This document shows, piece by piece, positions 1 through 64,000 of a DNA stretch of 64,000 nt (its first letter is position 1; every line of letters begins with the position of its first letter). Made by a program: the position numbers and the translations under genes. Origin of the DNA: Candidatus Polarisedimenticolaceae bacterium. Lineage in GTDB: Bacteria > Acidobacteriota > Polarisedimenticolia > Polarisedimenticolales > DASRJG01. The notes beneath the pieces are model-generated. The model was not told the origin of the DNA. It saw only the letters and a program-made list of their open reading frames with translations, and did not search any database. The stretch covers positions 62,001 to 126,000 of the forward strand of contig DASUCV010000009.1 of NCBI GenBank assembly GCA_036275915.1, read 5' to 3'.

Positions 1-3078
<3,078 letters not shown>

Positions 3079-3174
3079 GTGGTTTTCTCCCGGCGGGTGG
3101 ACGGTCATTCTGTTTCCCGAGCGATCTGCTCGCCGGAAGATTCTGGACCAAAAGAGGCGAGAGGGAATGAGCCT

Positions 3175-3213
3175 GTCCCCATTTGCGGGGACGGTTCCTC
3201 CGTGACCGTCCCC
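3175..3213. repeat. REP-like double hairpin element
   Basis: Two overlapping inverted repeats sit between nifJ and the GcvH-like gene: GTCCCC/GGGGAC with a 6-base loop (3175-3192), and GGGGACGGT/ACCGTCCCC with a 9-base loop (3187-3213). The shared GGGGAC half gives alternative folds. A related phrase, ggttcctgtcccc, occurs at about 17603-17615 between two convergent genes, which suggests a dispersed extragenic palindrome rather than a gene-specific signal. No T-tract follows, so it is not a convincing intrinsic terminator, though it may attenuate read-through. Confidence 0.5.
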
Positions 3214-3240
3214 GGGGAAGAGCGCGGCGCGGGAGAAGGG

Positions 3241-3924
3241 TCAGGCCGCCCGGAGGAACTGCTCAGCGACCTCCCGCCAAGCCTCGGGAGAAAGGAGCGT
3301 CGCGGGAGTGCCCGTGAGCGCGCCGCCGTCGGCGGCCGTCAGGCCGAGCCGCGCTTCAAGGAGTCGCGAGAGACGGAGGCTCTCGCCGTTCAGCCACGCC
3401 TTCGCCTCGGGCCCCTCGTGGAGACCCTTGGCGGGAGGCGCGTCGCTCTCGACGCGGAGCATCCATCCACGATGGTAGGGTTCGCGCTCGAACAGCGACG
3501 GGTGGTCGGTCAGCGCTCGGTTGCGCTCGACGATGACGCCGGCGACCGGCGACGGGATCGCGACCAGGCGGTCGCCGCAGCGGACGGCCGCGATGAGATC
3601 CCCTTCGCGGAGACGCAGGCCGATCGGAGGCAGCGCGATGCTCGAGACGCCCGCCAGGACACGCCTGGCGACGTCATCGAGGCCGACCTTCACTTGCCTG
3701 CCCCACTGCCGCTTGACCCACGCGTGCGCCGCGGTGTAGGCGACCCCCGGCTTGTAGAAGACGCCGCCGGCGTCGACCGTGCCTCTGACGCGCGCGCGCA
3801 CCGAGACTACGCCCTGCGCCGCGAAGACGATCGCGGCGACGGGGACCGCGAACGCCGCGAAGAGAAGGACGAAGAGGAGGAGACGGATGCCGAGACCGGC
3901 GAAAAACACCATCACGCTTTCCAT
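3241..3924 (-). CDS. Membrane-anchored GcvH-like protein lacking the lipoyl lysine (copy 2)
   Basis: A 227-residue protein with one N-terminal membrane helix (about 5-35) followed by a glycine-cleavage-H-like fold. Family marks are the HAWVKRQ and VGLDDVARRVLAG segments and the hairpin IPSPVAGVIVERN, which aligns with YAPVSG(E)IVEVN of true GcvH. In GcvH the lipoylated lysine lies eight residues before the proline of that hairpin; here the aligned position is Asp, so it should not be lipoylated. I chose ATG 3924 because GGAGG lies 6 bases upstream; an ATG at 3912 in a TGATG overlap is the alternative. It overlaps the upstream paralogue by 13 bp, implying coupled translation. Role unknown; context suggests an extra-membrane subunit of the HybA/HybB-like complex. 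Confidence 0.8.
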   Translation of the reverse strand: MESVMVFFAGLGIRLLLFVLLFAAFAVPVAAIVFAAQGVVSVRARVRGTVDAGGVFYKPGVAYTAAHAWVKRQWGRQVKVGLDDVARRVLAGVSSIALPPIGLRLREGDLIAAVRCGDRLVAIPSPVAGVIVERNRALTDHPSLFEREPYHRGWMLRVESDAPPAKGLHEGPEAKAWLNGESLRLSRLLEARLGLTAADGGALTGTPATLLSPEAWREVAEQFLRAA

Positions 3925-4625
3925 GACACACCTCCTCCATCGGCGAAGAAGAACTCGCTCTTGATCCGCTCCCACGCCTCGGGCGGAAGCTCGGCGGCGA
4001 ACCCCGAGACGGGAAGTCCGCCGTCGGCCAGCGCCGGTCCGAGCGTCGGCGCCACGACCCCGCGCAGGCGCTCGGCGACGTCTTCCATGAACGCGCGCGC
4101 GGTCGAGCCCGTAAGGAGCTGGCGCCCGTTGGCGGCGAGACGCGGCGCGTGCACGCGGAGAAGCCATCCGTCGCCGTACGGATCGCTCTCGACGGCGTGA
4201 AGCCGCGCCGCCGGGTTGCGCGCGACGACGAGCCCGTCGACGGGAGAGACGACGGGAAGCGAGCCCGCGGCTCCGCGCAGCGTGATCGCCGGCTCGCCCT
4301 GGCGAATGGGCGTGCCGGCCGCCGGAAGGTCGACGTCGCCGATCGGGCCGATCACCGCTCGGGCGAAGTCGTCGACGCCGACGACGACCTCGCCGTCCGT
4401 CGCGGACCGCGCCCAGGCGTGGCCCGGATGCAGCGCGACGCCGTCGGGGACGTGAAACCAACCGGTCGGCACGCGCGCCGCCCGCCGCGCCGGCTGCGCC
4501 TCGAGGGCGGGACCGCGCGGCTCCGCGAAGCGCCAGAAGGGAACGAAGAGGACGAGGAAGCCGACCGCGAGCAGGTACTCGATGGTCTTGGCGGCTTGCA
4601 GCTCGGCGAGCATCCCGTTGTTCAT
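3912..4625 (-). CDS. Membrane-anchored GcvH-like protein lacking the lipoyl lysine (copy 1)
   Basis: A 237-residue protein with an N-terminal membrane helix (about 15-33, IEYLLAVGFLVLFVPFW) and a GcvH-like domain at about 65-150 (HPGHAWAR, VGVDDFARAVIG, VSPVDGLVVARN). The residue matching the lipoyl lysine is Ala, so the usual swinging arm is absent. The C-terminus ends with a PEAWERIKSEFF segment that matches the partner's PEAWREVAEQFL, so the two are paralogues from tandem duplication. GAGGTG precedes the ATG and only 3 bp separate it from the NrfD-like gene. GcvH-like proteins normally carry aminomethyl groups; that chemistry is unlikely here. Loss of lysine in both copies argues for a structural or docking role. 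Confidence 0.8.
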   Translation of the reverse strand: MNNGMLAELQAAKTIEYLLAVGFLVLFVPFWRFAEPRGPALEAQPARRAARVPTGWFHVPDGVALHPGHAWARSATDGEVVVGVDDFARAVIGPIGDVDLPAAGTPIRQGEPAITLRGAAGSLPVVSPVDGLVVARNPAARLHAVESDPYGDGWLLRVHAPRLAANGRQLLTGSTARAFMEDVAERLRGVVAPTLGPALADGGLPVSGFAAELPPEAWERIKSEFFFADGGGVSWKA

Positions 4626-4628
4626 CGC

Positions 4629-5819
4629 TCACCTCGCGTCGGCGCCTAGGATCGGCATCCGGTTGACGATCCACCGGAAGGTCATGACCCCGAGCGTGAC
4701 GATCGTGATCGACCCGATGACTTCCATGACGCTGGGCACGTACTGGAACGGCTGCTTCCAGTTGAAGGCGATGATCGAGACGTCGACGCGGTTCAGGACG
4801 ACCCCGAGGACGGCGAGCACCGCGGCGATCCGGACGGCCTTCACGTTCCGCGTGCGCGAGCCGTACGCGAACATCAGGGAAGGGACGAGGAAGAGCCCGC
4901 CGACCTCGACGAGCCACAGCGCTCCCCAGCCGGTCGCGAGCATCGCCCACGTCCCGCTCTCGGCGAGACCCTGCAGGCGGAGGAAGACGTACGCAAAGAG
5001 GACGATCGCCGCCGCGCGCCCGAGCGTCAGCGCGATCCGGTCGACGTCGACGGGGCGTCCTGATCCCGCCCGGTCGTGGAAGATCTTGTGCGAGACGCCG
5101 CTCTCGAAGATGACCATCGCGAGACCCGCCGCGATCGAGGAGACGAAGAAGAAGACCGGGATGTACGGTGAGTACCAGAGCGGGTGGATCTTGCCGGGAG
5201 CCATGAGGAAGAGGGCGCCGAGCGACGACTGATGCAGCGTCGACAGGACGATCCCGAGCACGATCGCGCCGAGCTCGATCCGATGGAGCGCCCGGAGCGG
5301 CACCTTCCAGCCCATCCATTCGAAGAACGCAGGGAGGAACTCGAGTGCCAGGACCGTCGTGTAGAGGGCGACGCACCAGCCGACCTCGAACATCACGGAG
5401 GTCGTGCCCCACGAGTAGACGATCGGATAGGGGATCCGCCACGGCTGGCCGAGATCGCAGAGGAGGCCGATCACGGCGAACACGTAGCCCAGGAACCCGG
5501 TCAGGATCGCCGCGCGGACGACCGGCTTGAGCTCTCGGAAGCCGAACATGTAGACCGCCGCGGCCAAGGTGTAGCCGCCCGCCGCGAGTGCGACCCCGCA
5601 GAGCATGTCGAAGCCGATCCAGAGTCCCCACGGCGTCGCCTGCGAGAGGTGGGTCGCCGCCCCGAGCCCGAAGGCGAAGCGGTAGACGATCACCGGGATC
5701 CCGATCGCCAGGATCAGCGCGAACGTCAGGTCGACGGCGTTCAGGTGCCGCCGCGCGTACGCCTTCCACCCCGTTCCGAGGAAGAGACGTCCCGCGAGGG
5801 TCGTCGTGGCCTCATTCAT
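4629..5819 (-). CDS. NrfD/HybB-family integral membrane quinone-interacting subunit
   Basis: A 396-residue polytopic membrane protein with about ten hydrophobic segments. It resembles HybB, the cytochrome-less membrane subunit of hydrogenase-2, and the wider NrfD/PsrC family, which passes electrons between a membrane quinone and a periplasmic Fe-S partner. Visible family features are the early TPWGLWIGFDM segment and the GxPWRIPYPIVYSWGTTS loop. It overlaps the HybA-like gene by 8 bp, the usual pairing for these two subunits. No hydrogenase large or small subunit is present, so the electron donor or acceptor differs from hydrogenase-2. Confidence 0.88.
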   Translation of the reverse strand: MNEATTTLAGRLFLGTGWKAYARRHLNAVDLTFALILAIGIPVIVYRFAFGLGAATHLSQATPWGLWIGFDMLCGVALAAGGYTLAAAVYMFGFRELKPVVRAAILTGFLGYVFAVIGLLCDLGQPWRIPYPIVYSWGTTSVMFEVGWCVALYTTVLALEFLPAFFEWMGWKVPLRALHRIELGAIVLGIVLSTLHQSSLGALFLMAPGKIHPLWYSPYIPVFFFVSSIAAGLAMVIFESGVSHKIFHDRAGSGRPVDVDRIALTLGRAAAIVLFAYVFLRLQGLAESGTWAMLATGWGALWLVEVGGLFLVPSLMFAYGSRTRNVKAVRIAAVLAVLGVVLNRVDVSIIAFNWKQPFQYVPSVMEVIGSITIVTLGVMTFRWIVNRMPILGADAR

Positions 5820-6681
5820 GGTCGTTCTCCTCGTCGCGGCGCCGGCTGGCGGTGTAGAGGCCCATGAGGAGCGGGGGCCAGAGGGTGATCACGAACGGGA
5901 CCGCGCCGAGCGCGCCCCGCGTCTTGTCGAAGCGCGTTTCGTCGCCGACGTCCCTCGGGAGGCCGAAGTCCGAGAGCGGCCGGTCGGCGATATACATCCA
6001 CGACGTGCCGCCGGCGTCGTGCTCGCCGAAGATCTCCGGAACGTACGTCGAGCCGGGCGCGTAGATCCGGCGCTTCGCCTCGGCGAGCAGCTCGCTGCGC
6101 TTGCCGAAGGTGAGCGCCTCCGCGGGGCAGTTCTCGACGCAGGCGGGCTTCCCGCCCTTGGCCAGCCGGGTGGCGCACATCGTGCACTTCCTCACGTAGG
6201 GAATCGCGCGGTCGTACTGGTACTTCGGCACGTCGAACGGGCAGGCGACCATGCAGTACCGGCACCCGATGCAGCGGTCCTCGTGGTACACGACGGGGCC
6301 GGCTTCCGTCTTGTCGAGGGCCTTCACCGGACACGCCGACGCGCACGCCGGGACGAGGCAATGGAGGCACTGCGATTTCGCATAGCGGTCCTCTCCCCCG
6401 CCCTGCGCCTTGTTGACGACAGTGAACTGGCCGGGGGACGTCGTGCGGTGCGTCGCGAAGATCGCGTCGTCGCCCATCGCCTCGGGCGCGGCGAGGCCGT
6501 TGGCCTCGGCGCACGCCGCTTCGCAGGTGCGGCAACCCAGGCACTTCGTCGTGTCGACGAGAACGCCGGCCCCGTCGGGCACGGGAGCCGTCTCGCGCGC
6601 GGACGCCGGCAGAGCGCTCGCGGCGCCTGCCGCGCCGATCGCGGCGCAGCTCTTGAGGAACGTCCTGCGGGCGATGCGCAT
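5812..6681 (-). CDS. HybA-like periplasmic 4Fe-4S ferredoxin subunit with Tat signal and C-terminal anchor
   Basis: A 289-residue protein. It begins with a twin-arginine signal (RRTFLKS, residues 5-11) and so folds before export. Four cysteine clusters follow: CLGCRTCEAAC; CLHCLVPACASACP; CIGCRYCMVACP; and a split fourth one, CTMC...CVENCP. This is the pattern of four 4Fe-4S centres seen in HybA and related electron-wire subunits. A C-terminal hydrophobic stretch (about 255-275, VPFVITLWPPLLMGLY) should anchor it beside the NrfD/HybB subunit, whose gene overlaps the end. Role by family: transfer of electrons between the membrane quinone site and a periplasmic partner. Confidence 0.9.
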   Translation of the reverse strand: MRIARRTFLKSCAAIGAAGAASALPASARETAPVPDGAGVLVDTTKCLGCRTCEAACAEANGLAAPEAMGDDAIFATHRTTSPGQFTVVNKAQGGGEDRYAKSQCLHCLVPACASACPVKALDKTEAGPVVYHEDRCIGCRYCMVACPFDVPKYQYDRAIPYVRKCTMCATRLAKGGKPACVENCPAEALTFGKRSELLAEAKRRIYAPGSTYVPEIFGEHDAGGTSWMYIADRPLSDFGLPRDVGDETRFDKTRGALGAVPFVITLWPPLLMGLYTASRRRDEENDHE

Positions 6682-6685
6682 CGCC

Positions 6686-6772
6686 TCACCTCACCCGCGC
6701 GGGGCGCGTCGCCCACCAGCAGAAGGCGACGAGGACGAGTCCCATCCACCAGAATGCGGCTGCGAGGATCAT
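6686..6772 (-). CDS. 28-residue single-span membrane peptide
   Basis: A very short gene (MILAAAFWWMGLVLVAFCWW, then a basic tail ATRPARVR). It is one Trp-rich transmembrane helix followed by a cytoplasmic-type positive tail. Support for it being real: GGAGG lies 7 bases upstream, its ATG overlaps the preceding stop as ATGA (6769-6772), and only 4 bp separate it from the HybA-like gene. Small single-helix subunits stabilise many respiratory complexes, so an accessory subunit of this complex is plausible. No family recognised. Confidence 0.65.
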   Translation of the reverse strand: MILAAAFWWMGLVLVAFCWWATRPARVR

Positions 6773-6975
6773 GGCCTGGCCTCCGTTTCTCGAACCGACG
6801 CGAGACGCGCGATCTCCCGGTACAGCGGGCACGACGCGTAGTCCGACGACGAGCACGGACCGAGCGAGACGACCTGATTGCGCGGGAGGAGCTTGTGCTG
6901 AGGGCAAGCGTCGCAGTACAGCATCACGACTTCCCTCAGGAAGGGGCAGGGCGTCTGATCGTTCGTGAGCTTCAT
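6769..6975 (-). CDS. Small cysteine-rich protein, first gene of the redox operon
   Basis: A 68-residue soluble protein with five cysteines at 10, 21, 24, 41 and 49 (TPCPF, YCDACP, GPCSS, ASCPLY). The CxxC at 21-24 and spaced outer cysteines suggest a zinc or Fe-S site; I do not recognise the family. The ATG at 6975 lacks a Shine-Dalgarno sequence and lies only about 5 bases after the start predicted from the sigma-54 element, so translation may be nearly leaderless. Its stop overlaps the next start. As the promoter-proximal gene it could be a subunit, an assembly factor or a redox-responsive regulator of the complex. Confidence 0.7.
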   Translation of the reverse strand: MKLTNDQTPCPFLREVVMLYCDACPQHKLLPRNQVVSLGPCSSSDYASCPLYREIARLASVRETEARP

Positions 6976-6990
6976 GGCGACCGTTCGTAC

Positions 6991-7006
6991 TGCGATTCGC
7001 GTGCCG
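6991..7006 (-). promoter_or_regulatory. Candidate sigma-54 promoter of the redox operon
   Basis: Read on the minus strand this is CGGCACGCGAATCGCA. It matches TGGCACG-N4-TTGCA at all but two positions and keeps exactly 10 bases between the -24 GG (7005-7004) and -12 GC (6993-6992). Transcription would start near 6980. A sigma-54 activator gene lies directly upstream, which supports the call. Confidence 0.55.
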
Positions 7007-7127
7007 GCGGAAAGCGCGCCGCGGCGTCGCGCAATGACGAGGTTCTCGACGTGCGGGGTGTGAACGCGCGGTGTCGCGGCGCGTGAAGTCGCGGTGCGGA
7101 CAGCGGTTACGGGCGCTGGTGGAAAAT

Positions 7128-7142
7128 GCGACGGACCGTCGC
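7128..7142. promoter_or_regulatory. Palindrome, possible activator-binding site (UAS)
   Basis: GCGACGG-A-CCGTCGC is a perfect inverted repeat just past the 3' end of the NtrC-type gene, about 150 bp upstream of the predicted sigma-54 start near 6980. That is the normal position for an enhancer bound by such an activator. A 23-bp-spaced direct repeat GTGAAnnCGCGGTG (7060-7073 and 7083-7096) lies between it and the promoter. Binding is inferred from position only. Confidence 0.4.
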
Positions 7143-7147
7143 GATCT

Positions 7148-8521
7148 TCAACGGCGGGCGATCGGCTCCGGGTCGTCCTCCCGCCTGAGGTCGTACTTGC
7201 GGATCTTCGCGTAGAGCGTCGCGCGATCGATGTCGAGGACGCGCGCCGCCTGCGAGACGTTGCCGCCGGTCTGGCGGAGCATCGCGGCGATGTGACGCCG
7301 CTCGACATCCTCCAGGGACAGCGGCTTCCCAGTCCCCTCTCCGGCGTCGAACGGGCCCAGATGCTCGGGCCTCAAGACCGTTCCCGACGCGAGCACGATC
7401 GCACGCTCGAGGACGTTGCGGAGCTCGCGCACGTTCCCCGGCCAGTCGTGCGCGAGGAGGTGGGACATCGCCTCCTCCGAGACCCCCTCGACCGCCTTCC
7501 CGGTCTCGATCGCCAGGTGCTCGACGAGGTGGGCGACGAGGAGCGGGATGTCCTCCTTCCGCTCGCGCAGGGGCGGGAGGGTCAGCGGGATGACGTTCAA
7601 TCGGTAGTAGAGGTCCTGGCGGAAGGCTCCGTCGCGGATCGCGCGGGGGAGGTCGCGGTTCGTCGCCGCAACGACGCGCACGTCGACCGGAATGGCGACG
7701 GTGCCGCCGACCCGCGTGATCTTGCGCTCCTCGAGGACGCGCAGGAGATCGATCTGGAGCTTCGGGCCGATGTCGCCGATCTCGTCGAGGAAGAGCGTGC
7801 CCCCGCCGGCCGCCTCGAACTTCCCCTGGTGGCGGTCGACGGCACCGGTGAACGCACCTCGCTCGTGACCGAACAGCTCGGACTCGAGGAGCGTCTCGGT
7901 GAGCGCGGCGCACGAGACGGCGACGAACGGCTTGGCCGCGCGCAGGCTCTCGGCGTGGATCGCGCGGGCGAGGAGGTCCTTCCCGGTGCCGCTCTCGCCG
8001 AGGATGAGGACGGTCGAGCCGCTCTTCGCCGCGGCCCGCGCCAGCTCAAAGACCGCCTGCATCGCCGGCGATTTGCTCACGAGGTCACGGAAGGTGTAGC
8101 CGCGCTTCAAGACCTTCCGGAGGATGAGGTTCTCCCGCCGGAGCGACTGCTGCGCGACGATCTTTTCGACCATGAGCGAGAGCTCCTCGGGGTCGAACGG
8201 CTTCATGAGGTAGTCGTAGGCGCCCAGCTTCATCGCGCGTACCGCGGTGTCGACGGTGGCGTACGCGGTCATGATCACGGCCGCGGCGGCGGGACGGATC
8301 GTGCGCGCCTCTTCGAGGACCTGGAGTCCGTCCATCGGTGTCATCTTCAGGTCGAGGAGGATCACCGACCACGAGTCCTCGCCGCGGAGCATCGCGAGCG
8401 CGGTGGGCCCGTCGGCCGCCGCCGCGACGGTGTAGCCGTCCTTTCTGAGCCAGCTCGTGAGCGACTCGCGGACGATCTCCTCGTCGTCGACGACCAGGAT
8501 TCGAACGGCTTTCCGGCTCAT
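7148..8521 (-). CDS. NtrC-family sigma-54-dependent response regulator
   Basis: A 457-residue regulator. Receiver domain 5-120 with phosphoacceptor Asp57 in VILLDLKM and switch lysine in LMKPFD. AAA+ domain about 145-385 with Walker A GESGTGKD (175-182), the sigma-54 contact loop GAFTGA (222-227) and Walker B GGTLFLDEIGD. C-terminal Fis-type helix-turn-helix (LEDVERRHI ... NVSQAARVLDIDRATLYAKI). It activates RNA polymerase carrying sigma-54 once phosphorylated. It is last in the operon with the sensor kinase and the archaemetzincin gene (4 bp upstream). The nearest sigma-54 promoter is directly downstream at 6991-7006, so the membrane redox operon is its probable target. Confidence 0.93.
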   Translation of the reverse strand: MSRKAVRILVVDDEEIVRESLTSWLRKDGYTVAAAADGPTALAMLRGEDSWSVILLDLKMTPMDGLQVLEEARTIRPAAAAVIMTAYATVDTAVRAMKLGAYDYLMKPFDPEELSLMVEKIVAQQSLRRENLILRKVLKRGYTFRDLVSKSPAMQAVFELARAAAKSGSTVLILGESGTGKDLLARAIHAESLRAAKPFVAVSCAALTETLLESELFGHERGAFTGAVDRHQGKFEAAGGGTLFLDEIGDIGPKLQIDLLRVLEERKITRVGGTVAIPVDVRVVAATNRDLPRAIRDGAFRQDLYYRLNVIPLTLPPLRERKEDIPLLVAHLVEHLAIETGKAVEGVSEEAMSHLLAHDWPGNVRELRNVLERAIVLASGTVLRPEHLGPFDAGEGTGKPLSLEDVERRHIAAMLRQTGGNVSQAARVLDIDRATLYAKIRKYDLRREDDPEPIARR

Positions 8522-8525
8522 GCCA

Positions 8526-9053
8526 TCACCTCCCGTGGCGGCGCGACTCGTCGTAGAGCAGTCGGCAGTCCCGGCAGAACGTCTCGCCCTTGACGTCGAT
8601 CTCCCGGACGCCCGGCGAGCGCGCCATCACGCACCCCGGGCTCCCGCAGTGCACGAGACCGTAGACGTGTCCCAGCTCGTGCAGCGACTCCTTCCGCAGG
8701 CGCTCCGCGAGACGTCCCGGCTCCCGCGCCGCGAGGCGCGCCGTCGAGACGACCGCCGCGCGGCCCGCCAGCTGCGCCTCGCCGAAGACGAAGGTCAGGA
8801 TCGGAATGAAGAGATCGACGTCGGTGATCCCGATCACCTTGGCCGCCTCGGGATGCCTGGTCCCGAGCCACTCGAGGATCGCCCCCGAGTCGTACTGGCC
8901 GCGTCGCGGATCGCGCGCCACGCGGGGACGCTCCGGCTCGAAGCCGAGACGGACGCGCTGACGCAGCTCCAGATGGAGGTGCCGGACGAGCGGATCGCAG
9001 AGACCCGGCCCGGGGTCGCCCTCCCCGATCCAGCAGGCGACGACGCCGTCCAT
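8526..9053 (-). CDS. amzA: Archaemetzincin-type zinc metalloprotease
   Basis: A 175-residue protein carrying the full archaemetzincin signature: HELGHVYGLVH (125-135, three zinc-binding histidines and catalytic Glu126), then C136, C141, M143 (the Met-turn) and the distal pair C160-x2-C163, which bind a second structural zinc. The length fits the family (about 160-200). Substrates of bacterial members are unknown. It sits between the sensor kinase (3 bp upstream) and the response regulator (4 bp downstream), so all three should be made together. That placement is unusual for the family and suggests proteolysis linked to this signalling pathway. Confidence 0.93.
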   Translation of the reverse strand: MDGVVACWIGEGDPGPGLCDPLVRHLHLELRQRVRLGFEPERPRVARDPRRGQYDSGAILEWLGTRHPEAAKVIGITDVDLFIPILTFVFGEAQLAGRAAVVSTARLAAREPGRLAERLRKESLHELGHVYGLVHCGSPGCVMARSPGVREIDVKGETFCRDCRLLYDESRRHGR

Positions 9054-9056
9054 CGC

Positions 9057-10652
9057 TCACGCCACCCGCGCTCCGACGGGGACGAGGGGCAGGCGGATGC
9101 GCACCGTCGTTCCCAGACCGGGCTTGCTCGCGATCTCGAACTGGCCGCCGAGGTTCTCCACGATCCCGTAGACGACCGAGAGGCCGAGACCCGTCCCCTT
9201 CTCCTTCGTCGTGAAGAACGGATCGAAGATCCTGTCGAGATGCTCGGCGTCGATGCCGCTTCCTTGATCCGAGATCACGACGACCGCGTCGCGACCGTCC
9301 GGATCGCCCTCGGGCCGGATCCGGATGACGCCGCCTTTCGACGAGGCCTCGATCGCGTTGACGAGGACGTTGACGAACGCCTGGCGCAAGCGGCCGAAAT
9401 CCGCCTTCACGATCGGGTGCGGCTCGAACGCGAAGTCGATCGTCAGGCCCTGCATCTCGGCCTGGTGCGTCACCAGGTGCACCGATTCTTCCAGGACGGC
9501 GCGGACGTCGATCTCGCGGAGGTCGAGCGGGCGCTGGCGCGCGAAGTCGAGGAGGTTGCGCACGATCGCGCTGCAGCGCTCGGTCTCGCGCTGGACGAGC
9601 CTCAGACGGGCGAGCGCCTCGCCGCGTGTCTGCTGATCGATCGTCTCCTGGTCGAGATCGCGGACGAGCAGCTTCGAGAACGTCAGGATGCCGGCGAGCG
9701 GGTTGTTGATCTCGTGGGCGATCGACGCCGATAGCTTGCCGAGCGACGCGAGCTTCTCTCCTTGAAGGAGCTGGGCGTGGGCCTGTTTGAGCGCCGCCGT
9801 GCGCTCCTCGACCTGGCGCTCGAGCCCGCCCAGCAGGCCGTCGATCTCGGCACGGGCGTCCCGCAGCGAGAGGCGCATCCCGTCGAACGACGTGGCGAGC
9901 GCTCCCAGCTCGTCGTCGGTGCGCGGGTGGACCGGTTTGTCGAGGTTGCCGCTCCCGATCTCCTGCGTCGCGCGCACGAGCGCCTTCACCGGCTTCACGA
10001 TGAAGCGCCGGCTCACCTGCAGGATCACGCCGACGAGGAGGAACGTCAGCAAGATCCCGACGCCGAGCGTCTTGAAGCGGAGCGCGGCGATCTCCTCGTC
10101 CATGCCGCGGAGCGAGACGCCGAGGTCCACGATCCCGAGGATCGGCTGCTCGGCCGTCGTCGCATGACAGGCCTGACCGGCGCAGGCGGGCTCGTTCCTG
10201 ATCGGCGTCATGAAGCCGAGGACGCGGTGGTCGCCCGAGCGCACGATGCGCGCCCGCGCCGCCTCGTCGAGCGCCGCGAGCGGCTTCGGCCCGGCGTGGC
10301 ACGAGGCGCAGAAGTCGGTCGCTCGAGGGAGCGTCGTTCCGATCTCCGCGGGGTCGGTCGAGAAGGTGATCCGCCCTTCCTTATTGATGAGGCGCACCTT
10401 GTCGATGCGGGGCAGGCCGCCGATCTCGCGGATGACCTGGTACGCCTCGTCCTTCCGCGCCCGCAGCATCTGGTCGTGCGTCGCGCGGGTGATGCTGTCG
10501 CCGAAGAGCGCGGCGCCGTCGATCGCCTGCGCGATGAGGTGGCGCTCCTGCTCTCTCACTCCCAAGACGACCGCGATCGAGATGGCGCCGAACGTCGTCG
10601 CTGCGACGAGCGCCGTCAGACGCGTTCCGATGCGGCGGTGCCATGGGACCAT
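9057..10652 (-). CDS. Sensor histidine kinase with periplasmic c-type heme motifs
   Basis: A 531-residue membrane kinase. Membrane helix 1 at about 12-31 and helix 2 at about 194-214 flank a periplasmic sensor of about 160 residues. The sensor holds CASCH (115-119, a classic CxxCH heme attachment site) and CAGQACH (157-163, CxxxxCH spacing). HAMP follows at about 215-268, then a coiled coil, HisKA with His313 in AHEINNPLAG, and HATPase (NVLVNAIEAS, DQGSGI, GTGLGLSVVYG). Covalent heme would let it sense redox state or a gas such as oxygen or NO. It is first in the operon with amzA and the NtrC-type regulator, its likely partner. CxxxxCH is a less common heme motif, so the second site is less certain. 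Confidence 0.92.
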   Translation of the reverse strand: MVPWHRRIGTRLTALVAATTFGAISIAVVLGVREQERHLIAQAIDGAALFGDSITRATHDQMLRARKDEAYQVIREIGGLPRIDKVRLINKEGRITFSTDPAEIGTTLPRATDFCASCHAGPKPLAALDEAARARIVRSGDHRVLGFMTPIRNEPACAGQACHATTAEQPILGIVDLGVSLRGMDEEIAALRFKTLGVGILLTFLLVGVILQVSRRFIVKPVKALVRATQEIGSGNLDKPVHPRTDDELGALATSFDGMRLSLRDARAEIDGLLGGLERQVEERTAALKQAHAQLLQGEKLASLGKLSASIAHEINNPLAGILTFSKLLVRDLDQETIDQQTRGEALARLRLVQRETERCSAIVRNLLDFARQRPLDLREIDVRAVLEESVHLVTHQAEMQGLTIDFAFEPHPIVKADFGRLRQAFVNVLVNAIEASSKGGVIRIRPEGDPDGRDAVVVISDQGSGIDAEHLDRIFDPFFTTKEKGTGLGLSVVYGIVENLGGQFEIASKPGLGTTVRIRLPLVPVGARVA

Positions 10653-10741
10653 CGAGAGACCCCGTGGAGAAATTCAACGTAGGACTTCGCCACGGAGGGT
10701 TCAAAACCGAGCTTGTCCGTTGTGTCGTCGCTTTTCGTCCG

Positions 10742-10787
10742 GGGAACAGCCGCCGGCCCAGCGCCCCCCCGCGCCCCGGCTGTTCCC
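10742..10787. promoter_or_regulatory. 46-bp inverted repeat upstream of the helicase gene
   Basis: GGGAACAGCCG (10742-10752) and its exact complement CGGCTGTTCCC (10777-10787) flank a 24-base GC-rich spacer. The right arm ends 12 bp before the -10 box, so it covers the -35 region of the helicase promoter. It could be an operator or part of a hairpin in the divergent region (10653-10810). Confidence 0.45.
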
Positions 10788-10799
10788 TCCCTCCTTCGT

Positions 10800-10805
10800 T
10801 ATGAT
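10800..10805 (+). promoter_or_regulatory. -10 box of the helicase gene (leaderless type)
   Basis: TATGAT ends 5 bases before the GTG start at 10811, so transcription should begin at or next to the start codon. There is no clear Shine-Dalgarno sequence. Confidence 0.5.
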
Positions 10806-10810
10806 GGGGT

Positions 10811-13800
10811 GTGGCGCTCACCCCGTTCCATCCCACCGTTCAACGCTGGTTCGCCGAAAGGGTCGGCACGCCCTCCCTTCCCCAGGTCGAAGGGTGGCCG
10901 CGCATCCGGAGCGGCCGGCACACGTTGATCGCCGCGCCGACCGGGACGGGAAAGACGCTCGCCGCGTTCCTGTGGGCGATCGACGGCTTGCTTCGTCGCG
11001 GTCGCGATCTCGAGGACAGGACGTACGTCCTCTACGTCTCTCCCCTGCGCGCCCTCGGCAACGACGTTCAGAAGAATCTCGAGCGGCCGCTCGCCGAGCT
11101 GCGCGCGATGCATCCCGATTTCCCCGAGGTCCGCGTGCTCGTCCGGAGCGGCGACACGCCGTCGTCCGCGAGGGCCGCGATGACGAAGAAGCCGCCGCAC
11201 ATCCTGGTGACGACGCCCGAATCGCTCTCGATCCTGCTCACGAGCGACGGCGGCCGGACGATGCTCCGGACGGTGCGGACGGTGATCCTGGACGAGATCC
11301 ACGCCGTCGCCGGCAGCAAGCGCGGCGCGCACCTGGCGATCTCGGTCGAGAGGCTCGAGGCGCTCGTCGAGGCGCCGCTCCAGCGCATCGGCCTCTCGGC
11401 GACGCAGAAGCCGGTCGACGACGTCGCGCGTCTCCTCTGCGGGGTCGACCGTGCGTGCGAGATCGTCGACGTCGGTCACCGTCGCGACCTCGACCTCGCG
11501 ATCGAGATCCCCGACGGTCCGCTCGAAACCGTCTGCTCGCACGAGACGTGGGGAGAGATCGTCGCGAAGATGGCCGCGCTCATCGGCGCGCATCGCACGA
11601 CGCTCGTCTTCGTCAACACGCGCAAGCTCGCCGAGCGCATCTCCGCGCGGCTCAGCGAGGCTCTCGGCGAAGGGCTCGTCACGAGCCACCACGGGAGCTT
11701 GGCGCGCGAGCGGCGGCTCGACGCGGAAGCGCGCCTCAAGGCCGGGGCGCTCCGCGCGCTCGTCGCGACTTCCTCGCTCGAGCTGGGGATCGACATCGGC
11801 GACGTGGACCTCGTCATCCAGGCCGGGGTCACCGCCTCGATCGCCACGCTCCTCCAGCGTGTCGGGCGGAGCGGCCACACGCTGTCGCGCACGCCGAAGG
11901 GCCGGATCTTCCCGCTCACGCAGGACGACCTCGTGACGGCCACGGCGCTCGTCGACTCGATCCGCCGCGGCGATCTCGACCGCACGCCGCAGCCCGGGCA
12001 CCCGCTCGACATCCTCGCGCAGCACATCGTCTCGGCGTGCGTCCCCGAGACGTGGGAGGCGAGCGCCCTCTTCGACGTCTTCCGCCGCGCCTCCCCGTAC
12101 CGCGATCTTACGCGGGACGACTTCGACGCGGTCGTAGCGCTCCACACCGAGGGACGTTTCGCCCTGCTCCACAAGGACGGGATCCACGGCCGGATCCGCG
12201 CGACGAAGCGCGCGCGCATCACGGCGCTGACGTCGGGGGGCGCGATCCCCGACACCGGCCAGTATAAGGTCCTCCTCGAGCCCGAAGGGATCCAGGTCGG
12301 GGCCTTGGACGAGGACTTCGCCGTCGAGTCGAACGGGGGCGACGTCTTCCAGCTCGGGAACGCCTCGTGGCGCGTGCTCAAGGTCGAGCCGGGGATCGTC
12401 CGCGTCGCCGATGCGCAGGGCGCGCCGCCGAGCCTCCCGTTCTGGCTTGGCGAGGCGGCGGCGCGCACACCCGAGCTCTCGGAGGCGATCGGGCGCGTGC
12501 GGGAGAGCGCGCGCGATACGGCCTGGTCCGAGGACGAGCCGCGCCTCTCGCACGAAGCGGCGGTCGAGCTGGCCGCGTACCTGAACGAGGGCGCACGCAC
12601 GCTCGGCGCCGTCCCGACCCCGAGGCGCGTCGTGGCCGAGCGCTTCTTCGACGAGTCGGGCGGCATGCAGCTCGTGATCCACGCGCCGTTCGGCGGGAGG
12701 ATCAACCGGGCGTGGGGATTGGCGCTGCGGAAGCGTTTCTGCCGCGGCTTCGGCTTCGAGCTCCAGGCGGCGGCCAACGAAGAGGCGATCGTCCTCTCGC
12801 TCGGACCGCAGCACAGCTTCCCCCTCGAAGAGGTCTTCGACTACCTGCACCCCGACACCGCGCACGACCTCCTCGTGCAGGCGCTCCTCGCGGCGCCGAT
12901 GTTCGGGACGCGCTGGCGGTGGAACGCGACGCGCGCTCTCCTCCTGCCCAGAACGCAGCAGGGCGGGAAGCGCGTGCCGACGCCGCTCCTCCGCATGCGC
13001 GCGGAAGACCTCCTCGTGCGCGCGTTTCCCCAGGTCCTCGCATGCCCGGAGACGCTCCCGGAGACGGAGCTGCCGGTCCCGTGGGACCACCCGATCGTCC
13101 GCCAGACGATCGAAGATTGCCTGACCGAGGCGATGGACGCCGACGGCTTCCTCGACGTCTTGCGCGACCTCCGCGCGGGACGGATCGAAAAGCTCGCCGT
13201 CGACACGACCGAGCCTTCCGCGTTCGCGCGCGGCATCTTGAACGCGATGCCCTACGCCTTCCTCGACGACGCGCCGCTCGAGGAGCGTCGGACGCAGGCC
13301 GTGGCCAACCGGCGCACCCTCGACGCGAAGACGGTCGACGTCCTGGGCGCGCTCGACCCGGACGCGGTGGCGCGCGTCCGCGAAGAGGCGTGGCCCGCGC
13401 CGGAGAGCGCCGAAGAAGTCCACGAGGCGCTCCAGTGGATGGGCTTCGTCACGCGCGAGGAGGCCGATCGCTCCGGTTGGAGCGCGTGGCTCGACGAGCT
13501 ACGGAGCGACGGCCGCGCCGCGCTCGAAGACGACCGCTGGTACGCCGCCGACGCGACGCGAGACCCCAAGGCGATTCTCAAGGGAAGGATGGAGGCGCAG
13601 GGGCCTCTGCTCGCTCCCACAGCTGATGAGGAAATACTGCTCGCGCAGCTCGAGGTCGAGGGCCACGTCCTCCGGTGCCGTATCGCCGGGCGTTCCGCGT
13701 GGTGCGAGCGGCGCCTGCTCGCGCGCATCCACCGTTACACGCTCGAGCGGCTGCGGCGCGAGATCGAGCCGGTCACCGCCGCGGACTTCTGGCGATTCCT

Positions 13801-14749
13801 CGCCTGCTGGCAGCACGTCGATCCCGGCTTCCGCCTCGAAGGTCCGCGCGGCCTCCACGAGGTGATCCGCAAGCTCGCAGGGTTCGAAGCGCCGGCCGCC
13901 GAGTGGGAAGCGGCGCTGCTGCGCGTGCGCCTGCGCGATTTCCGCTTCGACACGCTCGACCACCTCACGCTCACCGGTGAAGTCTCGTGGGGCCGCCTGT
14001 GGGGACGCGGCGACAGCCCGGTCCGCTCGACGCCGGTCTGCCTCGTGCTTCGGGAAGATCTCGACATGTGGAAATCGCTCGCGACGCGGAAGGGCGGCGA
14101 AGGCCCGCTCGGCACCTACGCGACGGAGATCCTCACCGTCCTCGACCGGCGCGGCGCCTCGTTCACGCAAGACCTGAAGCGCGAGTCGGGCCTCCTTCCC
14201 GACCACTTCGAGATGGGGCTCACACAACTCATCGGCCACGGCCGCGTGACGAGCGACTCGTTCGGCGGCCTGCGCCGACTCATCACGCCGCCGAGCAAGC
14301 GCCGCGGCGCGATGGCGAAGGCGCCGCTCACCTCCGCGGGCCGCTGGTCGCGCTTCCGCGACGACGACGCGCCTCCCAGCTCCGCCACGGAAGACCAGGT
14401 CGCCTTCGTCGGCCAGCGCCTCCTCGACCGCTACGGCGTCGTCTTCAAGAAGCTCCTCGAGCGCGAGCGCATCCCGGTGCCGTGGCGCGACCTCGTGCGT
14501 CACTACCGCCTCCTCGAGCTACGCGGCGAGATCCGCGGCGGCCGCTTCGTCCAGCGCTTCTCGGGCGAGCAGTTCGCGAAGGCCGAGGCCGTCGACCTCA
14601 TGCGCCGCCGTCGCCGCCTCGCCGCGAGCCGGCCGGAGCCCGCGCCGAAGCTCGAGGTCGCCGCCACCGATCCCCTGAACCTGCAGGGCGTGCTCACGCC
14701 CGAGCCGAGGATCCCGGCGCAGGCGCGGGGGCGGGTCGAGGTCGCCTGA
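10811..14749 (+). CDS. Lhr-type large superfamily 2 DNA helicase
   Basis: A 1312-residue ATP-dependent 3'-5' helicase of the Lhr family, associated with DNA repair. Motifs in order: Walker A APTGTGKT (42-49), TTPESLSILLT (motif Ib region), DEIH Walker B, SATQKP (motif III), SSLELGIDIG (motif V) and QRVGRSGH (motif VI). They are followed by the winged-helix and Lhr-core regions and a long C-terminal extension. It is intermediate in size between the Lhr core (about 850-900) and E. coli Lhr (1538). GTG start with no ATG alternative in frame. It is divergent from the sensor kinase and followed by an unrelated pair, so it appears monocistronic. Confidence 0.93.
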   Translation: MALTPFHPTVQRWFAERVGTPSLPQVEGWPRIRSGRHTLIAAPTGTGKTLAAFLWAIDGLLRRGRDLEDRTYVLYVSPLRALGNDVQKNLERPLAELRAMHPDFPEVRVLVRSGDTPSSARAAMTKKPPHILVTTPESLSILLTSDGGRTMLRTVRTVILDEIHAVAGSKRGAHLAISVERLEALVEAPLQRIGLSATQKPVDDVARLLCGVDRACEIVDVGHRRDLDLAIEIPDGPLETVCSHETWGEIVAKMAALIGAHRTTLVFVNTRKLAERISARLSEALGEGLVTSHHGSLARERRLDAEARLKAGALRALVATSSLELGIDIGDVDLVIQAGVTASIATLLQRVGRSGHTLSRTPKGRIFPLTQDDLVTATALVDSIRRGDLDRTPQPGHPLDILAQHIVSACVPETWEASALFDVFRRASPYRDLTRDDFDAVVALHTEGRFALLHKDGIHGRIRATKRARITALTSGGAIPDTGQYKVLLEPEGIQVGALDEDFAVESNGGDVFQLGNASWRVLKVEPGIVRVADAQGAPPSLPFWLGEAAARTPELSEAIGRVRESARDTAWSEDEPRLSHEAAVELAAYLNEGARTLGAVPTPRRVVAERFFDESGGMQLVIHAPFGGRINRAWGLALRKRFCRGFGFELQAAANEEAIVLSLGPQHSFPLEEVFDYLHPDTAHDLLVQALLAAPMFGTRWRWNATRALLLPRTQQGGKRVPTPLLRMRAEDLLVRAFPQVLACPETLPETELPVPWDHPIVRQTIEDCLTEAMDADGFLDVLRDLRAGRIEKLAVDTTEPSAFARGILNAMPYAFLDDAPLEERRTQAVANRRTLDAKTVDVLGALDPDAVARVREEAWPAPESAEEVHEALQWMGFVTREEADRSGWSAWLDELRSDGRAALEDDRWYAADATRDPKAILKGRMEAQGPLLAPTADEEILLAQLEVEGHVLRCRIAGRSAWCERRLLARIHRYTLERLRREIEPVTAADFWRFLACWQHVDPGFRLEGPRGLHEVIRKLAGFEAPAAEWEAALLRVRLRDFRFDTLDHLTLTGEVSWGRLWGRGDSPVRSTPVCLVLREDLDMWKSLATRKGGEGPLGTYATEILTVLDRRGASFTQDLKRESGLLPDHFEMGLTQLIGHGRVTSDSFGGLRRLITPPSKRRGAMAKAPLTSAGRWSRFRDDDAPPSSATEDQVAFVGQRLLDRYGVVFKKLLERERIPVPWRDLVRHYRLLELRGEIRGGRFVQRFSGEQFAKAEAVDLMRRRRRLAASRPEPAPKLEVAATDPLNLQGVLTPEPRIPAQARGRVEVA

Positions 14750-14754
14750 GCCGA

Positions 14755-14785
14755 TTGGACGATGCTTACCCCCTAAGCGTATATT
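14755..14785 (+). promoter_or_regulatory. Promoter with embedded dyad, upstream of the putative toxin-antitoxin pair
   Basis: TTGGAC (14755-14760) and TATATT (14780-14785) are separated by 19 bases. The spacer holds GCTTA-CCCCC-TAAGC (14764-14778), an inverted repeat placed where a repressor would block RNA polymerase. The GTG start follows 6 bases after the -10, so the message is probably leaderless. Confidence 0.5.
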
Positions 14786-14791
14786 ACGGGC

Positions 14792-15232
14792 GTGAAGCTT
14801 CCCGAGAACATCAAGGAACGCTTTCGACGTTACGGCCGTCAGGGCGGCCAAGAGCGCGCGTCGCGCCTGAGCGCGGTCGCTCGCCGGCGCATCGCGGCCC
14901 GAGGCGCCTCCGCTCGTTGGATCCGCCAGCGATTCGGATCGGACCGCTTCGAGAGCCTCGGGCTTCCGGGCGGCGACCTGGTCGATCGCGGATTGAGCGA
15001 CCTGGCCGCGGACCGCGTCTCGGTCGAGAGCCTTCTCGTCTCGCTCGCCGCGCCGCGCTTGCGGCGTGAGGGCATCCCGGTCGGCGCGACTCTGCCCGAA
15101 CCGGAACGGAAGCTTCAGGAGCTGCTCGCGCGAGAGGACGGCGACTCGGCGCACTTCCGCTACAACGCCTATCGACGCCGGATCGTCTCATTCGCGGATT
15201 CCTGCCGTTTCGCGCGGCGCGATCGGGAGTGA
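14792..15232 (+). CDS. Hypothetical basic protein, possible antitoxin partner
   Basis: A 146-residue, strongly basic, helix-rich protein (MKLPENIKERFRRYGRQGG near the start) with no recognised motif. It lies one base before a nucleotidyltransferase-fold gene of the kind found as the toxin half of AbiE-like modules, and a promoter dyad precedes it. A DNA-binding antitoxin/repressor is the natural guess, but no helix-turn-helix is obvious. GTG start, chosen because it begins right after the promoter and no ATG lies nearby. Confidence 0.6.
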   Translation: MKLPENIKERFRRYGRQGGQERASRLSAVARRRIAARGASARWIRQRFGSDRFESLGLPGGDLVDRGLSDLAADRVSVESLLVSLAAPRLRREGIPVGATLPEPERKLQELLAREDGDSAHFRYNAYRRRIVSFADSCRFARRDRE

Positions 15233-15233
15233 C

Positions 15234-15776
15234 GTGCGTCAGCCGCTGACGCCGGCGCGTGTCCAAGCGTTCCTGAAGGAGCTTGCGCGTTCCGCGCCGG
15301 ATCGCGGCAGCTATCGCGTCTTCGTCGTGGGCGGTGGGACAGCGATCCTCTTGGGTTGGCGTCCGTCGACCTTCGACCTCGACCTGTACGCTCGCGATGA
15401 GCGCGTCTTCCGTGACATCCAGGGAATCAAGGAACGGCTCGACATCAACGTCGAGTTCGCCCGGCCCGAGGACTTCGTGCCCCCGCTTTCGGGGAGCGAC
15501 GATCGGCACCTCTTCGTGGAGCGCGTCGGCCGCGTCGAGCTCTATCACTACGATCCCTACGCGCAGCTCCTTTCGAAAGTCAGCCGGGGGTTCGCGCAGG
15601 ATCTCGACGATGCTCGCCGTTTCGTGACCAGCGGCATGGTCGACCCGGAGCGATTCCGCGCCCTCGTCGCCGCGATCCCCGACAAGACCTTCGCGAAATA
15701 CCCCGCGCTCTCGAAGTCCATCCTCCTCCGGTCCGTCGAGAGGTTCTTGGCGTCGCTCGACGGACTCACGCGATAG
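15234..15776 (+). CDS. Nucleotidyltransferase-fold protein (DUF6036/AbiEii-like)
   Basis: A 180-residue protein with the minimal nucleotidyltransferase signature: VGGGTAILLG (about 31-40) followed by DLDLYA, whose aspartates would bind the metal-nucleotide. Proteins with this layout include DUF6036 and AbiEii toxins, which transfer nucleotides to RNA or protein targets. GTG start at 15234 with GGGAG 4 bases upstream; the gap to the preceding stop is one base, so the two genes are coupled. It could be a type IV or tRNA-targeting toxin, or a housekeeping transferase; activity is unproven. Confidence 0.78.
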   Translation: MRQPLTPARVQAFLKELARSAPDRGSYRVFVVGGGTAILLGWRPSTFDLDLYARDERVFRDIQGIKERLDINVEFARPEDFVPPLSGSDDRHLFVERVGRVELYHYDPYAQLLSKVSRGFAQDLDDARRFVTSGMVDPERFRALVAAIPDKTFAKYPALSKSILLRSVERFLASLDGLTR

Positions 15777-15782
15777 ACTTCG

Positions 15783-16586
15783 TCAGCGGATCCCGCGCAC
15801 GACGCTCAACACCAGCTCCACCAAGATCAACGCAACGATCGCCGCCTCGAGGAGGAACAGCCGCCGATCGCGCGCGACGCCGATGAGCAGCTCGAGCGCG
15901 TCCTGGACGGCGTGGAGCTTCGCCTCGAGCGAATCGAAGCGGTCGACGAGGTCGAACTCGGCGCGGAGGTCGTCGTAGATACGGTCCATCGCGGGGTCGT
16001 CCCACGTCGCGTCGGGCTTGTCCAGGAGGTAGAGCGTCGACAGCACCTCGCTGCGGCGGCCGACCGCTTCGCCGATGAACCGGTGAAGGTTGCGGGTCCG
16101 CATCGGGACCACACCACGCGTCTCGAGGCGGCCGAGCAGCTTCCGCGTGCGGCCGAAGAGATCGTCGACGATGCGCTCGTAGGCTTCCATCGCGGCGCTC
16201 TGAGCGACGATGAGCGCGACCACCGCCGAGCGCGTTGGGCGCAGGTCGTCGACGATGAGCTGGCCGTCGGCGAAGCCGACTTTGGCGTCGGGGATCTCGC
16301 AGACCGTGAACTCCTCGCGGATGACGTCGGGGATGAGTCGCGGATGACGCGTGCGCAGCTCGTTCCTGAGAGCATCGCGCCGGCCCGGATCGACGTCGTG
16401 GAAGACGAGCGCGCCGAAGGAGAACGCGAAGACCTCGCCTCCTTCGGGGAGGGACGCGCGCAGCTCATGAGGCGTGACCTTCGGATGGGGAAGGAGCGCC
16501 GCGACCCAGTCGAGCGGCAGATCGTCGACGAAGGCGACCGCGACGAAGGCGTGCGCACGCTGAGTGCGAAACTGCGGTAGGACCAC
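15783..16586 (-). CDS. RMD1/YagE family (DUF155) membrane protein
   Basis: A 267-residue protein of the DUF155 family, conserved from bacteria to yeast mitochondrial Rmd proteins; molecular role unknown. Central conserved region EVFAFSFGALVFHDVDPGRRD, acidic-helical middle, then DKPDATWDD and a C-terminal membrane helix (about 243-263). I set the start at GTG 16586 because AGGAG lies 6 bases upstream and the frame further upstream runs into the divergent gene. Convergent with the nucleotidyltransferase gene. Confidence 0.82.
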   Translation of the reverse strand: MVLPQFRTQRAHAFVAVAFVDDLPLDWVAALLPHPKVTPHELRASLPEGGEVFAFSFGALVFHDVDPGRRDALRNELRTRHPRLIPDVIREEFTVCEIPDAKVGFADGQLIVDDLRPTRSAVVALIVAQSAAMEAYERIVDDLFGRTRKLLGRLETRGVVPMRTRNLHRFIGEAVGRRSEVLSTLYLLDKPDATWDDPAMDRIYDDLRAEFDLVDRFDSLEAKLHAVQDALELLIGVARDRRLFLLEAAIVALILVELVLSVVRGIR

Positions 16587-16676
16587 GGCGGCTCCTCTCA
16601 CTGCATCCTGCCGCTTCGCCCGCCGGGGCGCCAGTCGGATTGTTGCGGAGTTGTAACGTTCGCCGCGTGCGATCCG

Positions 16677-17225
16677 ATGGAACGTTGGAGTTGGGGGTCC
16701 ATGCGCGCCATTCGCGAACTTTCCGGCCAGGGGCTGCACTGGTCCAGCATCAGCCCATGGCAGCGCCGCTTCGCGCTGCACGCGGCGGGCGAATTGGTGG
16801 CGCGCCTCCGCTGGGAGAAGGTGTTCGGCTCGCTCGCCGTCGCCGAGACGTCGGACGCGACATGGACGTTCAAGCGTTGCGGATTCTTGCGACCGGCGGT
16901 CTCGGTGCGCGTGTCCGGCGCCGAGTCGGATCTCGCGAGGCTCGAGATGGGATGGGGCGGACGGGGCGTGCTCCACGGCCCCGAGGGGCGCGCCTACGGC
17001 TGGGTCAAGACGAGCTTCTGGCGCTCGTCGTGGAGCTTCATCGATGCTTCGGAACGGCCCGTCGTCCTGTTCGAGCCGGAGTTCCTGAAGCGCGCCGCTT
17101 CGGTGAGGCTCGAGACCGGAGCGATCGAATCCCCCGACCTCGCCCTGCTCGTCTGCTTGGGCTGGTACCTCATGGTCCTCATGGCCGATGATGCGGGCGC
17201 CGTCGTCGCCGCGGCGGCCAGCTAG
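16677..17225 (+). CDS. Hypothetical protein, possibly beta-rich (LURP/tubby-like)
   Basis: A 182-residue protein without clear catalytic motifs. The middle alternates beta-type strands (VSVRVSGAE, GRAYGWVKTSFWRSSWSFID, RPVVLFEPEF), and a hydrophobic C-terminal helix follows (LALLVCLGWYLMVLMAD). The shape is reminiscent of LURP-one/tubby-like proteins, but this is a weak impression. An alternative start at 16701 has GGAG 10 bases upstream. It precedes a STAS gene by 11 bp and is probably co-transcribed with it. Confidence 0.65.
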   Translation: MERWSWGSMRAIRELSGQGLHWSSISPWQRRFALHAAGELVARLRWEKVFGSLAVAETSDATWTFKRCGFLRPAVSVRVSGAESDLARLEMGWGGRGVLHGPEGRAYGWVKTSFWRSSWSFIDASERPVVLFEPEFLKRAASVRLETGAIESPDLALLVCLGWYLMVLMADDAGAVVAAAAS

Positions 17226-17236
17226 GAGAGCTCGAG

Positions 17237-17593
17237 ATGACCGAGATCGCGCTCATCGAGGCGACCGATGCATTCACGCACGTGGCCCTGCGCGGGCCGC
17301 TCGACAACGTGGGCGTCGGCGCCGTCGAGCTGAAGCTGACGACCCAGACCGTGGCGCGCCGCAAGCCGGCGATCATCGATCTCACCGGCGTCGAGGTGCT
17401 CACGTCGCTCGCGATCGGCATGCTCGTCACGATCGCGCGGTCGATGCACGGACACGGCACCGGTCTCGCCGTGATCGCGACCGGACGCGCGAAGCAGATC
17501 CTCGAGTCGATGGCGCTGCAGCCGCTGCTTCCCGTTCATCCGTCGCGCGAGGAAGCGCTGCGGTCGCTCGGACTCACGAACCAGAGCGTGTAG
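17237..17593 (+). CDS. STAS-domain protein (anti-sigma-factor antagonist type)
   Basis: A 118-residue stand-alone STAS domain. The IIDLTGVEVLTSLAIGMLV segment matches the phosphoacceptor loop of SpoIIAA/RsbV proteins, with Ser or Thr available as the kinase target. AGGAG lies 8 bases before the ATG. Such proteins bind anti-sigma kinases and release sigma factors; an RsbW-like ATPase is encoded at 24587-25423 and could be a partner, though they are not adjacent. Confidence 0.82.
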   Translation: MTEIALIEATDAFTHVALRGPLDNVGVGAVELKLTTQTVARRKPAIIDLTGVEVLTSLAIGMLVTIARSMHGHGTGLAVIATGRAKQILESMALQPLLPVHPSREEALRSLGLTNQSV

Positions 17594-17614
17594 GAAAAAC
17601 TCGGTTCCTGTCCC

Positions 17615-18394
17615 CTATCCCACTCTAACCGAGAGCATCGAGATGGAGCCGCCGTCGACTCCTTCGACGGGAAAGTTGATCCCGTCGTCGCTCTGGCGCG
17701 TGCCGAGGACGTAGAGGAGCGGGAGATAGTGGTCGGGCGTCGGGATCGACAGCATCGCGTCGCGCCCGAGCGTCTCGTAGTTGACGAGCGGTGCGTGATC
17801 GCCCGAGGCGAGGAGGCCTCGCGCCTCCGCCTCGAAGCGGACGGCCCAGTCGTACGGCTCGGGCTCGTGGCGGCCCCACGCGTACGTGTGCAGGTTGTGG
17901 ACGATGTTGCCGCTGCCGGCGATGAGGACCCCTTCGGCGCGGAGCGCTGACAGCTTGCGTCCGATCTCGAAGTGGAACGAGGCGGGGCGGGCCTCGTCGA
18001 TGCTGAGCTGGACGATCGGCACGTCGGCCGCGGGGTAGACGTGCTTCAAGACCGACCAGGTGCCGTGGTCGAGACCCCACGACTCGTCGAGCGCGACCGG
18101 GAGCGGCGCGAGCATCGCTTGGATGCGGCGCGCGAGCGCCGGATCGCCGGGGGCCGGGTACTGGACGCGGTACAGCTCGCGCGGGAAGCCGCCGAAGTCG
18201 TGGATCGTCCGCGGCGACGTGCTGACGGTGACGCCGGTTCCCGGCACGTACCAGTGGGCCGAGATCGCGAGGATCGCCTTCGGCTTCGGGATCGAGCGTC
18301 CGATGCCGTTCCACGCGTTCGTGTACGCGTTGGTGCTGATCGCGTTCATCGGATTGCCGTGACCGAAGAAGAGGGCGGGCTGGATCGTGCTCAT
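17615..18394 (-). CDS. ygiD: LigB-family extradiol dioxygenase, 4,5-DOPA dioxygenase-like
   Basis: A 259-residue protein of the YgiD/DODA family, which opens catechol rings with a zinc or iron centre. Metal-binding histidines are visible in FFGHGNPMNA, ISAHWYVPG and GSGNIVHNLH, and the conserved GLDHGTWSVL motif is present. Physiological substrate is unknown for most bacterial members. The ATG at 18394 follows a TACGAT -10 by 7 bases; an ATG three codons upstream (18403) is possible. Confidence 0.9.
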   Translation of the reverse strand: MSTIQPALFFGHGNPMNAISTNAYTNAWNGIGRSIPKPKAILAISAHWYVPGTGVTVSTSPRTIHDFGGFPRELYRVQYPAPGDPALARRIQAMLAPLPVALDESWGLDHGTWSVLKHVYPAADVPIVQLSIDEARPASFHFEIGRKLSALRAEGVLIAGSGNIVHNLHTYAWGRHEPEPYDWAVRFEAEARGLLASGDHAPLVNYETLGRDAMLSIPTPDHYLPLLYVLGTRQSDDGINFPVEGVDGGSISMLSVRVG

Positions 18395-18600
18395 GCGCTC
18401 CATCGTAGCGCCGCCCGCCCGCCCTGCTCGCGCGGATCGCCTTGCCGATCTTGAACCGGCGCTTAACGGCCTACGGCGGCGTGGTCGAGCGTTCGACGGC
18501 CGGACTTTTCTGACGGTGCACGACGTCACGACCTCGCGCGCCTGGATGACGCTTCCGCCGGAATTCGGGGGAATGCTCGCACGCCTGGTCTGAGTCACCG

Positions 18601-18606
18601 TAGAAT
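18601..18606 (+). promoter_or_regulatory. -10 box of the TonB receptor gene (leaderless type)
   Basis: TAGAAT ends 8 bases before the ATG at 18615 and no Shine-Dalgarno sequence is present. The 220-bp region 18395-18614 shows no other clear element. Confidence 0.5.
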
Positions 18607-18614
18607 CTCCGGTC

Positions 18615-21600
18615 ATGCGCCCCGGCTTTCTCGTAACGGCCCTCGCGGCCCTCTTGGCCACGAGCGCCTGGGCGCAATCGAGCGGCGGCCTCAAGATCCG
18701 CGTCATCGACAACGCCGACAAGGCGCCGATCATCGGCGCTTCGGTGACGATCTCGAACGCGAATCGCCTCGTCGCGACGACGACGCTGGTCGCCGACCGG
18801 AACGGCGTGGCGCTCTTTCCGGTGCTTCGATCCGGATCGGGATATGTCGTGACCGTCATCATGGACGGCTACGCGGGGATCCGCCAGGAGACGAGCGTCG
18901 GCACCGACGCGCTCAAGGAGCTCGTCATCGCGATGGTTCCCGAGCACGTCGAGCGGGTGACGATCGTCGACGAGAAGATCCCCGTCGACCTCGATCAGAA
19001 CGAGGCGTCGACGCGATTCACCGCCGAGTTCATCCAGGACCTTCCGGTCGCGGGGCGTTTCTACCAGAACGTGCTCGCGCTCGCGCCCGGCGTCCAGGAT
19101 CCCGACCACGACGGGAATCCGAATGTGAACGGCGCCAGGGAGCGCGACTTCAAGACGTCGGTCGCGGGGATCAGCAACGTCGATCCCCTCACCGGCCAGT
19201 ACCTCAACATCATCAACCCGGACTCGATCGAGGACCTGAACGTCGTGACCGCCGGCGCCGGCGCCGAGTTCAGCCGCGCCCAGGGCGGCTTCGCGCAGAT
19301 CGTGCAAAAGCAGGGATCGAACGATTTCGAGGGCGTCTTCGGGTTCCTCTACTCCTCGCACCTCCTCGACGGGAGCGGGTCGACCGGCATCTCTCAGAAG
19401 TTCCTCCCCGATTTCTACCTCTACCAGCCGTCGATCCAGATCTCGGGGCCGATCCTCCGGGACAAGCTCTGGTACCGCCTCTCGCAGGAGTACATCGCGC
19501 GCCAGGACCCGGTCGTGCTCGCCACCGGCGGGACGATCCAGACGCAGGGCGTCGAGCAGGTTTCGTCGGACAACCAGATCACCTGGCAGGTCAGCAACCG
19601 GAACAAGCTCTCCTTCAATTTCCGCACCGACCCGAAGACGCAGACCCACGTCGGCATCAGCTCGCTCGAGACGGTCGACTCGACGGAGGAGTTCCGCTTC
19701 GGCGGCCCCACGTACACGCTCACCTGGACCGCGCCGTACTCCCCGAGCCTCCTCATCGACTCGACCGTCGCTTACCAGAACACGCACCTCGACATCACGC
19801 CGACGGCGACCGGGGTCCCGAACAACTGCGGAACGCCGGCCTGGCTCCAGTACGCTCAGTGCTTCAACGTCGACAACGGGACGACGAGCGGCTCGTCGCC
19901 GCGCGACTGGGCCGACGTGCGCCAGCGTCTCACCGTGAGGAGCGATGCAACGTACTTCCTCGGGAAGAAGTGGGGCGCGACGCACCAGATCAAGTTCGGC
20001 CTGTCGATCGAGAACGAGCGCTACTCGCGCACGCTCGACCGCGGGCCGACGTTTCTGCAGACCTCCGTCTACAACCCATTCGCGCACAAGGCCGTCGTGA
20101 ACTACGCGATCACCACCGCGGTGACTCCCGGCACCGTCCAGACCTCCACCGGCACGACGTGGGGGATCTACGGCGAGGACATCCTCCGTCCGATCGCGAA
20201 CGTCTCGATCACCGTCGGGGCGCGGATCGAGAACGAGCAGATCCACGCGCAGGGGTACCAGCCGTTCGACCCGCAGGCCGAGCAGGACGCGTTCCTCGCG
20301 GCGGCGGGGAACCGGCCGGCCTCGGAGATCGTCGCGCTCCTCCAGCAGTCGTTCACGACCTACGAGGACGTCACCGGCGCCATGGGCGACGTCGCCGTGC
20401 AGTTCCCCGGTGCGACGTTCCAAGGCAGCGGGTACACGTCGCAGCTCGCGTTCTGGCAGAAATTTCGCCGCCCGAGCGACATCGACCTCAACAACGTGAA
20501 CGTCGCGCCGCGCTTCGCCATCGCGTGGGACCCGTGGAACGACGGCAAGACGAAATTCTCGGCGTCGGCGGGCCGCTACTTCGACAAGATCTTCCTCGCG
20601 ATCCCCGCAGCGGAGGCCGAGCCGGTCCTCGTCACCTTCAATACCGGCGTCGATCCGACCGTCCCCTTCGATCCCACCTTCTCCTACTCCACCGTCGACC
20701 GCAATCTCAAGACTCCCTACCAGGACGAATGGTCGGTCGCGGTCGAGCGCGAGGTCTGGCAGGAGAGCACCCTCTCGCTGCGCTACATCCACCGGAGCTT
20801 CAAGAACCAGCTCCAGGACGTCGACATCAACCAGGCGCCGAACGACTACGGGAAGTGCCGCATCCCGCCCGGCGTCGGTCTCTCGTCGCTCGTGCCGAGC
20901 CCCGGCGTCGGCCCGGTCGTCGACCCCTACACCGGCCAGACGTACATGGACACCGACCCCGGGATCGGCGATGGACGCCTCGACGACTGCACCGGCCGGC
21001 AGGAGAATTTTCCCGGCGCGTTCGGTCCCGGCGCGCCGACCTTCTCGCGCGGCGACGGCTTCGCCGACCTCTACATCCTCGATCCCGGCTGGGGGAACAT
21101 CTTCAAGATCGGGAACTACAACCAGTCGCAGTACGACGGGGTCACGCTCGAGTTCGTGAGACGCCAGTACAAGAACTGGCAGATGGAGGCGTCGTACACG
21201 CTGTCGAAGGCGACGGGGAACGGCGAAGACTACAACCTCATCCTCGGGAACGATCAGTCGACGCTCCACGACGAGGCTGGTTACCAGTCCTACGACGTGC
21301 GCCACTCTTTCAAGCTCAACGCGACCACGATCATCCCCGGCGGCTTCCGGCTCGGGGGCTCGATGCAGTACCAGTCCGGGCTCCCCTACTCTCTCCTCTA
21401 CCGCGATCTCTCCGCGACGACCGGCTCGCCGCGCGTTCCGATCCTCCACACGTTTTACGGGGTCCGCACGGTCTACCCGACGCACCAGCGGAACGACCAG
21501 CGGAACGTCGGCGCGTGGAACTTCGACACGAAAATCACGAAGGAGCTGACCCTCGCCAAGGGGATGAACCTTCAGCTCACCGGCGAGATCTTCAACCTCC

Positions 21601-21725
21601 TGGGCGAGAACACCTACACGATCTACAACTCGTACACGAAGTCGGGCCAGCAGATCAACGGCACGAACGACGCCTACCGCCGCTTCGGCCGCCAGTACCA
21701 GGTGGGAATGCGGCTCGCGTTCTGA
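18615..21725 (+). CDS. Oar-like TonB-dependent outer-membrane receptor with carboxypeptidase-regulatory domain
   Basis: A 1036-residue outer-membrane protein. Signal peptide about 1-20 (cleavage after AWA). A CarboxypepD_reg-like beta-sandwich follows at about 24-105, then a plug domain (FIQDLPVAGRFYQNVLALAPGVQ ... NGARERDF) and a long barrel rich in aromatic strands ending in QYQVGMRLAF, a typical C-terminal insertion signal. This is the Oar/OmpA-related class abundant in Acidobacteriota, predicted to import oligosaccharides, peptides or other large ligands. No TonB box is evident. It lies 36 bp upstream of a hybrid kinase gene on the same strand. Confidence 0.92.
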   Translation: MRPGFLVTALAALLATSAWAQSSGGLKIRVIDNADKAPIIGASVTISNANRLVATTTLVADRNGVALFPVLRSGSGYVVTVIMDGYAGIRQETSVGTDALKELVIAMVPEHVERVTIVDEKIPVDLDQNEASTRFTAEFIQDLPVAGRFYQNVLALAPGVQDPDHDGNPNVNGARERDFKTSVAGISNVDPLTGQYLNIINPDSIEDLNVVTAGAGAEFSRAQGGFAQIVQKQGSNDFEGVFGFLYSSHLLDGSGSTGISQKFLPDFYLYQPSIQISGPILRDKLWYRLSQEYIARQDPVVLATGGTIQTQGVEQVSSDNQITWQVSNRNKLSFNFRTDPKTQTHVGISSLETVDSTEEFRFGGPTYTLTWTAPYSPSLLIDSTVAYQNTHLDITPTATGVPNNCGTPAWLQYAQCFNVDNGTTSGSSPRDWADVRQRLTVRSDATYFLGKKWGATHQIKFGLSIENERYSRTLDRGPTFLQTSVYNPFAHKAVVNYAITTAVTPGTVQTSTGTTWGIYGEDILRPIANVSITVGARIENEQIHAQGYQPFDPQAEQDAFLAAAGNRPASEIVALLQQSFTTYEDVTGAMGDVAVQFPGATFQGSGYTSQLAFWQKFRRPSDIDLNNVNVAPRFAIAWDPWNDGKTKFSASAGRYFDKIFLAIPAAEAEPVLVTFNTGVDPTVPFDPTFSYSTVDRNLKTPYQDEWSVAVEREVWQESTLSLRYIHRSFKNQLQDVDINQAPNDYGKCRIPPGVGLSSLVPSPGVGPVVDPYTGQTYMDTDPGIGDGRLDDCTGRQENFPGAFGPGAPTFSRGDGFADLYILDPGWGNIFKIGNYNQSQYDGVTLEFVRRQYKNWQMEASYTLSKATGNGEDYNLILGNDQSTLHDEAGYQSYDVRHSFKLNATTIIPGGFRLGGSMQYQSGLPYSLLYRDLSATTGSPRVPILHTFYGVRTVYPTHQRNDQRNVGAWNFDTKITKELTLAKGMNLQLTGEIFNLLGENTYTIYNSYTKSGQQINGTNDAYRRFGRQYQVGMRLAF

Positions 21726-21761
21726 GAATTGTCCTATGATTCTCGGCACGGGAGCCGTCGC

Positions 21762-24590
21762 ATGACCGAACGCACCGCCGCGGAGCGCCGCCTTGCCGCG
21801 CAGCACGCCGCCGCGCTGGCGCTGGCAAGGTCCGCCTCGCTCGCGGACGCGGCGCCCGAGGTCCTGCGCGCACTGTGCCAGGCGCTCGGCTGGGCGCACG
21901 GGGCGCTCTGGAACGTGGCGGCCGACGCGGGTGTCCTCCGCTGCGTCACGACGTGGCACGAGGAAGGGGTCGGTGCGTTCGACACGGTGACGCGTGAGAG
22001 CGAGTTCCCGCGAGGCGTCGGCCTCCCGGGGCGCGTCTGGGAGAGCGCGAAGCCGGCCTGGATCCACGACGTCACGAAGGACGCGAACTTCCCGCGCGGC
22101 CAGATCGCCGCCGCCGACGGGCTCCACGGCGCCTTCGGGTTCCCGATCCGCATCGGGCCGCAGGTGTTCGGCGTCATGGAGTTCTTCAGCCGCGAGATCC
22201 AGGAGCCGGATCCTCCGCTGCTCGCGATGCTCGGCACCGTCGGCATCCAGATCGGCCAGTTCCTCTCGCGCAAGCGGGCCGAGCAGCAACTCGACAAGTT
22301 CTTCACGATGTCGCTCGACCTCCTCTGCATCGCGGGGGCCGACGGCTACTTCAAGCGGCTCAACGGCGCGTGGGAGAAGACGCTCGGCTTCACGATCGCC
22401 GAGCTGCTCGCGAAGCCTTACCTCCACTTCATCCATGTCGACGATCGCGAGGCGACCCTCGGGCAGGCCGCCGGCCTCGCGCGCGGCGAGAACGTCATCT
22501 CGTTCCAGAACCGGTACCTCTGCAAGGACGGCTCGTACCGCTGGATCTTCTGGAACGCGACCTACGATCCCAAGGAGGAGCGCGTCTACGCGATCGGGCG
22601 CGACGTCACCGAGCGGCGACTGGCGCAGGAGGCGCAGGAGGAGAACGCGCACCGGCTGGCGCTCCTCGTCACCGAGCTCGAGCGCGCGCGTCACCGCGCC
22701 GAAGAGGCGGCGCGGGTGAAAGCCGACTTCCTCGCCAACATGAGCCATGAGATCCGCACGCCGATGAACGCCATCATGGGCATGACCGATCTCGCGCTCG
22801 GGACGAAGCTCTCCGGCGAGCAGCGCGGCTACTTGACGACGGTGAAGGGCTCGGCGAAGGCGCTCCTGGCGCTCGTCGACGACATCCTCGACCTCTCCAA
22901 GATCGAGGCGGGGAAGCTCGAGCTGGACAAGGTCGCCTTCGACTTCCGAGAGACCGTCGAGGACGCGATCAAGGTGCTCGCCGTGCGCGCCGGGGAGAAG
23001 GGGCTCGAGCTCGCGTGCCGCATCGCCCCCGAGGTGCCGCCCGCGGTCGTCGGGGACCCGGGGCGCCTCCGGCAGGTGGTCGTCAACCTCGTCGGGAACG
23101 CGATCAAGTTCACGGCGAAGGGCGAGGTCGTCCTCGAGGCCGCGGTCGTCACCGCGGGCACCGACGACGTCGACATCAAGGTCGCCGTGCGCGACACGGG
23201 AATCGGCATCCCCGAGGACAAGCGGCGGCTCATCTTCGGCGCCTTCACGCAAGCGGACACGTCGACGACGCGCCGGTTCGGCGGCACCGGTCTCGGGCTC
23301 GCGATCGCGACGCAGCTCGTCGAGATGATGGGGGGCACGATCGAGGTCGCGAGCGCGGTCGGCCAGGGAAGCACCTTCTCGTTCACCGCGCGGTTCGGCA
23401 TCACCGAGGACGTGCCGGAGCCGCGACGTCCCCATGCCGAGCCGGCGAATCTCGCCGGCCTTCCGGTGCTCGTCGTCGACGACAACGCGACGAACCGGCA
23501 GATCCTCTGCGAGATGCTCGCGAACTGGAGGATGTCCCCGGTCTCCGCCGAGGGCGGAACGGCCGCGCTGGCCCGCATGAAGGCGGCGGAGGCGTCCGGC
23601 CGTCCGTTCCGTCTCATCCTCTCCGACGGTCAGATGCCGGAGATGGACGGCTTCATGCTGGCGGCGGCGGTGAAGGGCGATCCCATCCTGAGGCACCTGC
23701 CGATGATCCTGCTCACCTCGGCCGGGCGCCCGGGCGACGGCGCGAAGTCGCGCCGCCTCGGGATCGCCGCGTTCCTCACGAAGCCGGTGAAGCAATCCGA
23801 CCTGCTCGACACGATGACATCCGTGTTGACCGGCATGGAGACCGCCGAGCCCGAGGCGGTGCCAATCGCTCCGGCGGCGCGCCCCCTGCGCATCCTCGTC
23901 GCCGAGGACAATCCGCTCAACCAGCGGGTCGCCCGGCACATCCTGGAAAAGCGTGGCCACACCGTCGTGATCGCTCGGAACGGGCGCGAGGCGATCGACG
24001 CCCTGGCGCCGGGTGCCGCGCCCGGGTTTAACCTCGTGCTCATGGACGTCCAGATGCCGGAGCTCGACGGGTTCGCGGCGACGGCGGCGATCCGCCAGCG
24101 GGAGGCCGGGGCGAAAACGCGGATCCCGATCCTCGCGATGACGGCGCACGCGATGGAGGGCGACCGCGAGCGCTGCCTCGCCGCGGGGATGGACGGATAC
24201 GTCACGAAGCCGGTCGAGGCCGACCGCCTCCTCGAGGCGGTCGAGGGCGCGGTCGCTTCGTTCGATCCGGCGACCGCGATGGCGCGCCTAAAGGGCGACC
24301 GCGCGCTCCTCCGCGAGATGATCGAGATCTTCCTCGCCGATGCGCCGGCGATGGTCGGCGCGATCCGATCCGCGCTCGAGGCCGGCGACGCCGAGACGTT
24401 GCGTCGCGCGGCTCACGCGCTCAAAGGCTCGGTTGCCAACTTCGCGGCCGCCCGCGCCGTCGCCGAGGCGAAGACGCTCGAGACGATGGGCGCGTCGGGC
24501 GATCTCAGCGGAGCCGCCGCGGTCCTGGCCCGCCTCGAGAACGCCCTCGAGCGGTTCCGGACCGACGCGCTCGAGGAGACGGCACCATGA
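21762..24590 (+). CDS. Hybrid sensor kinase: GAF-PAS-HisKA-HATPase-REC-REC-HPt
   Basis: A 942-residue cytoplasmic kinase with no membrane helix. GAF domain about 15-170; PAS about 185-285; HisKA with His329 in NMSHEIRTPMN; HATPase with VVNLVGNAIKF and GTGLGLAI; receiver 1 (LVVDDNATN ... LILSDGQMPEMDG); receiver 2 (LVAEDNPLNQ ... VLMDVQMPELDG); and a C-terminal HPt (HALKGSVANF). This is a complete internal phosphorelay. The start is ATG 21762, with GGGAG 7 bases upstream. It overlaps the following response-regulator gene by ATGA, so the HPt probably passes phosphate to that protein. Confidence 0.94.
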   Translation: MTERTAAERRLAAQHAAALALARSASLADAAPEVLRALCQALGWAHGALWNVAADAGVLRCVTTWHEEGVGAFDTVTRESEFPRGVGLPGRVWESAKPAWIHDVTKDANFPRGQIAAADGLHGAFGFPIRIGPQVFGVMEFFSREIQEPDPPLLAMLGTVGIQIGQFLSRKRAEQQLDKFFTMSLDLLCIAGADGYFKRLNGAWEKTLGFTIAELLAKPYLHFIHVDDREATLGQAAGLARGENVISFQNRYLCKDGSYRWIFWNATYDPKEERVYAIGRDVTERRLAQEAQEENAHRLALLVTELERARHRAEEAARVKADFLANMSHEIRTPMNAIMGMTDLALGTKLSGEQRGYLTTVKGSAKALLALVDDILDLSKIEAGKLELDKVAFDFRETVEDAIKVLAVRAGEKGLELACRIAPEVPPAVVGDPGRLRQVVVNLVGNAIKFTAKGEVVLEAAVVTAGTDDVDIKVAVRDTGIGIPEDKRRLIFGAFTQADTSTTRRFGGTGLGLAIATQLVEMMGGTIEVASAVGQGSTFSFTARFGITEDVPEPRRPHAEPANLAGLPVLVVDDNATNRQILCEMLANWRMSPVSAEGGTAALARMKAAEASGRPFRLILSDGQMPEMDGFMLAAAVKGDPILRHLPMILLTSAGRPGDGAKSRRLGIAAFLTKPVKQSDLLDTMTSVLTGMETAEPEAVPIAPAARPLRILVAEDNPLNQRVARHILEKRGHTVVIARNGREAIDALAPGAAPGFNLVLMDVQMPELDGFAATAAIRQREAGAKTRIPILAMTAHAMEGDRERCLAAGMDGYVTKPVEADRLLEAVEGAVASFDPATAMARLKGDRALLREMIEIFLADAPAMVGAIRSALEAGDAETLRRAAHALKGSVANFAAARAVAEAKTLETMGASGDLSGAAAVLARLENALERFRTDALEETAP

Positions 24591-25423
24591 AATCGATCCT
24601 CGTCGTCGACGACGACCGAGTCACCCGTCATCTCCTCTCGTCGGTCCTCGAAAAGGCCGGGTTCCGGGTCACGAGTGCGTCCAACGGCCCCGAGGCGCTC
24701 GAGCGCGCGAAGGCGAATCCCGATCTGATCCTTCTCGACATCTGGATGCCCGGCATGTCCGGGCTCGACGTCCTCGAGCGGCTCCGCGCCGACGGAACCT
24801 CTTGCCCCGTCGTCGTGACGACCTCCGACGACACGCCCGACACGCTCCTGAAGGCGCTGCGCGGCCAAGCGCTCCATTTCCTCTCGAAGCCGGTCGATCC
24901 CGCGGCCCTCGTCGAGATGGTCGAGACGGCGCTCTCCGGCGACGGCCTTCCGGGCATCGAGGTCGTCTCGGCGACGAAGGACTGGGTCGAGCTGGTCGTG
25001 CCGTGCACGCGCCAGGCGGCGGCTCGCATCGAGGGATTCCTCGCGCACCTCGACGCGCACCTCACCGCCGACGTCCGCGAGTCGGTCGGCTACGCGTTCC
25101 GCGAGCTGCTCCTGAACGCGGTCGAGTGGGGCGGGAAGCTCGACCCCAACCGCAAGGTCCGGATCGCCTACCTCCGGGCCAAGCGGATGCTCCTCTACCG
25201 CATCGCCGACCCCGGCACCGGCTTCCGCCTGGAGGATCTCTCGCACGCCGCGATCGCGCACGAGAACGACCCGATCGAGCACATGCGCATCCGGGAAGAG
25301 AAGGGCCTCCGCCCCGGCGGATTCGGCCTCCTCCTCGTGCGCGCCAAGGTCGACGAGCTGATCTACAACGAGGCGCGGAACGAGGTCGTGTTCGTCAAGT
25401 ATCTCGAGGAGCCGAAGGGCTGA
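24587..25423 (+). CDS. Response regulator fused to an RsbW-like anti-sigma ATPase domain
   Basis: A 278-residue protein. Receiver 2-120 with phosphoacceptor in LILLDIWMPGMSG, then an HATPase of the anti-sigma type at about 135-275, with N-box RELLLNAVEWGG and G-boxes DPGTGF and GGFGLLL. RsbW/SpoIIAB domains bind sigma factors or phosphorylate STAS antagonists; fusion to a receiver makes their output depend on the phosphorelay. Translation is coupled to the hybrid kinase (4-bp overlap). Stand-alone STAS genes occur at 17237 and 44081, but no sigma-factor gene is in the window. Confidence 0.88.
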   Translation: MKSILVVDDDRVTRHLLSSVLEKAGFRVTSASNGPEALERAKANPDLILLDIWMPGMSGLDVLERLRADGTSCPVVVTTSDDTPDTLLKALRGQALHFLSKPVDPAALVEMVETALSGDGLPGIEVVSATKDWVELVVPCTRQAAARIEGFLAHLDAHLTADVRESVGYAFRELLLNAVEWGGKLDPNRKVRIAYLRAKRMLLYRIADPGTGFRLEDLSHAAIAHENDPIEHMRIREEKGLRPGGFGLLLVRAKVDELIYNEARNEVVFVKYLEEPKG

Positions 25424-25424
25424 C

Positions 25425-26543
25425 CTACTTCGCGGAACCGCCCACGGTCACGTCGACCGGCGCGCCGTCCCGGATCACGGAGATCACGAGCGGACGGAAC
25501 TGGAAGAGCTGGCCGATCTCGGAGAAGCTCAGCTCGCCGACCGGACGCCCGTTGAGCTTCGTGATCTGATCCCCTTCCTTCACCCCCGCCGCTTCCGCGG
25601 GCGATCCGGGGACGACCTTCTCGACCGGCAGCTTTCCCTCCGCGACGCCGTGCGTCATGATCCCGAGCCTCGGCCGCTCGGTCGGCGCCATCGGCTTTCC
25701 GTTCGAGACGAGGCGCACGCGCTCGTGCGCGCGGTCGACGGTGACGACGAGCGAGCGGAGGAGATCGCCGCCGATGTTCGCCTGCGGCAGGTCGACGAAG
25801 CGGATCTTCGGCTTGTCGAGCGTGAGACTGCCGATCCGAACGGTGCCGTTCAGGCCGGCTTCGAGCACCGGGTAGTCGCCGCTCGCGGTGCGCGCGCGGC
25901 CCACCTGATGCGGCGGCCCGTCGAGCGGGAGCTTGTCCGCCGCGGAGAGCGGGAGGCCGATGAACCCGGTCGAGCCCGAGTCGAGGTGCGCCTTGAACGG
26001 CGTGCCGGCGACGTCGATCGGGACCGACGGGATGCCGTCGTCGAACGACGCCTTGAGGACGGTCTTCCCGTCGGGCTCGGGAAGCGGCGCAGGCTCGATC
26101 GTGATCGACCCGCCGTCGCCGTCGATCGTCACCGGCCGCGGCGCGAACAGGCCGAGGCCGACGACGCCCCGTGGTGCTTCCGGGCCGAGGATGTCGCGCT
26201 TCCATGAGATCGTCTCGACGCTCCTCAGGGTCAGCTCGCCGCACTGCACGCGATCGACGTTCAGGAGCTTCGCCTCGATCGCTTCCGGCGTGTTGGGATC
26301 TCCGATGCGCCGCGTGCCCGAGGGCGCGAGGCTCAGCGCGTTCGCCAGATCCTCGTCGATGATGAGGCCGGCGCCGGACCCCGTGTCGAAGAGGAACCGG
26401 TAGGGCCCTTGATCGTTGAGCTTCAGCTCGATCGTCGGTCGGCCGAAGCTGAGGGTCATCGGCACCTTGACCGCGGCGGGGGCGGCCTCTGGCGCTGGAG
26501 CGGATGTTGCGGCGAGCAGACCAAGGCCGAGCGCGAGGAGCAA
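25425..26543 (-). CDS. Retropepsin-like aspartyl protease with C-terminal PDZ domain
   Basis: A 372-residue exported protein. N-terminal signal-like segment, then two aspartyl protease repeats (FDTGSGAGL near 52 and LDSGSTGFIGLPL near 165), each giving one catalytic Asp. A PDZ domain follows at about 290-370 (GSPAEAAGVKEGDQITKLNGRPV). The start is TTG at 26543, supported by GGAGG 6 bases upstream. Such proteins are common in Acidobacteriota and are thought to be periplasmic. Convergent with the response-regulator gene (one base between stops). Confidence 0.88.
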   Translation of the reverse strand: MLLALGLGLLAATSAPAPEAAPAAVKVPMTLSFGRPTIELKLNDQGPYRFLFDTGSGAGLIIDEDLANALSLAPSGTRRIGDPNTPEAIEAKLLNVDRVQCGELTLRSVETISWKRDILGPEAPRGVVGLGLFAPRPVTIDGDGGSITIEPAPLPEPDGKTVLKASFDDGIPSVPIDVAGTPFKAHLDSGSTGFIGLPLSAADKLPLDGPPHQVGRARTASGDYPVLEAGLNGTVRIGSLTLDKPKIRFVDLPQANIGGDLLRSLVVTVDRAHERVRLVSNGKPMAPTERPRLGIMTHGVAEGKLPVEKVVPGSPAEAAGVKEGDQITKLNGRPVGELSFSEIGQLFQFRPLVISVIRDGAPVDVTVGGSAK

Positions 26544-26681
26544 GGATCACCTCCCGATGGACGCATCATCGTAATACGTCCGCGCGGGGAGGTTGGACGA
26601 TGGAGCCGGCGGGCGCTTTCTGTCCGAATCATCGGTGAACGCACGCTGGACGCGCGGCGTCCATCGCGAGAGGATGTGGGC

Positions 26682-27578
26682 GTGCACGCACGGGGCCTCG
26701 TGCTCGCGGTTCTCGTCGCCACGAGCGCGGCGCGCGCCGGTGATGCGCCCGCGCCCTGGGCCGGGACGCTCTTCGCGCGTGAGGCGGAGGATCAGCCCGC
26801 CCCGAAGCCGGAGAAGAAGGGCTGCGGCTGCTCAGATCCGGAGACGCGCGCGCGTCATTTCAAATGCTTCTTCCACCTCCTGGGGCACGACTTCGTCCGC
26901 GTGTTCACGGCACCGGCGCGCTGGGAGAAGAAGGATTGGTGGTACGCCGCCGCCGGCGTCGCGGGCGTCGGGCTTCTCTTCGTGGTGGACGACAACATCC
27001 GCGCCACCGTGATCCACCACGACGACCGCTTCCAAGACGACGTCGCCAGCACCGTTCAGCCGCTCGGCACCTGGGCCTCGTTCATCGTCATCGGTGGGTT
27101 CACGTTCGGTGGTCTCGCAGCGCACGACGACAAGGCGTACGGAGCCGGGATCGACGCCCTGTCCGCGAGTGCGATCTCCGGCCTCGTCATCGTGCCGGTC
27201 ATGAAGAAGGTCATCGGGCGCTTCCGGCCCAACGCGGGATACGGGCCCTATCACTTCGAGCCGTTCAAGCACGGGCCGTCGTTCCCGAGCGGCCACGCCG
27301 CCCAGGCGTTCACCGTCGCGTCGGTCATCGCGACCGAATACCCGAACCGGTGGGTGAAATTCGGGTGCTACTTCCCCGCCTCGCTCGTCCTCTTCGCCCG
27401 CGTGCGGCACGACGCCCACTGGGCGTCGGACGTCGTCGCCGGCGCGCTCATCGGCTATGGCACCGGGCGGGAAGTCGCGCGCACGAACCTCGCCGAGCGC
27501 GAGGGGCGGCCCAAGGTCCGACTCGTACCGACGGTCACGCCGCGTGGGCCCGCGATCATGCTCGCGGTGCGCCTGTGA
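26682..27578 (+). CDS. PAP2-family phosphatase, secreted or membrane-bound
   Basis: A 298-residue acid phosphatase-superfamily protein. N-terminal signal peptide (ending near ARA), a short Cys-rich region (KKGCGCSDPE), several membrane helices, and the three PAP2 motifs KKVIGRFRPN, SFPSGHA and RVRHDAHWASDVVAG. It probably dephosphorylates a lipid such as phosphatidate or undecaprenyl diphosphate on the outer face of the membrane. GTG start at 26682 (AGAGG 8 bases upstream); a GTG at 26676 is the alternative. Overlaps the acylphosphatase gene by 4 bp. Confidence 0.88.
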   Translation: MHARGLVLAVLVATSAARAGDAPAPWAGTLFAREAEDQPAPKPEKKGCGCSDPETRARHFKCFFHLLGHDFVRVFTAPARWEKKDWWYAAAGVAGVGLLFVVDDNIRATVIHHDDRFQDDVASTVQPLGTWASFIVIGGFTFGGLAAHDDKAYGAGIDALSASAISGLVIVPVMKKVIGRFRPNAGYGPYHFEPFKHGPSFPSGHAAQAFTVASVIATEYPNRWVKFGCYFPASLVLFARVRHDAHWASDVVAGALIGYGTGREVARTNLAEREGRPKVRLVPTVTPRGPAIMLAVRL

Positions 27579-27847
27579 CGCGCATTCGCCTCGTCGTCCA
27601 CGGCACGGTGCAGGGCGTCGGCTTCCGTTACGCCGCGCGCGAGGCGGCGTCGCAATGCGGCGTCCTTGGCTGGGTGCGCAACCGCGCCGACGGCTCGGTG
27701 GAGATCGTCGTCCAGGGCTCGGCTGCTTCCGTCGCGCGGATGACGGCGTGGGCCGAGTCGGGCCCCGCATACGCCGACGTGCTGCGCGTCGACGTCGCGC
27801 GCGAGGACGCGGCGCCGGACCTCGAGGGGTTCGAGATCCGGCGCTAA
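27575..27847 (+). CDS. acyP: Acylphosphatase
   Basis: A 90-residue protein of classic length that hydrolyses carboxyl-phosphate bonds such as acetyl phosphate or 1,3-bisphosphoglycerate. The signature VHGTVQGVGFRYA holds the catalytic arginine, and the conserved Asn lies in GWVRNRADGSVE. GTG start overlapping the PAP2 stop (GTGA). Its TAA overlaps the stop of the convergent radical SAM gene. Confidence 0.95.
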   Translation: MTRIRLVVHGTVQGVGFRYAAREAASQCGVLGWVRNRADGSVEIVVQGSAASVARMTAWAESGPAYADVLRVDVAREDAAPDLEGFEIRR

Positions 27848-29349
27848 ACGCCGGCGGTCACGACGGTCGAGGCAACGCCCGCTCGCTCCGTGCGCGCGAG
27901 CCGCTTGCGGAATCTCAGGTGCCGACGCCGCGTCAGCTCGACGAGCGGCCGCCAGACGGCGTGGACGAGGTGCCGCCGGATGAGGAACCGCCAGAAACGG
28001 TTCGACCGCTTGTAGAGATACGACATCGCGAGATACGCCGGCACCGCGCGGACGTCCTCGGGGCGCCGCCTCCAGATCGATGCGTGGGAGAAGAGGCGCT
28101 CGTAGATCCAGGCGTAGCCCTCCTCCAGCTCGTCCGGGGTCATGTGCCTCGGGCGGAAGACGCAGTGCGCGGTGTCGTAGAGAGACCATTCACGGTGGAG
28201 GAGACGACCCTCGGACTCCATCTGCCGGAAGAGCGGCGTCGCGGGGTAAGGCGTCATGATGTGGAACGTCGCGCACTCGAGACGATTCGCCTCGACCCAT
28301 TCCGCCGTGCGCGCGAACACGTCCTTCCGGTCGTGATCGAAGCCGAGGACGAACGACCCGTTGACCTGGATGCCGTGGTCGTGGAGGAGGCGCACGCGGC
28401 GCGCGTAATCCTCGGTGCGCGGCGTCTTCTTCCTCGCCTCCACCAGGTTGTCGTCGGTGAGCGACTCGAAGCCGATGAAGACGCCGGTGCAGCCGGCGAG
28501 CGCCATCTCGCGCACGAGCGACGGATCGTCGGTGACGTCGATCGAGACGGCGGCGCTCCAGATCTTCTCCAGAGGCCGTATCGTCCGGCAGAGCGTGCGC
28601 AGGTAATCGGGGCGCGAGCCGAGGTTGTTGTCGACGAAGACGGCGTACGGCTGCCCGTCGGCCGTGAACTCCGCCGCGATCTGCTCCGGGTCGCGCATCC
28701 GATACGGCATGCGTAGGCCTTCGGTCGCGAGATAGCAGAAGCCGCAGCGATTGTGGCATCCCCGCGTCGCGATGAGGCTCGTCGTCGTCAGGAAGCTCGA
28801 GCGCGGAAGGAGCGCGCGCTGCGGCGCGGGGTCGTCGCGGTATTCGTTGTCGTAGTGCGCGGCGTAGCGCGGCTTCAGGTTGCCCGCCTCGATGTCGGCG
28901 AGGATGCGCGGCCAGAGCTGCACGCCATCGCCGACCGCCAGCGCGTCGGCGTGCGGCGCGCACTCGTCGGGACACGAGAGGACGTGGAGGCCGCCCAGGA
29001 CGACCTTGCTCCCGCGCGACCGGTACCAATGGGCCAGCTCGAACGCGCGCTTCGCGAACGTCAGGTGGACGCTGATCCCGACGACTTCGGGTAGCGGATC
29101 GAACGGCGGCCGCCCGTCGAGCAGATTCTCGTCCCAGTAGCTCACCGTCCAGTGCGACGGCGTCGTCGCTGCCAGGCTCGTGAGGGCCAGGCTCGGCGTG
29201 AGGACGTGCTTGCCGAACGAGGCGTTCGGATCCTTGGGATAGAAAGGGTTGATGAGGAGGGCGTGTCGGCGCCGGAGCGACCCCGCCTGCGCCATACCGA
29301 GCGCGGGCGGGGTCGTCATGTCATGCGGAAGCCAGCGGCCTTTGCTCAT
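27844..29349 (-). CDS. B12-binding-type radical SAM protein
   Basis: A 501-residue protein. N-terminal Rossmann-like cobalamin-binding-type region (ALLINPFYP ... VVGISVHLTF ... VVLGGLHVLSCPDE), then the radical SAM CxxxCxxC motif in RGCHNRCGFCYLAT, which binds a 4Fe-4S cluster that cleaves S-adenosylmethionine. Several members of this family are methyltransferases or act on hopanoids and tetrapyrroles; the substrate here is unknown. Three ATGs (29349, 29319, 29295) lack Shine-Dalgarno sequences; I chose 29349 because a promoter palindrome ends just before it. Confidence 0.85.
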   Translation of the reverse strand: MSKGRWLPHDMTTPPALGMAQAGSLRRRHALLINPFYPKDPNASFGKHVLTPSLALTSLAATTPSHWTVSYWDENLLDGRPPFDPLPEVVGISVHLTFAKRAFELAHWYRSRGSKVVLGGLHVLSCPDECAPHADALAVGDGVQLWPRILADIEAGNLKPRYAAHYDNEYRDDPAPQRALLPRSSFLTTTSLIATRGCHNRCGFCYLATEGLRMPYRMRDPEQIAAEFTADGQPYAVFVDNNLGSRPDYLRTLCRTIRPLEKIWSAAVSIDVTDDPSLVREMALAGCTGVFIGFESLTDDNLVEARKKTPRTEDYARRVRLLHDHGIQVNGSFVLGFDHDRKDVFARTAEWVEANRLECATFHIMTPYPATPLFRQMESEGRLLHREWSLYDTAHCVFRPRHMTPDELEEGYAWIYERLFSHASIWRRRPEDVRAVPAYLAMSYLYKRSNRFWRFLIRRHLVHAVWRPLVELTRRRHLRFRKRLARTERAGVASTVVTAGV

Positions 29350-29356
29350 GCAATGT

Positions 29357-29373
29357 ACTTTGCATTGCAAAGT
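29357..29373. promoter_or_regulatory. 17-bp perfect palindrome at the radical SAM promoter
   Basis: ACTTTGCATTGCAAAGT is symmetrical around a central T, 7 bp upstream of the chosen ATG. It overlaps a second dyad, TGCAATG-N7-CATTGCA (29349-29369). It is an AT-rich island in GC-rich DNA and looks like a dimeric repressor site. No regulator gene adjoins it. Confidence 0.55.
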
Positions 29374-29423
29374 CTCGCCTGTCAAGCGCCGCGTTTCGGA
29401 CGTGCGGCGCTTCTAGGAAAGTC

Positions 29424-29636
29424 TTACTGCGGAGCGCACTCGGGACACGGGACGCCGTTTCTCACGCAGATCGGCTGCGCGGTACAGCCATAGCAGCAGT
29501 GCGTGCCGCTCGAGCAGTGCTTGGTGGCGCAGGTCGCGCCGCCCGCGACCGCCGGCTGGGTGAGCGTCATCGCGCCCACCGTGATCGAGACGACCGCGAA
29601 GACGAGAGCCGAGAACGAGATCAGACGCTTTCTCAT
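29424..29636 (-). CDS. Small secreted cysteine-rich protein
   Basis: A 70-residue precursor: basic N-terminus, hydrophobic core (ALVFAVVSITVGAM) and a signal peptidase site near VAG, leaving about 40 residues with eight cysteines (ATC, KHC, HCC, YGC, PIC, VPC, PEC). Four disulfides or a metal cluster could form. GGAGG lies 5 bases upstream, so it is a real gene. Family not recognised; the pattern resembles disulfide-rich toxins, inhibitors or maturation-peptide precursors. Confidence 0.8.
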   Translation of the reverse strand: MRKRLISFSALVFAVVSITVGAMTLTQPAVAGGATCATKHCSSGTHCCYGCTAQPICVRNGVPCPECAPQ

Positions 29637-29679
29637 GGTTTCCTCCGTGGTGCCGCGGATCGTACACCCGACGGACGCA

Positions 29680-30123
29680 TCAGCAACCCTTGATGTCGAA
29701 GTTGGGATTCTCGGCCTTGATCTCCGCCAGGAGCCGGTAGAAACCCGTGAATTGAAGGAAGAACCGGAGCTTGCCGTCGTCGTGCTTCAGCACGTAGAGA
29801 TTGTTGCCGAAGCCGGCAGGAGCGATCGAGACGAGGCGCCGAGCTTGGACGCTCACGTTTCGCATGAGCGCGACGAACTCGATCGTGCCGTCGTCGTGCA
29901 CCCGGATCGTGTGCGGCATGCGGAGGATCCACCACCACCAACCGCCGACGACGAGCAGCCACGGAAGGAGGACCACGCTCATCGAAGGATCGGCTTTCGG
30001 ATCGTTGAGGATGATCGGGAGAAGGATCGCGGGCAGACCGGTGATGAAGGCGAGGATGCCAAAGATGTAGATCTTGAAATAGAGGGGGACCGCGAGCTTG
30101 AGCACGTCGGGCGTCATCGACAC
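29680..30123 (-). CDS. Small membrane protein with a PH-like domain
   Basis: A 147-residue protein with two membrane helices (about 18-41 and 49-67, the latter ending in GGWWWWIL). A beta-rich C-terminal part follows (TIRVHDDGTIEFVAL ... NNLYVLKHDDGKLRFFLQF), typical of bacterial PH-like membrane proteins. The GTG at 30123 has GGAGG 6 bases upstream. Function unknown. It follows the divergent start of the flavoprotein gene by 57 bp. Confidence 0.75.
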   Translation of the reverse strand: MSMTPDVLKLAVPLYFKIYIFGILAFITGLPAILLPIILNDPKADPSMSVVLLPWLLVVGGWWWWILRMPHTIRVHDDGTIEFVALMRNVSVQARRLVSIAPAGFGNNLYVLKHDDGKLRFFLQFTGFYRLLAEIKAENPNFDIKGC

Positions 30124-30167
30124 GAACTCCTCCCGTCAGCATAAGCCCGTTTCACGCCCCGTCGTCT

Positions 30168-30173
30168 TAGAAT
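30168..30173 (+). promoter_or_regulatory. -10 box of the flavoprotein gene (leaderless type)
   Basis: TAGAAT ends 7 bases before the ATG at 30181. No Shine-Dalgarno sequence is present. Confidence 0.5.
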
Positions 30174-30180
30174 GCGCGCC

Positions 30181-31326
30181 ATGACCTCCACACCTCGCAT
30201 CCTCATCCTCGGCGCCGGCTTCGGTGGGCTCGAGCTGGCGTCGCTCCTTTCCGAACGCTTCGGCGAGCGCATCGATGTGACGCTCATCGACAAGGCCGAG
30301 GGGTTCGTCTTCGGATTCGCGAAGCTCGACGTCATGTTCGGGTACAAGACAGCGGAGGGGGTGCGCCTCCCCTACCGTGACGTCGCGAAGCCCGGCGTGC
30401 GCATGCTGCGCGAGACGGTCATCGCGATCGATCCTGCGGCGAAGCGCGTAACGACGGACGCCGGAACGCACGAGGCCGACGTCCTCGTGATTGCGCTCGG
30501 CGCGGATTACGACGTTTCGAAGACGCCGGGCGTCGTGCTCGGCCAGAACGAGTTCTATTCGGTCGAGGGAGCCGCGCATCTGCGCGAGGTGCTGCCGTCG
30601 TTCCGCGAGGGTGATGCGGTCGTCGGAGTCTGCGGCGCCCCCTACAAGTGCCCGCCGGCGCCGAGCGAGTGCGCGCTCATGCTCCACGACTACCTGTCGC
30701 GCCGCGGCGTGCGCGATCGATGCACGATCACGCTCGTCAACCCGCTGCCGAGCCCGGTGCCGCCGTCGCCCGAGACGTCGAAGGCGCTTATCGAGGCGTT
30801 CATGGAGCGCGGCATCGTCTACTTTCCCGGGCACCGTCCCGTCTCGGTGGATCGCGCGCGGAAGATCGTCACGCTCGACGACGGCCGTGATCTTCCGTGC
30901 GATCTCTTCCTCGGCATTCCGAAGAACACCGCGCCCGCGGTCGTGGTGGCGACGGGTCTCACGCAGGATGGGTTCGTCATGGTCGACCACCACACGCTCG
31001 AGACCAAGGTCGAGAACGTCTACGCGATCGGCGACGTCGCGAACAACGGGGCGCCGAAGGCGGGCGTGTTCGCCGAAGCGTGCGCGAAGACCGTCGGCGC
31101 GAATCTCATCGCCAAGCTCGAGGGACGCGAGCCGACCGCCAAGTATCCCGGCGCGGGCTCCTGCTACATCGAATTCGGCGCCGATCGCGTCGCGCGCGTG
31201 GACGTCGATTTCTTCTCCGGCCCGAAGCCGACCGGCACGTTCCACGCGCCCTCCGAGGCGCTGCGCGCCGACAAGCGCGAGTTCGGACGCAGCCGGCGCC
31301 TGCGGTGGTTCGGGTTACCCAAGTAG
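30181..31326 (+). CDS. FAD-dependent pyridine nucleotide-disulfide family oxidoreductase, sulfide:quinone reductase-like
   Basis: A 381-residue flavoprotein. FAD-binding Rossmann motif ILGAGFGGLE at the N-terminus; a cysteine-bearing segment GVCGAPYKCPPAPSEC (about 152-167), characteristic of sulfide:quinone-reductase-like proteins; and the FAD-contacting VYAIGDVAN near 280. Known relatives oxidise sulfide to polysulfide and reduce quinone, or act as type II NADH dehydrogenases. The cysteines favour a sulfide or thiol substrate. The start at 30181 is preferred over 30172, which lies within the -10 box. Overlaps the convergent Tsr3-like gene by 12 bp. Confidence 0.85.
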   Translation: MTSTPRILILGAGFGGLELASLLSERFGERIDVTLIDKAEGFVFGFAKLDVMFGYKTAEGVRLPYRDVAKPGVRMLRETVIAIDPAAKRVTTDAGTHEADVLVIALGADYDVSKTPGVVLGQNEFYSVEGAAHLREVLPSFREGDAVVGVCGAPYKCPPAPSECALMLHDYLSRRGVRDRCTITLVNPLPSPVPPSPETSKALIEAFMERGIVYFPGHRPVSVDRARKIVTLDDGRDLPCDLFLGIPKNTAPAVVVATGLTQDGFVMVDHHTLETKVENVYAIGDVANNGAPKAGVFAEACAKTVGANLIAKLEGREPTAKYPGAGSCYIEFGADRVARVDVDFFSGPKPTGTFHAPSEALRADKREFGRSRRLRWFGLPK

Positions 31327-31761
31327 CCCACGGTTCGCCGCGAGGAACTGCTCCCTCCAGCGATAGTGCGCCAGCAGTTCGGGGCGCAGGCTCCCGAGGA
31401 TCACCGTCGCGGCGTAGAGCGCCTCGACCGAGGCGAGACCGCCCTCGGGATCGGGGACGAGCTTGCTCCTGCGCGGAAACGCGGTGACGAGTCGAGGGAG
31501 CCGGCGCCGCAGGAGATCGCCGTCGATCCGCCGGGACAGCGCTCCGATACGCCGCCACGTGCTGTCGATGAGGAGGAGATCGAGGCCGCGATCGTCGGCG
31601 GTCAGCTCGTCGCCGTCGATGGCGAGCCAGATTCTCCGTCCGGCATCGAGGCGCCTCGCGGGATGGAGCGGCACGAAGCGAACGCCGGCCATGCCGCGGA
31701 GCGGCGTCACCGAGCACTTGTTGCGCGGCTCGCGCCGATCGTGCGCGATCAGGATGTCCAT
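31315..31761 (-). CDS. Tsr3/DTW-like RNA aminocarboxypropyl-transferase family protein
   Basis: A 148-residue protein resembling the Tsr3 (DUF367) and DTW families, which transfer the 3-amino-3-carboxypropyl group of SAM to rRNA or tRNA. Marks: an N-terminal DRREPRNKCSVTPLRG (Tsr3 has D-x3-DP-x-K-C-T), the LLLIDSTWRR strand (DCSW in Tsr3, DTW in the tRNA enzymes), a GGLASVEALYAATVILG helix like the STAEALAAAL helix of Tsr3, and a final FLAANRGLL. Tsr3 is mainly archaeal and eukaryotic. Last gene of the arginine operon, directly after argR (TGA-ATG). Confidence 0.72.
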   Translation of the reverse strand: MDILIAHDRREPRNKCSVTPLRGMAGVRFVPLHPARRLDAGRRIWLAIDGDELTADDRGLDLLLIDSTWRRIGALSRRIDGDLLRRRLPRLVTAFPRRSKLVPDPEGGLASVEALYAATVILGSLRPELLAHYRWREQFLAANRGLLG

Positions 31762-32211
31762 TCAGGCCTTGCGGCGGGGGCCCGCCAATCTCTTGATGAG
31801 CGGGCGGGTCGCGCGCGCATCGGCGACGGCGATGAAGATCGTGTCGTCGCCGGCGAGCGTGCCGAGAACCTCCGCCCACGCGAGCCGGTCGATCGAGACG
31901 GCGACGCGCTGCGCGTCGCCGGGTGAGGTGTGGACGACGACGAGGTGGTCCCCCGCCGCTTCGGCCGTGAGGATCCCCTCGCGGATCCGCGCTTCGTCGG
32001 GATCGCGTCCCGCCGCGGCGCCCGCAGGACGTTGATAGCCGTTCTTCCCCTTGACCAGCTTGAGCGCCTGGATGTCGCGGCTGACCGAGGACTGCGTCAC
32101 CTTCCAGCCTTCGGCGGTCAGCGCCTGCGCCAGATCCTCCTGCGTGGCGACCCGGCGCGTGCTGACGATCTCGAGGATACGCAGGAGCCGCTTGGGACGC
32201 TCACGGCTCAC
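31762..32211 (-). CDS. argR: Arginine repressor
   Basis: A 149-residue regulator of the ArgR/AhrC family. N-terminal winged helix at about 5-70, with the recognition segment TQSSVSRDIQALKLVK, and C-terminal trimerisation/arginine-binding domain with GTLAGDDTIFIAV, whose aspartates contact arginine. It should bind paired operators as a hexamer when arginine is plentiful. GTG start overlapping the argH stop (GTGA). A candidate operator lies over the argG start at 39797-39817, making this operon autoregulated in principle. Confidence 0.95.
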   Translation of the reverse strand: MSRERPKRLLRILEIVSTRRVATQEDLAQALTAEGWKVTQSSVSRDIQALKLVKGKNGYQRPAGAAAGRDPDEARIREGILTAEAAGDHLVVVHTSPGDAQRVAVSIDRLAWAEVLGTLAGDDTIFIAVADARATRPLIKRLAGPRRKA

Positions 32212-33539
32212 GGCGCCCCCGCGAGCGTGCGGACGGTCCGCGCGAGCGCACGCTCGCGCGCGACGGCGAACCGTGCGACGGCGACGGCTCTTGCGCGGAG
32301 CGGACGGAGGTCGGCGCGCGGTACCTTGGTCGTCCGCCCGGCGTCGCGCCGGCCCTCTTCGACGGATTTCGAGACCGTGCGGTACGCCTCGCGGAACGGA
32401 ACTCCTGCCGCGGCCAGCTCGAGCGCGGCGCCGGTCGAGCGGACGCCGCCGTCGAGCGCCGCCGCGCATCGCGCGCGATCGACCGTGAGACCGGAGACGC
32501 CCAGCCGCAACATCTCGAGCATCTCCGAGGTCCTCGGCAATGCGCGCATCAAGGGCTCCTTCAGGAGCTGGAAATCGCGATGGTATCCCGAGACGAGCTT
32601 GGCGCGGAGGGCGAGCGTCGCGGCGAGGTCCCCTTCGGTCGCGGCGGCCCGGCCCCGGCACAGCTCGAAGAGGTCGGGGTTGCGCTTGTGGGGCATCAGG
32701 CTCGACCCGGTCGCGAGCCGCCGGTCCAGCTCGAGGTAGCCGTACTCGCCCGCGGTGTAGTGAATCGCGTCGCTCGCGGCCTTCGCGGTGTCGTGCGCGA
32801 GCTGGACGCACCAGAAGAGCGCGGCCGCCTCGAGCTTGCCGCGCCCGTTCTGGACCGCCGTGACCGGAGATTCGACCGCCTGGAACCCCAGCGCGGCCGC
32901 GGTGGCGGCTCGATCGAGCGGGAGCGGCACGCCGTAGCCGGCGGCGCTCCCGAGGGGCGATCGATCGACCGCGGCCCAGAGCGACGGGAACGATTCGAGC
33001 GTGTCGATGAGTCCGGCCGCGTGGCCCGCCGCCCAGAGCCCGAGGGACGAAGGCATCGCCTTGCGGCCGTGCGTGTAGCCGGGGAAGGCAACCGAGGCAT
33101 GCCTCGTCGCGAAGGCGAGCAGGGTTTCGACGAGCTGCCGGGCTTCGGCGTGGACGTCGAGGAGCGCGCGCTTGAGGTAGAGGCGGAGGTCGCACGCGAT
33201 CTGGTCGTTGCGAGAGCGCGCCGTGTGGAGCTTCGCGCCGGCGCGTCCCGCGCGCTTCGTCACCCAGCCCTCGACCGCGCTGTGGACGTCTTCGTCCTCC
33301 TTGCCGATCGTGAAGCGCCCGGACGCGGCCGCGCGGAAGGCGGCACGCAGCGCCGCGCGGAGGGAGGCGCGATCCGCCACCGTGATGAGGCCGGACGCGT
33401 AGAGGCCCTCGACGTGTCCGAGGCTTCCGAGGATGTCCCATGCGAGAAGACCCGCGTCGACCTCGCGGTCGTTGCCGACGGTGAGCGCCAGCATCCGCGG
33501 ATGCGGGCGGACGTGCTGGGACCACAGGGTCGACTTCAC
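32208..33539 (-). CDS. argH: Argininosuccinate lyase
   Basis: A 443-residue fumarase/aspartase-superfamily enzyme that splits argininosuccinate into arginine and fumarate. Motifs: HTARSRNDQ, FPGYTHGRKAMPSS, and the family signature GSSLMPHKRNPD with the catalytic serine loop. GTG start overlapping the argE' stop by 4 bp and stop overlapping the argR start. The length is near the usual 450-460. Confidence 0.97.
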   Translation of the reverse strand: MKSTLWSQHVRPHPRMLALTVGNDREVDAGLLAWDILGSLGHVEGLYASGLITVADRASLRAALRAAFRAAASGRFTIGKEDEDVHSAVEGWVTKRAGRAGAKLHTARSRNDQIACDLRLYLKRALLDVHAEARQLVETLLAFATRHASVAFPGYTHGRKAMPSSLGLWAAGHAAGLIDTLESFPSLWAAVDRSPLGSAAGYGVPLPLDRAATAAALGFQAVESPVTAVQNGRGKLEAAALFWCVQLAHDTAKAASDAIHYTAGEYGYLELDRRLATGSSLMPHKRNPDLFELCRGRAAATEGDLAATLALRAKLVSGYHRDFQLLKEPLMRALPRTSEMLEMLRLGVSGLTVDRARCAAALDGGVRSTGAALELAAAGVPFREAYRTVSKSVEEGRRDAGRTTKVPRADLRPLRARAVAVARFAVARERALARTVRTLAGAP

Positions 33540-34603
33540 GCGAGGTACTCCTTGGCGAGGGCGGCGTAGAACGTCCGCGCGAGGGCGACCTCGTCGAGCC
33601 TCACGCTCTCGTTCGCGCGATGGGAGAGCGCGCTGTCCCCGGGCCCGCACTTCAGCGCGTCGAGATCGCGGAGGAAGACCCAGTCGCTGCACGTCGGGCT
33701 CCCATACGAACGCGAGGCAGGACGGACGCGTCGCGCGACCCCGAGCAGCTCCGACCGGTCTGGGGTCTCGCACGGAACGAGCCGGTCGGAGATCACGCGA
33801 ACCTCCGAGCGCATCGCTTTGCCCAGCTCCTGGACGACCTGCTCGTGGCTCCAGTCCGGGGTCGTCCGCACGTCGAGCGTCGCGACCGCCTCGCCCGGGA
33901 TCACGTTCCTCGCGACGCCGGCCGCGAGCATCGTCGGCGTCGCGGCGGCGCGCCCGAGGAGCGCGTGCGAGCGTTCCGCGAACAGCTCCCCGACCCGGAG
34001 GAGATCCGAGGCGAGCGTCTCGATCGCGTTGGTCCCGGCGCCTGCGTGGCCCGCGTGCCGCTGCGCGCCGCGCGCGTGAAGCTCCGCGACGACGAGACCG
34101 CGCTGCGCGACGGCGAAATCGAGGCCGGTCGGCTCACCGACGACGGCGGCGTCGATCGGGCCGGCGGCGGACACCGCGTCCGGCATCGTCGAGGCGCGCG
34201 ACTCCTCCCCGCGCGTGAGGAGGACGAGGAGCCGGCCGCGCCGCGGACCGCCGCTCGCCGCGACGTCGCGCGCGGCCAGGAGCATCGCGGTCACCGAGGC
34301 TTTCGCGTCGCCGGACCCGCGCCCGATGAGCCGCCCGTCCTCGACCGCCGGAACGAACGGCTCGCGCTGCCAGCCGTCGCCAGCCGGCACGACGTCGAGA
34401 TGCGACGCCAGCGCGAGCGTCCGCCCGGGCTCTCCTCCGGCGATCTCGATCCGGATGCCGGTGTCGTCCTGAACGACCGGCAGGCCCGCACGGTCGCACC
34501 AGCGGCGCACGTGGCCGGCGATGCCGTCCTCGTCCCCCGAGAGCGACGGAATCGCGACCAGCTCCGCGAGGAGGCGCGTCGTCTCGTCAAGCCGGCTGAT
34601 CAC
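33536..34603 (-). CDS. M20-family deacylase, N-acetyl/N-succinylcitrulline deacylase-like (ArgE')
   Basis: A 355-residue zinc-dependent amidohydrolase. Metal and catalytic motifs: LASHLDVVP, GRGSGDAKAS, RGEESRAST and VGEPTGLDFAVAQRG. C-terminal GSPTCSDWVFLR and LSHRANESV match the acetylcitrulline deacetylases of Xanthomonas-type arginine pathways rather than ordinary DapE. It sits between argB and argH, beside an acyl-ornithine transcarbamylase, so the expected reaction is release of citrulline from its N-acyl form. GTG start with a 17-bp overlap into argB. Confidence 0.85.
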   Translation of the reverse strand: MISRLDETTRLLAELVAIPSLSGDEDGIAGHVRRWCDRAGLPVVQDDTGIRIEIAGGEPGRTLALASHLDVVPAGDGWQREPFVPAVEDGRLIGRGSGDAKASVTAMLLAARDVAASGGPRRGRLLVLLTRGEESRASTMPDAVSAAGPIDAAVVGEPTGLDFAVAQRGLVVAELHARGAQRHAGHAGAGTNAIETLASDLLRVGELFAERSHALLGRAAATPTMLAAGVARNVIPGEAVATLDVRTTPDWSHEQVVQELGKAMRSEVRVISDRLVPCETPDRSELLGVARRVRPASRSYGSPTCSDWVFLRDLDALKCGPGDSALSHRANESVRLDEVALARTFYAALAKEYLA

Positions 34604-35525
34604 TCGGCTCCAGGGCCGCTGCGGCGGCCTTGCGATGGACGATCATCGTTCCCGATCCCTCGCCGGTGAAGACCTCGACGAGGAGCGCGTCGGGCGCGCG
34701 GCCGTCGACGATGTGCGTGCGCTCGACCCCGCGCGCTGCGGCGCGCAGACAGGCCTCAACCTTCGGACGCATCCCCGACGCGACGGCCCCCGACACGAGG
34801 AGCGGCGCCAGGTCGCCGGCATCGGCGAACGTCACGAGGCTCGAGGGATCGCGCGGATCGCGCAGGAGGCCGCGCGTCCCGGTGAGAAAGACGAGCTTCC
34901 GCGCCGCAAGCGCGACGGCGAGCGCCTCCGCGACCGTGTCCGCGTTGACGTTGTAGACCGCTCCGTCGGCGTCGCCCGCGAGGCTCGCGACGACCGGCAC
35001 GAAGCCTCCGTCCAGAAGGTGGAGGACGATCGCGGGGTCGACGTCGTCGATCTCCCCGACGTGTCCGAAATCGACGACCTCTTCGGTGCCGTCGTCGAGA
35101 CGGACCAGACGCGGCGGGCGGCGGTGCGCCGCGAGGAGCTCGGCGTCGACGCCTGAGAGGCCGACGGCCTTGACGCCGTGACGGCGTAACGCGGAGAGGG
35201 CGTCGACGTTCAAGCGGCCCGCGTAGACGTAGGTCGCGACCTCCAGGTCGACATCGCCGGTGACACGGCGGCCGGCCACGAGCCGCGGCTCGTGACCGAG
35301 CCGCCGCGACAGCGCCGAGGCTTGCGGTCCGCCGCCGTGTACGACGACGATGCGGATGCCGAGCGAGGTGAGGAGCGCGATCTGCGCCGCGGCGCCGTCG
35401 AGAGCGGCCGCATCGGAGAGGATCTCGCCGCCCAGCTTGACGACGAAGATCTCGTGCCGGTAGGCGCGCACGTACCGGAGCGTTCCCTTGAGCGCGGCGA
35501 TCGCCGCGTGGGCGGAAGCGCTCAT
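34587..35525 (-). CDS. argB: N-acetylglutamate kinase
   Basis: A 312-residue amino-acid-kinase-fold enzyme that phosphorylates N-acetylglutamate. Motifs: VVKLGGEIL near the start, VVVHGGGPQASAL (substrate and phosphate binding), VAGRRVTGDVDLEVA, and YNVNADTVAEALAVALAA. The ATG overlaps the argF' stop (ATGA). As in Xanthomonas and Bacteroides operons, the acyl group of the real substrate could be acetyl or succinyl. Confidence 0.95.
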   Translation of the reverse strand: MSASAHAAIAALKGTLRYVRAYRHEIFVVKLGGEILSDAAALDGAAAQIALLTSLGIRIVVVHGGGPQASALSRRLGHEPRLVAGRRVTGDVDLEVATYVYAGRLNVDALSALRRHGVKAVGLSGVDAELLAAHRRPPRLVRLDDGTEEVVDFGHVGEIDDVDPAIVLHLLDGGFVPVVASLAGDADGAVYNVNADTVAEALAVALAARKLVFLTGTRGLLRDPRDPSSLVTFADAGDLAPLLVSGAVASGMRPKVEACLRAAARGVERTHIVDGRAPDALLVEVFTGEGSGTMIVHRKAAAAALEPSDQPA

Positions 35526-36550
35526 CGTGCGGCTCCGGCCAGCGTCAAGAGGAGCGCCCGTTGCGCGTGGAGACGGTTCTCGGCCTGATCGACGACGGCC
35601 GACCACGGCCCGTCGAGCACCGCGTCGTCGACCTCGACGTTCCGGCGGACCGGCAGGCAGTGGAGGAGCGCGCCGCGTCCGTCCCGCGTGCGGCGCATCC
35701 AGTCCTCCGTCACCCGCCAACGCCGGAGCGGGGCGCGCAGGACGCTCTCGGCCGCGGCGTCGCCGAAGAGATCGAGCGCTCCCCACGACTTCGCGTAGAC
35801 GACGTCGGCGCCCGAGACCGCCTCGGCGGGATCGTCGACGACGGTGACCGTCCCACGGCGCGCGGCGGCGATCGACCGGATCGTCGCCATGTCCTCGGGA
35901 TCGAGGTCGTAGCCGTCCGGCCTCGCGATGACGAGCTCCATGCCGAGCCGCGCCGCGGCGAGCGCCGCGCTCACCGGCACCGCCGTCGGGAGAGGCCTGG
36001 GATGCCACGCCCAGACGAGCGCGAAGCGGCGCCCCGCGGGATCGGGGAGGCGCTCGCGGATCGTCTGCAGGTCGCCGAGCTCCTGGCAGGGATGACGCCG
36101 CGACGACTCGAGGTTGATGACCGGCTTCTCGCAGTGCTCGGTGAAGCTCGCCAGGATCGGGTCGCGCCGGGCCTCGGCCCAGCTCGCGCCGCGCGGGAAC
36201 GAGCGGAGCGCGACGAAATCGGCGTACCGGCCGAGAACGCGCGCCGCCTCGACGACGTGCTCGATGCGATCGCCGTCCATGATCGCGCAGCGCTCCGTCT
36301 CGAACGGCCAGCTTCCCTTCCCCGGCTCGATCGTGAGCGCGACCCCTCCGTGGAGGAACATCCCGGCCTCGAGGCTCGTCCGCGTTCGAAGGGAAGGGTC
36401 GAGGAAGACCATGGCGAGGACCTTGCGCTCGAGTCCGCCGGTGATCTCGCCGGCCTTCACCCGGGCGGCGAGCGCGAGCATCCGGTCGACCTCGTCGAAC
36501 GAGCGGTCCTCGACGGCGGTGAAGTCCTTCTTGACGGCGACGTTCAGCAT
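35522..36550 (-). CDS. argF': N-acyl-ornithine (acetyl/succinyl) carbamoyltransferase
   Basis: A 342-residue transcarbamylase. SLRTRTS (carbamoyl phosphate), HPCQELGD, VVYAKSWGALDLFG, HCLPVRRNVEVDDAV and QAENRLHAQRA match N-acetylornithine transcarbamylase (AOTCase) much better than OTCase. Two positions differ from Xanthomonas AOTCase as I remember it. The specificity Glu92 corresponds to Ile96 here (MDGDRIEH), and changes at that site favour succinylornithine. The carboxylated Lys302 is replaced by Glu in RRNVEV. So the substrate may be N-succinylornithine and the acidic group is built in. ATG 36550 overlaps the argC stop by 7 bp. Confidence 0.88.
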   Translation of the reverse strand: MLNVAVKKDFTAVEDRSFDEVDRMLALAARVKAGEITGGLERKVLAMVFLDPSLRTRTSLEAGMFLHGGVALTIEPGKGSWPFETERCAIMDGDRIEHVVEAARVLGRYADFVALRSFPRGASWAEARRDPILASFTEHCEKPVINLESSRRHPCQELGDLQTIRERLPDPAGRRFALVWAWHPRPLPTAVPVSAALAAARLGMELVIARPDGYDLDPEDMATIRSIAAARRGTVTVVDDPAEAVSGADVVYAKSWGALDLFGDAAAESVLRAPLRRWRVTEDWMRRTRDGRGALLHCLPVRRNVEVDDAVLDGPWSAVVDQAENRLHAQRALLLTLAGAAR

Positions 36551-37560
36551 GGGAACACCCCCGAGAGCCTGAGGCCGGCATCTTCCGGGAGGCCGAGGGC
36601 GAGGTTCATCGCCTGGATGGCCTGACCCGCGGCGCCTTTGACGAGGTTGTCGATCGCGACGTGGATCTGGATCTCGTCGCCGGCATCGGACACCGCGGCG
36701 TGGACGAGCGCCATGTTCGTGCCGACGACGTGCGCCAGGGCCGGCGGCTCGTCGACGACGCGCACGAACCGTCGCCCTCCGTACGCGTCGGCGAGCAGGT
36801 CGCGCCCCGGCCGCTCGAATTTTCCGCGCGCGTGGAGGGTGAGATAGATCCCGCGCACGAACGGCCCCTGGTGCGTGATCAGCCGGGGCCGCGCGGAGCC
36901 CTGACCCCCCCAGACACGCCAGCGCTCCATGATCTCCGCCTCGTGCCGGTGCCCGAGGACCGAGTAGGCCTGGACGTTCGAGGCGCGCCGCGGGTGGTGC
37001 GTCGAGTCCTTGGGCTGGGTCCCGGCGCCGCTGCTCCCAGTGATCGCGAAGAGAACGGGAGACGATCCGGACCCGGAGACGGGGCGCAGGGCGAGCGCGG
37101 CGGCGGTCGCGAAGCATCCGGGCACGGCGAGGGCGTCCCGTCCCTCGAGCGCGTCCCCTTCCACGTCGGCGAGCGCGTACGTGAAGCGCGGAAGGAGCGC
37201 GGGATCGGCGTGCTCGCCGTAGTACGCGCGGTAGAGCGACGTGTCGTGCACACGGAAATCGGCGGCGAGATCGACGATGAGCTTGGGGCCGGCGTCCATG
37301 ACCTCGCGCGCGATTCGCGACGAGGCGCCGTGCTCGAGCGCCAGGAAGACGACGTCGCATCCGCGCGCCAAGCCGCCGGGCTCGAGCGGCGCGAACCTCG
37401 CATCGGTGAGCCCGGCGACGCCGGGGTGGAGATCGCCCCACGGCCGGCCCGCCTGCGAGCGGCTGCCCGCCGTGAGCGACGTCACCTCGGGGTGCTCGAG
37501 GAGGAGGCGCAGGAGCTCACCGCCGGTGAAGCCGGCCGCCCCGAGGACCGCGACGTTCAT
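36544..37560 (-). CDS. argC: N-acetyl-gamma-glutamyl-phosphate reductase
   Basis: A 338-residue NADPH-dependent reductase that makes N-acylglutamate semialdehyde. Rossmann motif GAAGFTGGELLRLLLEHPE at residues 7-25 and the catalytic cysteine in VPGCFATAAALAL; ITGSSGAGTQPKDSTHHP is the conserved substrate loop. The ATG overlaps the stop of the preceding P-loop gene (ATGA). Close match to the family in length and motifs. Confidence 0.96.
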   Translation of the reverse strand: MNVAVLGAAGFTGGELLRLLLEHPEVTSLTAGSRSQAGRPWGDLHPGVAGLTDARFAPLEPGGLARGCDVVFLALEHGASSRIAREVMDAGPKLIVDLAADFRVHDTSLYRAYYGEHADPALLPRFTYALADVEGDALEGRDALAVPGCFATAAALALRPVSGSGSSPVLFAITGSSGAGTQPKDSTHHPRRASNVQAYSVLGHRHEAEIMERWRVWGGQGSARPRLITHQGPFVRGIYLTLHARGKFERPGRDLLADAYGGRRFVRVVDEPPALAHVVGTNMALVHAAVSDAGDEIQIHVAIDNLVKGAAGQAIQAMNLALGLPEDAGLRLSGVFPC

Positions 37561-38621
37561 GCCGTCACCGCGGTGGCGAGCCGCGCGCGGACGGCGGCGA
37601 GCAGACCGGCGGGATCGCGGCGCGCGTTGTGGGACGGGAGGCCCAGGTCGCGGCGCACCGCGGCTTGGCCCACCTCGTTGTCGGTGACCGGTCCGGTCAC
37701 CGCCGCGATCGGCTGCCGGAAACGGTCGCGGTAGAGCATCGCCGCCCCCCACGCCGCGACCGGATCGGGCGCCGCGACGACGTGCGCCGCCGACGCCTCC
37801 ATGAGATCGGCGTCGTGCAAGACGTCCTGGACGCCGTACTCGCCGAGGATCCCGTCGCCGAGCTCCGCGACGATCACGTCGGGAAGGGCGCCGCGCAGCC
37901 GGTTGAGGATCCCCTTGGCGAGCGGCACCGTCGATCCGGACGCCGTCGACGCCGCTCCCGCGTCGTTGAACGTCAGCGCGGCGAACGCCCCTGCGTCGAG
38001 CATCGAGAGCGCATCGCGCATGAGCGCCACGCCGGTCAGCTTCGCGGCCGCCACGCGGAGGCCCGCGCGCGCAAGGCCGCGGACGAGTGCGGTCGCGGCG
38101 ACGGTCTTTCCGGCGTTCATGCACGTGCCCGCGACGTAGACGACCGGCGCCCCGGGGACGAGCCGGTCGGCCGGGGGGACGGCGCCGTCCTTGATGTGCG
38201 CGGGCCGGCCGATGCGGTCGCCCAGCTCCGGAAACGCGAGCACCGCCCCCAGGACCTCGGCGCGGAACGGCGGCCCCAGCTCCGGATGCGCCGTCGTGTT
38301 GGCGCCGAGGATGCCGCCCAGGTTCAGGACGTCGATCGTGTCGCCGGCCTCGATCCGCTCCGGCACCGCGCCGGCGTAGCCGAAGAGCGCGCGCCGAGCG
38401 CCGAGCGTGCCGGCGAGCACGTCGCCCTCGCGGAGGGGGACCATCCGCCCGTGCACGTCCTCGACCGTGTTGTAGGTCGTCTTGTCGTTCAGGATCCGGA
38501 CGGCGAGGACGTAACCCTCGGCGGCGACGATCGAGCGGCCCACCGTGACCTCCCGCGCGAGCCGCGCGTTCCGCGTGGAGCTCGAGATCCGGTCGACCGC
38601 GACGCGCGTGGTGTCGTGCAC
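37557..38621 (-). CDS. P-loop protein of unknown function within the arginine operon
   Basis: A 354-residue protein with a beta-rich N-terminal part (about 1-130) and a Walker A motif GTCMNAGKT at about 168-176, followed by AATALVRGLARAGLRVAAAKLTG, the pattern of SIMIBI-class P-loop proteins related to DUF1611 and dethiobiotin synthetase-like enzymes. ELGDGILGEYG (about 255-265) could be Walker B. GTG start one base after the argG stop and ATGA overlap with argC, so it is firmly part of the operon. Carboxylation, amide ligation or a nucleotide-driven chaperone role could be imagined; none is shown. Confidence 0.8.
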   Translation of the reverse strand: MHDTTRVAVDRISSSTRNARLAREVTVGRSIVAAEGYVLAVRILNDKTTYNTVEDVHGRMVPLREGDVLAGTLGARRALFGYAGAVPERIEAGDTIDVLNLGGILGANTTAHPELGPPFRAEVLGAVLAFPELGDRIGRPAHIKDGAVPPADRLVPGAPVVYVAGTCMNAGKTVAATALVRGLARAGLRVAAAKLTGVALMRDALSMLDAGAFAALTFNDAGAASTASGSTVPLAKGILNRLRGALPDVIVAELGDGILGEYGVQDVLHDADLMEASAAHVVAAPDPVAAWGAAMLYRDRFRQPIAAVTGPVTDNEVGQAAVRRDLGLPSHNARRDPAGLLAAVRARLATAVTA

Positions 38622-38622
38622 G

Positions 38623-39801
38623 TTACGACCGGCGTGCGGCGAGGAGGTCGGGAACGGCGGAGATCCGCGCGAACGCGCGCGCCTCCTCGCCGCTCCAGAG
38701 GTGCGGCTCTTCTCCGTACACGGCGATCTCGGGAGCGAAGAGCGAGTGCGGGCTCCGCGCCCCGGTGACGAGGAAGCGCCCCGTGTCCAGCCGCACCCGC
38801 GTCTCGCCGTCGACCGCGCGCTGGGAGCTGTCGATCAGAGTCTCGATGTCGCGAAGGGCCGGGTCGAACCAGTGGCCCTCGTGGAGACGATCGCCGTAGA
38901 AGCGGCCGAGGTGGTCCTTCCAGAACGCCTGCCACCGCGTGAGGACGAGCTTCTCGAGCTCGCGATGCGCCGCGACGAGGACGAGCGCCGCTCCGGCCTC
39001 GAACCCGATCCGGCCCTTGATCCCGAGGGCGGTCTCGCCGATGTGGATCCCGCGGCCGATGCCGTGGGCGGCGCAGCGCTCCGCGAGGCGGCGGACCAGC
39101 TCGGGCTCCCAGAGCGCCTCACCGTCGAGCGAGACGGGGACGCCGCGCGTCCAGCCGATGATCGCGTCCTCGGGGCCGGGTGCGTCGGGCGGGGCCGAGA
39201 GCCAATCCTCCGGCGGCCCCTCCCACGCGTCGTGCGTCCATCCGCCGCCGTAGGTCGCCCCCCAGAGGCCGCGGTTGATGGAGTACGCCGCCGACGGCGC
39301 CGGCACCGGGAGGCCGCGCTCGACGAGGTAGCGCGTCGCGGCCTCGCGCGTGAGCGAGACGTCCCGCACCGGCGTCACGACCCGCATCTCGGGTGCGAGC
39401 ACCCGGAACGCGACGTCGAACCGCACCTGGTCGTTTCCCGCGCCGGTCGAGCCGTGCGCGAGCGACGCCGCCCCGATCTCCCGCGCCCGCTCGACGACCG
39501 AGATCGCCTGCTGCGTGCGCTCGGCCGCGACGGAGAGCGGGTAGACCTCGCCGCGGAGGACGTTGCCGCGGATGAGCACGCGCACGAACCGGCGGAAGAC
39601 CGCATCGCGGGCGTCGATCGCGTGGTGCGCCTCCGCTCCGAGCGCCTCCGACCGCTTCGCGATCTCGTCGCGCTCGCTCTCGTCGACGCCGCCGGTGTCG
39701 ACGTACACGGTGTGGACGACGAAGCCGTCCTCGCGCAGGCGCGCGACGCAGTAGCTGGTGTCGAGACCCCCGCTGAACGCCAAGGCGACGATGTTTTGCA
39801 T
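38623..39801 (-). CDS. argG: Argininosuccinate synthase
   Basis: A 392-residue ATP-dependent ligase joining citrulline and aspartate. N-terminal ATP pyrophosphatase loop ALAFSGGLDTSYC; HGSTGAGNDQVRFD and the C-terminal KGRIGFEAGAAL region match the family. First gene of the arginine operon. The ATG at 39801 lies inside the right part of a palindrome, has no Shine-Dalgarno sequence, and is preceded by a CATAAC -10-like box, so translation is probably leaderless. Confidence 0.97.
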   Translation of the reverse strand: MQNIVALAFSGGLDTSYCVARLREDGFVVHTVYVDTGGVDESERDEIAKRSEALGAEAHHAIDARDAVFRRFVRVLIRGNVLRGEVYPLSVAAERTQQAISVVERAREIGAASLAHGSTGAGNDQVRFDVAFRVLAPEMRVVTPVRDVSLTREAATRYLVERGLPVPAPSAAYSINRGLWGATYGGGWTHDAWEGPPEDWLSAPPDAPGPEDAIIGWTRGVPVSLDGEALWEPELVRRLAERCAAHGIGRGIHIGETALGIKGRIGFEAGAALVLVAAHRELEKLVLTRWQAFWKDHLGRFYGDRLHEGHWFDPALRDIETLIDSSQRAVDGETRVRLDTGRFLVTGARSPHSLFAPEIAVYGEEPHLWSGEEARAFARISAVPDLLAARRS

Positions 39802-39817
39802 AACGCATAGTTATGCA
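39797..39817. promoter_or_regulatory. Palindromic operator over the argG start, probable ARG box
   Basis: TGCATAAC and GTTATGCA are perfect 8-bp arms around a 5-base spacer. The site covers the argG start codon and overlaps the likely -10, ideal for repression. It is AT-rich, and TGCATAA resembles half-sites of ArgR operators. argR is the eighth gene of the same operon. Confidence 0.65.
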
Positions 39818-39893
39818 TACTCGCGCGGCGCGCGCAAGACCCTCTACGATTCAGGGTTCGGCGAGGGTTCAGAGTTCAGAACCATTACCGTCC

Positions 39894-39899
39894 TAGAAT
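39894..39899 (+). promoter_or_regulatory. -10 box of the ABC permease gene (leaderless type)
   Basis: TAGAAT ends 8 bases before the ATG at 39908. The region 39818-39893 contains short imperfect repeats of AGGGTTC and GTTCAGA but no -35 match. Confidence 0.5.
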
Positions 39900-39907
39900 C
39901 GGTGGCG

Positions 39908-41101
39908 ATGCGACCGATCGTTGCCCTGGTCTCGTTCCACGCGGCGTCCGGGGCGCGCGTTGCGATGCGGGCGGCCGTCCCGCTTGCCGGCGCGATCACC
40001 GTCACCATCGGGCTGACCCCGAACCCGTACGGCAGCCTTCGTGCGATCGTCGCCGAAACGGCGGCGCCTCGCGCGTCGGTGAGCTTCGACGTGGCGGCGG
40101 CTGCGCTCGCGTTCTCGCTCGCGGCGTGGGCGGCGCCGCGACTCACCTCGGGCGCTGAAGGATGGATGGCGTCGCTGCCGGCTGGCGCCGCGTCGAGGCG
40201 CCGCGCACTCGTCCTCGGCATCGCCCTGGCCCAGGCGCCGCTCGTGACGGCCGTCGCCGGGTTCTCCCTCTTTGGCGGCTTCAGCGTAGCGCGGATCGTG
40301 ACTCTCGTCCTCGTCACGATCGGCACCGCCTACGCCGTTCTCCCGCGGCGCCGGCTCCTCGTCGCACCGCTGGCGGCGGCGGGAGCGATCGCGTCGTTCT
40401 CGAGCCTCGCCGCCGGCGCAGCGCTCGTCATCGCCGCCGATCTCGTCGCGGGGCGCGAGACGCGATCGCGCGCCCGCGCCCGCCGCACCGTCGGGATCGC
40501 GTCGGCGTGGCGCCTCGCGTGGCGCGCGACCGCGAGAGCGATGCCCGAGGTGTGGGCGCTCGCGGGAGTGCCGCTCCTCGTCGCGCTCCTCTTCACGAGG
40601 AACAACACGCTCGTGCCCGAGGCGGCGGCGCGCGCTTCGCGGCTCGGCGCGGCGGCGGCGATCGTCGTGAGCCTGTCCGCCCTTGCCGGCCGTCTCGCCA
40701 TGGCGCGCCCGCCCTGGCGGTGGGCGCGCTCCCTCCCGTGGACCTCGAGGCACCGGATCGTCGACGACGCGGTCTATCTCGGCGCCGTCGCGGTGCCGAT
40801 CGTCCTCGTCGCGGCATTCGCGGCGCCGCTCCCGGCGACCCTCGCCGCTCTGGCGCTTCCTGCCGCGGCGATCCGCGCGGCCGGGGCGATTCGTCGCGGC
40901 CGGCTCTCCTCGTTCTTCCTGGAGGGGATGCTCGGCGCCATGACGTTCGCGCTTCTCCCCTGGGTCGTCGTGCTCGCCGCCGCGGCAACGCCGTGGCTCC
41001 TCGCGGTCGCCGCGCGGGATGAGGCGCGACTTCCCGTGAGCCGTTTCGTGCCGCTCGCGCATCAGGCGGGCGGCGATCCCGCGTCGTGGAGCGGACGGTG
41101 A
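39908..41101 (+). CDS. ABC transporter-associated integral membrane protein
   Basis: A 397-residue, alanine-rich protein with roughly ten membrane segments and few polar motifs. Its stop overlaps the start of an ABC ATPase gene (GTGA), so it is the likely permease of a two-gene exporter. It resembles no permease I can name; substrate unknown. The ATG was chosen because a TAGAAT box lies 8 bases upstream, although the frame is open further 5'. Confidence 0.78.
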   Translation: MRPIVALVSFHAASGARVAMRAAVPLAGAITVTIGLTPNPYGSLRAIVAETAAPRASVSFDVAAAALAFSLAAWAAPRLTSGAEGWMASLPAGAASRRRALVLGIALAQAPLVTAVAGFSLFGGFSVARIVTLVLVTIGTAYAVLPRRRLLVAPLAAAGAIASFSSLAAGAALVIAADLVAGRETRSRARARRTVGIASAWRLAWRATARAMPEVWALAGVPLLVALLFTRNNTLVPEAAARASRLGAAAAIVVSLSALAGRLAMARPPWRWARSLPWTSRHRIVDDAVYLGAVAVPIVLVAAFAAPLPATLAALALPAAAIRAAGAIRRGRLSSFFLEGMLGAMTFALLPWVVVLAAAATPWLLAVAARDEARLPVSRFVPLAHQAGGDPASWSGR

Positions 41102-41793
41102 TCGTCCTCGACGGCGTCCGCTTCGGGTACGACCGTGCGGCTCCCGTGATCGCGGTCACCGGACGGCTGGAGATCGAACCCGGGCTCACGCTTCTCCTGG
41201 GGCCGAACGGAACCGGCAAGAGCACGTTCCTGCGGCTCATCGCAGGGGTCGAGCATCCCGATGCGGGAACGATCGCGATCGGTGGGATCGATCTCTGGAA
41301 GGACGAGGCGGCGGCCCGGCGCACGCTGGCCTACGTCCCGGAGCAGCCCGAGCTGACGCCGTTCGCGAGCGTCCTCGAGGTCCTGCGCCTCGTCGCACGC
41401 CTTCGCGGCGAGCCCGCGAGCGCAGCCGGCGCGGCCCTCGAGCGCGCGGGTCTCGGCGCGCTTGCGCGCCGCTCGATCCGCGAGATGTCGATGGGCCAGA
41501 GGCGCCGCGCCATCCTCGCCGCTGCGTGGATCGGCTCGCCGCGCGTCGTCCTCCTCGACGAGCCGCTCGAGGGAATGGATCGCGACACCCAGGACGCGAT
41601 CCTCGCCTGGGTGCGCGATCTCGATGCAACCGGCGCCACCGTCGTCGTCGCGACGCACGACCTCGACCCGTTCGTGGCGACGGCACGAAGCGCGATCGCG
41701 TTCGCCGGCCCGGAGCCGGGCGTCGTCGCCTTGCCGGCGGACGGCGAGCCGAAGCGCCGCGCGCTCGAGGCGCTCGCTCGTTCCCCTCAGTAA
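41098..41793 (+). CDS. ABC transporter ATP-binding protein
   Basis: A 231-residue nucleotide-binding subunit. Walker A GPNGTGKST, Q-loop near YVPEQPELTP, signature MSMGQRRRAILA (ABC signature with S-M-G-Q), Walker B VVLLDEPLEGMD and switch His in VVATHDLD. GTG 41098 is preferred because GGAG lies 7 bases upstream. The stop overlaps the convergent lipoprotein gene by 7 bp. Organisation suggests export. Confidence 0.92.
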   Translation: MIVLDGVRFGYDRAAPVIAVTGRLEIEPGLTLLLGPNGTGKSTFLRLIAGVEHPDAGTIAIGGIDLWKDEAAARRTLAYVPEQPELTPFASVLEVLRLVARLRGEPASAAGAALERAGLGALARRSIREMSMGQRRRAILAAAWIGSPRVVLLDEPLEGMDRDTQDAILAWVRDLDATGATVVVATHDLDPFVATARSAIAFAGPEPGVVALPADGEPKRRALEALARSPQ

Positions 41794-42380
41794 CCGCCGC
41801 CGCCTCCGGTCGCGACCCCGCGCAGGGTGGCGCTCACGCCGTCGAACGTGACCGCGCCGATCGGAGTGCGCGTCGAGCTGAGCGCCTCGGGCCGTTCGTT
41901 CCCGATCCCGACGAGCGTGAGGCTCGTGGCACCGGGTCCCGTGAGGTCGAACGACAGCTCGATGACGACCGCCGACGCGCCGGGGATCCCGTTGCCCGGC
42001 CCGCCTCCCTGCGTGTCGACCCTGACCGCGACGACGGACGGATCCGACGCGCCGTCGACGTCGATCGCGATCGTCTGCCCGGCCCCCGCGACGAGCGCCG
42101 TCTGGCGGTACATCGTCTGCGGCGCGAACCGGGCGATGCTCGTCTCGCCGATGCGAACGCCGAAGGCGAATCCGGCGAGGTCGAGCGCGGGCTCGGGGCC
42201 GTAGATGACGGCGTCGACGACGACCCTCCCGCCCGAACCCGACTTGCGCACGAGCTTGACGAGCCCGGGCGACGGTGCCGTCGCGCTGGCGGTGAACTGA
42301 CCGGAGATCATCGTCGTACCACCACCGCAACCGACGAGTGTCGAGGCGAGGAGCAGAGTCGCTGGCAGAACGTGTCTCAT
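41787..42380 (-). CDS. Lipoprotein, cohesin-like beta-rich
   Basis: A 197-residue lipoprotein. Signal peptide with lipobox STLVGC (Cys near 18), then a beta-rich domain of repeated strands (VVVDAVIYGPEPALDLAGFAFGV ... VVIELSFDLTGPG), suggestive of a cohesin- or Ig-like fold. C-terminus ends in a GGGGGY run. GGAG lies 9 bases upstream of the ATG. Function unknown. It follows the secreted protein gene by 127 bp; that gap (42381-42507) holds only a weak hairpin at 42463-42482 with no T-tract. Confidence 0.75.
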   Translation of the reverse strand: MRHVLPATLLLASTLVGCGGGTTMISGQFTASATAPSPGLVKLVRKSGSGGRVVVDAVIYGPEPALDLAGFAFGVRIGETSIARFAPQTMYRQTALVAGAGQTIAIDVDGASDPSVVAVRVDTQGGGPGNGIPGASAVVIELSFDLTGPGATSLTLVGIGNERPEALSSTRTPIGAVTFDGVSATLRGVATGGGGGY

Positions 42381-42507
42381 GACGAAACTCCTTTCTCTCA
42401 GGCAAGGCTGGGGGGACGGACGCCCGGCACCACGGAGAGGCCCGCGGGGAGATCGGGGTGGGTTGGCTCCCTTCGGGCCAAGCCGGAACGGCGTCCCCCC
42501 ATGGGGT

Positions 42508-43944
42508 TCAGCGATCATCCGAATCACGGCCGTCGGAGACGGGCACCTCGGGAACGACCGGGTGCACGGATCCGTTGAGGATCCAGGCGCGCTGGCTCGG
42601 CGCGAATCGCGGCGCCAGCAGGCCGTCGTTGATCTCGCGCGTCACCGCGAAGCGATCGAAGCTCGTCGCCGGGAGGAAGAGGCGTGCGTTGTCCTCGAAG
42701 CCGTCGCTCGCGGAGTCGACGTCCCCCTCGACCGCGGAGATGACGCCGTCGCCGTTCTGATCGACGCGCGCCACCTCGGCCGCGTAGGCGTCGAACAGAC
42801 GCTGCGGGAACGTGACGCCGGGCTCGAACGACGCCGGCCTCTCGTACACGTCGAGGAGGATCTCGTGGGCGAGCCCGCTCGGGATGAAGCGATTGCGGAA
42901 CTCGCGTTGATTGTCGGCGTCACCGTCGAACTTGTCGGGATCGCGCGGGAGCGCCGGGTCGTCGCCGTAGCGGACCGGATCGTTGCGCACGCCGGAGGGC
43001 CCGGACCCGGGCACGACGTCCCGCAGGTCGGCGAGCCGCCCGGACTCGAACGTGCCGGGAATCCCGCCGGTGAACGGCAGCTCGTAGAGCGGGAAGACCC
43101 AGTTCGTCGTGTAGTTGAACTCCCAGTAGGAGTGAACGTCGCTCTGCTGGAGCGCGTTGTAGGCGCCCATGCTCAAGAAGATCGGCACGAGGTTGCTCTG
43201 GACGTCCGGGAAGTGGTCGGTCTCTGCGGGGAAGTGCACGTCCTTGCCGTCGCTCGTGAAGAGGACCCCTGCCGTTCCGTCGTGTCCGACGCCCATCGCC
43301 GCGAGGAGCGCCGCGTCCGCCGGGAGGATCGTCCCGAAACGCGCGTGACCGTCGGCACGCGCGGTTCCGGTCGGGGCGACGGTGAGGTCGTGGATCATCC
43401 ACCCTTCGTACCAGCCGCTCTCGTTGTTGATCACGAAGAGCGGGTCGATGTCGGTGAAGAGGTCGATGAACGCCCGCGGATCGCTCGGGTCGGTCGGCAG
43501 GCCGGGCTTCGGCTCGAGGACGAGGCGGACGGCTCCGATCGTCGGGATGCCGCAGTCGGCGCCGGTCGCGGTGAGCATGACCTGGTCGTTGACGCCGGGG
43601 AAGATCGTCGTGAAGACGTTCGGCTCGAAGCCGTGAGTGTCGAGAAGGTAGTACTGGAAGAGGCGGCTCGGCTGCCCCGACTCCGCGAACACCTGGAGCG
43701 GTACGGCGGTGTGAGGCCGCCCCGCGAGCCGCACGAGCTGTTGTTTGAGCGGGGTCGGCAGTAGCCTCACATCAGTCCTGCTCGCGATCTGGACCATGTC
43801 GGTGATCGCGTGCGGGTTGGGGTGGCACGGGGCGGGGATCGTGTCGGTCGCGAGCCGCACCGGCGTCGTCGCCGACGCCGCATCGCTCGCCGCGGCCGCG
43901 ACGACCGCAGCCGCGAGCGCGATCGCTTTCACCATCTTGAACAT
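42508..43944 (-). CDS. Secreted protein with EF-hand-like segment, sigma-54 controlled
   Basis: A 478-residue exported protein: signal peptide about 1-25 (VKAIALAAAVVAAAASDAASA), then a domain I do not recognise. Near 400 lies DQNGDGVISAVEGD, an EF-hand/dockerin-like calcium loop. Many Asp-Gly turns and a Pro-rich C-terminal tail (PVVPEVPVSDGRDSD). Shine-Dalgarno AGGAGG 5 bases upstream. A sigma-54 promoter 39 bases before the start makes it a probable target of the activator encoded at 44400-46490. Confidence 0.78.
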   Translation of the reverse strand: MFKMVKAIALAAAVVAAAASDAASATTPVRLATDTIPAPCHPNPHAITDMVQIASRTDVRLLPTPLKQQLVRLAGRPHTAVPLQVFAESGQPSRLFQYYLLDTHGFEPNVFTTIFPGVNDQVMLTATGADCGIPTIGAVRLVLEPKPGLPTDPSDPRAFIDLFTDIDPLFVINNESGWYEGWMIHDLTVAPTGTARADGHARFGTILPADAALLAAMGVGHDGTAGVLFTSDGKDVHFPAETDHFPDVQSNLVPIFLSMGAYNALQQSDVHSYWEFNYTTNWVFPLYELPFTGGIPGTFESGRLADLRDVVPGSGPSGVRNDPVRYGDDPALPRDPDKFDGDADNQREFRNRFIPSGLAHEILLDVYERPASFEPGVTFPQRLFDAYAAEVARVDQNGDGVISAVEGDVDSASDGFEDNARLFLPATSFDRFAVTREINDGLLAPRFAPSQRAWILNGSVHPVVPEVPVSDGRDSDDR

Positions 43945-43993
43945 CGGAGCCTCCTTTGCGCCCGCTTCCGTAGCGCGCGCGCTTCATCGAATC

Positions 43994-44007
43994 GCAGGAG
44001 GCGTGCC
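43994..44007 (-). promoter_or_regulatory. Sigma-54 promoter of the secreted protein gene
   Basis: Minus strand: TGGCACGCCTCCTGC, with GG at 44007-44006, GC at 43995-43994 and exactly 10 bases between. It shares 20 of 21 bases with the second promoter at 47084-47097. Predicted start near 43983 leaves a 39-base leader with a good Shine-Dalgarno sequence. A GGCAA-T-TTGCC palindrome (44061-44071) lies 54 bp upstream. Confidence 0.8.
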
Positions 44008-44060
44008 AGGGGATCGAGCGCGCCGTCCGGATGGAATCGCGTCGCGTGTTCCCAGCGGCT

Positions 44061-44071
44061 GGCAATTTGCC
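44061..44071. promoter_or_regulatory. Possible enhancer palindrome upstream of the sigma-54 promoter
   Basis: GGCAATTTGCC is a perfect 11-bp palindrome. On the minus strand it extends to GCCGGCA-N3-TGCCAGC, whose half-site matches the arms of the hairpin at 47137-47167 upstream of the twin promoter. Activator binding is inferred. Confidence 0.35.
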
Positions 44072-44080
44072 GGCTGGCCG

Positions 44081-44368
44081 TCAGGCGGTCCTGATCCCCT
44101 CGGCCGCGAGGATGCTCGCGACGATCTCCGAGCATCCGGTGATCGTGACGCCGGCCCGGTCGAGCCGCGAGAGCGCTTCGAGCCCTGCGCGATCGACCAC
44201 CGAGACTCCGGAAAGGTCGAGAACGACGGTGTCCGCGGCCGCGAGCGCCGCCCGGCCCTCGTCCTCGACGAGCGCCGCGAACGACGCGATCAGTCGTCCT
44301 TCGGCCTTGAGCCTCACGCCCGGAGACGGATTGGGGTCGCGCGAGATCCGGAGCAGCATGACGAGCAC
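44081..44368 (-). CDS. Small STAS-domain protein
   Basis: A 95-residue STAS-type protein: VVLDLSGVSVVDRAGLEAL is the conserved strand-loop of the fold, though the usual phospho-Ser position carries Asp-Arg rather than Ser. It could therefore be a constitutive or phospho-mimicking form. GTG 44368 or ATG 44359 are both possible starts. It lies 31 bp downstream of the sigma-54 activator gene on the same strand and is probably co-transcribed. Confidence 0.72.
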   Translation of the reverse strand: MLVMLLRISRDPNPSPGVRLKAEGRLIASFAALVEDEGRAALAAADTVVLDLSGVSVVDRAGLEALSRLDRAGVTITGCSEIVASILAAEGIRTA

Positions 44369-44399
44369 CTCGCTCGTCCTTCAGGCACGGTCCGTGCCA

Positions 44400-46490
44400 T
44401 CACGCGCGACGGATGTCCCTCGCCGCCGCCGTCTTGCGCACGATCCCGAGACGCTGCATGCGGCCCTCGAGGGTGGTGCGCTTCAGGCCGAGGATCTTGG
44501 CGGCGCCGCGCTCGCCACTGACCCGCCAGCCGGTCTCCTCGAGCACCGAGAGGACATGATCCCGCTCGACGTCCTCCAAGGTGCGAGGGCGCCGGCTCGC
44601 CGGTGCCACGGCAGCGGCGATCGCGATGTCGCCGGGCTCGATGCGGCCGCGCGACGAGAGGATGACCGCCCGCTCGATGACGTTCTGGAGCTCGCGGACG
44701 TTACCGGGCCAGCGGTAGGCGGTCAGGCGCGCGAGGACGGCGTCGCTCGGCGCACCGACCGTTTTCCCCATCTTCGCCGCGTAGAGCATGACGAAGTGGC
44801 GTGCCAGGCGCGGCACGTCGTCCATCCGCTCGCGCAGCGGCGGAATGTGGATCGGGAAAACGTCGAGCCGGTAGAAGAGATCGGCACGGAACTTCCCCTC
44901 GGCCACGGCGAGGTCCAGATCGCGGTTCGTCGCGGCGACGAGGCGGACGTCGACCTTGATCGTCCGGGTGCCGCCGACGCGCTCGAACTCCCCGTCCTGG
45001 AGGACCCGCAGCAGCTTGGCCTGGAGATCGAGCGGAAGGTCGCCGATCTCATCGAGGAACAGCGTCCCGCCGTGCGCCAGCTCGAACCGCCCGAGCTTGC
45101 GCTGGAGCGCGCCGGTGAACGCACCTTTCTCGTGCCCGAACAGCTCGCTCTCGATGACACCGGCGGGGAGCGCGGCGCAGTTGACCTTGACGAGGATCTT
45201 CTCGCTGCGCCGGCTCGCCTCGTGGAGCACGCGGACGATCATCTCCTTGCCGGTCCCGGTCTCGCCGGTCACGAGGACGGTCGAGTCCGTCTCCGCGACC
45301 TTCCGGACACCGGCGAGCACGCCTGCGATCGCGCGCGACGCGCCGACGACGTCGCCGAACGACGATTCGGCCTTCGCCTCCTCCTGGAGATAGAGTTTCT
45401 CTTCCTCGAGACGCGCCTTGAGCGCCGCGATCTGCTCGTACGCGAGGAGGTTCTCGAGCGCGAGCGCGATCTGCTCGCCGATCGCGAAGAGGAGCGACGC
45501 ATCGGCCTCGGTGTAGCGTCCTCGCGTCTTGCTTCCCGCGTTCAGCGTTCCGATGATCTTCCCTTTGACGGCGAGCGGGACGGAGACCGCCGAGAGGATC
45601 CCTTCTTGGACGAGCCGCTCGTGCTCGAAGAACACCGGTGGCTTGCGGAGGTCGTCGGTGAGGAGCGGCTTGCCGTGATCGACGATCCACCCGGCCCGGC
45701 TGCCGGCATGGGGCCACTCGGTCCCGAGCGGGATGATCGGCGGCGTCGGGACCGTCCCGGCGACGCCGAGCACCGTGAACACATCGCGCACGGGATCCCT
45801 CAGGACGAGCGCCGCGCGATCGAACGGGATCACCCTCGCGAGCGCCGCCGCGGCGGCCTCGAACAGCGAGTTGCGATCGAGGCAGGTCACGACGGCGTTG
45901 TTGACGTCGAGCAGGACGCGGAGACGCTCGGTGCGCGCCTCGACGAGCGTCTTGAGTCCCGCGCTGACGCCGCTCAGCTCGCCGGCGAGCCGGCGCAGCT
46001 CGATCTCGGACAAGGTGGAGGCGGCGAGCACCTCGAGAAGAGCGACCTCGCCGTCGGTCCACCGGCGCGGCGCATGATCGACGACACAGAACGATCCGAG
46101 CGCGTGCCCCTCCGACGTGATGAGCGGGATCCCGGCGTACGCAATGATCCCGTGCGCGACGACCGCCGGGTTCGCCTTGAGAATGGGATGCTCCCGCGCG
46201 TCCTCGACGAGGAGCGGACGTCTCGACTCCACCGCGTGCTTGCAGAACGAGTGCGACAGCGGCGTCTCGCGCGCGAGGGCGAGCGGCTCGGCGAGGCCGC
46301 GCTGACTCTTGAAGAACTGGCGATGATCGTCGACGAGCGAGACGTACGCGACGGGGACGTGCAAGAGCGTCGTCGCGAGCGAGGTCAGGCGGTCAAATGC
46401 GGCCTCCGGGGGCGAGTCGAGGAGACACGTGCGGCGGAGCGCGTCGAGTCGTGCCGGGTCGAGAATGGCGTCGAGTTCACTGTCGGCCAC
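44400..46490 (-). CDS. GAF-GAF sigma-54-dependent transcriptional activator with Fis domain
   Basis: A 696-residue regulator related to FhlA/NorR. Two GAF sensor domains (about 25-165 and 190-345) replace a receiver, so it senses a ligand or redox state directly. AAA+ domain about 375-610 with Walker A GETGTGKE, sigma-54 loop GAFTGA and Walker B GGTLFLDEIGD; Fis-type helix-turn-helix at the C-terminus (LEDVERDHVLSVLEE ... AAKILGLKRTTLEGRM). GTG start with AAGGTG upstream. It lies between two sigma-54 promoters of near-identical sequence that drive secreted-protein genes. Confidence 0.93.
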   Translation of the reverse strand: MADSELDAILDPARLDALRRTCLLDSPPEAAFDRLTSLATTLLHVPVAYVSLVDDHRQFFKSQRGLAEPLALARETPLSHSFCKHAVESRRPLLVEDAREHPILKANPAVVAHGIIAYAGIPLITSEGHALGSFCVVDHAPRRWTDGEVALLEVLAASTLSEIELRRLAGELSGVSAGLKTLVEARTERLRVLLDVNNAVVTCLDRNSLFEAAAAALARVIPFDRAALVLRDPVRDVFTVLGVAGTVPTPPIIPLGTEWPHAGSRAGWIVDHGKPLLTDDLRKPPVFFEHERLVQEGILSAVSVPLAVKGKIIGTLNAGSKTRGRYTEADASLLFAIGEQIALALENLLAYEQIAALKARLEEEKLYLQEEAKAESSFGDVVGASRAIAGVLAGVRKVAETDSTVLVTGETGTGKEMIVRVLHEASRRSEKILVKVNCAALPAGVIESELFGHEKGAFTGALQRKLGRFELAHGGTLFLDEIGDLPLDLQAKLLRVLQDGEFERVGGTRTIKVDVRLVAATNRDLDLAVAEGKFRADLFYRLDVFPIHIPPLRERMDDVPRLARHFVMLYAAKMGKTVGAPSDAVLARLTAYRWPGNVRELQNVIERAVILSSRGRIEPGDIAIAAAVAPASRRPRTLEDVERDHVLSVLEETGWRVSGERGAAKILGLKRTTLEGRMQRLGIVRKTAAARDIRRA

Positions 46491-46526
46491 GCGGTCACCT
46501 TCCTACCCCCTGCACCTCTAAGTACA

Positions 46527-46539
46527 CGTCATCATGACG
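46527..46539. promoter_or_regulatory. 13-bp palindrome upstream of the sigma-54 activator
   Basis: CGTCAT-C-ATGACG is perfect and lies 37 bp upstream of the GTG start. It could be an autoregulatory or repressor site. The rest of 46491-46646 shows no other element. Confidence 0.35.
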
Positions 46540-46646
46540 ATCGTTGGCGACCCCGCAAGGTCGCCGGCGAGGTTCGGGGACACCGGAAGGAAGGTGTGGC
46601 CGGCCGTCCCCCGCAAGCGGACGGATCCGGCCACCGAGCGGTCCAT

Positions 46647-47039
46647 TCAGCGCGCCTCCGTCGCCCTCGGCAGGACGACCGCGGCGGACGCCGTTCGAGC
46701 CGGCTCGCTGAGATCGAGATCGAGACGCGCATGCGCGAGGACCAGGCGGACGATCTCCTCTTTCCCCGCCGCATTCGTCCTGGAATGGACCTCGTCGCGC
46801 GTCACCGGCACCACGATCGCGGTCGCCTTGCAGGCCGCGGTCGCGAGCACTCTGTGATCGCGCAGGATCTCGATCGCGTCGAGCGCCCGGCTCATCTGAA
46901 ACCGGTACTCGCCGGGGGCGAGCAGAACGCCATTGAGCACGAAGGGGTCATGGAGCAGGAGCAGGTCGGGCGGGGCGGCGAGCGCCGCGGGAGCGAGCGC
47001 CCCGGCGACCAAGAGTGCGAGGGTCAGCGAGCGTTTCAT
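46647..47039 (-). CDS. Small exported protein, sigma-54 controlled
   Basis: A 130-residue exported protein with a clear signal peptide (MKRSLTLALLVAGALAPAALA) and a small beta-rich domain (DPFVLNGVLLAPGEYRFQMS ... VHSRTNAAGKEEIV). Similar short proteins with an LxxGxYxF core are common in Acidobacteriota and have no known role. Strong Shine-Dalgarno AAGGAGG. The second sigma-54 promoter starts transcription near 47073, giving a 34-base leader. Confidence 0.78.
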   Translation of the reverse strand: MKRSLTLALLVAGALAPAALAAPPDLLLLHDPFVLNGVLLAPGEYRFQMSRALDAIEILRDHRVLATAACKATAIVVPVTRDEVHSRTNAAGKEEIVRLVLAHARLDLDLSEPARTASAAVVLPRATEAR

Positions 47040-47083
47040 GGCGGGCCTCCTTGTGGGTTGCACTGCGTCGTCGCAACGCAATC

Positions 47084-47097
47084 GCAGAAGGCGTGCC
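47084..47097 (-). promoter_or_regulatory. Second sigma-54 promoter, twin of 43994-44007
   Basis: Minus strand: TGGCACGCCTTCTGC, GG at 47097-47096 and GC at 47085-47084, 10 bases apart. The surrounding 21 bp differ from the first promoter at one base. Predicted start near 47073. Confidence 0.8.
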
Positions 47098-47136
47098 AGG
47101 CGGGTCATAGCGAGGCGGCGCGCTTTCAGTCTGTGC

Positions 47137-47167
47137 GCTGCCGGCATCTTGGGAAGATGCCGGCAGC
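47137..47167. repeat. Long hairpin between sulfatase and sigma-54 promoter
   Basis: Fourteen-base arms GCTGCCGGCATCTT and AAGATGCCGGCAGC flank a GGG loop. It lies 10 bp after the sulfatase stop and 40 bp upstream of the sigma-54 -24 element. It could be a terminator (no T-tract follows) or an activator-binding site. Confidence 0.6.
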
Positions 47168-47176
47168 ATGGCGCCG

Positions 47177-48799
47177 TCAGTTGCTGCTTCCGTGCGGGTT
47201 CTCCATCTTCTTCATCACCTCTTCGATCGCCTTCTTCATGCTCAAAGTGTCCGCCCCCTGGCTGGGCGGGAAGTCGACGAGGCTCTTGAGGTGCGCCGCG
47301 AGGAACGGGCCCGCCGCCGTCGGGGCCCACAGCTTCTGGGCGACGAACTTCCGCCCGACGTACTGCCACTCCTCGGAGTCCGGCGTCATCCGCTCCATGG
47401 GGTCCATGAGGAGGTTCACGACGTACGGCACGCTGGGATAAGCCTTCTCGTCGAACCACGACCCGTGATGCTTGACACCGATGTGCAGCTTCCAACCATC
47501 GACGCGGACCGCCATCAGATCGGTCTCGTCGTAGTAGAAGATCTCGTGTCGCGCCGACTTGTCGGTCTTTCCGGTCCACAGAGGCAGGTTGTCGTAACCG
47601 TCCAGATGGACCTTGTAGGTCGTCGCGCCGAGCTTCTTGCCGGTCAGCAGCTCGTCCTTCAGACTCGGCAGTCCGGCCGCCGACGCCAGCGTCAGGAACA
47701 GGTCCTCATGGTTCTGGATGCCGTTCGAGACGCTCCCCGCTTTGATCTTGCCCGGCCAGCTCACGAGGCACGGAACACGGACGCCGCCTTCCCAGGTCGT
47801 CCCCTTCTCACCGCGAAACGGCGCATAGCCGCCGTCGGGCCAGAGCAAGAGCTCGTAGCCGTTGTCGGTCGTGTAGACGACGATCGTGTTGTCGGCGACG
47901 CCGAGCTGCTTCAGCTTGTCGAGGAGCTGGCCGACTTGCTCGTCGTGCTCGATCATCTTCGCCCGCACCACGTCTTGCTCGGCGCGCCCCTCGTCGACCG
48001 CCTTCTGGAGGTACTTCTCTTGCGGGTGCGACCAGATGTGGATCGCCGTCGTGTTGAACCAGCAGAAGAACGGCTTGTCTCCCTTGCCGTTCTTGTCGAG
48101 CCACTTGAGCGTCTCCGCCGTGACCTCGGCGTCGAACGTCTCCATCCGCTTGCGGGTCAGAGGCCCGGTATCCTGGATGCGCTGCTTGCCGACCTTGCCG
48201 AACTTCGGGTCGACCGTGGGATCGTCGGTGTCGGTCGCCCACGTGTGGAGGGCGCCGCGGGGGCCGAACCTCTTCGTGTACTCCGGATTCTTCTGACCCG
48301 GGTAGTCGAGCTCTTCCGGCTCTTCTTCCGCATTCAGGTGGTAAAGGTTGCCGAACCACTCGTCGAAGCCGTGGACCGTCGGCAGGAACTCGTTCCGGTC
48401 GCCGAGATGGTTCTTGCCGAACTGCGCGGTCGCGTACCCTTGCGCCTTCAAGACCTCGGCGAGCGTCGGATCCGACTTCTGGATCCCGCGCGTCGAGCCG
48501 GGGATGCCGATCGTCGTCATTCCCGTGCGGATCGGGAGCTGGCCCGTGATGAATGCGGCACGGCCCGCCGTGCAGCTCGGCTGCCCGTAGTGATCGGTGA
48601 ACAGCATCCCCTCGTTCGCGATGCGGTCGATGTTGGGCGTCTTCCCCATCATCCCGTGCGTGTAGGCGCCGACGTTCCACATGCCGATGTCGTCGCCGAA
48701 GATGACGAGGATGTTCGGCTTCTTGGCTTGCGCGTGCGCGTTACCGATCGCGAGCGCGACGCACCATGCGATGAAGAGATCTCTCTTGCTGCTCCGCAT
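47177..48799 (-). CDS. Arylsulfatase-type sulfatase, exported
   Basis: A 540-residue sulfatase that hydrolyses sulfate esters. Signal peptide about 1-23 (ending in AHA). Metal-binding DD in ILVIFGDDIGMWN, and the formylglycine motif SCTAGRAAFITGQ near 75, in which Cys would be converted by a maturase. The conserved IHIWSHPQ and DNGYELLLWPDGG segments complete the calcium site. Start MRSSKRDL (48799), with AGGGGG four bases upstream. Divergent from the sulfite dehydrogenase genes, but no direct metabolic link is shown: sulfatases release sulfate, not sulfite. Confidence 0.92.
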   Translation of the reverse strand: MRSSKRDLFIAWCVALAIGNAHAQAKKPNILVIFGDDIGMWNVGAYTHGMMGKTPNIDRIANEGMLFTDHYGQPSCTAGRAAFITGQLPIRTGMTTIGIPGSTRGIQKSDPTLAEVLKAQGYATAQFGKNHLGDRNEFLPTVHGFDEWFGNLYHLNAEEEPEELDYPGQKNPEYTKRFGPRGALHTWATDTDDPTVDPKFGKVGKQRIQDTGPLTRKRMETFDAEVTAETLKWLDKNGKGDKPFFCWFNTTAIHIWSHPQEKYLQKAVDEGRAEQDVVRAKMIEHDEQVGQLLDKLKQLGVADNTIVVYTTDNGYELLLWPDGGYAPFRGEKGTTWEGGVRVPCLVSWPGKIKAGSVSNGIQNHEDLFLTLASAAGLPSLKDELLTGKKLGATTYKVHLDGYDNLPLWTGKTDKSARHEIFYYDETDLMAVRVDGWKLHIGVKHHGSWFDEKAYPSVPYVVNLLMDPMERMTPDSEEWQYVGRKFVAQKLWAPTAAGPFLAAHLKSLVDFPPSQGADTLSMKKAIEEVMKKMENPHGSSN

Positions 48800-48904
48800 G
48801 CGGCCCCCTCCTCCACCCCCAGATGTGGTCACAGCATACGCGGGGAGCCGCGGAGGGCGGGTGTTAAATCATGGACACGCCCCGACGGGCCCCGGGGGCC
48901 GTTG

Positions 48905-48910
48905 TAGAGT
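48905..48910 (+). promoter_or_regulatory. -10 box of the sulfite dehydrogenase gene (leaderless type)
   Basis: TAGAGT ends 6 bases before the ATG at 48917. A GC-rich palindrome GGCCCC-G-GGGGCC lies just upstream. No Shine-Dalgarno sequence. Confidence 0.45.
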
Positions 48911-48916
48911 CCGCGC

Positions 48917-50050
48917 ATGATCCGCCGCCGGCAGTTCCTGGAAACGAGCACGCTCGCCGCGCTCGGGACGATGCTCGCAGGCTCGACCCGTGCCTTCGCG
49001 GCGTCGGAGCCGGCGCACGACCTGATCGTGCGCAGCCTTCTCCCCGAGAATCTTGAGACGCCGATCGCGTGGTTCGACCGGCTCGTCATCCCGAACGACG
49101 TCTTCTTCGTGCGGAGCCACTTCGGTGTCCCGCGCGTCGGCGCCGCCCACACATTGCGCGTCGAGGGAACGAAGCCGCTCGATCTGACGCCGGCCGATCT
49201 CGCCGCGATGCCGCAGACGACCGTCGTCGCGGTCCTCCAATGCGCCGGCAACGGCCGCTCGCTGATCGAGCCGCGCGTTCCGGGGGTGCAGTGGGGCCAC
49301 GGCGCGATGGGCCAGGCGTCGTGGACGGGTGTGCGCCTCAAAGAGATCCTCGACCGTGCGGGCGTTCCCGCCGACGCCAAGCACGTCCAGCTCGAAGGCG
49401 CGGACGCCCAGCCGAAGCCCACGACGCCCGCCTTCCACCGCTCCATCCCCCTCGATCGGGCGCTCGATGTGACGACGCTCGTCGCGCTCAAGATGAACGG
49501 CGAGCCTCTCTCGCACGCGCACGGCGCCCCGTTCCGCCTCGTCGTCCCGGGGTGGGCCGGCGATCATTGGATGAAGTGGCTGCGCACGATCCGGCCCCAG
49601 GCCGCCGAGGCGGCCGGCTTCTACATGCAGACCGGCTACAAGATGCCCAAGTCGCCGGTCGAGCCCGGCGCCGCCGTGAAGCCCGAGGACATGGCCTCGC
49701 TCACCACCTTCCCCGTGAAGTCGGTCATCGCGCGACCGGCCGACGGCGGGAAGGCGCCGCGCGGCACGCAGGAGGTCGCGGGTGTCGCCTTCTCGGGGCT
49801 CGCGCCGATCGCCGGAGTGGCCGTCTCGACGGACGGCGGATCGACGTGGCAGACCGCGAGCCTCGAAGGCGAGGCCGGGGTCGGCCGGTGGCAGGTCTTC
49901 CGCTACGGGTTCAAGGCCTCACCCGGCAACGCGCAGGCGATGGCGCGCGCGATCGATGCGAAGGGGAACACGCAGCCCGAGAAGCTCTCGTGGAATCCGA
50001 GCGGCTACTTCTGGAACGCGTGGCACCGCGTGCAGTGGGAGGTCGTGTGA
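48917..50050 (+). CDS. Periplasmic molybdopterin sulfite dehydrogenase-like protein
   Basis: A 377-residue protein of the sulfite oxidase family. Twin-arginine signal (RRRQFLET), then a molybdopterin domain with the molybdenum-ligating cysteine in VLQCAGNGRS (about 110-119), conserved HGAPFRLVVPGWAGDHWMKWL, and a C-terminal dimerisation domain (VSTDGGSTW ... NPSGYFWNAWHRV). This matches SorA/SoxC-type enzymes, oxidising sulfite (or a sulfur intermediate) and passing electrons to cytochrome c. It overlaps the cytochrome gene by 4 bp. Confidence 0.92.
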   Translation: MIRRRQFLETSTLAALGTMLAGSTRAFAASEPAHDLIVRSLLPENLETPIAWFDRLVIPNDVFFVRSHFGVPRVGAAHTLRVEGTKPLDLTPADLAAMPQTTVVAVLQCAGNGRSLIEPRVPGVQWGHGAMGQASWTGVRLKEILDRAGVPADAKHVQLEGADAQPKPTTPAFHRSIPLDRALDVTTLVALKMNGEPLSHAHGAPFRLVVPGWAGDHWMKWLRTIRPQAAEAAGFYMQTGYKMPKSPVEPGAAVKPEDMASLTTFPVKSVIARPADGGKAPRGTQEVAGVAFSGLAPIAGVAVSTDGGSTWQTASLEGEAGVGRWQVFRYGFKASPGNAQAMARAIDAKGNTQPEKLSWNPSGYFWNAWHRVQWEVV

Positions 50051-50646
50051 GGGCGGCGATCGTCGCGATCGCACTCGTCCTGACCGGCGCGTGCACGGCT
50101 CCTCCTCAGCAGGTGCAGCACGTGCCCGAATCCCATCCCGTCGACACCGCGTTTCTCAAGAACGATTGCGTTGCCTGCCACACCGCCGACCTCGTCGCGC
50201 AGCAGCGCCTGACCGACAAGCAGTGGCCGAAGAGCGTCGACAAGATGCGCGGGTGGGGCGCTCCGACCGAGGACGACGAGGTTCAACCGCTCCTGGCGGG
50301 ACTCCTCGGAGTCGCCTCGCGCGACGCCGGTCCTTACGTGCCGAAGACGATCTCGGCTCACGAGGCGGCGCAGCTCTTCACGACCGCGCCCGACGGCAAG
50401 CTCGGCGGCGGCGACGTCAAGAAGGGTCGCGACCTCTACGCCGACCGCTGCTCCCCCTGTCATGCCGACGACGCGCGCGGCGGCACGATGGGCGTCGCCC
50501 TCGCGGGGCGGCACGTGCTCGACCGCGCGCCCGACTTCGCCCGAGCGATCCGCGCCGGCCGTGGGCGCATGCCTGAGTATCCCGAGACAACCGACGCCGA
50601 GATCGCGGACATGATCGCGTACCTGAGGTCGATCAAGGCGCCGTGA
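50047..50646 (+). CDS. Diheme cytochrome c lipoprotein (SorB/SoxD-like)
   Basis: A 199-residue protein. Lipoprotein signal ending in LTGAC, then two heme motifs CVACH (about 41-45) and CSPCH (about 138-142), with a plausible axial Met in GRGRMPEYPE. GTG start overlapping the molybdoenzyme stop (GTGA). It should accept electrons from the upstream sulfite dehydrogenase and hand them to a terminal oxidase or other cytochrome. Confidence 0.9.
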   Translation: MRAAIVAIALVLTGACTAPPQQVQHVPESHPVDTAFLKNDCVACHTADLVAQQRLTDKQWPKSVDKMRGWGAPTEDDEVQPLLAGLLGVASRDAGPYVPKTISAHEAAQLFTTAPDGKLGGGDVKKGRDLYADRCSPCHADDARGGTMGVALAGRHVLDRAPDFARAIRAGRGRMPEYPETTDAEIADMIAYLRSIKAP

Positions 50647-50734
50647 GCGCCGGCGCCGCCGCGGCCCTCGTCGTGCTCGGGCGGGCCGCGAACGAGTCGA
50701 TCCGAGGCATCATGAAGACGAGAGGACGCCGACC

Positions 50735-52192
50735 ATGAAAATGCTCGCCATCTTTGCCGTGTCGATCGTGCTGTCCACCTGCGCCTTGGCGGCGGATCTC
50801 GCCGAAGGCCTCAAGCCGTACGTCAAGGTCCAGGCGAAGCGCGTCGTGCTCGCGCACGTGCGCGTCATCGACGGCACCGGCAAGCCCGCGATCGACGACC
50901 GCAACGTCACGATCGAGAACGGGAAGATCGCATCGATCGCACCGGGTGCCGACCTCGCGTCATCGAGCGACACGACGGTGCTCGACATGAAGGGCAAGAC
51001 CGTGCTCCCCGGCCTCGTCGGAATGCACGATCACATGTACTACGTCGCGCGACCGAACCTCGACGCGACCGGACACTCCGAAGACCCGCTCGTCGTGCCG
51101 CAGATGACCTTCTCGGCGCCGCGCCTCTACCTGGCGAACGGCGTGACGACGATCCGCACGACGGGCAGCGTCGAAGGGTTCGCCGACATCAACCTGCGCG
51201 ACCTCATCGACGCGGGGCAGCTCCTCGGTCCGCACATGGACGTCACTGCACCCTATCTGCAGGGGAAGAGCACGCTCTTCATGCAGATGTATCAATTGAA
51301 GGACGCCGACGACGCGCGCCGCTTCGTCGATTTCTGGGCCGACGCCGGCGCCACGAGCTTCAAGGCGTACATGCACATCACGCGCGCCGAGCTGAAGGCT
51401 GCCGCGGACGAGGCCCACAAGAGGCACCTCAAGATCACCGGCCACCTCTGCTCGGTGACCTATCCCGAAGCGATCGAGGCCGGCATCGACGACCTCGAGC
51501 ACGGCTTCATGGTCAACACCGACGGCGCCACGGACAAGAAGCCCGACGAGTGCCCGATCGCCCATTCCGACGCCTTCATCGACCGCATCGAGCCCGACGG
51601 CTCCGAGGCGAAGGCGCTGATCGACAGCCTTGTCGCGCACCACGTCGCGATCACATCCACGATGCCGGTCTTCGAGAACAGGATGCCGAATAGGCCGCCG
51701 TTGAACCCCAAGGCGATGGACTCGCTGACGACGGAGGCGAGGACGGCCTACATGTATGCGCGCAATCGCGCCGCGTCGCAGCCCGCAGAGTCCGCCGCGC
51801 GCGTCACCCGCAACTTCCAGCGCGGCCTCGCCATGGAGCACGCCTTCGCGAAGGCCGGCGGCCTCCTCCTCGCCGGCTGCGACCCGACCGGCAACGGCGG
51901 CACCATCCCCGGCTTCGCCGACCTTCGCGAGGTCGAGCTTCTCGTGGAGGCCGGCTTCACCCCAGCCGAAGCGATCCGCGTGGCGACGCTCAACGGCGCG
52001 ATCTTCCTCGGCCGCGACAAGACGATCGGCAGCATCGAGGCCGGCAAGGACGCCGACCTCTTCGTCGTCGGCGGCGATCCTTCGACCAAGATCGGGGACA
52101 TCAACAATGTCGAGATCGTGTTCAAGGACGGCATCGGGTTCGACACGGCGAAGCTGCTCGAGAGCGTGAAGGGACGTTATGGCCAGTATTGA
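50735..52192 (+). CDS. Exported amidohydrolase (imidazolonepropionase-like family)
   Basis: A 485-residue metal-dependent hydrolase. Signal peptide about 1-19, then the amidohydrolase fold with metal motif VGMHDHMY, KAYMHITRAELK (with the bridging lysine), ITGHLC and LEHGF histidines, and GCDPTG carrying the last aspartate. C-terminal beta-domain GSIEAGKDADLFVVGGDP closes the fold. Probably hydrolyses a peptide-like or cyclic amide outside the cytoplasm; substrate unknown. GAGAGGA precedes the ATG. It overlaps the next gene by 14 bp. Confidence 0.88.
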   Translation: MKMLAIFAVSIVLSTCALAADLAEGLKPYVKVQAKRVVLAHVRVIDGTGKPAIDDRNVTIENGKIASIAPGADLASSSDTTVLDMKGKTVLPGLVGMHDHMYYVARPNLDATGHSEDPLVVPQMTFSAPRLYLANGVTTIRTTGSVEGFADINLRDLIDAGQLLGPHMDVTAPYLQGKSTLFMQMYQLKDADDARRFVDFWADAGATSFKAYMHITRAELKAAADEAHKRHLKITGHLCSVTYPEAIEAGIDDLEHGFMVNTDGATDKKPDECPIAHSDAFIDRIEPDGSEAKALIDSLVAHHVAITSTMPVFENRMPNRPPLNPKAMDSLTTEARTAYMYARNRAASQPAESAARVTRNFQRGLAMEHAFAKAGGLLLAGCDPTGNGGTIPGFADLREVELLVEAGFTPAEAIRVATLNGAIFLGRDKTIGSIEAGKDADLFVVGGDPSTKIGDINNVEIVFKDGIGFDTAKLLESVKGRYGQY

Positions 52193-53006
52193 TCGTGCTG
52201 CCGCCGCGCTCGCCCTCTTGCTGCTAGCCGGCGCCGCCCACGCGCAGACCTTTCCGTTTCTCGGCGACGAAGCCAGGAAGCGCGGCATCGATCTGCCCGA
52301 ACCGTTCGGCGTCGGGGTCGTCTACTACTACCTCGACCGCTCGATCGACATCCAAGACGTCCGTGTCGGACGCAACGGCAACACGCCGCAGTCGGTCAGC
52401 AACTTCGCCGCGTTCGGCGCCCAAGCTCGCGTCAACAACGCGAACCTCAAGTTCGACGTCTGGCTTCTGCCGTTCCTGAACGTCTACGCGATCGCCGGCT
52501 ACATCTGGAACGAATCGCAAACGACGATCGACGTGACGTTGCCGCCGCTCCTCCCCAACGGGCCGCCGCGGCAGCGCACCCTGACCGTTCCCACATCGAT
52601 GACCGGCACCGTCGGTGGGATCGGGGTGACGGTCGCCGGAGGCTACGGCCCCTTGTTCTTCGCCGGCGACGTGAACATGGCGCAGGCCAACCTCGGATTC
52701 GACGATCGTTTCCACGCCGTCGTGACTTCGGTGCGCGCCGGCTGGAACGGCAAGGCCGGCGGCCGGCCGATCCGCACGTGGATCAACGCCACGTATTGGG
52801 ACACGTTCGCCAAGGCGACCGGCACCGTTGCCGATCCCGACGGCGGCACGCTCTCGTTCGAGGTCGACCAGGGGCCCGCGCATCCGTGGACGTTCGGTGT
52901 CGGCGCAGCGTACGGGGTGAAGAAGTGGCTCGACGTGGCGATCGATGCCGGCGGCGACTTCAACGGCGGCTACTACGTCGCGGTGGTGCCGGTCTTTCGG
53001 TTCTAG
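52179..53006 (+). CDS. Outer-membrane beta-barrel protein
   Basis: A 275-residue protein with a signal peptide (ending AHA) and alternating strands that end in the C-terminal aromatic YYVAVVPVFRF, typical of outer-membrane barrels. Repeated short segments such as LLPFLNVYAIAGYIWNESQ and GGIGVTVAGGYGPLFFAGDV support this. Family not recognised. Its TAG and the convergent kinase's TAG share the palindrome CTAG (53003-53006). Confidence 0.78.
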   Translation: MASIDRAAAALALLLLAGAAHAQTFPFLGDEARKRGIDLPEPFGVGVVYYYLDRSIDIQDVRVGRNGNTPQSVSNFAAFGAQARVNNANLKFDVWLLPFLNVYAIAGYIWNESQTTIDVTLPPLLPNGPPRQRTLTVPTSMTGTVGGIGVTVAGGYGPLFFAGDVNMAQANLGFDDRFHAVVTSVRAGWNGKAGGRPIRTWINATYWDTFAKATGTVADPDGGTLSFEVDQGPAHPWTFGVGAAYGVKKWLDVAIDAGGDFNGGYYVAVVPVFRF

Positions 53007-55633
53007 GGCTTCGCCGACCATCCCTCCACGACATTGATCCTCGTCGGGATCGCGCTCGCGTCGAGCAGATGCACGAGGAGACGCTTGCCGTCGGATGAGA
53101 CGGAATAGCCGGGCAGCAGGATGCTCCGGCCCGGGGCCGCCTTCATCGCGAAGAGCTTCTTGGCGTCGCCCACGGTGACGGCAGAGCCGGAGGTCGTGAC
53201 CGGTACTGCGAAGAATGCGTCGCCGCTCCGGAAGTACACCGCTTTGCCGTCGGGCGCCCAGCGCGGACCGTTGCCGCCTTCCGTCGAGACGGGGACGGCC
53301 TCGCCGCCATGGAAGGGACGGACGTAGACCTCTTCGCGCCCGCTCTCGTCGGACACGTACGCGACCAGGCGCCCGTCGGGCGAGAATTGGCCGCAGGCTT
53401 TGCCGGCGGGCTGTGCGTCGAGAAACGGCGTGACGGTGCCGTCCGGGGCGAGCGTCAGGAGATCGGTCCCGATCCTGCCTTTCGAGCGCTCGGCGAACAT
53501 GAGGGTTCCGTCGGGAGCGATCGACTGCGGGAACTGGTTGCCCTCGCGCGTGAGCACCTTCTTCGCGGGGCCGCCGCCGGAGGGAACCGAGTAGAGCTCC
53601 CAGTCTCCACTGCGGTTCGACGTAAAGAAGATATGAGAGCCGTCGCGCGACCAGACGGGATAGCCGTTGGTGAGCTCGTCGTCGCGATTCAGCCTCAGGC
53701 GCGTGCCGCGACGCACGTCCATCGTCCACAAGACATCGTCCTTGTCCTGGAAAGCAATGCGCTGTCCGTCGGGGGACAGGACGGCATCGCTCAGCGAGAT
53801 CGGCTTGTCGAGGGTGGGCATCGTGCGGCCGTCCAGGTCCACCCAGGTCAGCGTTCCGAGTATCGGGTCTCCGGGGACGTAGACGAGCGTTCCGCTCTCG
53901 GAGACGGTGAACCACGAGTCGGACCACGCGATCGGGTAGTAGACGTCATCGAGCACGAACGTTTCGGGATTGAGACGCTGCGGATGCGCGGGATCGAACG
54001 CCGCCGAACGAACACCCTGGGGGCCGGACATCAAGAGCCGGCCGTTGGGTGCATAGCGCACCGTTCCGAAGCCGGTCGTGATGCGCGTCCATGCGGCGGA
54101 CTTCAGGTCGAGGACGACGGAGCCACGCTCGTCGACCTTCGACCCACCCCACTGGGTGAACAGGAGCGTCTTGCCGCCTGGGAGGAAACTCGGACGGCTG
54201 TGGGCGTAACCCATGGCACCTCCGTCGGGCTGCGTGAGCTGCTGTGCGGTGCCGCCGCTAGCGGGGACGCGCAGCAGGCCGGCCGACAGCGAAGGTGCGA
54301 AGACAACGGTGCCGTCCTCTCCCCACGTGCCTCCCATCGCCTGATTCGAGGCGTCGGCGATCGGCGTAGGCGCACCGCCGGAGACGGCGGCGGTGAGCAT
54401 CTTGCCGTGCGCAAAGAAGCCGACCCGCGATCCGTCCGGAGAGAAGAAGGGCGCTTGCGCGCCGTCGCTTTCGGGCACGGCGGCGGCCTCGAAGCGATCG
54501 AGAGAGCGCAAGTACAGGCGCGCGACGCCGGAGCTGTCGCGCGCCGCGTAGGCGATGAGCCGTCCGTCGCGCGTGATCGCGGGGCCACCGTTCCCGGAGA
54601 GGACCTGGCCGGGCGGGAGCGCGATCGAGAGGCTCGTCTTCTGCGGTTTCGCGGCCGGGTGAAGCACTCCCCATCCGAAGGCACCGACGGCCGCCGCAGC
54701 GATCGCGGTGACGATGACGATCGGTACGGGTGACGCCTTCTTGGTCGCAACCGGCGTCGTTGCCACCGCTGCGAGCTCCGGCGTCGTGTCCTCGAGAACG
54801 AGCCTCGCCTCGCCGATGTCACGGAGGCGCTTCTTCGGGTCGCGCTCGAGGCAGCGCCCGAGGAGACGCTTCACGCGGGATGGAGTGTCCGTCGGCAGCG
54901 CGCTCAGCGTGATGTCTTGCCGCAGCACCGACGCGAGCGTGTCGCTGACCGTCTCGCCTTCGAAGAGGTGCTTGCCCATGAGCATCTCGCAAACGACGAC
55001 GCCGAACGACCAGATGTCGGCGCGCTTATCGACGGCGCGCGCCCGGGCTTGCTCGGGGCTCATGTACGCGGCGGTGCCGAGGATGAGGCCGGCCTCGGTC
55101 ATCGCGTGCGTCATCGTCGGCGAGTTCATCGAGTCGGTGCTCGACGTGTCCGCCTCGTACGCCTTCGCGAGACCGAAGTCGAGGATCTTCACCGTGCCGT
55201 CGCTCGTGATCTTGATGTTCGCCGGCTTGAGGTCCCGGTGGACGATCCCCTTCTCGTGAGCGGATTCCAGGCCTTCGGCGATCTGGCGCGCGATGCCGAT
55301 CGCCTCGGCGACCGGGATGGGTTCCCGCTTCAGGCGCTGGGCGAGATCTTCGCCGTCGACCAGCTCGAGCACGAGTGCGACGCGGCCGTCGGCCTCTTCG
55401 AGCCCGTGAATGAGCGCGATGTTCGGGTGATTGAGCGCAGCGAGGAGTTGCGCCTCGCGCCGGAAGCGCGCGACGCGCTCGGGATCTTGCGTCAGGAGCG
55501 CGGGCAGCACCTTGATCGCGACGTCGCGGTTGAGACGCGTGTCGCGGGCGCGGAAGACTTCGCCCATGCCTCCCGCTCCGATCGGAGCGAGGATCTCGAA
55601 GGGACCGAGTCGTGAGCCGGGAGACAGCGACAT
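53003..55633 (-). CDS. Transmembrane serine/threonine kinase with C-terminal beta-propeller
   Basis: An 876-residue protein typical of Acidobacteriota. Kinase domain about 1-275: glycine loop IGAGGMGEVFRARD, lysine in VAIKVLP, HRDLKPANI and DFGLA. One membrane helix (about 309-328, VPIVIVTAIAAAAVGAFGW). Then a WD40/TolB-like beta-propeller with repeats such as PFFSPDGSRVGFF and VLSPDGQRIAFQ. Propeller likely periplasmic and ligand sensing. No Shine-Dalgarno sequence; a TAGACT -10 lies 9 bases upstream of the ATG. Confidence 0.94.
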   Translation of the reverse strand: MSLSPGSRLGPFEILAPIGAGGMGEVFRARDTRLNRDVAIKVLPALLTQDPERVARFRREAQLLAALNHPNIALIHGLEEADGRVALVLELVDGEDLAQRLKREPIPVAEAIGIARQIAEGLESAHEKGIVHRDLKPANIKITSDGTVKILDFGLAKAYEADTSSTDSMNSPTMTHAMTEAGLILGTAAYMSPEQARARAVDKRADIWSFGVVVCEMLMGKHLFEGETVSDTLASVLRQDITLSALPTDTPSRVKRLLGRCLERDPKKRLRDIGEARLVLEDTTPELAAVATTPVATKKASPVPIVIVTAIAAAAVGAFGWGVLHPAAKPQKTSLSIALPPGQVLSGNGGPAITRDGRLIAYAARDSSGVARLYLRSLDRFEAAAVPESDGAQAPFFSPDGSRVGFFAHGKMLTAAVSGGAPTPIADASNQAMGGTWGEDGTVVFAPSLSAGLLRVPASGGTAQQLTQPDGGAMGYAHSRPSFLPGGKTLLFTQWGGSKVDERGSVVLDLKSAAWTRITTGFGTVRYAPNGRLLMSGPQGVRSAAFDPAHPQRLNPETFVLDDVYYPIAWSDSWFTVSESGTLVYVPGDPILGTLTWVDLDGRTMPTLDKPISLSDAVLSPDGQRIAFQDKDDVLWTMDVRRGTRLRLNRDDELTNGYPVWSRDGSHIFFTSNRSGDWELYSVPSGGGPAKKVLTREGNQFPQSIAPDGTLMFAERSKGRIGTDLLTLAPDGTVTPFLDAQPAGKACGQFSPDGRLVAYVSDESGREEVYVRPFHGGEAVPVSTEGGNGPRWAPDGKAVYFRSGDAFFAVPVTTSGSAVTVGDAKKLFAMKAAPGRSILLPGYSVSSDGKRLLVHLLDASAIPTRINVVEGWSAKP

Positions 55634-55641
55634 GCCGCGCG

Positions 55642-55663
55642 GAGTCTATCCCGGAGTAGACTC
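55642..55663. promoter_or_regulatory. Symmetric back-to-back promoter between the kinase and GFA genes
   Basis: GAGTCTA and TAGACTC are exact inverted repeats with an 8-base spacer. Each arm contains a TAGACT -10 box facing outward, 9 bases from the kinase ATG and 6 bases from the GFA-family ATG. The whole intergenic region is 35 bp, so both messages should be leaderless and compete for one polymerase. Confidence 0.6.
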
Positions 55664-55668
55664 GAACG

Positions 55669-56088
55669 ATGAACCTCCCTCTGACCGGCGGCTGCGCGTG
55701 CGGCGCCGTGCGTTATGAGTGCACCGCGCCGCCGATCGCGATGTTCAACTGCCACTGCCGGACCTGTCAGCAGGTCTCCGGCGCAGTTTCCGTCCCCGTG
55801 GTGCTTCTTCCCTCGAATGCGTTCCGCGTGACGAAGGGCGCGTTGCGCTACCACCTCCTCCCGAGCGAGAGAACCGGGCAGCACAAGCGCGGCTTCTGCG
55901 CGGACTGCGGCTCGCGCATCACCGGCGGCGAGACCACCGAGCCTCGCGACTGGGTCGGCGTCACCGCGTCGAGCCTCGACGACCCGAGCGTCTTCCGTCC
56001 GGCGTTCGACATCTTCGTCTCGAGCGCGCAGCCGTGGGAGCTGCTCGACCCGAAGATCGCCAAGCACGCGAAGTATCCGCCGCGTTAG
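55669..56088 (+). CDS. GFA/CENP-V family zinc protein
   Basis: A 139-residue protein of the glutathione-dependent formaldehyde-activating family. Zinc ligands: GGCACGAVRY, FNCHCRTCQQ and FCADCGSRI. Members are often of uncertain function, with the formaldehyde reaction shown for only a few. The ATG follows the leaderless promoter described at 55642-55663. The stop is 1 bp from the convergent giant gene. Confidence 0.93.
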   Translation: MNLPLTGGCACGAVRYECTAPPIAMFNCHCRTCQQVSGAVSVPVVLLPSNAFRVTKGALRYHLLPSERTGQHKRGFCADCGSRITGGETTEPRDWVGVTASSLDDPSVFRPAFDIFVSSAQPWELLDPKIAKHAKYPPR

Positions 56089-56089
56089 C

Positions 56090-59000
56090 TCACGGGCACG
56101 GCGCCATTGTCGCGTCCGCCAGGCTCGATCCCCACGTGCCGGTTCCGCAGCTGTTCCTCGCGCGCGACAGGTAGTAGAACAAGCTGTGGAGTTGCGGATC
56201 GGCGTAGATGTCGATGAAGCTCGTGCCGCCGCCGGATTCGAGGCACGCGGAGTTCGAGAAGACGGGTGGGTTGTACAGGTATCCCACGACGAGGTCGTAG
56301 ACCGTCCCCGGCCCGCTCGTGCCGGCCTGGCTCGCCCAGGCGATCGACGTCGGGTGTTGCCCGCTGACGGTGAGCCCCGTTACTCCCGCCGGCGGGTGCC
56401 AGACGGTACCGTCGAGGTCGTTGCAGTCGTCGCCGCCGGGACAGCCGGCGACGATGTGGCCGTCGGCGTCAAGATCCTTCGGCGCCGTGCCCGGCTGACA
56501 CGCCCCGGCCGAGCAGCTCCCCATCGTGCAGGCGTCGCCGTAGTCGCATCGCGCACCGTTCGCGAAGAACGGCAGGTCGAGGGCCACGTTGACGGCTCCC
56601 TGTCCCCTGTTGACGACGACGAGGTCCGGGCTGCCGTCGCCGTTCACATCGCGCGCGAGGAGCATCGCCGCCGAGAGCCCGAGATACGTCCCGACCTGCT
56701 GCTTTCCGAAGCGCCCGCCTCCGCCGCCGGAGAGGAGCGTGAGCGTGCCGTCGGATCCCGCGATCGCGAGATCGGGACGGCCGTCGCGGCTGAAATCGGC
56801 GGCGGCGATGGAGAGCGGGCTCTCATCGAGCGCAATCGGCGAGCCCGGCGCCGGGAAGAACCCGCTGCTCCCTCGGTTCAAGAGGATCGAGACATCGCTC
56901 GAGTCGCGGTTCGCGACCGCCAGGTCGAGCGCGCCGTCACCGTCGAAGTCGCCGAGCGCGACCCCCGAGGGCGCCCTTCCGACGCGGAACGGCGAGCCGG
57001 TCATCGCGTGAAGTCCTCCCGTGCCGTCGCCGAGCAGAATCGTCACGTCGTTCGAGCCGCCGCCGGTGACGGCGAGATCGACGAAACCGTCGCCGTTCAA
57101 GTCGCCGGCGGCGATCGACGTGAGCCCGATGCCGGCGGGTTCCTGCCAAGAGAAGTAGAGCTGGTTCGGCGCGACGTTCAGGAGGATCGAGACGCCGCCG
57201 TTCAGCGCCACGGCGAGATCGTCGTGACCGTCGCCGTTGAAGTCGGCGGCGATCATCGCGGAGGCTCCGTTACCGCCGTAGTACGTGGACCCCATCGGGG
57301 TGAAACCGAACGGCGAGTAGAGGGTCACGAGACCGGTCTGAGCGTCCGCGACGGCGACCGAGTGAAGGCCGTTCCACGTGAAGTCGCCGGTCGCGACCGC
57401 CGAAGGCTCCGGGCCCACGGGAACCGTTACGGTGGACGAGAACGCGCCGCCCCCGAGACCCACCACGAGCTGGAGCGTCCCCGCCGTTCCGCCGACGACC
57501 GCGAGATCGGGGATCCCGTCGAAGTTGAGATCGTCCACGGCTGCCGCGACCGGGCCTGAGACCGCCACCGGGGTCGCCGTCGTCGTCGACGACTGCGCGA
57601 CGCACACCCCGGAGCGGCACGCATCGCCATAGACGCAGGGGTCCCCGTCATTGCAAACCGTGCCGTCGGGCCGCGCGGGGCAGAGGCCGGTCGCGGGATC
57701 GCACGTGCCGGCGGCCGAGCACGCGGTCGCGGCGCACACCTTCGGGGTTCCGCCGACGCACGCCCCGGCCTGGCAGCTGTCGCCTTCCGTGCACGCGTTC
57801 CCGTCGCTACAGAGTCCCCCGTTCGGAACGATGACGACGCCCGTCGCGACGATCTCGGTCGGAACGCCGCCGACGGTGTGCGTGAGCGTGTAGATCCCCG
57901 CCATCGCGGCCGTGACGTTCGAAAGCACCGGGTTCTTCGTGGAAGAGGTAAAGCCGCTCGGACCGGTCCACGTGTACGTGCCGGTCTTCGGACCGCGCGC
58001 CGCGAGCTGGAGCGTCCCGCCCGCGCACACCGGACCGTTCGAGACGGCGGTCACCGGCCCCGGGCAGCCCGGGAACTTGAACGCGCCGACGCGCGTGTCC
58101 CAGTTGAAGTAGCCGTCCGCCGGCTCGTACTCGCTCGTGTACCAGAACGTGCAATCGTCCGCCGGATCGACCGCCATCATGCTGTAATCGCCCCAACGGA
58201 AGTAGCCTTGAGAGCCGGCACCGGCGAAGAGCGTGGCCTCGCCCTGAGGCGTCGTGCCGCGAGGATCCGACACGAGCCGCCCCGCGTAACGAATCTGGGG
58301 AGTGAGCGCGCTGCTGGAGAGGCTGTACCCGAGGGCGATGTCACCGGCCTGATCGATCGCCGCGCTTCCCATCCACCGGTACGCGCCGTCGTCGGCCCAC
58401 TGCGTGCCCTGCTGGAAGACGAACGGCTTCGTGAACGGCGACCGGATCTCGTACCAGCGGACCCCGGTCGTGGAAACGGGTGTCCCGGGTGTCTCGACGG
58501 TGTGATTCACCACCAGCGCGTCGTGGTCGCCGAAGTTCCGGTACGCGAGCCGGTACATGAGGCGATCGTCGATGGCGGACAGATCGTCGCCGTTCGGCTG
58601 GGGAACGCACGGGTAAGACCCGCAGTGCTGATACCAGGTCGGGACCGGAATGTTCGGCATCGGCACGAACGTCGAGAGTCGCCAGGGATCAACGAAGTCC
58701 ACGTGGAAATTCCAGGCGAGGAGCGAGGCGCTGTCGCTCGGGTTGATCGCGACGAACGGCATCGGCGCGCCGGGCGGAGGAAGAACGTCCCCGTCGAGGT
58801 CCGCCGGCAACAAGCCGGCGGTCTGCACGTCGACGCACACCTGGGTCGCGTAGTGTCCGACGAGCATGCTCGCGCGGTCCAAGGCGCAGACCTTTCCGCC
58901 GACGAGGTGATTGGAGCTGTCGAACATGTTGTAGCTGACGTAGTACGCGTCCGGCCACACGCCGAGCTTGGGATAGTCGGGAAGCTGATCGTAGGAGAAC

Positions 59001-59653
59001 GCGTAGCGATACCACTGCCCCATCGGATCCCCCGTCGCCGAGACGGCGACGCACTCGAGGTATCCGGACGTCAGGTGGATCGAGAACTGCGATATCACCC
59101 AGCGATTGGCGATCGGATCGTAGAGCACGATGCCGTCGCCGTCGTTGTGGTCGCCGCAATCTGGAACTCCCTGCCAGATTCCGGCCGTGGCGTAGGGGCC
59201 GTACAACGGCTTCCCGGACTTGTCGAAGACCTCGAACGAGCTGTTGACGAGCTGGATGTAGTGCTGCGGGCCGACATCACCGTTCGTGTCAGGGGGCATG
59301 GCGCCGACGTAGTACCCCGTCCAATCCTGGCCCTGGCCGAGGACGTTCACATTCGTCGAGGGCATGGCCGGTCCGGCCGGTCTCATCTCGTTCCGGTCCG
59401 GCTCGGTCCGGCCCGAGGCTCCTGCCGGCGTTCCGGACAGCGGAATCCGTCCGGGTTCGTGCTCGATGTACGGAGCGGGCCTTTCCGGCAGAGGCATGAG
59501 CATGAGCGGCGGCGAGATGTCGTGGAACACCTCGCGGCCGACCGTCATGTCGCCGCGCTTCCCCTCGGCCGGCGCCTCGGATTGTCCCCACGAGACCGAG
59601 CTCGCCATCAGGGCGAGCGCCAGCGCCAGCGATACGCTAAGAGTGCGTTTCAT
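56090..59653 (-). CDS. Giant secreted multi-domain protein with FG-GAP propeller (paralogue B)
   Basis: An 1187-residue exported protein. Signal peptide about 1-23; N-terminal domain with DTNGDVGPQHYIQLVN and a Trp-rich region of unknown function; Ig-like region (about 515-575, GTYTWTGPSGF); Cys-rich repeats (CSDGNACTEGDSCQAGACVGG and CNDGDPCVYGDACRSGVCV); about seven FG-GAP-type calcium repeats of the form ADFNGDGHDDLAV; and an Fn3-like end domain with a conserved tail NSCGTGTWG ... ATMAPCP. Such proteins are probably surface adhesins or enzymes; no catalytic motif seen. It follows its paralogue by 25 bp. Confidence 0.85.
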   Translation of the reverse strand: MKRTLSVSLALALALMASSVSWGQSEAPAEGKRGDMTVGREVFHDISPPLMLMPLPERPAPYIEHEPGRIPLSGTPAGASGRTEPDRNEMRPAGPAMPSTNVNVLGQGQDWTGYYVGAMPPDTNGDVGPQHYIQLVNSSFEVFDKSGKPLYGPYATAGIWQGVPDCGDHNDGDGIVLYDPIANRWVISQFSIHLTSGYLECVAVSATGDPMGQWYRYAFSYDQLPDYPKLGVWPDAYYVSYNMFDSSNHLVGGKVCALDRASMLVGHYATQVCVDVQTAGLLPADLDGDVLPPPGAPMPFVAINPSDSASLLAWNFHVDFVDPWRLSTFVPMPNIPVPTWYQHCGSYPCVPQPNGDDLSAIDDRLMYRLAYRNFGDHDALVVNHTVETPGTPVSTTGVRWYEIRSPFTKPFVFQQGTQWADDGAYRWMGSAAIDQAGDIALGYSLSSSALTPQIRYAGRLVSDPRGTTPQGEATLFAGAGSQGYFRWGDYSMMAVDPADDCTFWYTSEYEPADGYFNWDTRVGAFKFPGCPGPVTAVSNGPVCAGGTLQLAARGPKTGTYTWTGPSGFTSSTKNPVLSNVTAAMAGIYTLTHTVGGVPTEIVATGVVIVPNGGLCSDGNACTEGDSCQAGACVGGTPKVCAATACSAAGTCDPATGLCPARPDGTVCNDGDPCVYGDACRSGVCVAQSSTTTATPVAVSGPVAAAVDDLNFDGIPDLAVVGGTAGTLQLVVGLGGGAFSSTVTVPVGPEPSAVATGDFTWNGLHSVAVADAQTGLVTLYSPFGFTPMGSTYYGGNGASAMIAADFNGDGHDDLAVALNGGVSILLNVAPNQLYFSWQEPAGIGLTSIAAGDLNGDGFVDLAVTGGGSNDVTILLGDGTGGLHAMTGSPFRVGRAPSGVALGDFDGDGALDLAVANRDSSDVSILLNRGSSGFFPAPGSPIALDESPLSIAAADFSRDGRPDLAIAGSDGTLTLLSGGGGGRFGKQQVGTYLGLSAAMLLARDVNGDGSPDLVVVNRGQGAVNVALDLPFFANGARCDYGDACTMGSCSAGACQPGTAPKDLDADGHIVAGCPGGDDCNDLDGTVWHPPAGVTGLTVSGQHPTSIAWASQAGTSGPGTVYDLVVGYLYNPPVFSNSACLESGGGTSFIDIYADPQLHSLFYYLSRARNSCGTGTWGSSLADATMAPCP

Positions 59654-59678
59654 CTCGAAGCCCCCCACACTGAGCTCG

Positions 59679-59855
59679 TCACGGACAGGTCGCCATCGTC
59701 GCGTCTTCCTGAGCCGATCCCCACGTCCCGGTGCCGCAGCTGTTGCGTCCGCGGGACAGGTACCAGTACGCCTGTCCGGGGGCGGGGTTGGGGCGTGTGT
59801 CGGCATAGGAGGTCCCGCCCCCGGACTGCAGGCAGATCGACGCTGCGAAGTTGAC
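59679..59855. repeat. 177-bp repeat, copy in the paralogue A 3' end
   Basis: Aligns without gaps to 63241-63417, both beginning with the stop codon and ending at the codons for NF. Encodes the conserved 58-residue tail NFAASxCLQxGGGTSYxDT and onward. Identity is high at the protein level and over long DNA stretches. Confidence 0.85.
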
Positions 59856-62800
59856 CGGCTTCGTGAGCGAGCCGGAGACGAGGTCGTACGCCGCCGTGCC
59901 GATCCCCGACTGCGGGTCCCACGAGACGGTCGTCGTCGCCTTGCCGCTCGCGACGAGCCGTCGCATCTCACGCGGTGCATTCCACACGTTGGGATCGTTG
60001 TCGTTGCAATCGCTGCCGTTGGGGCAGCCGAGCGGAGTGCGCCCGTCGCCGTCCTGGTCGAGCGGCGTGGTTCCGCCGACACACGTGCCTGCGGAACAGG
60101 TGTCGCCGGTGAAACAGGGGTCGGCGTCCTGACAGGCGGTCCCATTCGGGGCGAGCGGAGCGGCGTCCATGAAGGTGTGCACCGCCCCGTCGGCGTGCAG
60201 GCCGACGACGAGGTCGGGGTTGCCGTCGAGATTCAGGTCGGCCGCGATCAGTCCTCGCGGGTCGTTGCCGACGAAGCTCGAAAGAGCGAACGGCGCCGCG
60301 AACTTGCCGGTGCCGTCCCCGATCAACCCGTCGACCTCTCCATCGGAGTTGCTCAGCACGGCGAGATCGCTCTTCCCGTCGCGGTTTAGGTCGGTGGCCA
60401 CGATCGACTTCGGGATCGACGTGAGCGCGACCGGAGTGCCCGCCGCCCGCACGAATCCCGAAGAGCCTCTATTGAGCCAAACCGAGACGTCGGACGAGAG
60501 CTCGTTCGCCGCTGCGACGTCGAGCATCCCGTCCCCGTCGAAGTCGCCGATCGCGAGGCCGGAAGGCGATCGTCCCGCGCCGAGCGGCGAGCCCATCCCC
60601 GGCGCGAATCCTCCTGCTCCGTCGTTCAACAGGACCGTGACGTCACCCGAGCCGCCGTTCGACACGACGATGTCGGGCCGGCCATCGAGGTTCAAGTCCC
60701 CCACCGCGACACCCGTCGGCGTGTCGTCGGCGCTCCACGTGCCGAGCACGGAGAGAGACGGCGCGAAGGGAGTCCTGAGAAGAACCGTCACGGCATTCCC
60801 CGTCGCGTCGGCGACGGCGAGATCGGTCCAGCCGTCCTGGTTGAAATCGCCGGTGGCCACGGCGACCGGGCCGCTCCCCGCGTAGACCGTTCCCATCGGA
60901 GTGAACCCATAGTTGAGGTCGCCGAAGAAGAGCTCCACGAGATTGCTGTCGTGATAGGCCACCGCCACCAGCGTCTGTCCCGGTAGGGCCGGGTCGAGGA
61001 TCGCGACGCCGACCGGAGAGGCGTCGAGCCCGACGAGGTACCCCAGCGTGTAGAAGGTCCCATCACCCAGTCCGAGGTGGGTCCACACGAGCTGGTCACC
61101 CGTGGTGAGGAGATCGGGAACGCCGTCGAAGTTGAGATCGGCGGAGGCAAGGAACGCGACCGACGGCGCGTAGCCCGAGGTTGCGCCGCTCATGGACGGC
61201 ACCGACACGCAGAGGCCGTCCTGGCAGCTGTCGCCGGTCACGCACGCGTTGCCGTCGTTGCACGTCAGGCCGTCGTGAGCGATCTCTTCGCATCGTCCCG
61301 TCGCCGGGTCGCAGGCGCCGGCGGCGCACCCGAACGCCGCGCAGTCGACCGGGCTCCCGCCCACGCACGCTCCCGCTTGGCAGGTGTCGACCCGGGTGCA
61401 CGCGTTGCCGTCGTCGCACGCTCCGCCGTTCCCGACGACCACGACCGACACCGACTCCGACCCGCACGGAGAGCCGAACGCCGTGCACGAGACGTTGTAG
61501 ATCCCTGCGTTCGCGGCGGTCGCCGCAATCGCCGGGTTGGCGAGCGACGACGTGAAGCCGTTCGGTCCCGTCCACGCGAACGTGGCGCCCACGGGTCCGG
61601 TGACGGAGAGGTGGATCGAGCCGCCGGCGCACGCGGGTCCCGCCGATCGTGCGCGCAGAGGCGGCGGGCAGCCCGGAAGCTTGAACGAGGCGATACGCGT
61701 GCTCCACGGCTGACCGGTGACGGTGGTGTACTCCGTCGTGTACCAGAAGGTGCAGTCGTCGGATGGGTCGACCGTCAACATGCTGTAATCGCCCCAGCGG
61801 TTGGAGTTCGTCTGCGAGCCGGTACCGTCGACGATCGTCCCCTCACCCTGTGTCATCTGACCCAGCGGATCGTCGGCCAGGCGGCCGGTGTAACGGATCG
61901 ACGGGTAGACGTCTGGGCTCGAGAGGCTGTAGCCCGCCGCCAGGTTTCCCGCCTGGTCCATGGCGGCGCTTCCGAAGAAGCGATTGGCGTCGTCCGTCCC
62001 GAAGATCCCCTCCTGGTACATGACGGGAGTCGTCGCGGGGGATCGGATCTCGAACCAATCGATCTGGGCGTTATCGAACCAAGTCGGAACCCGGACGCTG
62101 CGGTTCGCCACGAGGGATTCGTGGTCGCCGAAATTGCGATAAGCGAGCCGGTACATCAGCCAGGAGCCGAGCGTCGACAAACACTGTGTGGTTCCCGGTT
62201 GCGCGACGAGATCCAGCGCCGTGGGACGAAGGTCGAGGAACGGCAGCGCAGTGGGGCCGGTCAACGTGCTGCTTCCCGGCGCCGTCCAGTCGACGTGGAA
62301 CCTGAAGAAGTTGAGCGTGTCGGCGTTGGGCAATGAGAGCTGAAGAATGTAGTTGGGAGACCCCGGCGGTGGGAGAAGACGCCCGTCGAGATCGGAGGGG
62401 AGCGGGATGCCGTCGTTCGGCAAATTGAAGCACTGCTGGGTCGCGGCAAGTCCCGCGAGCATCTTGGCCCGGTCCATGGCGCAGACGCTCGTCGGGCTGG
62501 TGTCCAGCCCCACGTAGTAGCCGTCCGGCCACACGGCGAGCTTGGGAAAGCCAGGGAACGTATTCGGATACGAGAACGCGTAACGATTCCAGGCGCCGGT
62601 CGGATTCGAGCCCTGGGAGACGGCGACGCAGAGAAGGTTGGGGGCGGCGATCTGGGAGAGCACCCAGCGATCGGAGATCTGGTCGTACAGTACGGTCCCT
62701 TCGCCGATGTTGTTGATCTCGCAACCTCCGCCGAAGCCGCTCCAGAGCGTGTTCGTAGCCACTGGGCCGAAGACGGTGTTGCCGGTGGCTTTGTCGAAGA

Positions 62801-63221
62801 TCGCGAACGCGGCATTGACGATTTGAACGTAGTGACTCGGCCCGACGTCCCCGGCCGTGTCCGGCGGCAGGCCGTAGGTCACGCTGCCCCCCGGAAACCC
62901 GTAGCCGAGGCCGAGCCAGTTCGTTAGGAGCGGAGCCGCGGCTCGGGGAGACGGCGCCTGTGTCATCGTCGACGCTTCCGATTCCCAGGGCGTGATGGCG
63001 CTCTCGGAGTCCAGTTCCTTCTCGATCTCGGGTCCAACGTTGTCGAACGGCGAGGGCGCGGCAGGCGGGATGAGCCAGAGCGGAGGCGACGTATCGAAGT
63101 GGATCGCCGGCTGGACCTTCGCCCCGAGCAACACCTTCGGCTCCGTCGCTTCCTGAGCCGCGAACGCGGACAACGAGAGCACGAGACCGACCAGAGCCGC
63201 CGTCATCGGATGCTGCTTCAT
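59679..63221 (-). CDS. Giant secreted multi-domain protein with FG-GAP propeller (paralogue A)
   Basis: An 1180-residue paralogue of the downstream gene with the same order: signal peptide; DTAGDVGPSHYVQIVN domain; Ig-like region (FAWTGPNGFTSS); Cys-rich repeats (CDDGNACTRVDTCQAGACVGG); six or seven FG-GAP repeats; Fn3-like C-terminal domain ending NSCGTGTWG ... ATMATCP. The last 59 residues are shared almost exactly with the mini-gene at 63241-63453 and match paralogue B more loosely. It follows the mini-gene by 19 bp, so the four genes look like one operon. Confidence 0.85.
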   Translation of the reverse strand: MKQHPMTAALVGLVLSLSAFAAQEATEPKVLLGAKVQPAIHFDTSPPLWLIPPAAPSPFDNVGPEIEKELDSESAITPWESEASTMTQAPSPRAAAPLLTNWLGLGYGFPGGSVTYGLPPDTAGDVGPSHYVQIVNAAFAIFDKATGNTVFGPVATNTLWSGFGGGCEINNIGEGTVLYDQISDRWVLSQIAAPNLLCVAVSQGSNPTGAWNRYAFSYPNTFPGFPKLAVWPDGYYVGLDTSPTSVCAMDRAKMLAGLAATQQCFNLPNDGIPLPSDLDGRLLPPPGSPNYILQLSLPNADTLNFFRFHVDWTAPGSSTLTGPTALPFLDLRPTALDLVAQPGTTQCLSTLGSWLMYRLAYRNFGDHESLVANRSVRVPTWFDNAQIDWFEIRSPATTPVMYQEGIFGTDDANRFFGSAAMDQAGNLAAGYSLSSPDVYPSIRYTGRLADDPLGQMTQGEGTIVDGTGSQTNSNRWGDYSMLTVDPSDDCTFWYTTEYTTVTGQPWSTRIASFKLPGCPPPLRARSAGPACAGGSIHLSVTGPVGATFAWTGPNGFTSSLANPAIAATAANAGIYNVSCTAFGSPCGSESVSVVVVGNGGACDDGNACTRVDTCQAGACVGGSPVDCAAFGCAAGACDPATGRCEEIAHDGLTCNDGNACVTGDSCQDGLCVSVPSMSGATSGYAPSVAFLASADLNFDGVPDLLTTGDQLVWTHLGLGDGTFYTLGYLVGLDASPVGVAILDPALPGQTLVAVAYHDSNLVELFFGDLNYGFTPMGTVYAGSGPVAVATGDFNQDGWTDLAVADATGNAVTVLLRTPFAPSLSVLGTWSADDTPTGVAVGDLNLDGRPDIVVSNGGSGDVTVLLNDGAGGFAPGMGSPLGAGRSPSGLAIGDFDGDGMLDVAAANELSSDVSVWLNRGSSGFVRAAGTPVALTSIPKSIVATDLNRDGKSDLAVLSNSDGEVDGLIGDGTGKFAAPFALSSFVGNDPRGLIAADLNLDGNPDLVVGLHADGAVHTFMDAAPLAPNGTACQDADPCFTGDTCSAGTCVGGTTPLDQDGDGRTPLGCPNGSDCNDNDPNVWNAPREMRRLVASGKATTTVSWDPQSGIGTAAYDLVSGSLTKPVNFAASICLQSGGGTSYADTRPNPAPGQAYWYLSRGRNSCGTGTWGSAQEDATMATCP

Positions 63222-63240
63222 GACAATTCCCCCACGCGAA

Positions 63241-63417
63241 TCACGGACATGTCGCCATCGTCGCGTCTTCCCGCGCGGTCCCGAATGTCGCGGTCGCGCA
63301 GCTGTTGCGTGCGCGCGCGAGGTACCAAAAGGCCTGGCCGGGGGCGGGGTTGGGGCGTGTGTCGCTGTAGGAGGTCCCGCCGCCCGGCTGCAGGCAAGAG
63401 GAGGCTGCGAAGTTGAC
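63241..63417. repeat. 177-bp repeat, copy in the mini-gene
   Basis: Second copy of the tail repeat described at 59679-59855. Same length and phase, no indels. A shorter, more diverged relative ends paralogue B at about 56090-56250. Confidence 0.85.
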
Positions 63418-63453
63418 GATCACCACCAGGGTCGATGCCAGGATCGTTCTCAT
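63241..63453 (-). CDS. Mini-gene: signal peptide fused to the giant proteins' C-terminal tail
   Basis: A 70-residue product. MRTILASTLVVIV is a signal peptide; it is followed directly by the 57-residue tail of the giant proteins (NFAASSCLQPGGGTSY ... ATMATCP). GGAGG lies 8 bases upstream and its ATG overlaps the response-regulator stop (ATGA), so it has proper expression signals. It may be an internal-deletion relic of a third paralogue or a stand-alone domain. The intact frame argues against simple decay. Confidence 0.7.
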   Translation of the reverse strand: MRTILASTLVVIVNFAASSCLQPGGGTSYSDTRPNPAPGQAFWYLARARNSCATATFGTAREDATMATCP

Positions 63454-63830
63454 GGCTCATGCCTCCCCTGCCTCGCCTCGAGCAAACGTCCGAGCTGCAA
63501 GAGGTCCCGCTTCGCGACGAACGCCTCCATGCCGGCCTCGCGCGCCGCGCGTTTGACGTCGTCGTGATCGTGGTCGCTGACCGCGATGATTCGCGCCTTC
63601 GGGTGGGCCGCGCGCAGGGAGATCGCCGCGGCGATCCCGTCCATCCGCGCCATCCGGAGATCCATGAGCACGAAATCGGGCGCGAATGCCTCGAACGCGG
63701 CGATGACCTCGTCGCCGTCCTCGCACTCCTCGATGACCGGGCTCAGAGGCGAGAGGACCTCGCGGATCGTCCGCCGGACACGCGCGTTGTCGTCCACGAC
63801 GAGGAGGCGGAGCAGCTCGGTCATCATCAT
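63450..63830 (-). CDS. Single-domain response regulator
   Basis: A 126-residue CheY-like receiver: acidic pair LVVDDNARV, phosphoacceptor in FVLMDLRMARMDG, and RIIAVSDHDH strand; the usual lysine lies in EAFVAKRD. No output domain. The start ATG was chosen among three adjacent ATGs (63824-63830); a GTG at 63890 would lengthen it by 20 residues. The stop overlaps the mini-gene start, so it heads the secreted-protein operon. Confidence 0.82.
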   Translation of the reverse strand: MMMTELLRLLVVDDNARVRRTIREVLSPLSPVIEECEDGDEVIAAFEAFAPDFVLMDLRMARMDGIAAAISLRAAHPKARIIAVSDHDHDDVKRAAREAGMEAFVAKRDLLQLGRLLEARQGRHEP

Positions 63831-63883
63831 GGCGAAAGGATTACGGGGACGGACCTCCCGGGTCCATGGAGGTTGACGCAGGA

Positions 63884-63901
63884 GTTCCACACGTGTGGAA
63901 C
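63884..63901. promoter_or_regulatory. 18-bp perfect palindrome between two regulators
   Basis: GTTCCACACGTGTGGAAC, followed by another CCACAC half, so three half-sites are present: CCACAC, GTGTGG, CCACAC. It lies 54 bp before the response-regulator start and 22 bp past the LuxR-type stop. Good candidate for a dimeric regulator binding site. Confidence 0.6.
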
Positions 63902-63923
63902 CACACGGACGCGAAAAGCGAGG

Positions 63924-64000
63924 CTAGATCAGGCGGTCGCGGTGGAGGGCGGCGAAGCGGACGAGCGCGTGGCTCCCCGTGAGGCCGAGCTTGCCGGCAA
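63924..64000 (-). CDS. LuxR-type response regulator, C-terminal end only
   Basis: Twenty-five codons reading AGKLGLTGSHALVRF and AALHRDRLI to a TAG at 63924. This matches the last helix of LuxR/NarL DNA-binding domains (KLGLxSxxELVRYALxxxLI). The rest lies outside the window. It would be the upstream neighbour of the CheY-like gene on the same strand. Confidence 0.6.
   Translation of the reverse strand, partial: AGKLGLTGSHALVRFAALHRDRLI

Follow-up and report, generated by a model that had tools for sequence, protein, structure and literature searches.

Glycine cleavage H protein (GcvH) visits its partner enzymes by swinging a lipoyl arm, and in the hmc operon of Desulfovibrio HmcD comes after HmcC. 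Lipoylation at a GcvH-type site requires the lysine found there, and this residue is strictly conserved in LbpA, the GcvH-fold protein of Hdr-like sulfur oxidation (PMC6067878). Exchange of electrons between periplasmic carriers and menaquinone has been shown for Qrc, a relative of Hmc, and proposed for Hmc itself, although a 2018 paper still regarded the direction in which electrons pass through Hmc as uncertain (PMC6303296). The open-access literature that we searched contained no description of a lysine-less GcvH family or of the module reported here, and nothing on GcvH with NrfD, on archaemetzincin with a histidine kinase, or on GcvH as a response-regulator output. Here we describe two such lysine-less proteins encoded in a 64,000-nucleotide stretch of DNA (the window), together with their wider family and the conserved genes that accompany it.

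Two GcvH-like proteins without the lipoyl lysine

The two genes lie in tandem, the last 13 bp of gene a also forming the start of gene b, and gene a starts 3 bp past the end of an HmcC/NrfD-like gene:

3912..4625, minus strand: GcvH-like protein a (P0002), 237 aa, with an HmcD-like N-terminal anchor, a GcvH-fold domain and a C-terminal extension with a DGG motif
3241..3924, minus strand: GcvH-like protein b (P0001), 227 aa, with an N-terminal anchor, a GcvH-fold domain and a C-terminal extension

The open reading frame coordinates, matches to Pfam GCV_H (E 2.7e-14 for P0002 and 4.7e-20 for P0001) and the modelled helices confirm the initial, sequence-only reading of this DNA as encoding two tandem membrane-anchored GcvH-like proteins. 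Both score far under the cut-off of the NCBIfam gcvH equivalog (TIGR00527; 50.7 and 59.0 bits against 115.85). AlphaFold models of the two proteins, with mean pLDDT of 84 for P0002 and 86 for P0001 and of about 95 in the GcvH domain blocks, place an N-terminal helix before the GcvH domain and a helical extension after it. Loci retrieved by genome search did not enter these predictions, whose alignments therefore contain few genuine members of the family, with five sequences covering the extension. The N-terminal helix is hydrophobic and spans residues 3-34 in P0002 and 2-25 in P0001, in agreement with the anchor first assigned to each protein. Foldseek returned 22 matches per protein at E <= 0.001, and the sole confident matches were solved GcvH or GcvH-like structures, with a TM to target of 0.81-0.90 for most hits.

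Alignment of P0002 and P0001 with three true GcvH placed the lipoyl column at alanine in the former and aspartate in the latter, the same two residues that the sequence-only reading had named:

4266..4268, minus strand: codon of Ala120 of P0002, at the lipoyl-lysine position by sequence alignment
3571..3573, minus strand: codon of Asp118 of P0001, at the lipoyl-lysine position by sequence alignment

In the models these residues sit in the turn that joins both hairpin strands (112-118 and 121-127 in P0002, 110-116 and 119-124 in P0001), which is where GcvH carries its lipoylated lysine. The hairpin had been described as following that lysine; the lysine is instead found at the hairpin tip. Foldseek gives no residue-level superposition, and the assignment of the lipoyl site therefore rests on the sequence alignment combined with the modelled strand positions. 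When the predicted structures were set against GcvH, the models matched it and no other lysine was found at the lipoyl site. Lysines occur in P0002 only at positions 13, 222 and 236, which leaves its GcvH domain without any, and in P0001 only at positions 58, 71, 79, 166 and 175, none of them close to the hairpin. Lipoylation at a shifted lysine was rejected for want of a suitable residue. A separate, lysine-bearing GcvH with an intact ESVKA motif is encoded in the same genome.

The lysine-less proteins form a family

Relatives were searched for with P0002 as query and then with a 23-sequence alignment. They turned up in the phylum of the window itself and, beyond it, in 65 of 247 genomes from the phylum of a Thermodesulfobacteriota record and in 30 of 247 from that of a Bacteroidetes record. 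From the window phylum, Thermodesulfobacteriota and Bacteroidota we assembled a family set of 153 distinct domains with the same C-terminal extension, and 144 of them have no lysine in the lipoyl column. The remaining nine have a lysine at the aligned column without the ES[V/T]K motif, in contexts such as SGKR. Glycine is the commonest residue in the column (72 domains), and the residue after it is most often arginine or lysine (85 domains). Among domains lacking the extension, lysine is kept in 94 of 112, and most of the others are fusions or relatives of the family. In a FastTree phylogeny of the core domain, a branch with support of 0.79 set the 60 true GcvH sampled apart from the family, none of them falling on the family side; three sequences were ambiguous in this split. 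Invariant positions of the family include GcvH fold residues and a glycine of the DGG motif in the extension. The idea that the fold was recruited for a non-lipoyl role, first raised for the two window proteins, is thus supported well outside the window. Pseudogene formation or local decay of P0002 and P0001 was rejected on the basis of the family-wide conservation.

A conserved gene module with an Hmc-type complex

The genes from HmcB-like to kinase lie upstream of P0002 and P0001 on the same strand:

4629..5819, minus strand: HmcC-like NrfD-family membrane subunit, quinone-interacting by family (NrfD, E 5.1e-18; HmcC NF045714, 477 bits, cut-off 550)
5812..6681, minus strand: HmcB-like 4x[4Fe-4S] protein, Tat-exported and hydrophobic in a segment at its C-terminus (HmcB NF045715, 337 bits, cut-off 420)
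6769..6975, minus strand: small Cys-rich protein, CPFL..YC..C..C..CPLY, no Pfam family
7148..8521, minus strand: NtrC-type sigma-54 response regulator
8526..9053, minus strand: archaemetzincin (peptidase M54) with an HExxHxxGxxHC motif (PF07998, E 3.2e-20; NF033823, 141 bits, cut-off 145)
9057..10652, minus strand: histidine kinase with HAMP, HisKA and HATPase domains, whose sensor region has the heme-c motifs CXXCH and CX4CH

The HmcB-like protein has RRTFLK near its N-terminus, and most HmcB homologues have 16-18 cysteines, which fits four [4Fe-4S] clusters. HmcB and HmcC are by far the best NCBIfam matches of the pair, though under the cut-offs, and they outscore HybA and HybB by 337 to 229 bits and 477 to 269 bits. 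No solved structure was found for HmcC by phmmer at 0.001. The sequence-only reading had linked the GcvH-like proteins to a HybA/HybB complex; a tie to the neighbouring complex is supported, as at 63 of 65 loci the nearest GcvH-like gene shares the strand of HmcB/HmcC, with a median gap of 108 bp, but HmcB/HmcC is the better identification. Of 51 archaemetzincin homologues 48 have an intact motif, and CXXCH and CX3-5CH motifs occur together in the sensor of 43 of 46 kinase homologues. Across several phyla, the archaemetzincin is tightly linked to the heme-sensor kinase and the sigma-54 regulator.

To count module genes we compared 89 retrieved family loci, each 9 kb or longer, with 66 true-GcvH loci. 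HmcC and HmcB each occur in 62 of the family loci, the response regulator in 53, archaemetzincin in 47 and the kinase in 41, and none of the five was found in any true-GcvH locus; the control loci have shorter flanks and come from other taxa, the family loci are partly non-independent and some of them supplied the profiles, and the contrast is too large to come from such flank, taxon or sampling differences. That the family is non-lipoylated and module-associated is well supported. Fourteen of the 89 loci contain no module gene apart from the GcvH-like one, which means that some copies work with no complex encoded beside them, and some loci have kinase, regulator and archaemetzincin without HmcBC, which fits a signalling role as well.

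Cytochrome candidates are found at a part of the related loci. An ORF with 3-13 CXXCH motifs lies near HmcC on the same strand in 22 of 65, and the two such neighbours that were tested match class III/c7 cytochromes. In the version of the module with receiver-GcvH fusions (below), HmcB/HmcC adjoin ORFs about 390 aa long that contain 13 CXXCH motifs:

L243:4916-6091, L244:13161-14303, L245:4898-6082 and L246:5239-6420: ORFs with 13 CXXCH motifs

Directly downstream of the window genes, on the same strand, is a NifJ-like pyruvate:ferredoxin oxidoreductase gene (1-3108, minus strand). No functional tie to it was found; the gene does not recur beside the module in those relatives that were examined, and a search of the related loci at E 1e-200 gave no second NifJ.

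Anchor type and topology

The anchor motif (T)KG-EYL...F(W)R/K marks one sub-type of the family, which includes P0002. HmcD was matched in nearly the same register by eight of nine proteins of this anchor type, P0002 among them (E 0.074 to 2.8e-7), the P0002 anchor alone giving a weak match (E 0.0028) and all anchor matches lying under the 34-bit cut-off. One relative of the P0002 anchor type and the other anchor type, which served as a negative control, did not match HmcD. P0002 directly follows the HmcC-like gene, as HmcD does in the hmc operon. It is strongly indicated, with matches below cut-off, that protein a consists of an HmcD-like anchor joined to a GcvH domain and encoded right behind HmcC.

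Of 92 anchored members, 84 have more lysine and arginine on the C-terminal, GcvH-side flank of the anchor than on the other. The positive-inside rule then predicts a cytoplasmic GcvH domain, across the membrane from the Tat-exported HmcB, and the fusion partners described below agree, receiver, HdrA and MvhD domains being cytoplasmic families. A cytoplasmic orientation of the GcvH domain in anchored members is thus strongly indicated as a prediction from sequence. The N-terminal domain of a long fusion at locus L002 had no Pfam match and no convincing match to a solved structure and so could not be used for topology.

Domain fusions and Cys-rich partners

At several loci a GcvH-like domain, mostly lysine-less, stands behind a receiver (REC) domain in place of the DNA-binding output domain of a response regulator, and these genes adjoin HmcB-HmcC-kinase genes. 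Elsewhere the domain forms the C-terminus of Hdr-related electron carriers:

L176:8920-10053, L194:9434-11191, L195:9751-11217, L126:7925-9280, L177:8411-10027 and L243-L247: REC-GcvH fusions
L229:7136-10099 and L230:9607-12537: GcvH-like domain at the C-terminus of HdrA-like/MvhD(FlpD) proteins
L231:7708-11157: GcvH-like domain at the C-terminus of an HdrA-like FAD/4Fe-4S flavoprotein

Two of the three HdrA-like fusions also have a molybdopterin-dinucleotide-binding-like domain.

The CPFL..CPLY Cys-rich motif occurs N-terminal to the GcvH-like domain at L175, L181-183 and L189, and as a separate gene before HmcB in the window (6769-6975, minus strand) and at L171, L180, L186 and L187. This small domain may bind a metal or an Fe-S cluster. 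A second four-Cys motif, C-x2-W-M-x-A-G-...-Y-K-L-C-D-...-C-x2-C-x-L-D, is found at the N-terminus of soluble GcvH-like proteins of the same module:

L114:7697-8410, L116:8486-9217, L121:11110-11880 and L122:11574-12323: proteins with the second four-Cys motif

A proposed docking role and its alternatives

Taken together, the data lead us to favor, with somewhat better than even confidence, P0002 and P0001 as cofactor-free, membrane-anchored accessory docking subunits of an Hmc-type quinone oxidoreductase formed by HmcB and HmcC. Both proteins would be members of the HmcBC complex, with the lysine-less GcvH domain as their docking surface. Without a lipoyl arm, the GcvH-like subunits have only a surface to offer, and since this surface is elsewhere fused to a receiver, an electron-bifurcation protein or a Cys-rich domain, a docking module is the simplest reading. 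In such an arrangement, the partner-binding body of GcvH alone would have been retained and would keep soluble proteins of redox metabolism or signalling close to the complex on its cytoplasmic side. The complex itself would pass electrons between periplasmic cytochromes and menaquinone, a flow that the heme kinase would sense in order to set expression through the sigma-54 regulator. Lineages differ in the fusion partner of this domain, which is a receiver domain in some and an HdrA/MvhD-like electron carrier in others. The family travels with a respiratory electron-transfer complex, a heme-sensing kinase and a metalloprotease in several phyla, and the GcvH carrier fold has thus apparently been put to new use as a connector without a cofactor.

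A broader proposal, which we offer tentatively, is that the cofactor-free GcvH domain is a common plug coupling HmcBC to the heme-sensing two-component system, making up a new energy-and-signalling system in several phyla in which receiver phosphorylation would act on the complex directly through REC-GcvH and not on DNA.

The GcvH-like proteins might instead work primarily in the phosphorelay, where they would sense the heme kinase and regulator or adjust their activity, with HmcBC as redox input or target. The replacement of a response-regulator output by the GcvH-like domain directly beside HmcB-HmcC-kinase genes would suit this, as would the several loci that keep kinase, regulator, archaemetzincin and GcvH-like genes without HmcBC. 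We nonetheless think it unlikely: 20 of the 89 loci have HmcBC and a GcvH-like gene with kinase and regulator not above threshold (some of these being cut by contig ends or having a shorter REC-GcvH regulator), one sub-type has the HmcD-like anchor, and the HdrA-like fusions have no signalling domain.

Rather improbable, in our estimate, is a purely structural or assembly role, in which the domain braces the membrane subunit of HmcBC and binds nothing else. Adjacency and same-strand order with HmcB/HmcC, the HmcD-like anchor and the absent cofactor site would all be expected of such a subunit, but the receiver-domain and HdrA fusions would be left unexplained, as would the Cys-rich N-terminal domains and the soluble, anchor-less members of the same operons. 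The wider module, these fusions, the anchor and the C-terminal extension favor a connector. Of the "structural or docking part" suggested at first, the link to the complex is supported and the purely structural sense is less likely than the docking one.

It is very improbable that P0002 and P0001 continue to serve as lipoyl or octanoyl carriers through acylation of a different lysine. The nine relatives with a lysine at the aligned column could be taken as a hint, but these exceptions lack the ES[V/T]K motif, lipoylation there needs that lysine (PMC6067878), and the P0002 domain has no lysine and P0001 none near the hairpin. Degenerate GcvH paralogues heading for loss might explain the variable lipoyl-position residues (G, S, D, A, N, E) but are hardly credible given full-length intact frames, invariant fold residues and the DGG extension in 153 sequences from several phyla, and a conserved operon.

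Implications

Many GCV_H proteins of these phyla are probably named glycine cleavage H protein though they are not lipoylatable, and pathway predictions built on that name would be wrong. The family marks a conserved, uncharacterised redox module common to several anaerobe-rich phyla, in which a lipoyl-carrier fold is reused without its cofactor, also in place of a response-regulator output domain. It offers a testable route to the role of Hmc-type complexes.

Comparison with known systems

The window proteins share with GcvH (TIGR00527, PF01597) the domain fold (TM to target up to 0.90) and the HxW, VG, PxxG and PYGxGW elements. Unlike GcvH, they lack the lipoyl lysine and ES[V/T]K motif, have a membrane anchor and a C-terminal extension of about 60 residues, and are found in a respiratory and signalling gene context. 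Streptococcus GcvH-L (PDB 5a35) is likewise a GcvH-like fold outside glycine cleavage; its gene context differs from that of the window proteins, and it is the weakest confident GcvH-fold match (TM to target 0.70-0.79).

The Desulfovibrio GcvH-related protein (NF045810) also has the GcvH fold, and its member at L255 likewise lacks the lysine (FAITGKILYLDAPLTG). The window proteins score 24.6 and 32.4 bits with the NF045810 profile, against a cut-off of 150. In contrast to the window genes, the L255 member (L255:656-1282) stands directly before a thioredoxin-reductase-like gene. LbpA of Hdr-like sulfur oxidation (PMC6067878) is similar in being a GcvH-fold protein on a redox system, often in two copies and Hdr-related, and differs in that the window proteins have Ala120 and Asp118 in place of the lipoyl lysine. 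The module genes, which were identified within the first 11 kb of the window, include neither hdr-like nor lipoate ligase genes, though some distant members of the family are fused to HdrA-like proteins.

The Desulfovibrio Hmc complex (HmcABCDEF) resembles the module in gene order: the HmcB-like and HmcC-like genes are arranged as in hmc, and next comes the gene of P0002 with its HmcD-like anchor, although all three matches score under their cut-offs. No counterpart of the 16-heme HmcA was seen in the window, which has no ORF with more than two CXXCH motifs. HmcD has no GcvH domain, and to the Hmc plan the window module adds this domain, a kinase, a regulator and an archaemetzincin.

Follow-up and report, generated by a model that had tools for sequence, protein, structure and literature searches.

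Sensor proteins in which a Cache domain carries a single c-type heme are known, and it is debated whether the signal they detect is redox state or NO. In the Geobacter sulfurreducens chemoreceptor GSU0935, Met60 is reported to be a ligand of the reduced heme that is released upon oxidation (PMC8396549). An extra heme motif is mentioned for the chemoreceptors Gsu0591, Gsu0599, Adeh_2011, and Adeh_3383 in one sentence of PMC3831638. Here we describe a locus in which a sensor domain related to that of GSU0935 has two such motifs and belongs to a histidine kinase. Its gene lies close to those for an NtrC-type regulator and an Hmc-like electron-transfer module.

The window, by which we mean the whole stretch of 64,000 nucleotides that was analysed, contains the following features of interest.

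9057..10652, minus strand: sensor histidine kinase of 531 aa, ordered TM1, periplasmic single Cache, TM2, HAMP, HisKA, and HATPase_c
10467..10469, minus strand: codon of Met62, a candidate redox-switched axial ligand
10296..10310, minus strand: putative heme motif 1, CASCH, residues 115-119, in the loop between strands 2 and 3 of the structural model; the extra site
10164..10184, minus strand: putative heme motif 2, CAGQACH, residues 157-163, in the loop between strands 4 and 5 of the model; in the profile alignment it coincides with the one heme site that GSU0935 has
8526..9053, minus strand: archaemetzincin-type zinc protease (Peptidase_M54) with intact signature, 3 bp past the kinase gene
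7148..8521, minus strand: NtrC-type response regulator with receiver, Sigma54_activat (GAFTGA), and Fis-type HTH, 4 bp past the protease gene; the likely partner
6991..7006, minus strand: sigma-54-like (-24/-12) site CGGCACGCGAATCGCA, preceding the small protein and HmcB
6769..6975, minus strand: small Cys-rich protein of no Pfam family, 68 aa if translation starts at the first in-frame Met
5812..6681, minus strand: HmcB-like 4Fe-4S protein
4629..5819, minus strand: HmcC-like NrfD membrane subunit
3912..4625, minus strand: GcvH-like protein 1, with an N-terminal hydrophobic segment and Ala at the place of the lipoyl lysine
3241..3924, minus strand: GcvH-like protein 2, with an N-terminal hydrophobic segment

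The only open reading frame of the kinase interval runs on the minus strand from 10652 to 9057. Pfam domains were found at residues 215-265 (HAMP), 304-373 (HisKA), and 420-523 (HATPase_c), and hydrophobic stretches at approximately 11-33 and 188-219. Because these stretches flank residues 115-163, both motifs fall inside the loop between the helices, which is where an earlier note on this DNA had placed CASCH and CAGQACH; the note named no strand. Cys360 is the only cysteine of the kinase outside the two motifs. The presence of both motifs exceeds chance, since they appeared together in 8 of 200,000 shuffles of residues 35-195; we consider motif conservation across relatives a stronger test.

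A search with the sensor region across 396 genomes of the same phylum gave matches in 141, and both motifs were present in all 30 loci when the query was taken together with the 29 best-scoring other loci of the phylum. A scan of named genomes gave 375 relatives, and the counts below use the best 80 of these 375, with the query added where n = 81. Cysteines were excluded from the peptide patterns that retrieved these 80, which according to their record titles span Acidobacteria (including Geothrix), Anaeromyxobacter, Rokubacteria, Planctomycetota, Hydrogenedentota, KSB1, and others. Motif 1 was CxxCH in 81/81, Met62 was invariant (81/81), and motif 2 was CX4CH in 79 of the 81 and CX3CH in the other two (L049, L105). 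The cysteines are thus conserved in orthologues, a point on which the earlier note had staked its heme proposal. It had also called the four-residue spacing of motif 2 a rarer one; the rarity is real, and this spacing is the rule within the kinase clade.

We took 40 weaker relatives from the same phylum and left out one that was unreadable (L125). Motif 1 was present in 38 of the remaining 39, all except L150, and the position of motif 2 read CX4CH in 31, CX2CH in six, CX3CH in one, and CX5CH in one. The CX2CH variants have some of the lowest scores in this set, and the most economical interpretation is that CX4CH arose by insertion of two residues into a CX2CH site and was then fixed in the clade. 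A His two residues past motif 2 occurs in 79/81 sequences and is missing from the query kinase, which also sits on a long branch of the kinase tree, so the heme chemistry of the query may differ from that of its clade.

The predicted structure of the sensor (mean pLDDT 81.7, pTM 0.71) has helices at residues 4-63 and 67-78 and strands at 83-90, 94-98, 134-139, 142-152, and 171-180, followed by the TM2 helix; the loops that bear the motifs have the lowest model confidence within the sensor domain. A long N-terminal helix with an antiparallel sheet of PAS/Cache fold is what a single Cache (sCache) domain has, and the model shows both. The structural matches were Cache domains, namely those of WalK (Z 13.0, 2.1 Å, 136 residues), KinD, CitA, and DctB, and GSU0935 was at rank 13 of the Foldseek matches to the model. 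At the level of families, no heme-sensor family scored above its Pfam cut-off in the sensor. Weak Pfam matches were to Mcp40H-20_sensor in 16/16 members tested (best E 1.7e-5) and to sCache_3_2 in 8/16. The query itself gave 14.2 bits against PF21563 (Mcp40H-20_sensor), below the gathering score of 27 bits; we take this family to cover the sensor domains of GSU0935 and GSU0582.

A profile of 62 relatives matched GSU0935 (PDB 3b42) with an E of 1.2e-4 in two co-linear stretches, and a 16-sequence profile gave a weaker match. In this alignment motif 2 lies on the heme motif and Met62 on Met60, the position of Met60 being counted from the motif His taken as His144 (numbering from PMC8396549). A co-linear profile match that includes both the heme motif and the distal Met indicates homology with the GSU0935-type heme sensors. 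Judged by its kinship to GSU0935 and GSU0582, covalent heme with redox or gas sensing, as first suggested in the earlier note, is probably the right class of reading. The Cache-type matches, together with the position of motif 2 on the only heme site of GSU0935, point to a single Cache domain to which one heme site (motif 1) was added.

We considered membership of PF11845 (sCache_heme) and rejected it on the results of hmmscan, a search for the family in 119 genomes, and a profile-profile comparison. Neither the query nor any of 16 relatives matched PF11845 when E was allowed to reach 10, and the query's own genome had no match either. In the profile-profile comparison only the heme stretch of motif 2 aligned, with 37% probability; of the 25 PF11845 loci read for it, L171 and L179 (no sequence) and L172 (50 residues) were dropped ahead of the alignment, and L174, which has a masked stretch and no motif and looks misread, was kept. 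In sCache_heme proteins a canonical CXXCH occupies a conserved inserted loop. In our kinase the equivalent site is CX4CH, and the CxxCH is in another loop.

The genes around the kinase lie on one strand in the order kinase, archaemetzincin, NtrC-type regulator, a gap of 172 bp, small Cys-rich protein, HmcB, HmcC, two GcvH-like proteins, and pyruvate:ferredoxin oxidoreductase. An Lhr-type helicase upstream of the kinase is encoded in the opposite direction. With its receiver, its sigma-54 ATPase containing GAFTGA, and its Fis-type HTH, the adjacent regulator identifies the pair as an NtrC-type two-component system, and, as far as gene order can indicate, the kinase may transfer phosphate to it. 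GAFTGA was exact in 23 of the 39 NtrC-type regulators compared. The HmcB-like and HmcC-like proteins score below the cut-offs of their NCBIfam models (336.7 vs 420 for NF045715, and 477 vs 550 for NF045714). Apart from the kinase, the cluster in the window contains no frame with at least two heme motifs near the kinase or hmcBC, and hence no multiheme HmcA. The only other frame with two heme motifs in the window, at 49057-50643 on the plus strand, carries two CxxCH and, toward its C-terminus, a cytochrome c domain (453-526). The own genome has just one other HmcC-like locus, and among the matches listed on that contig no other kinase was within 8 kb of it.

The protease between kinase and regulator scored 141.3 bits with the NCBIfam model archmetzin, slightly below the cut-off of 145. 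Its zinc signature, which we take to be HExxHxxGxxHCx4CxM...CxxC, is full in the window and, without the last CxxC pattern, was found in 30/33 neighbouring homologues.

We then compared the neighbourhoods of the best 80 of 375 relatives. HmcB and HmcC were both encoded within 8 kb of the kinase in 55 of the 80 loci; for the 39 loci with 5 kb or more of flanking sequence on each side, the count was 32. Within 1.5 kb past the kinase, the partner was an NtrC regulator in 37/80 loci and a fusion of a receiver to a GcvH-like domain in 32/80, and no locus had both. The 11 loci with neither partner include eight that end less than 0.7 kb past the kinase. HmcBC was near the kinase in 23 of the 37 NtrC-type loci; among the 14 where it was not found, five extend 5 kb or more to each side. 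A protease directly past the kinase was found in 27/37 NtrC-type loci and in 0/32 fusion-type loci. A cytochrome with at least four CxxCH lay within 8 kb of the kinase in just 14 of the 80 loci. Four loci (L065, L092, L114, L115) have a multiheme cytochrome (4-14 CxxCH) within the cluster of kinase and HmcBC, with which the sensor hemes might exchange electrons.

Geothrix fermentans (L091) illustrates the fusion type. Its gene order is hmcB, hmcC, kinase, and receiver-GcvH fusion, and the 373-residue fusion (L091:11447-12565) consists of an N-terminal hydrophobic segment, a receiver at 67-174, and GcvH at 223-320. This membrane-anchored protein, present in L091 and 31 other loci of L039-L118, appears to be a response regulator with an unusual output. 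The receiver Asp motif is retained in 31 of the 32 fusions, and among the matches listed (best 25) no NCBIfam model spans the whole fusion. A GcvH-like domain is common to the neighbourhoods of both partner types, and the column of the lipoyl lysine holds Lys in only six of the 83 GcvH-like domains near the kinase. GcvH-like protein 1 of the window has Ala where the E. coli H protein has the lysine that is lipoylated, and so does not qualify as a lipoyl carrier. We also built a tree from 79 of the 81 kinases, those of at least 400 aa. One change between NtrC and fusion partner suffices on this tree, and 0/500 shuffles were as low; the branch of the partner change has 11% support, and one NtrC row (L096) falls among the fusion rows.

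The gap between regulator and HmcB contains the sigma-54-like site CGGCACGCGAATCGCA, which is only about 16 bp before the first Met of the small protein; an alternative start Met lies at 6924. The small Cys-rich protein is the first gene after this site and has homologues in many NtrC-type clusters. We scored such gaps with a weighted, region-specific sigma-54 matrix in the window and in the 17 of the 37 NtrC-type loci whose HmcB gene has the same orientation as the regulator gene and lies no more than 4 kb from it (n = 18). The best site in the gap reached p < 0.05 against dinucleotide shuffles in 13 of the 18 loci, and for the window 0/200 shuffles were as good. Among the controls, the opposite strand of these gaps gave 0/18, and the region upstream of HmcB in fusion-type loci gave 1/26. 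With a simpler shuffle the count was 14/18 in the gap and 2/18 upstream of the kinase. A plain consensus scan of the whole window showed no excess (10 sites vs 10.85 expected), and the site named above is among those 10. Because the weights were set by ourselves and the loci are related, these results are suggestive of an NtrC-type regulator that drives the electron-transfer genes.

These data lead us to propose that the kinase senses redox state in the periplasm through two c-type hemes bound by one and the same sCache domain and that it controls the adjacent Hmc-like module through the NtrC regulator. We estimate the probability of this at about one half. Heme 2, attached at CX4CH with His163, would occupy the place of the only heme of GSU0935, and Met62 would be its ligand in the reduced state and dissociate upon oxidation. 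This switch could shift the Cache domain together with the long helix at its start. The additional heme, attached at CxxCH, may relay electrons between heme 2 and periplasmic or quinone-linked carriers. The signal would pass through TM2 and HAMP to the kinase and from there to the adjacent NtrC-type regulator, which with sigma-54 would control the small Cys-rich protein, HmcB, HmcC, and the two GcvH-like proteins. Both the choice of this operon as the target and the direction of its control are part of the proposal. It is the operon and the partner genes, which the earlier note did not cover, that lead us to favour redox control of an electron-transfer complex. Several observations count against it: no multiheme cytochrome is encoded beside the kinase in the window and only 14 of the 80 loci have one within 8 kb, HmcBC is not found at all NtrC-type loci, the query kinase lacks the His past motif 2 and has a long branch, and a related single-heme protein binds NO (PMC12889525).

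The main rival, which we regard as rather improbable, is a periplasmic NO (or CO) sensor. The gas would displace Met62 on heme 2, heme 1 would only tune potential or stability, and the module would handle the respiratory consequences. What gives it this rank is a related single-heme protein with sensor-like NO binding: PMC12889525 describes tight NO binding and slow release by a signalling-type sCache_heme protein of P. azotoformans. According to PMC8396549, the reduced heme of GSU0582 and GSU0935 also binds CO and NO, with displacement of Met60. However, the NO-sensing sCache_heme example in PMC12889525 is without a protein axial ligand, whereas Met62 is invariant in the kinase clade. Among the gene families counted, moreover, the recurrent neighbours of the kinase are electron-transfer genes.

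It is unlikely, in our judgement, that the hemes serve the Hmc-like complex chiefly as a cofactor for electron transfer, with the kinase docked there and electron flux, not ambient potential, as its signal. Such docking would fit the fusion-type loci, as in Geothrix fermentans, where the kinase comes directly after hmcC and its partner bears a GcvH-like domain, and it would fit the presence of that domain with both partner types. In the window, however, the kinase of the NtrC clade seems to be transcribed apart from hmcBC, to go by the 172 bp gap and the sigma-54-like site. That the Cys/His motifs bind a metal or act as thiol switches is very improbable: residues in a C..CH arrangement are able to bind metals and the heme in the kinase is a prediction, but the full motif grammar, including the His, is kept at both sites in nearly all relatives, motif 2 aligns with a crystallographically proven c-heme site, and the genome encodes cytochrome c assembly proteins.

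In the open-access PMC literature that we searched, we came across neither a CX4CH diheme sensor kinase nor its association with an Hmc-like module, and no account of a response regulator built as a receiver-GcvH fusion. A conserved, putative two-heme sensor with its regulator and probable targets adjoining provides a direct means of finding out which signal such sensors respond to. In the Geothrix-containing clade the diheme kinase is inside the hmcBC operon and its partner receiver is fused to a GcvH-like subunit. For this clade we put forward, tentatively and as a possibility with the odds against it, that the two-component pathway acts on a respiratory complex directly, the phosphorylated fusion gating it without transcription, and that the NtrC form in the window is the transcriptional version. 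That one complex is accompanied by an NtrC regulator in some loci and by a receiver-GcvH fusion in others suggests that electron-transfer complexes of bacterial membranes may be regulated through phosphorylation of a subunit. GcvH-like proteins whose lipoyl lysine has been lost would thereby gain a candidate role. The kinase occurs in the named cultured species Geothrix fermentans, Geothrix rubra, and Anaeromyxobacter soli.

As to known systems, the closest models for the kinase core and the sigma-54 regulator are AtoS/AtoC and ZraS/ZraR of the NtrC family. The window differs from them in its sensor domain, in the intervening archaemetzincin, and in its other neighbours, and the scores are below the curated cut-offs. 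In the module, the iron-sulfur protein is similar to HmcB of the Hmc complex and the NrfD-type membrane protein to HmcC. Unlike that complex, the module scores below the cut-offs, has no multiheme HmcA in the window, and has GcvH-like membrane proteins added. The sCache_heme proteins (DUF3365/Tll0287-like, PF11845) share with our kinase a periplasmic Cache domain and a c-heme motif in an inserted loop, and some are histidine kinases, according to PMC12889525. However, that text gives them one canonical CXXCH that is 99% conserved, and our kinase has no PF11845 match. Gsu0591, Gsu0599, Adeh_2011, and Adeh_3383 resemble it in having a second heme motif in a GSU0935-related domain, in the one sentence noted above, but are chemoreceptors. 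Closest in the sensor are the G. sulfurreducens chemoreceptors GSU0935 and GSU0582 (PDB 3b42, 3b47), which have a single Cache, a c-heme motif after a strand ending in P..NE, and Met60 in the place of Met62. Whereas they have one CX2CH heme and a chemoreceptor output, the kinase described here has two motifs, CX4CH at the shared site, and the output of a histidine kinase.
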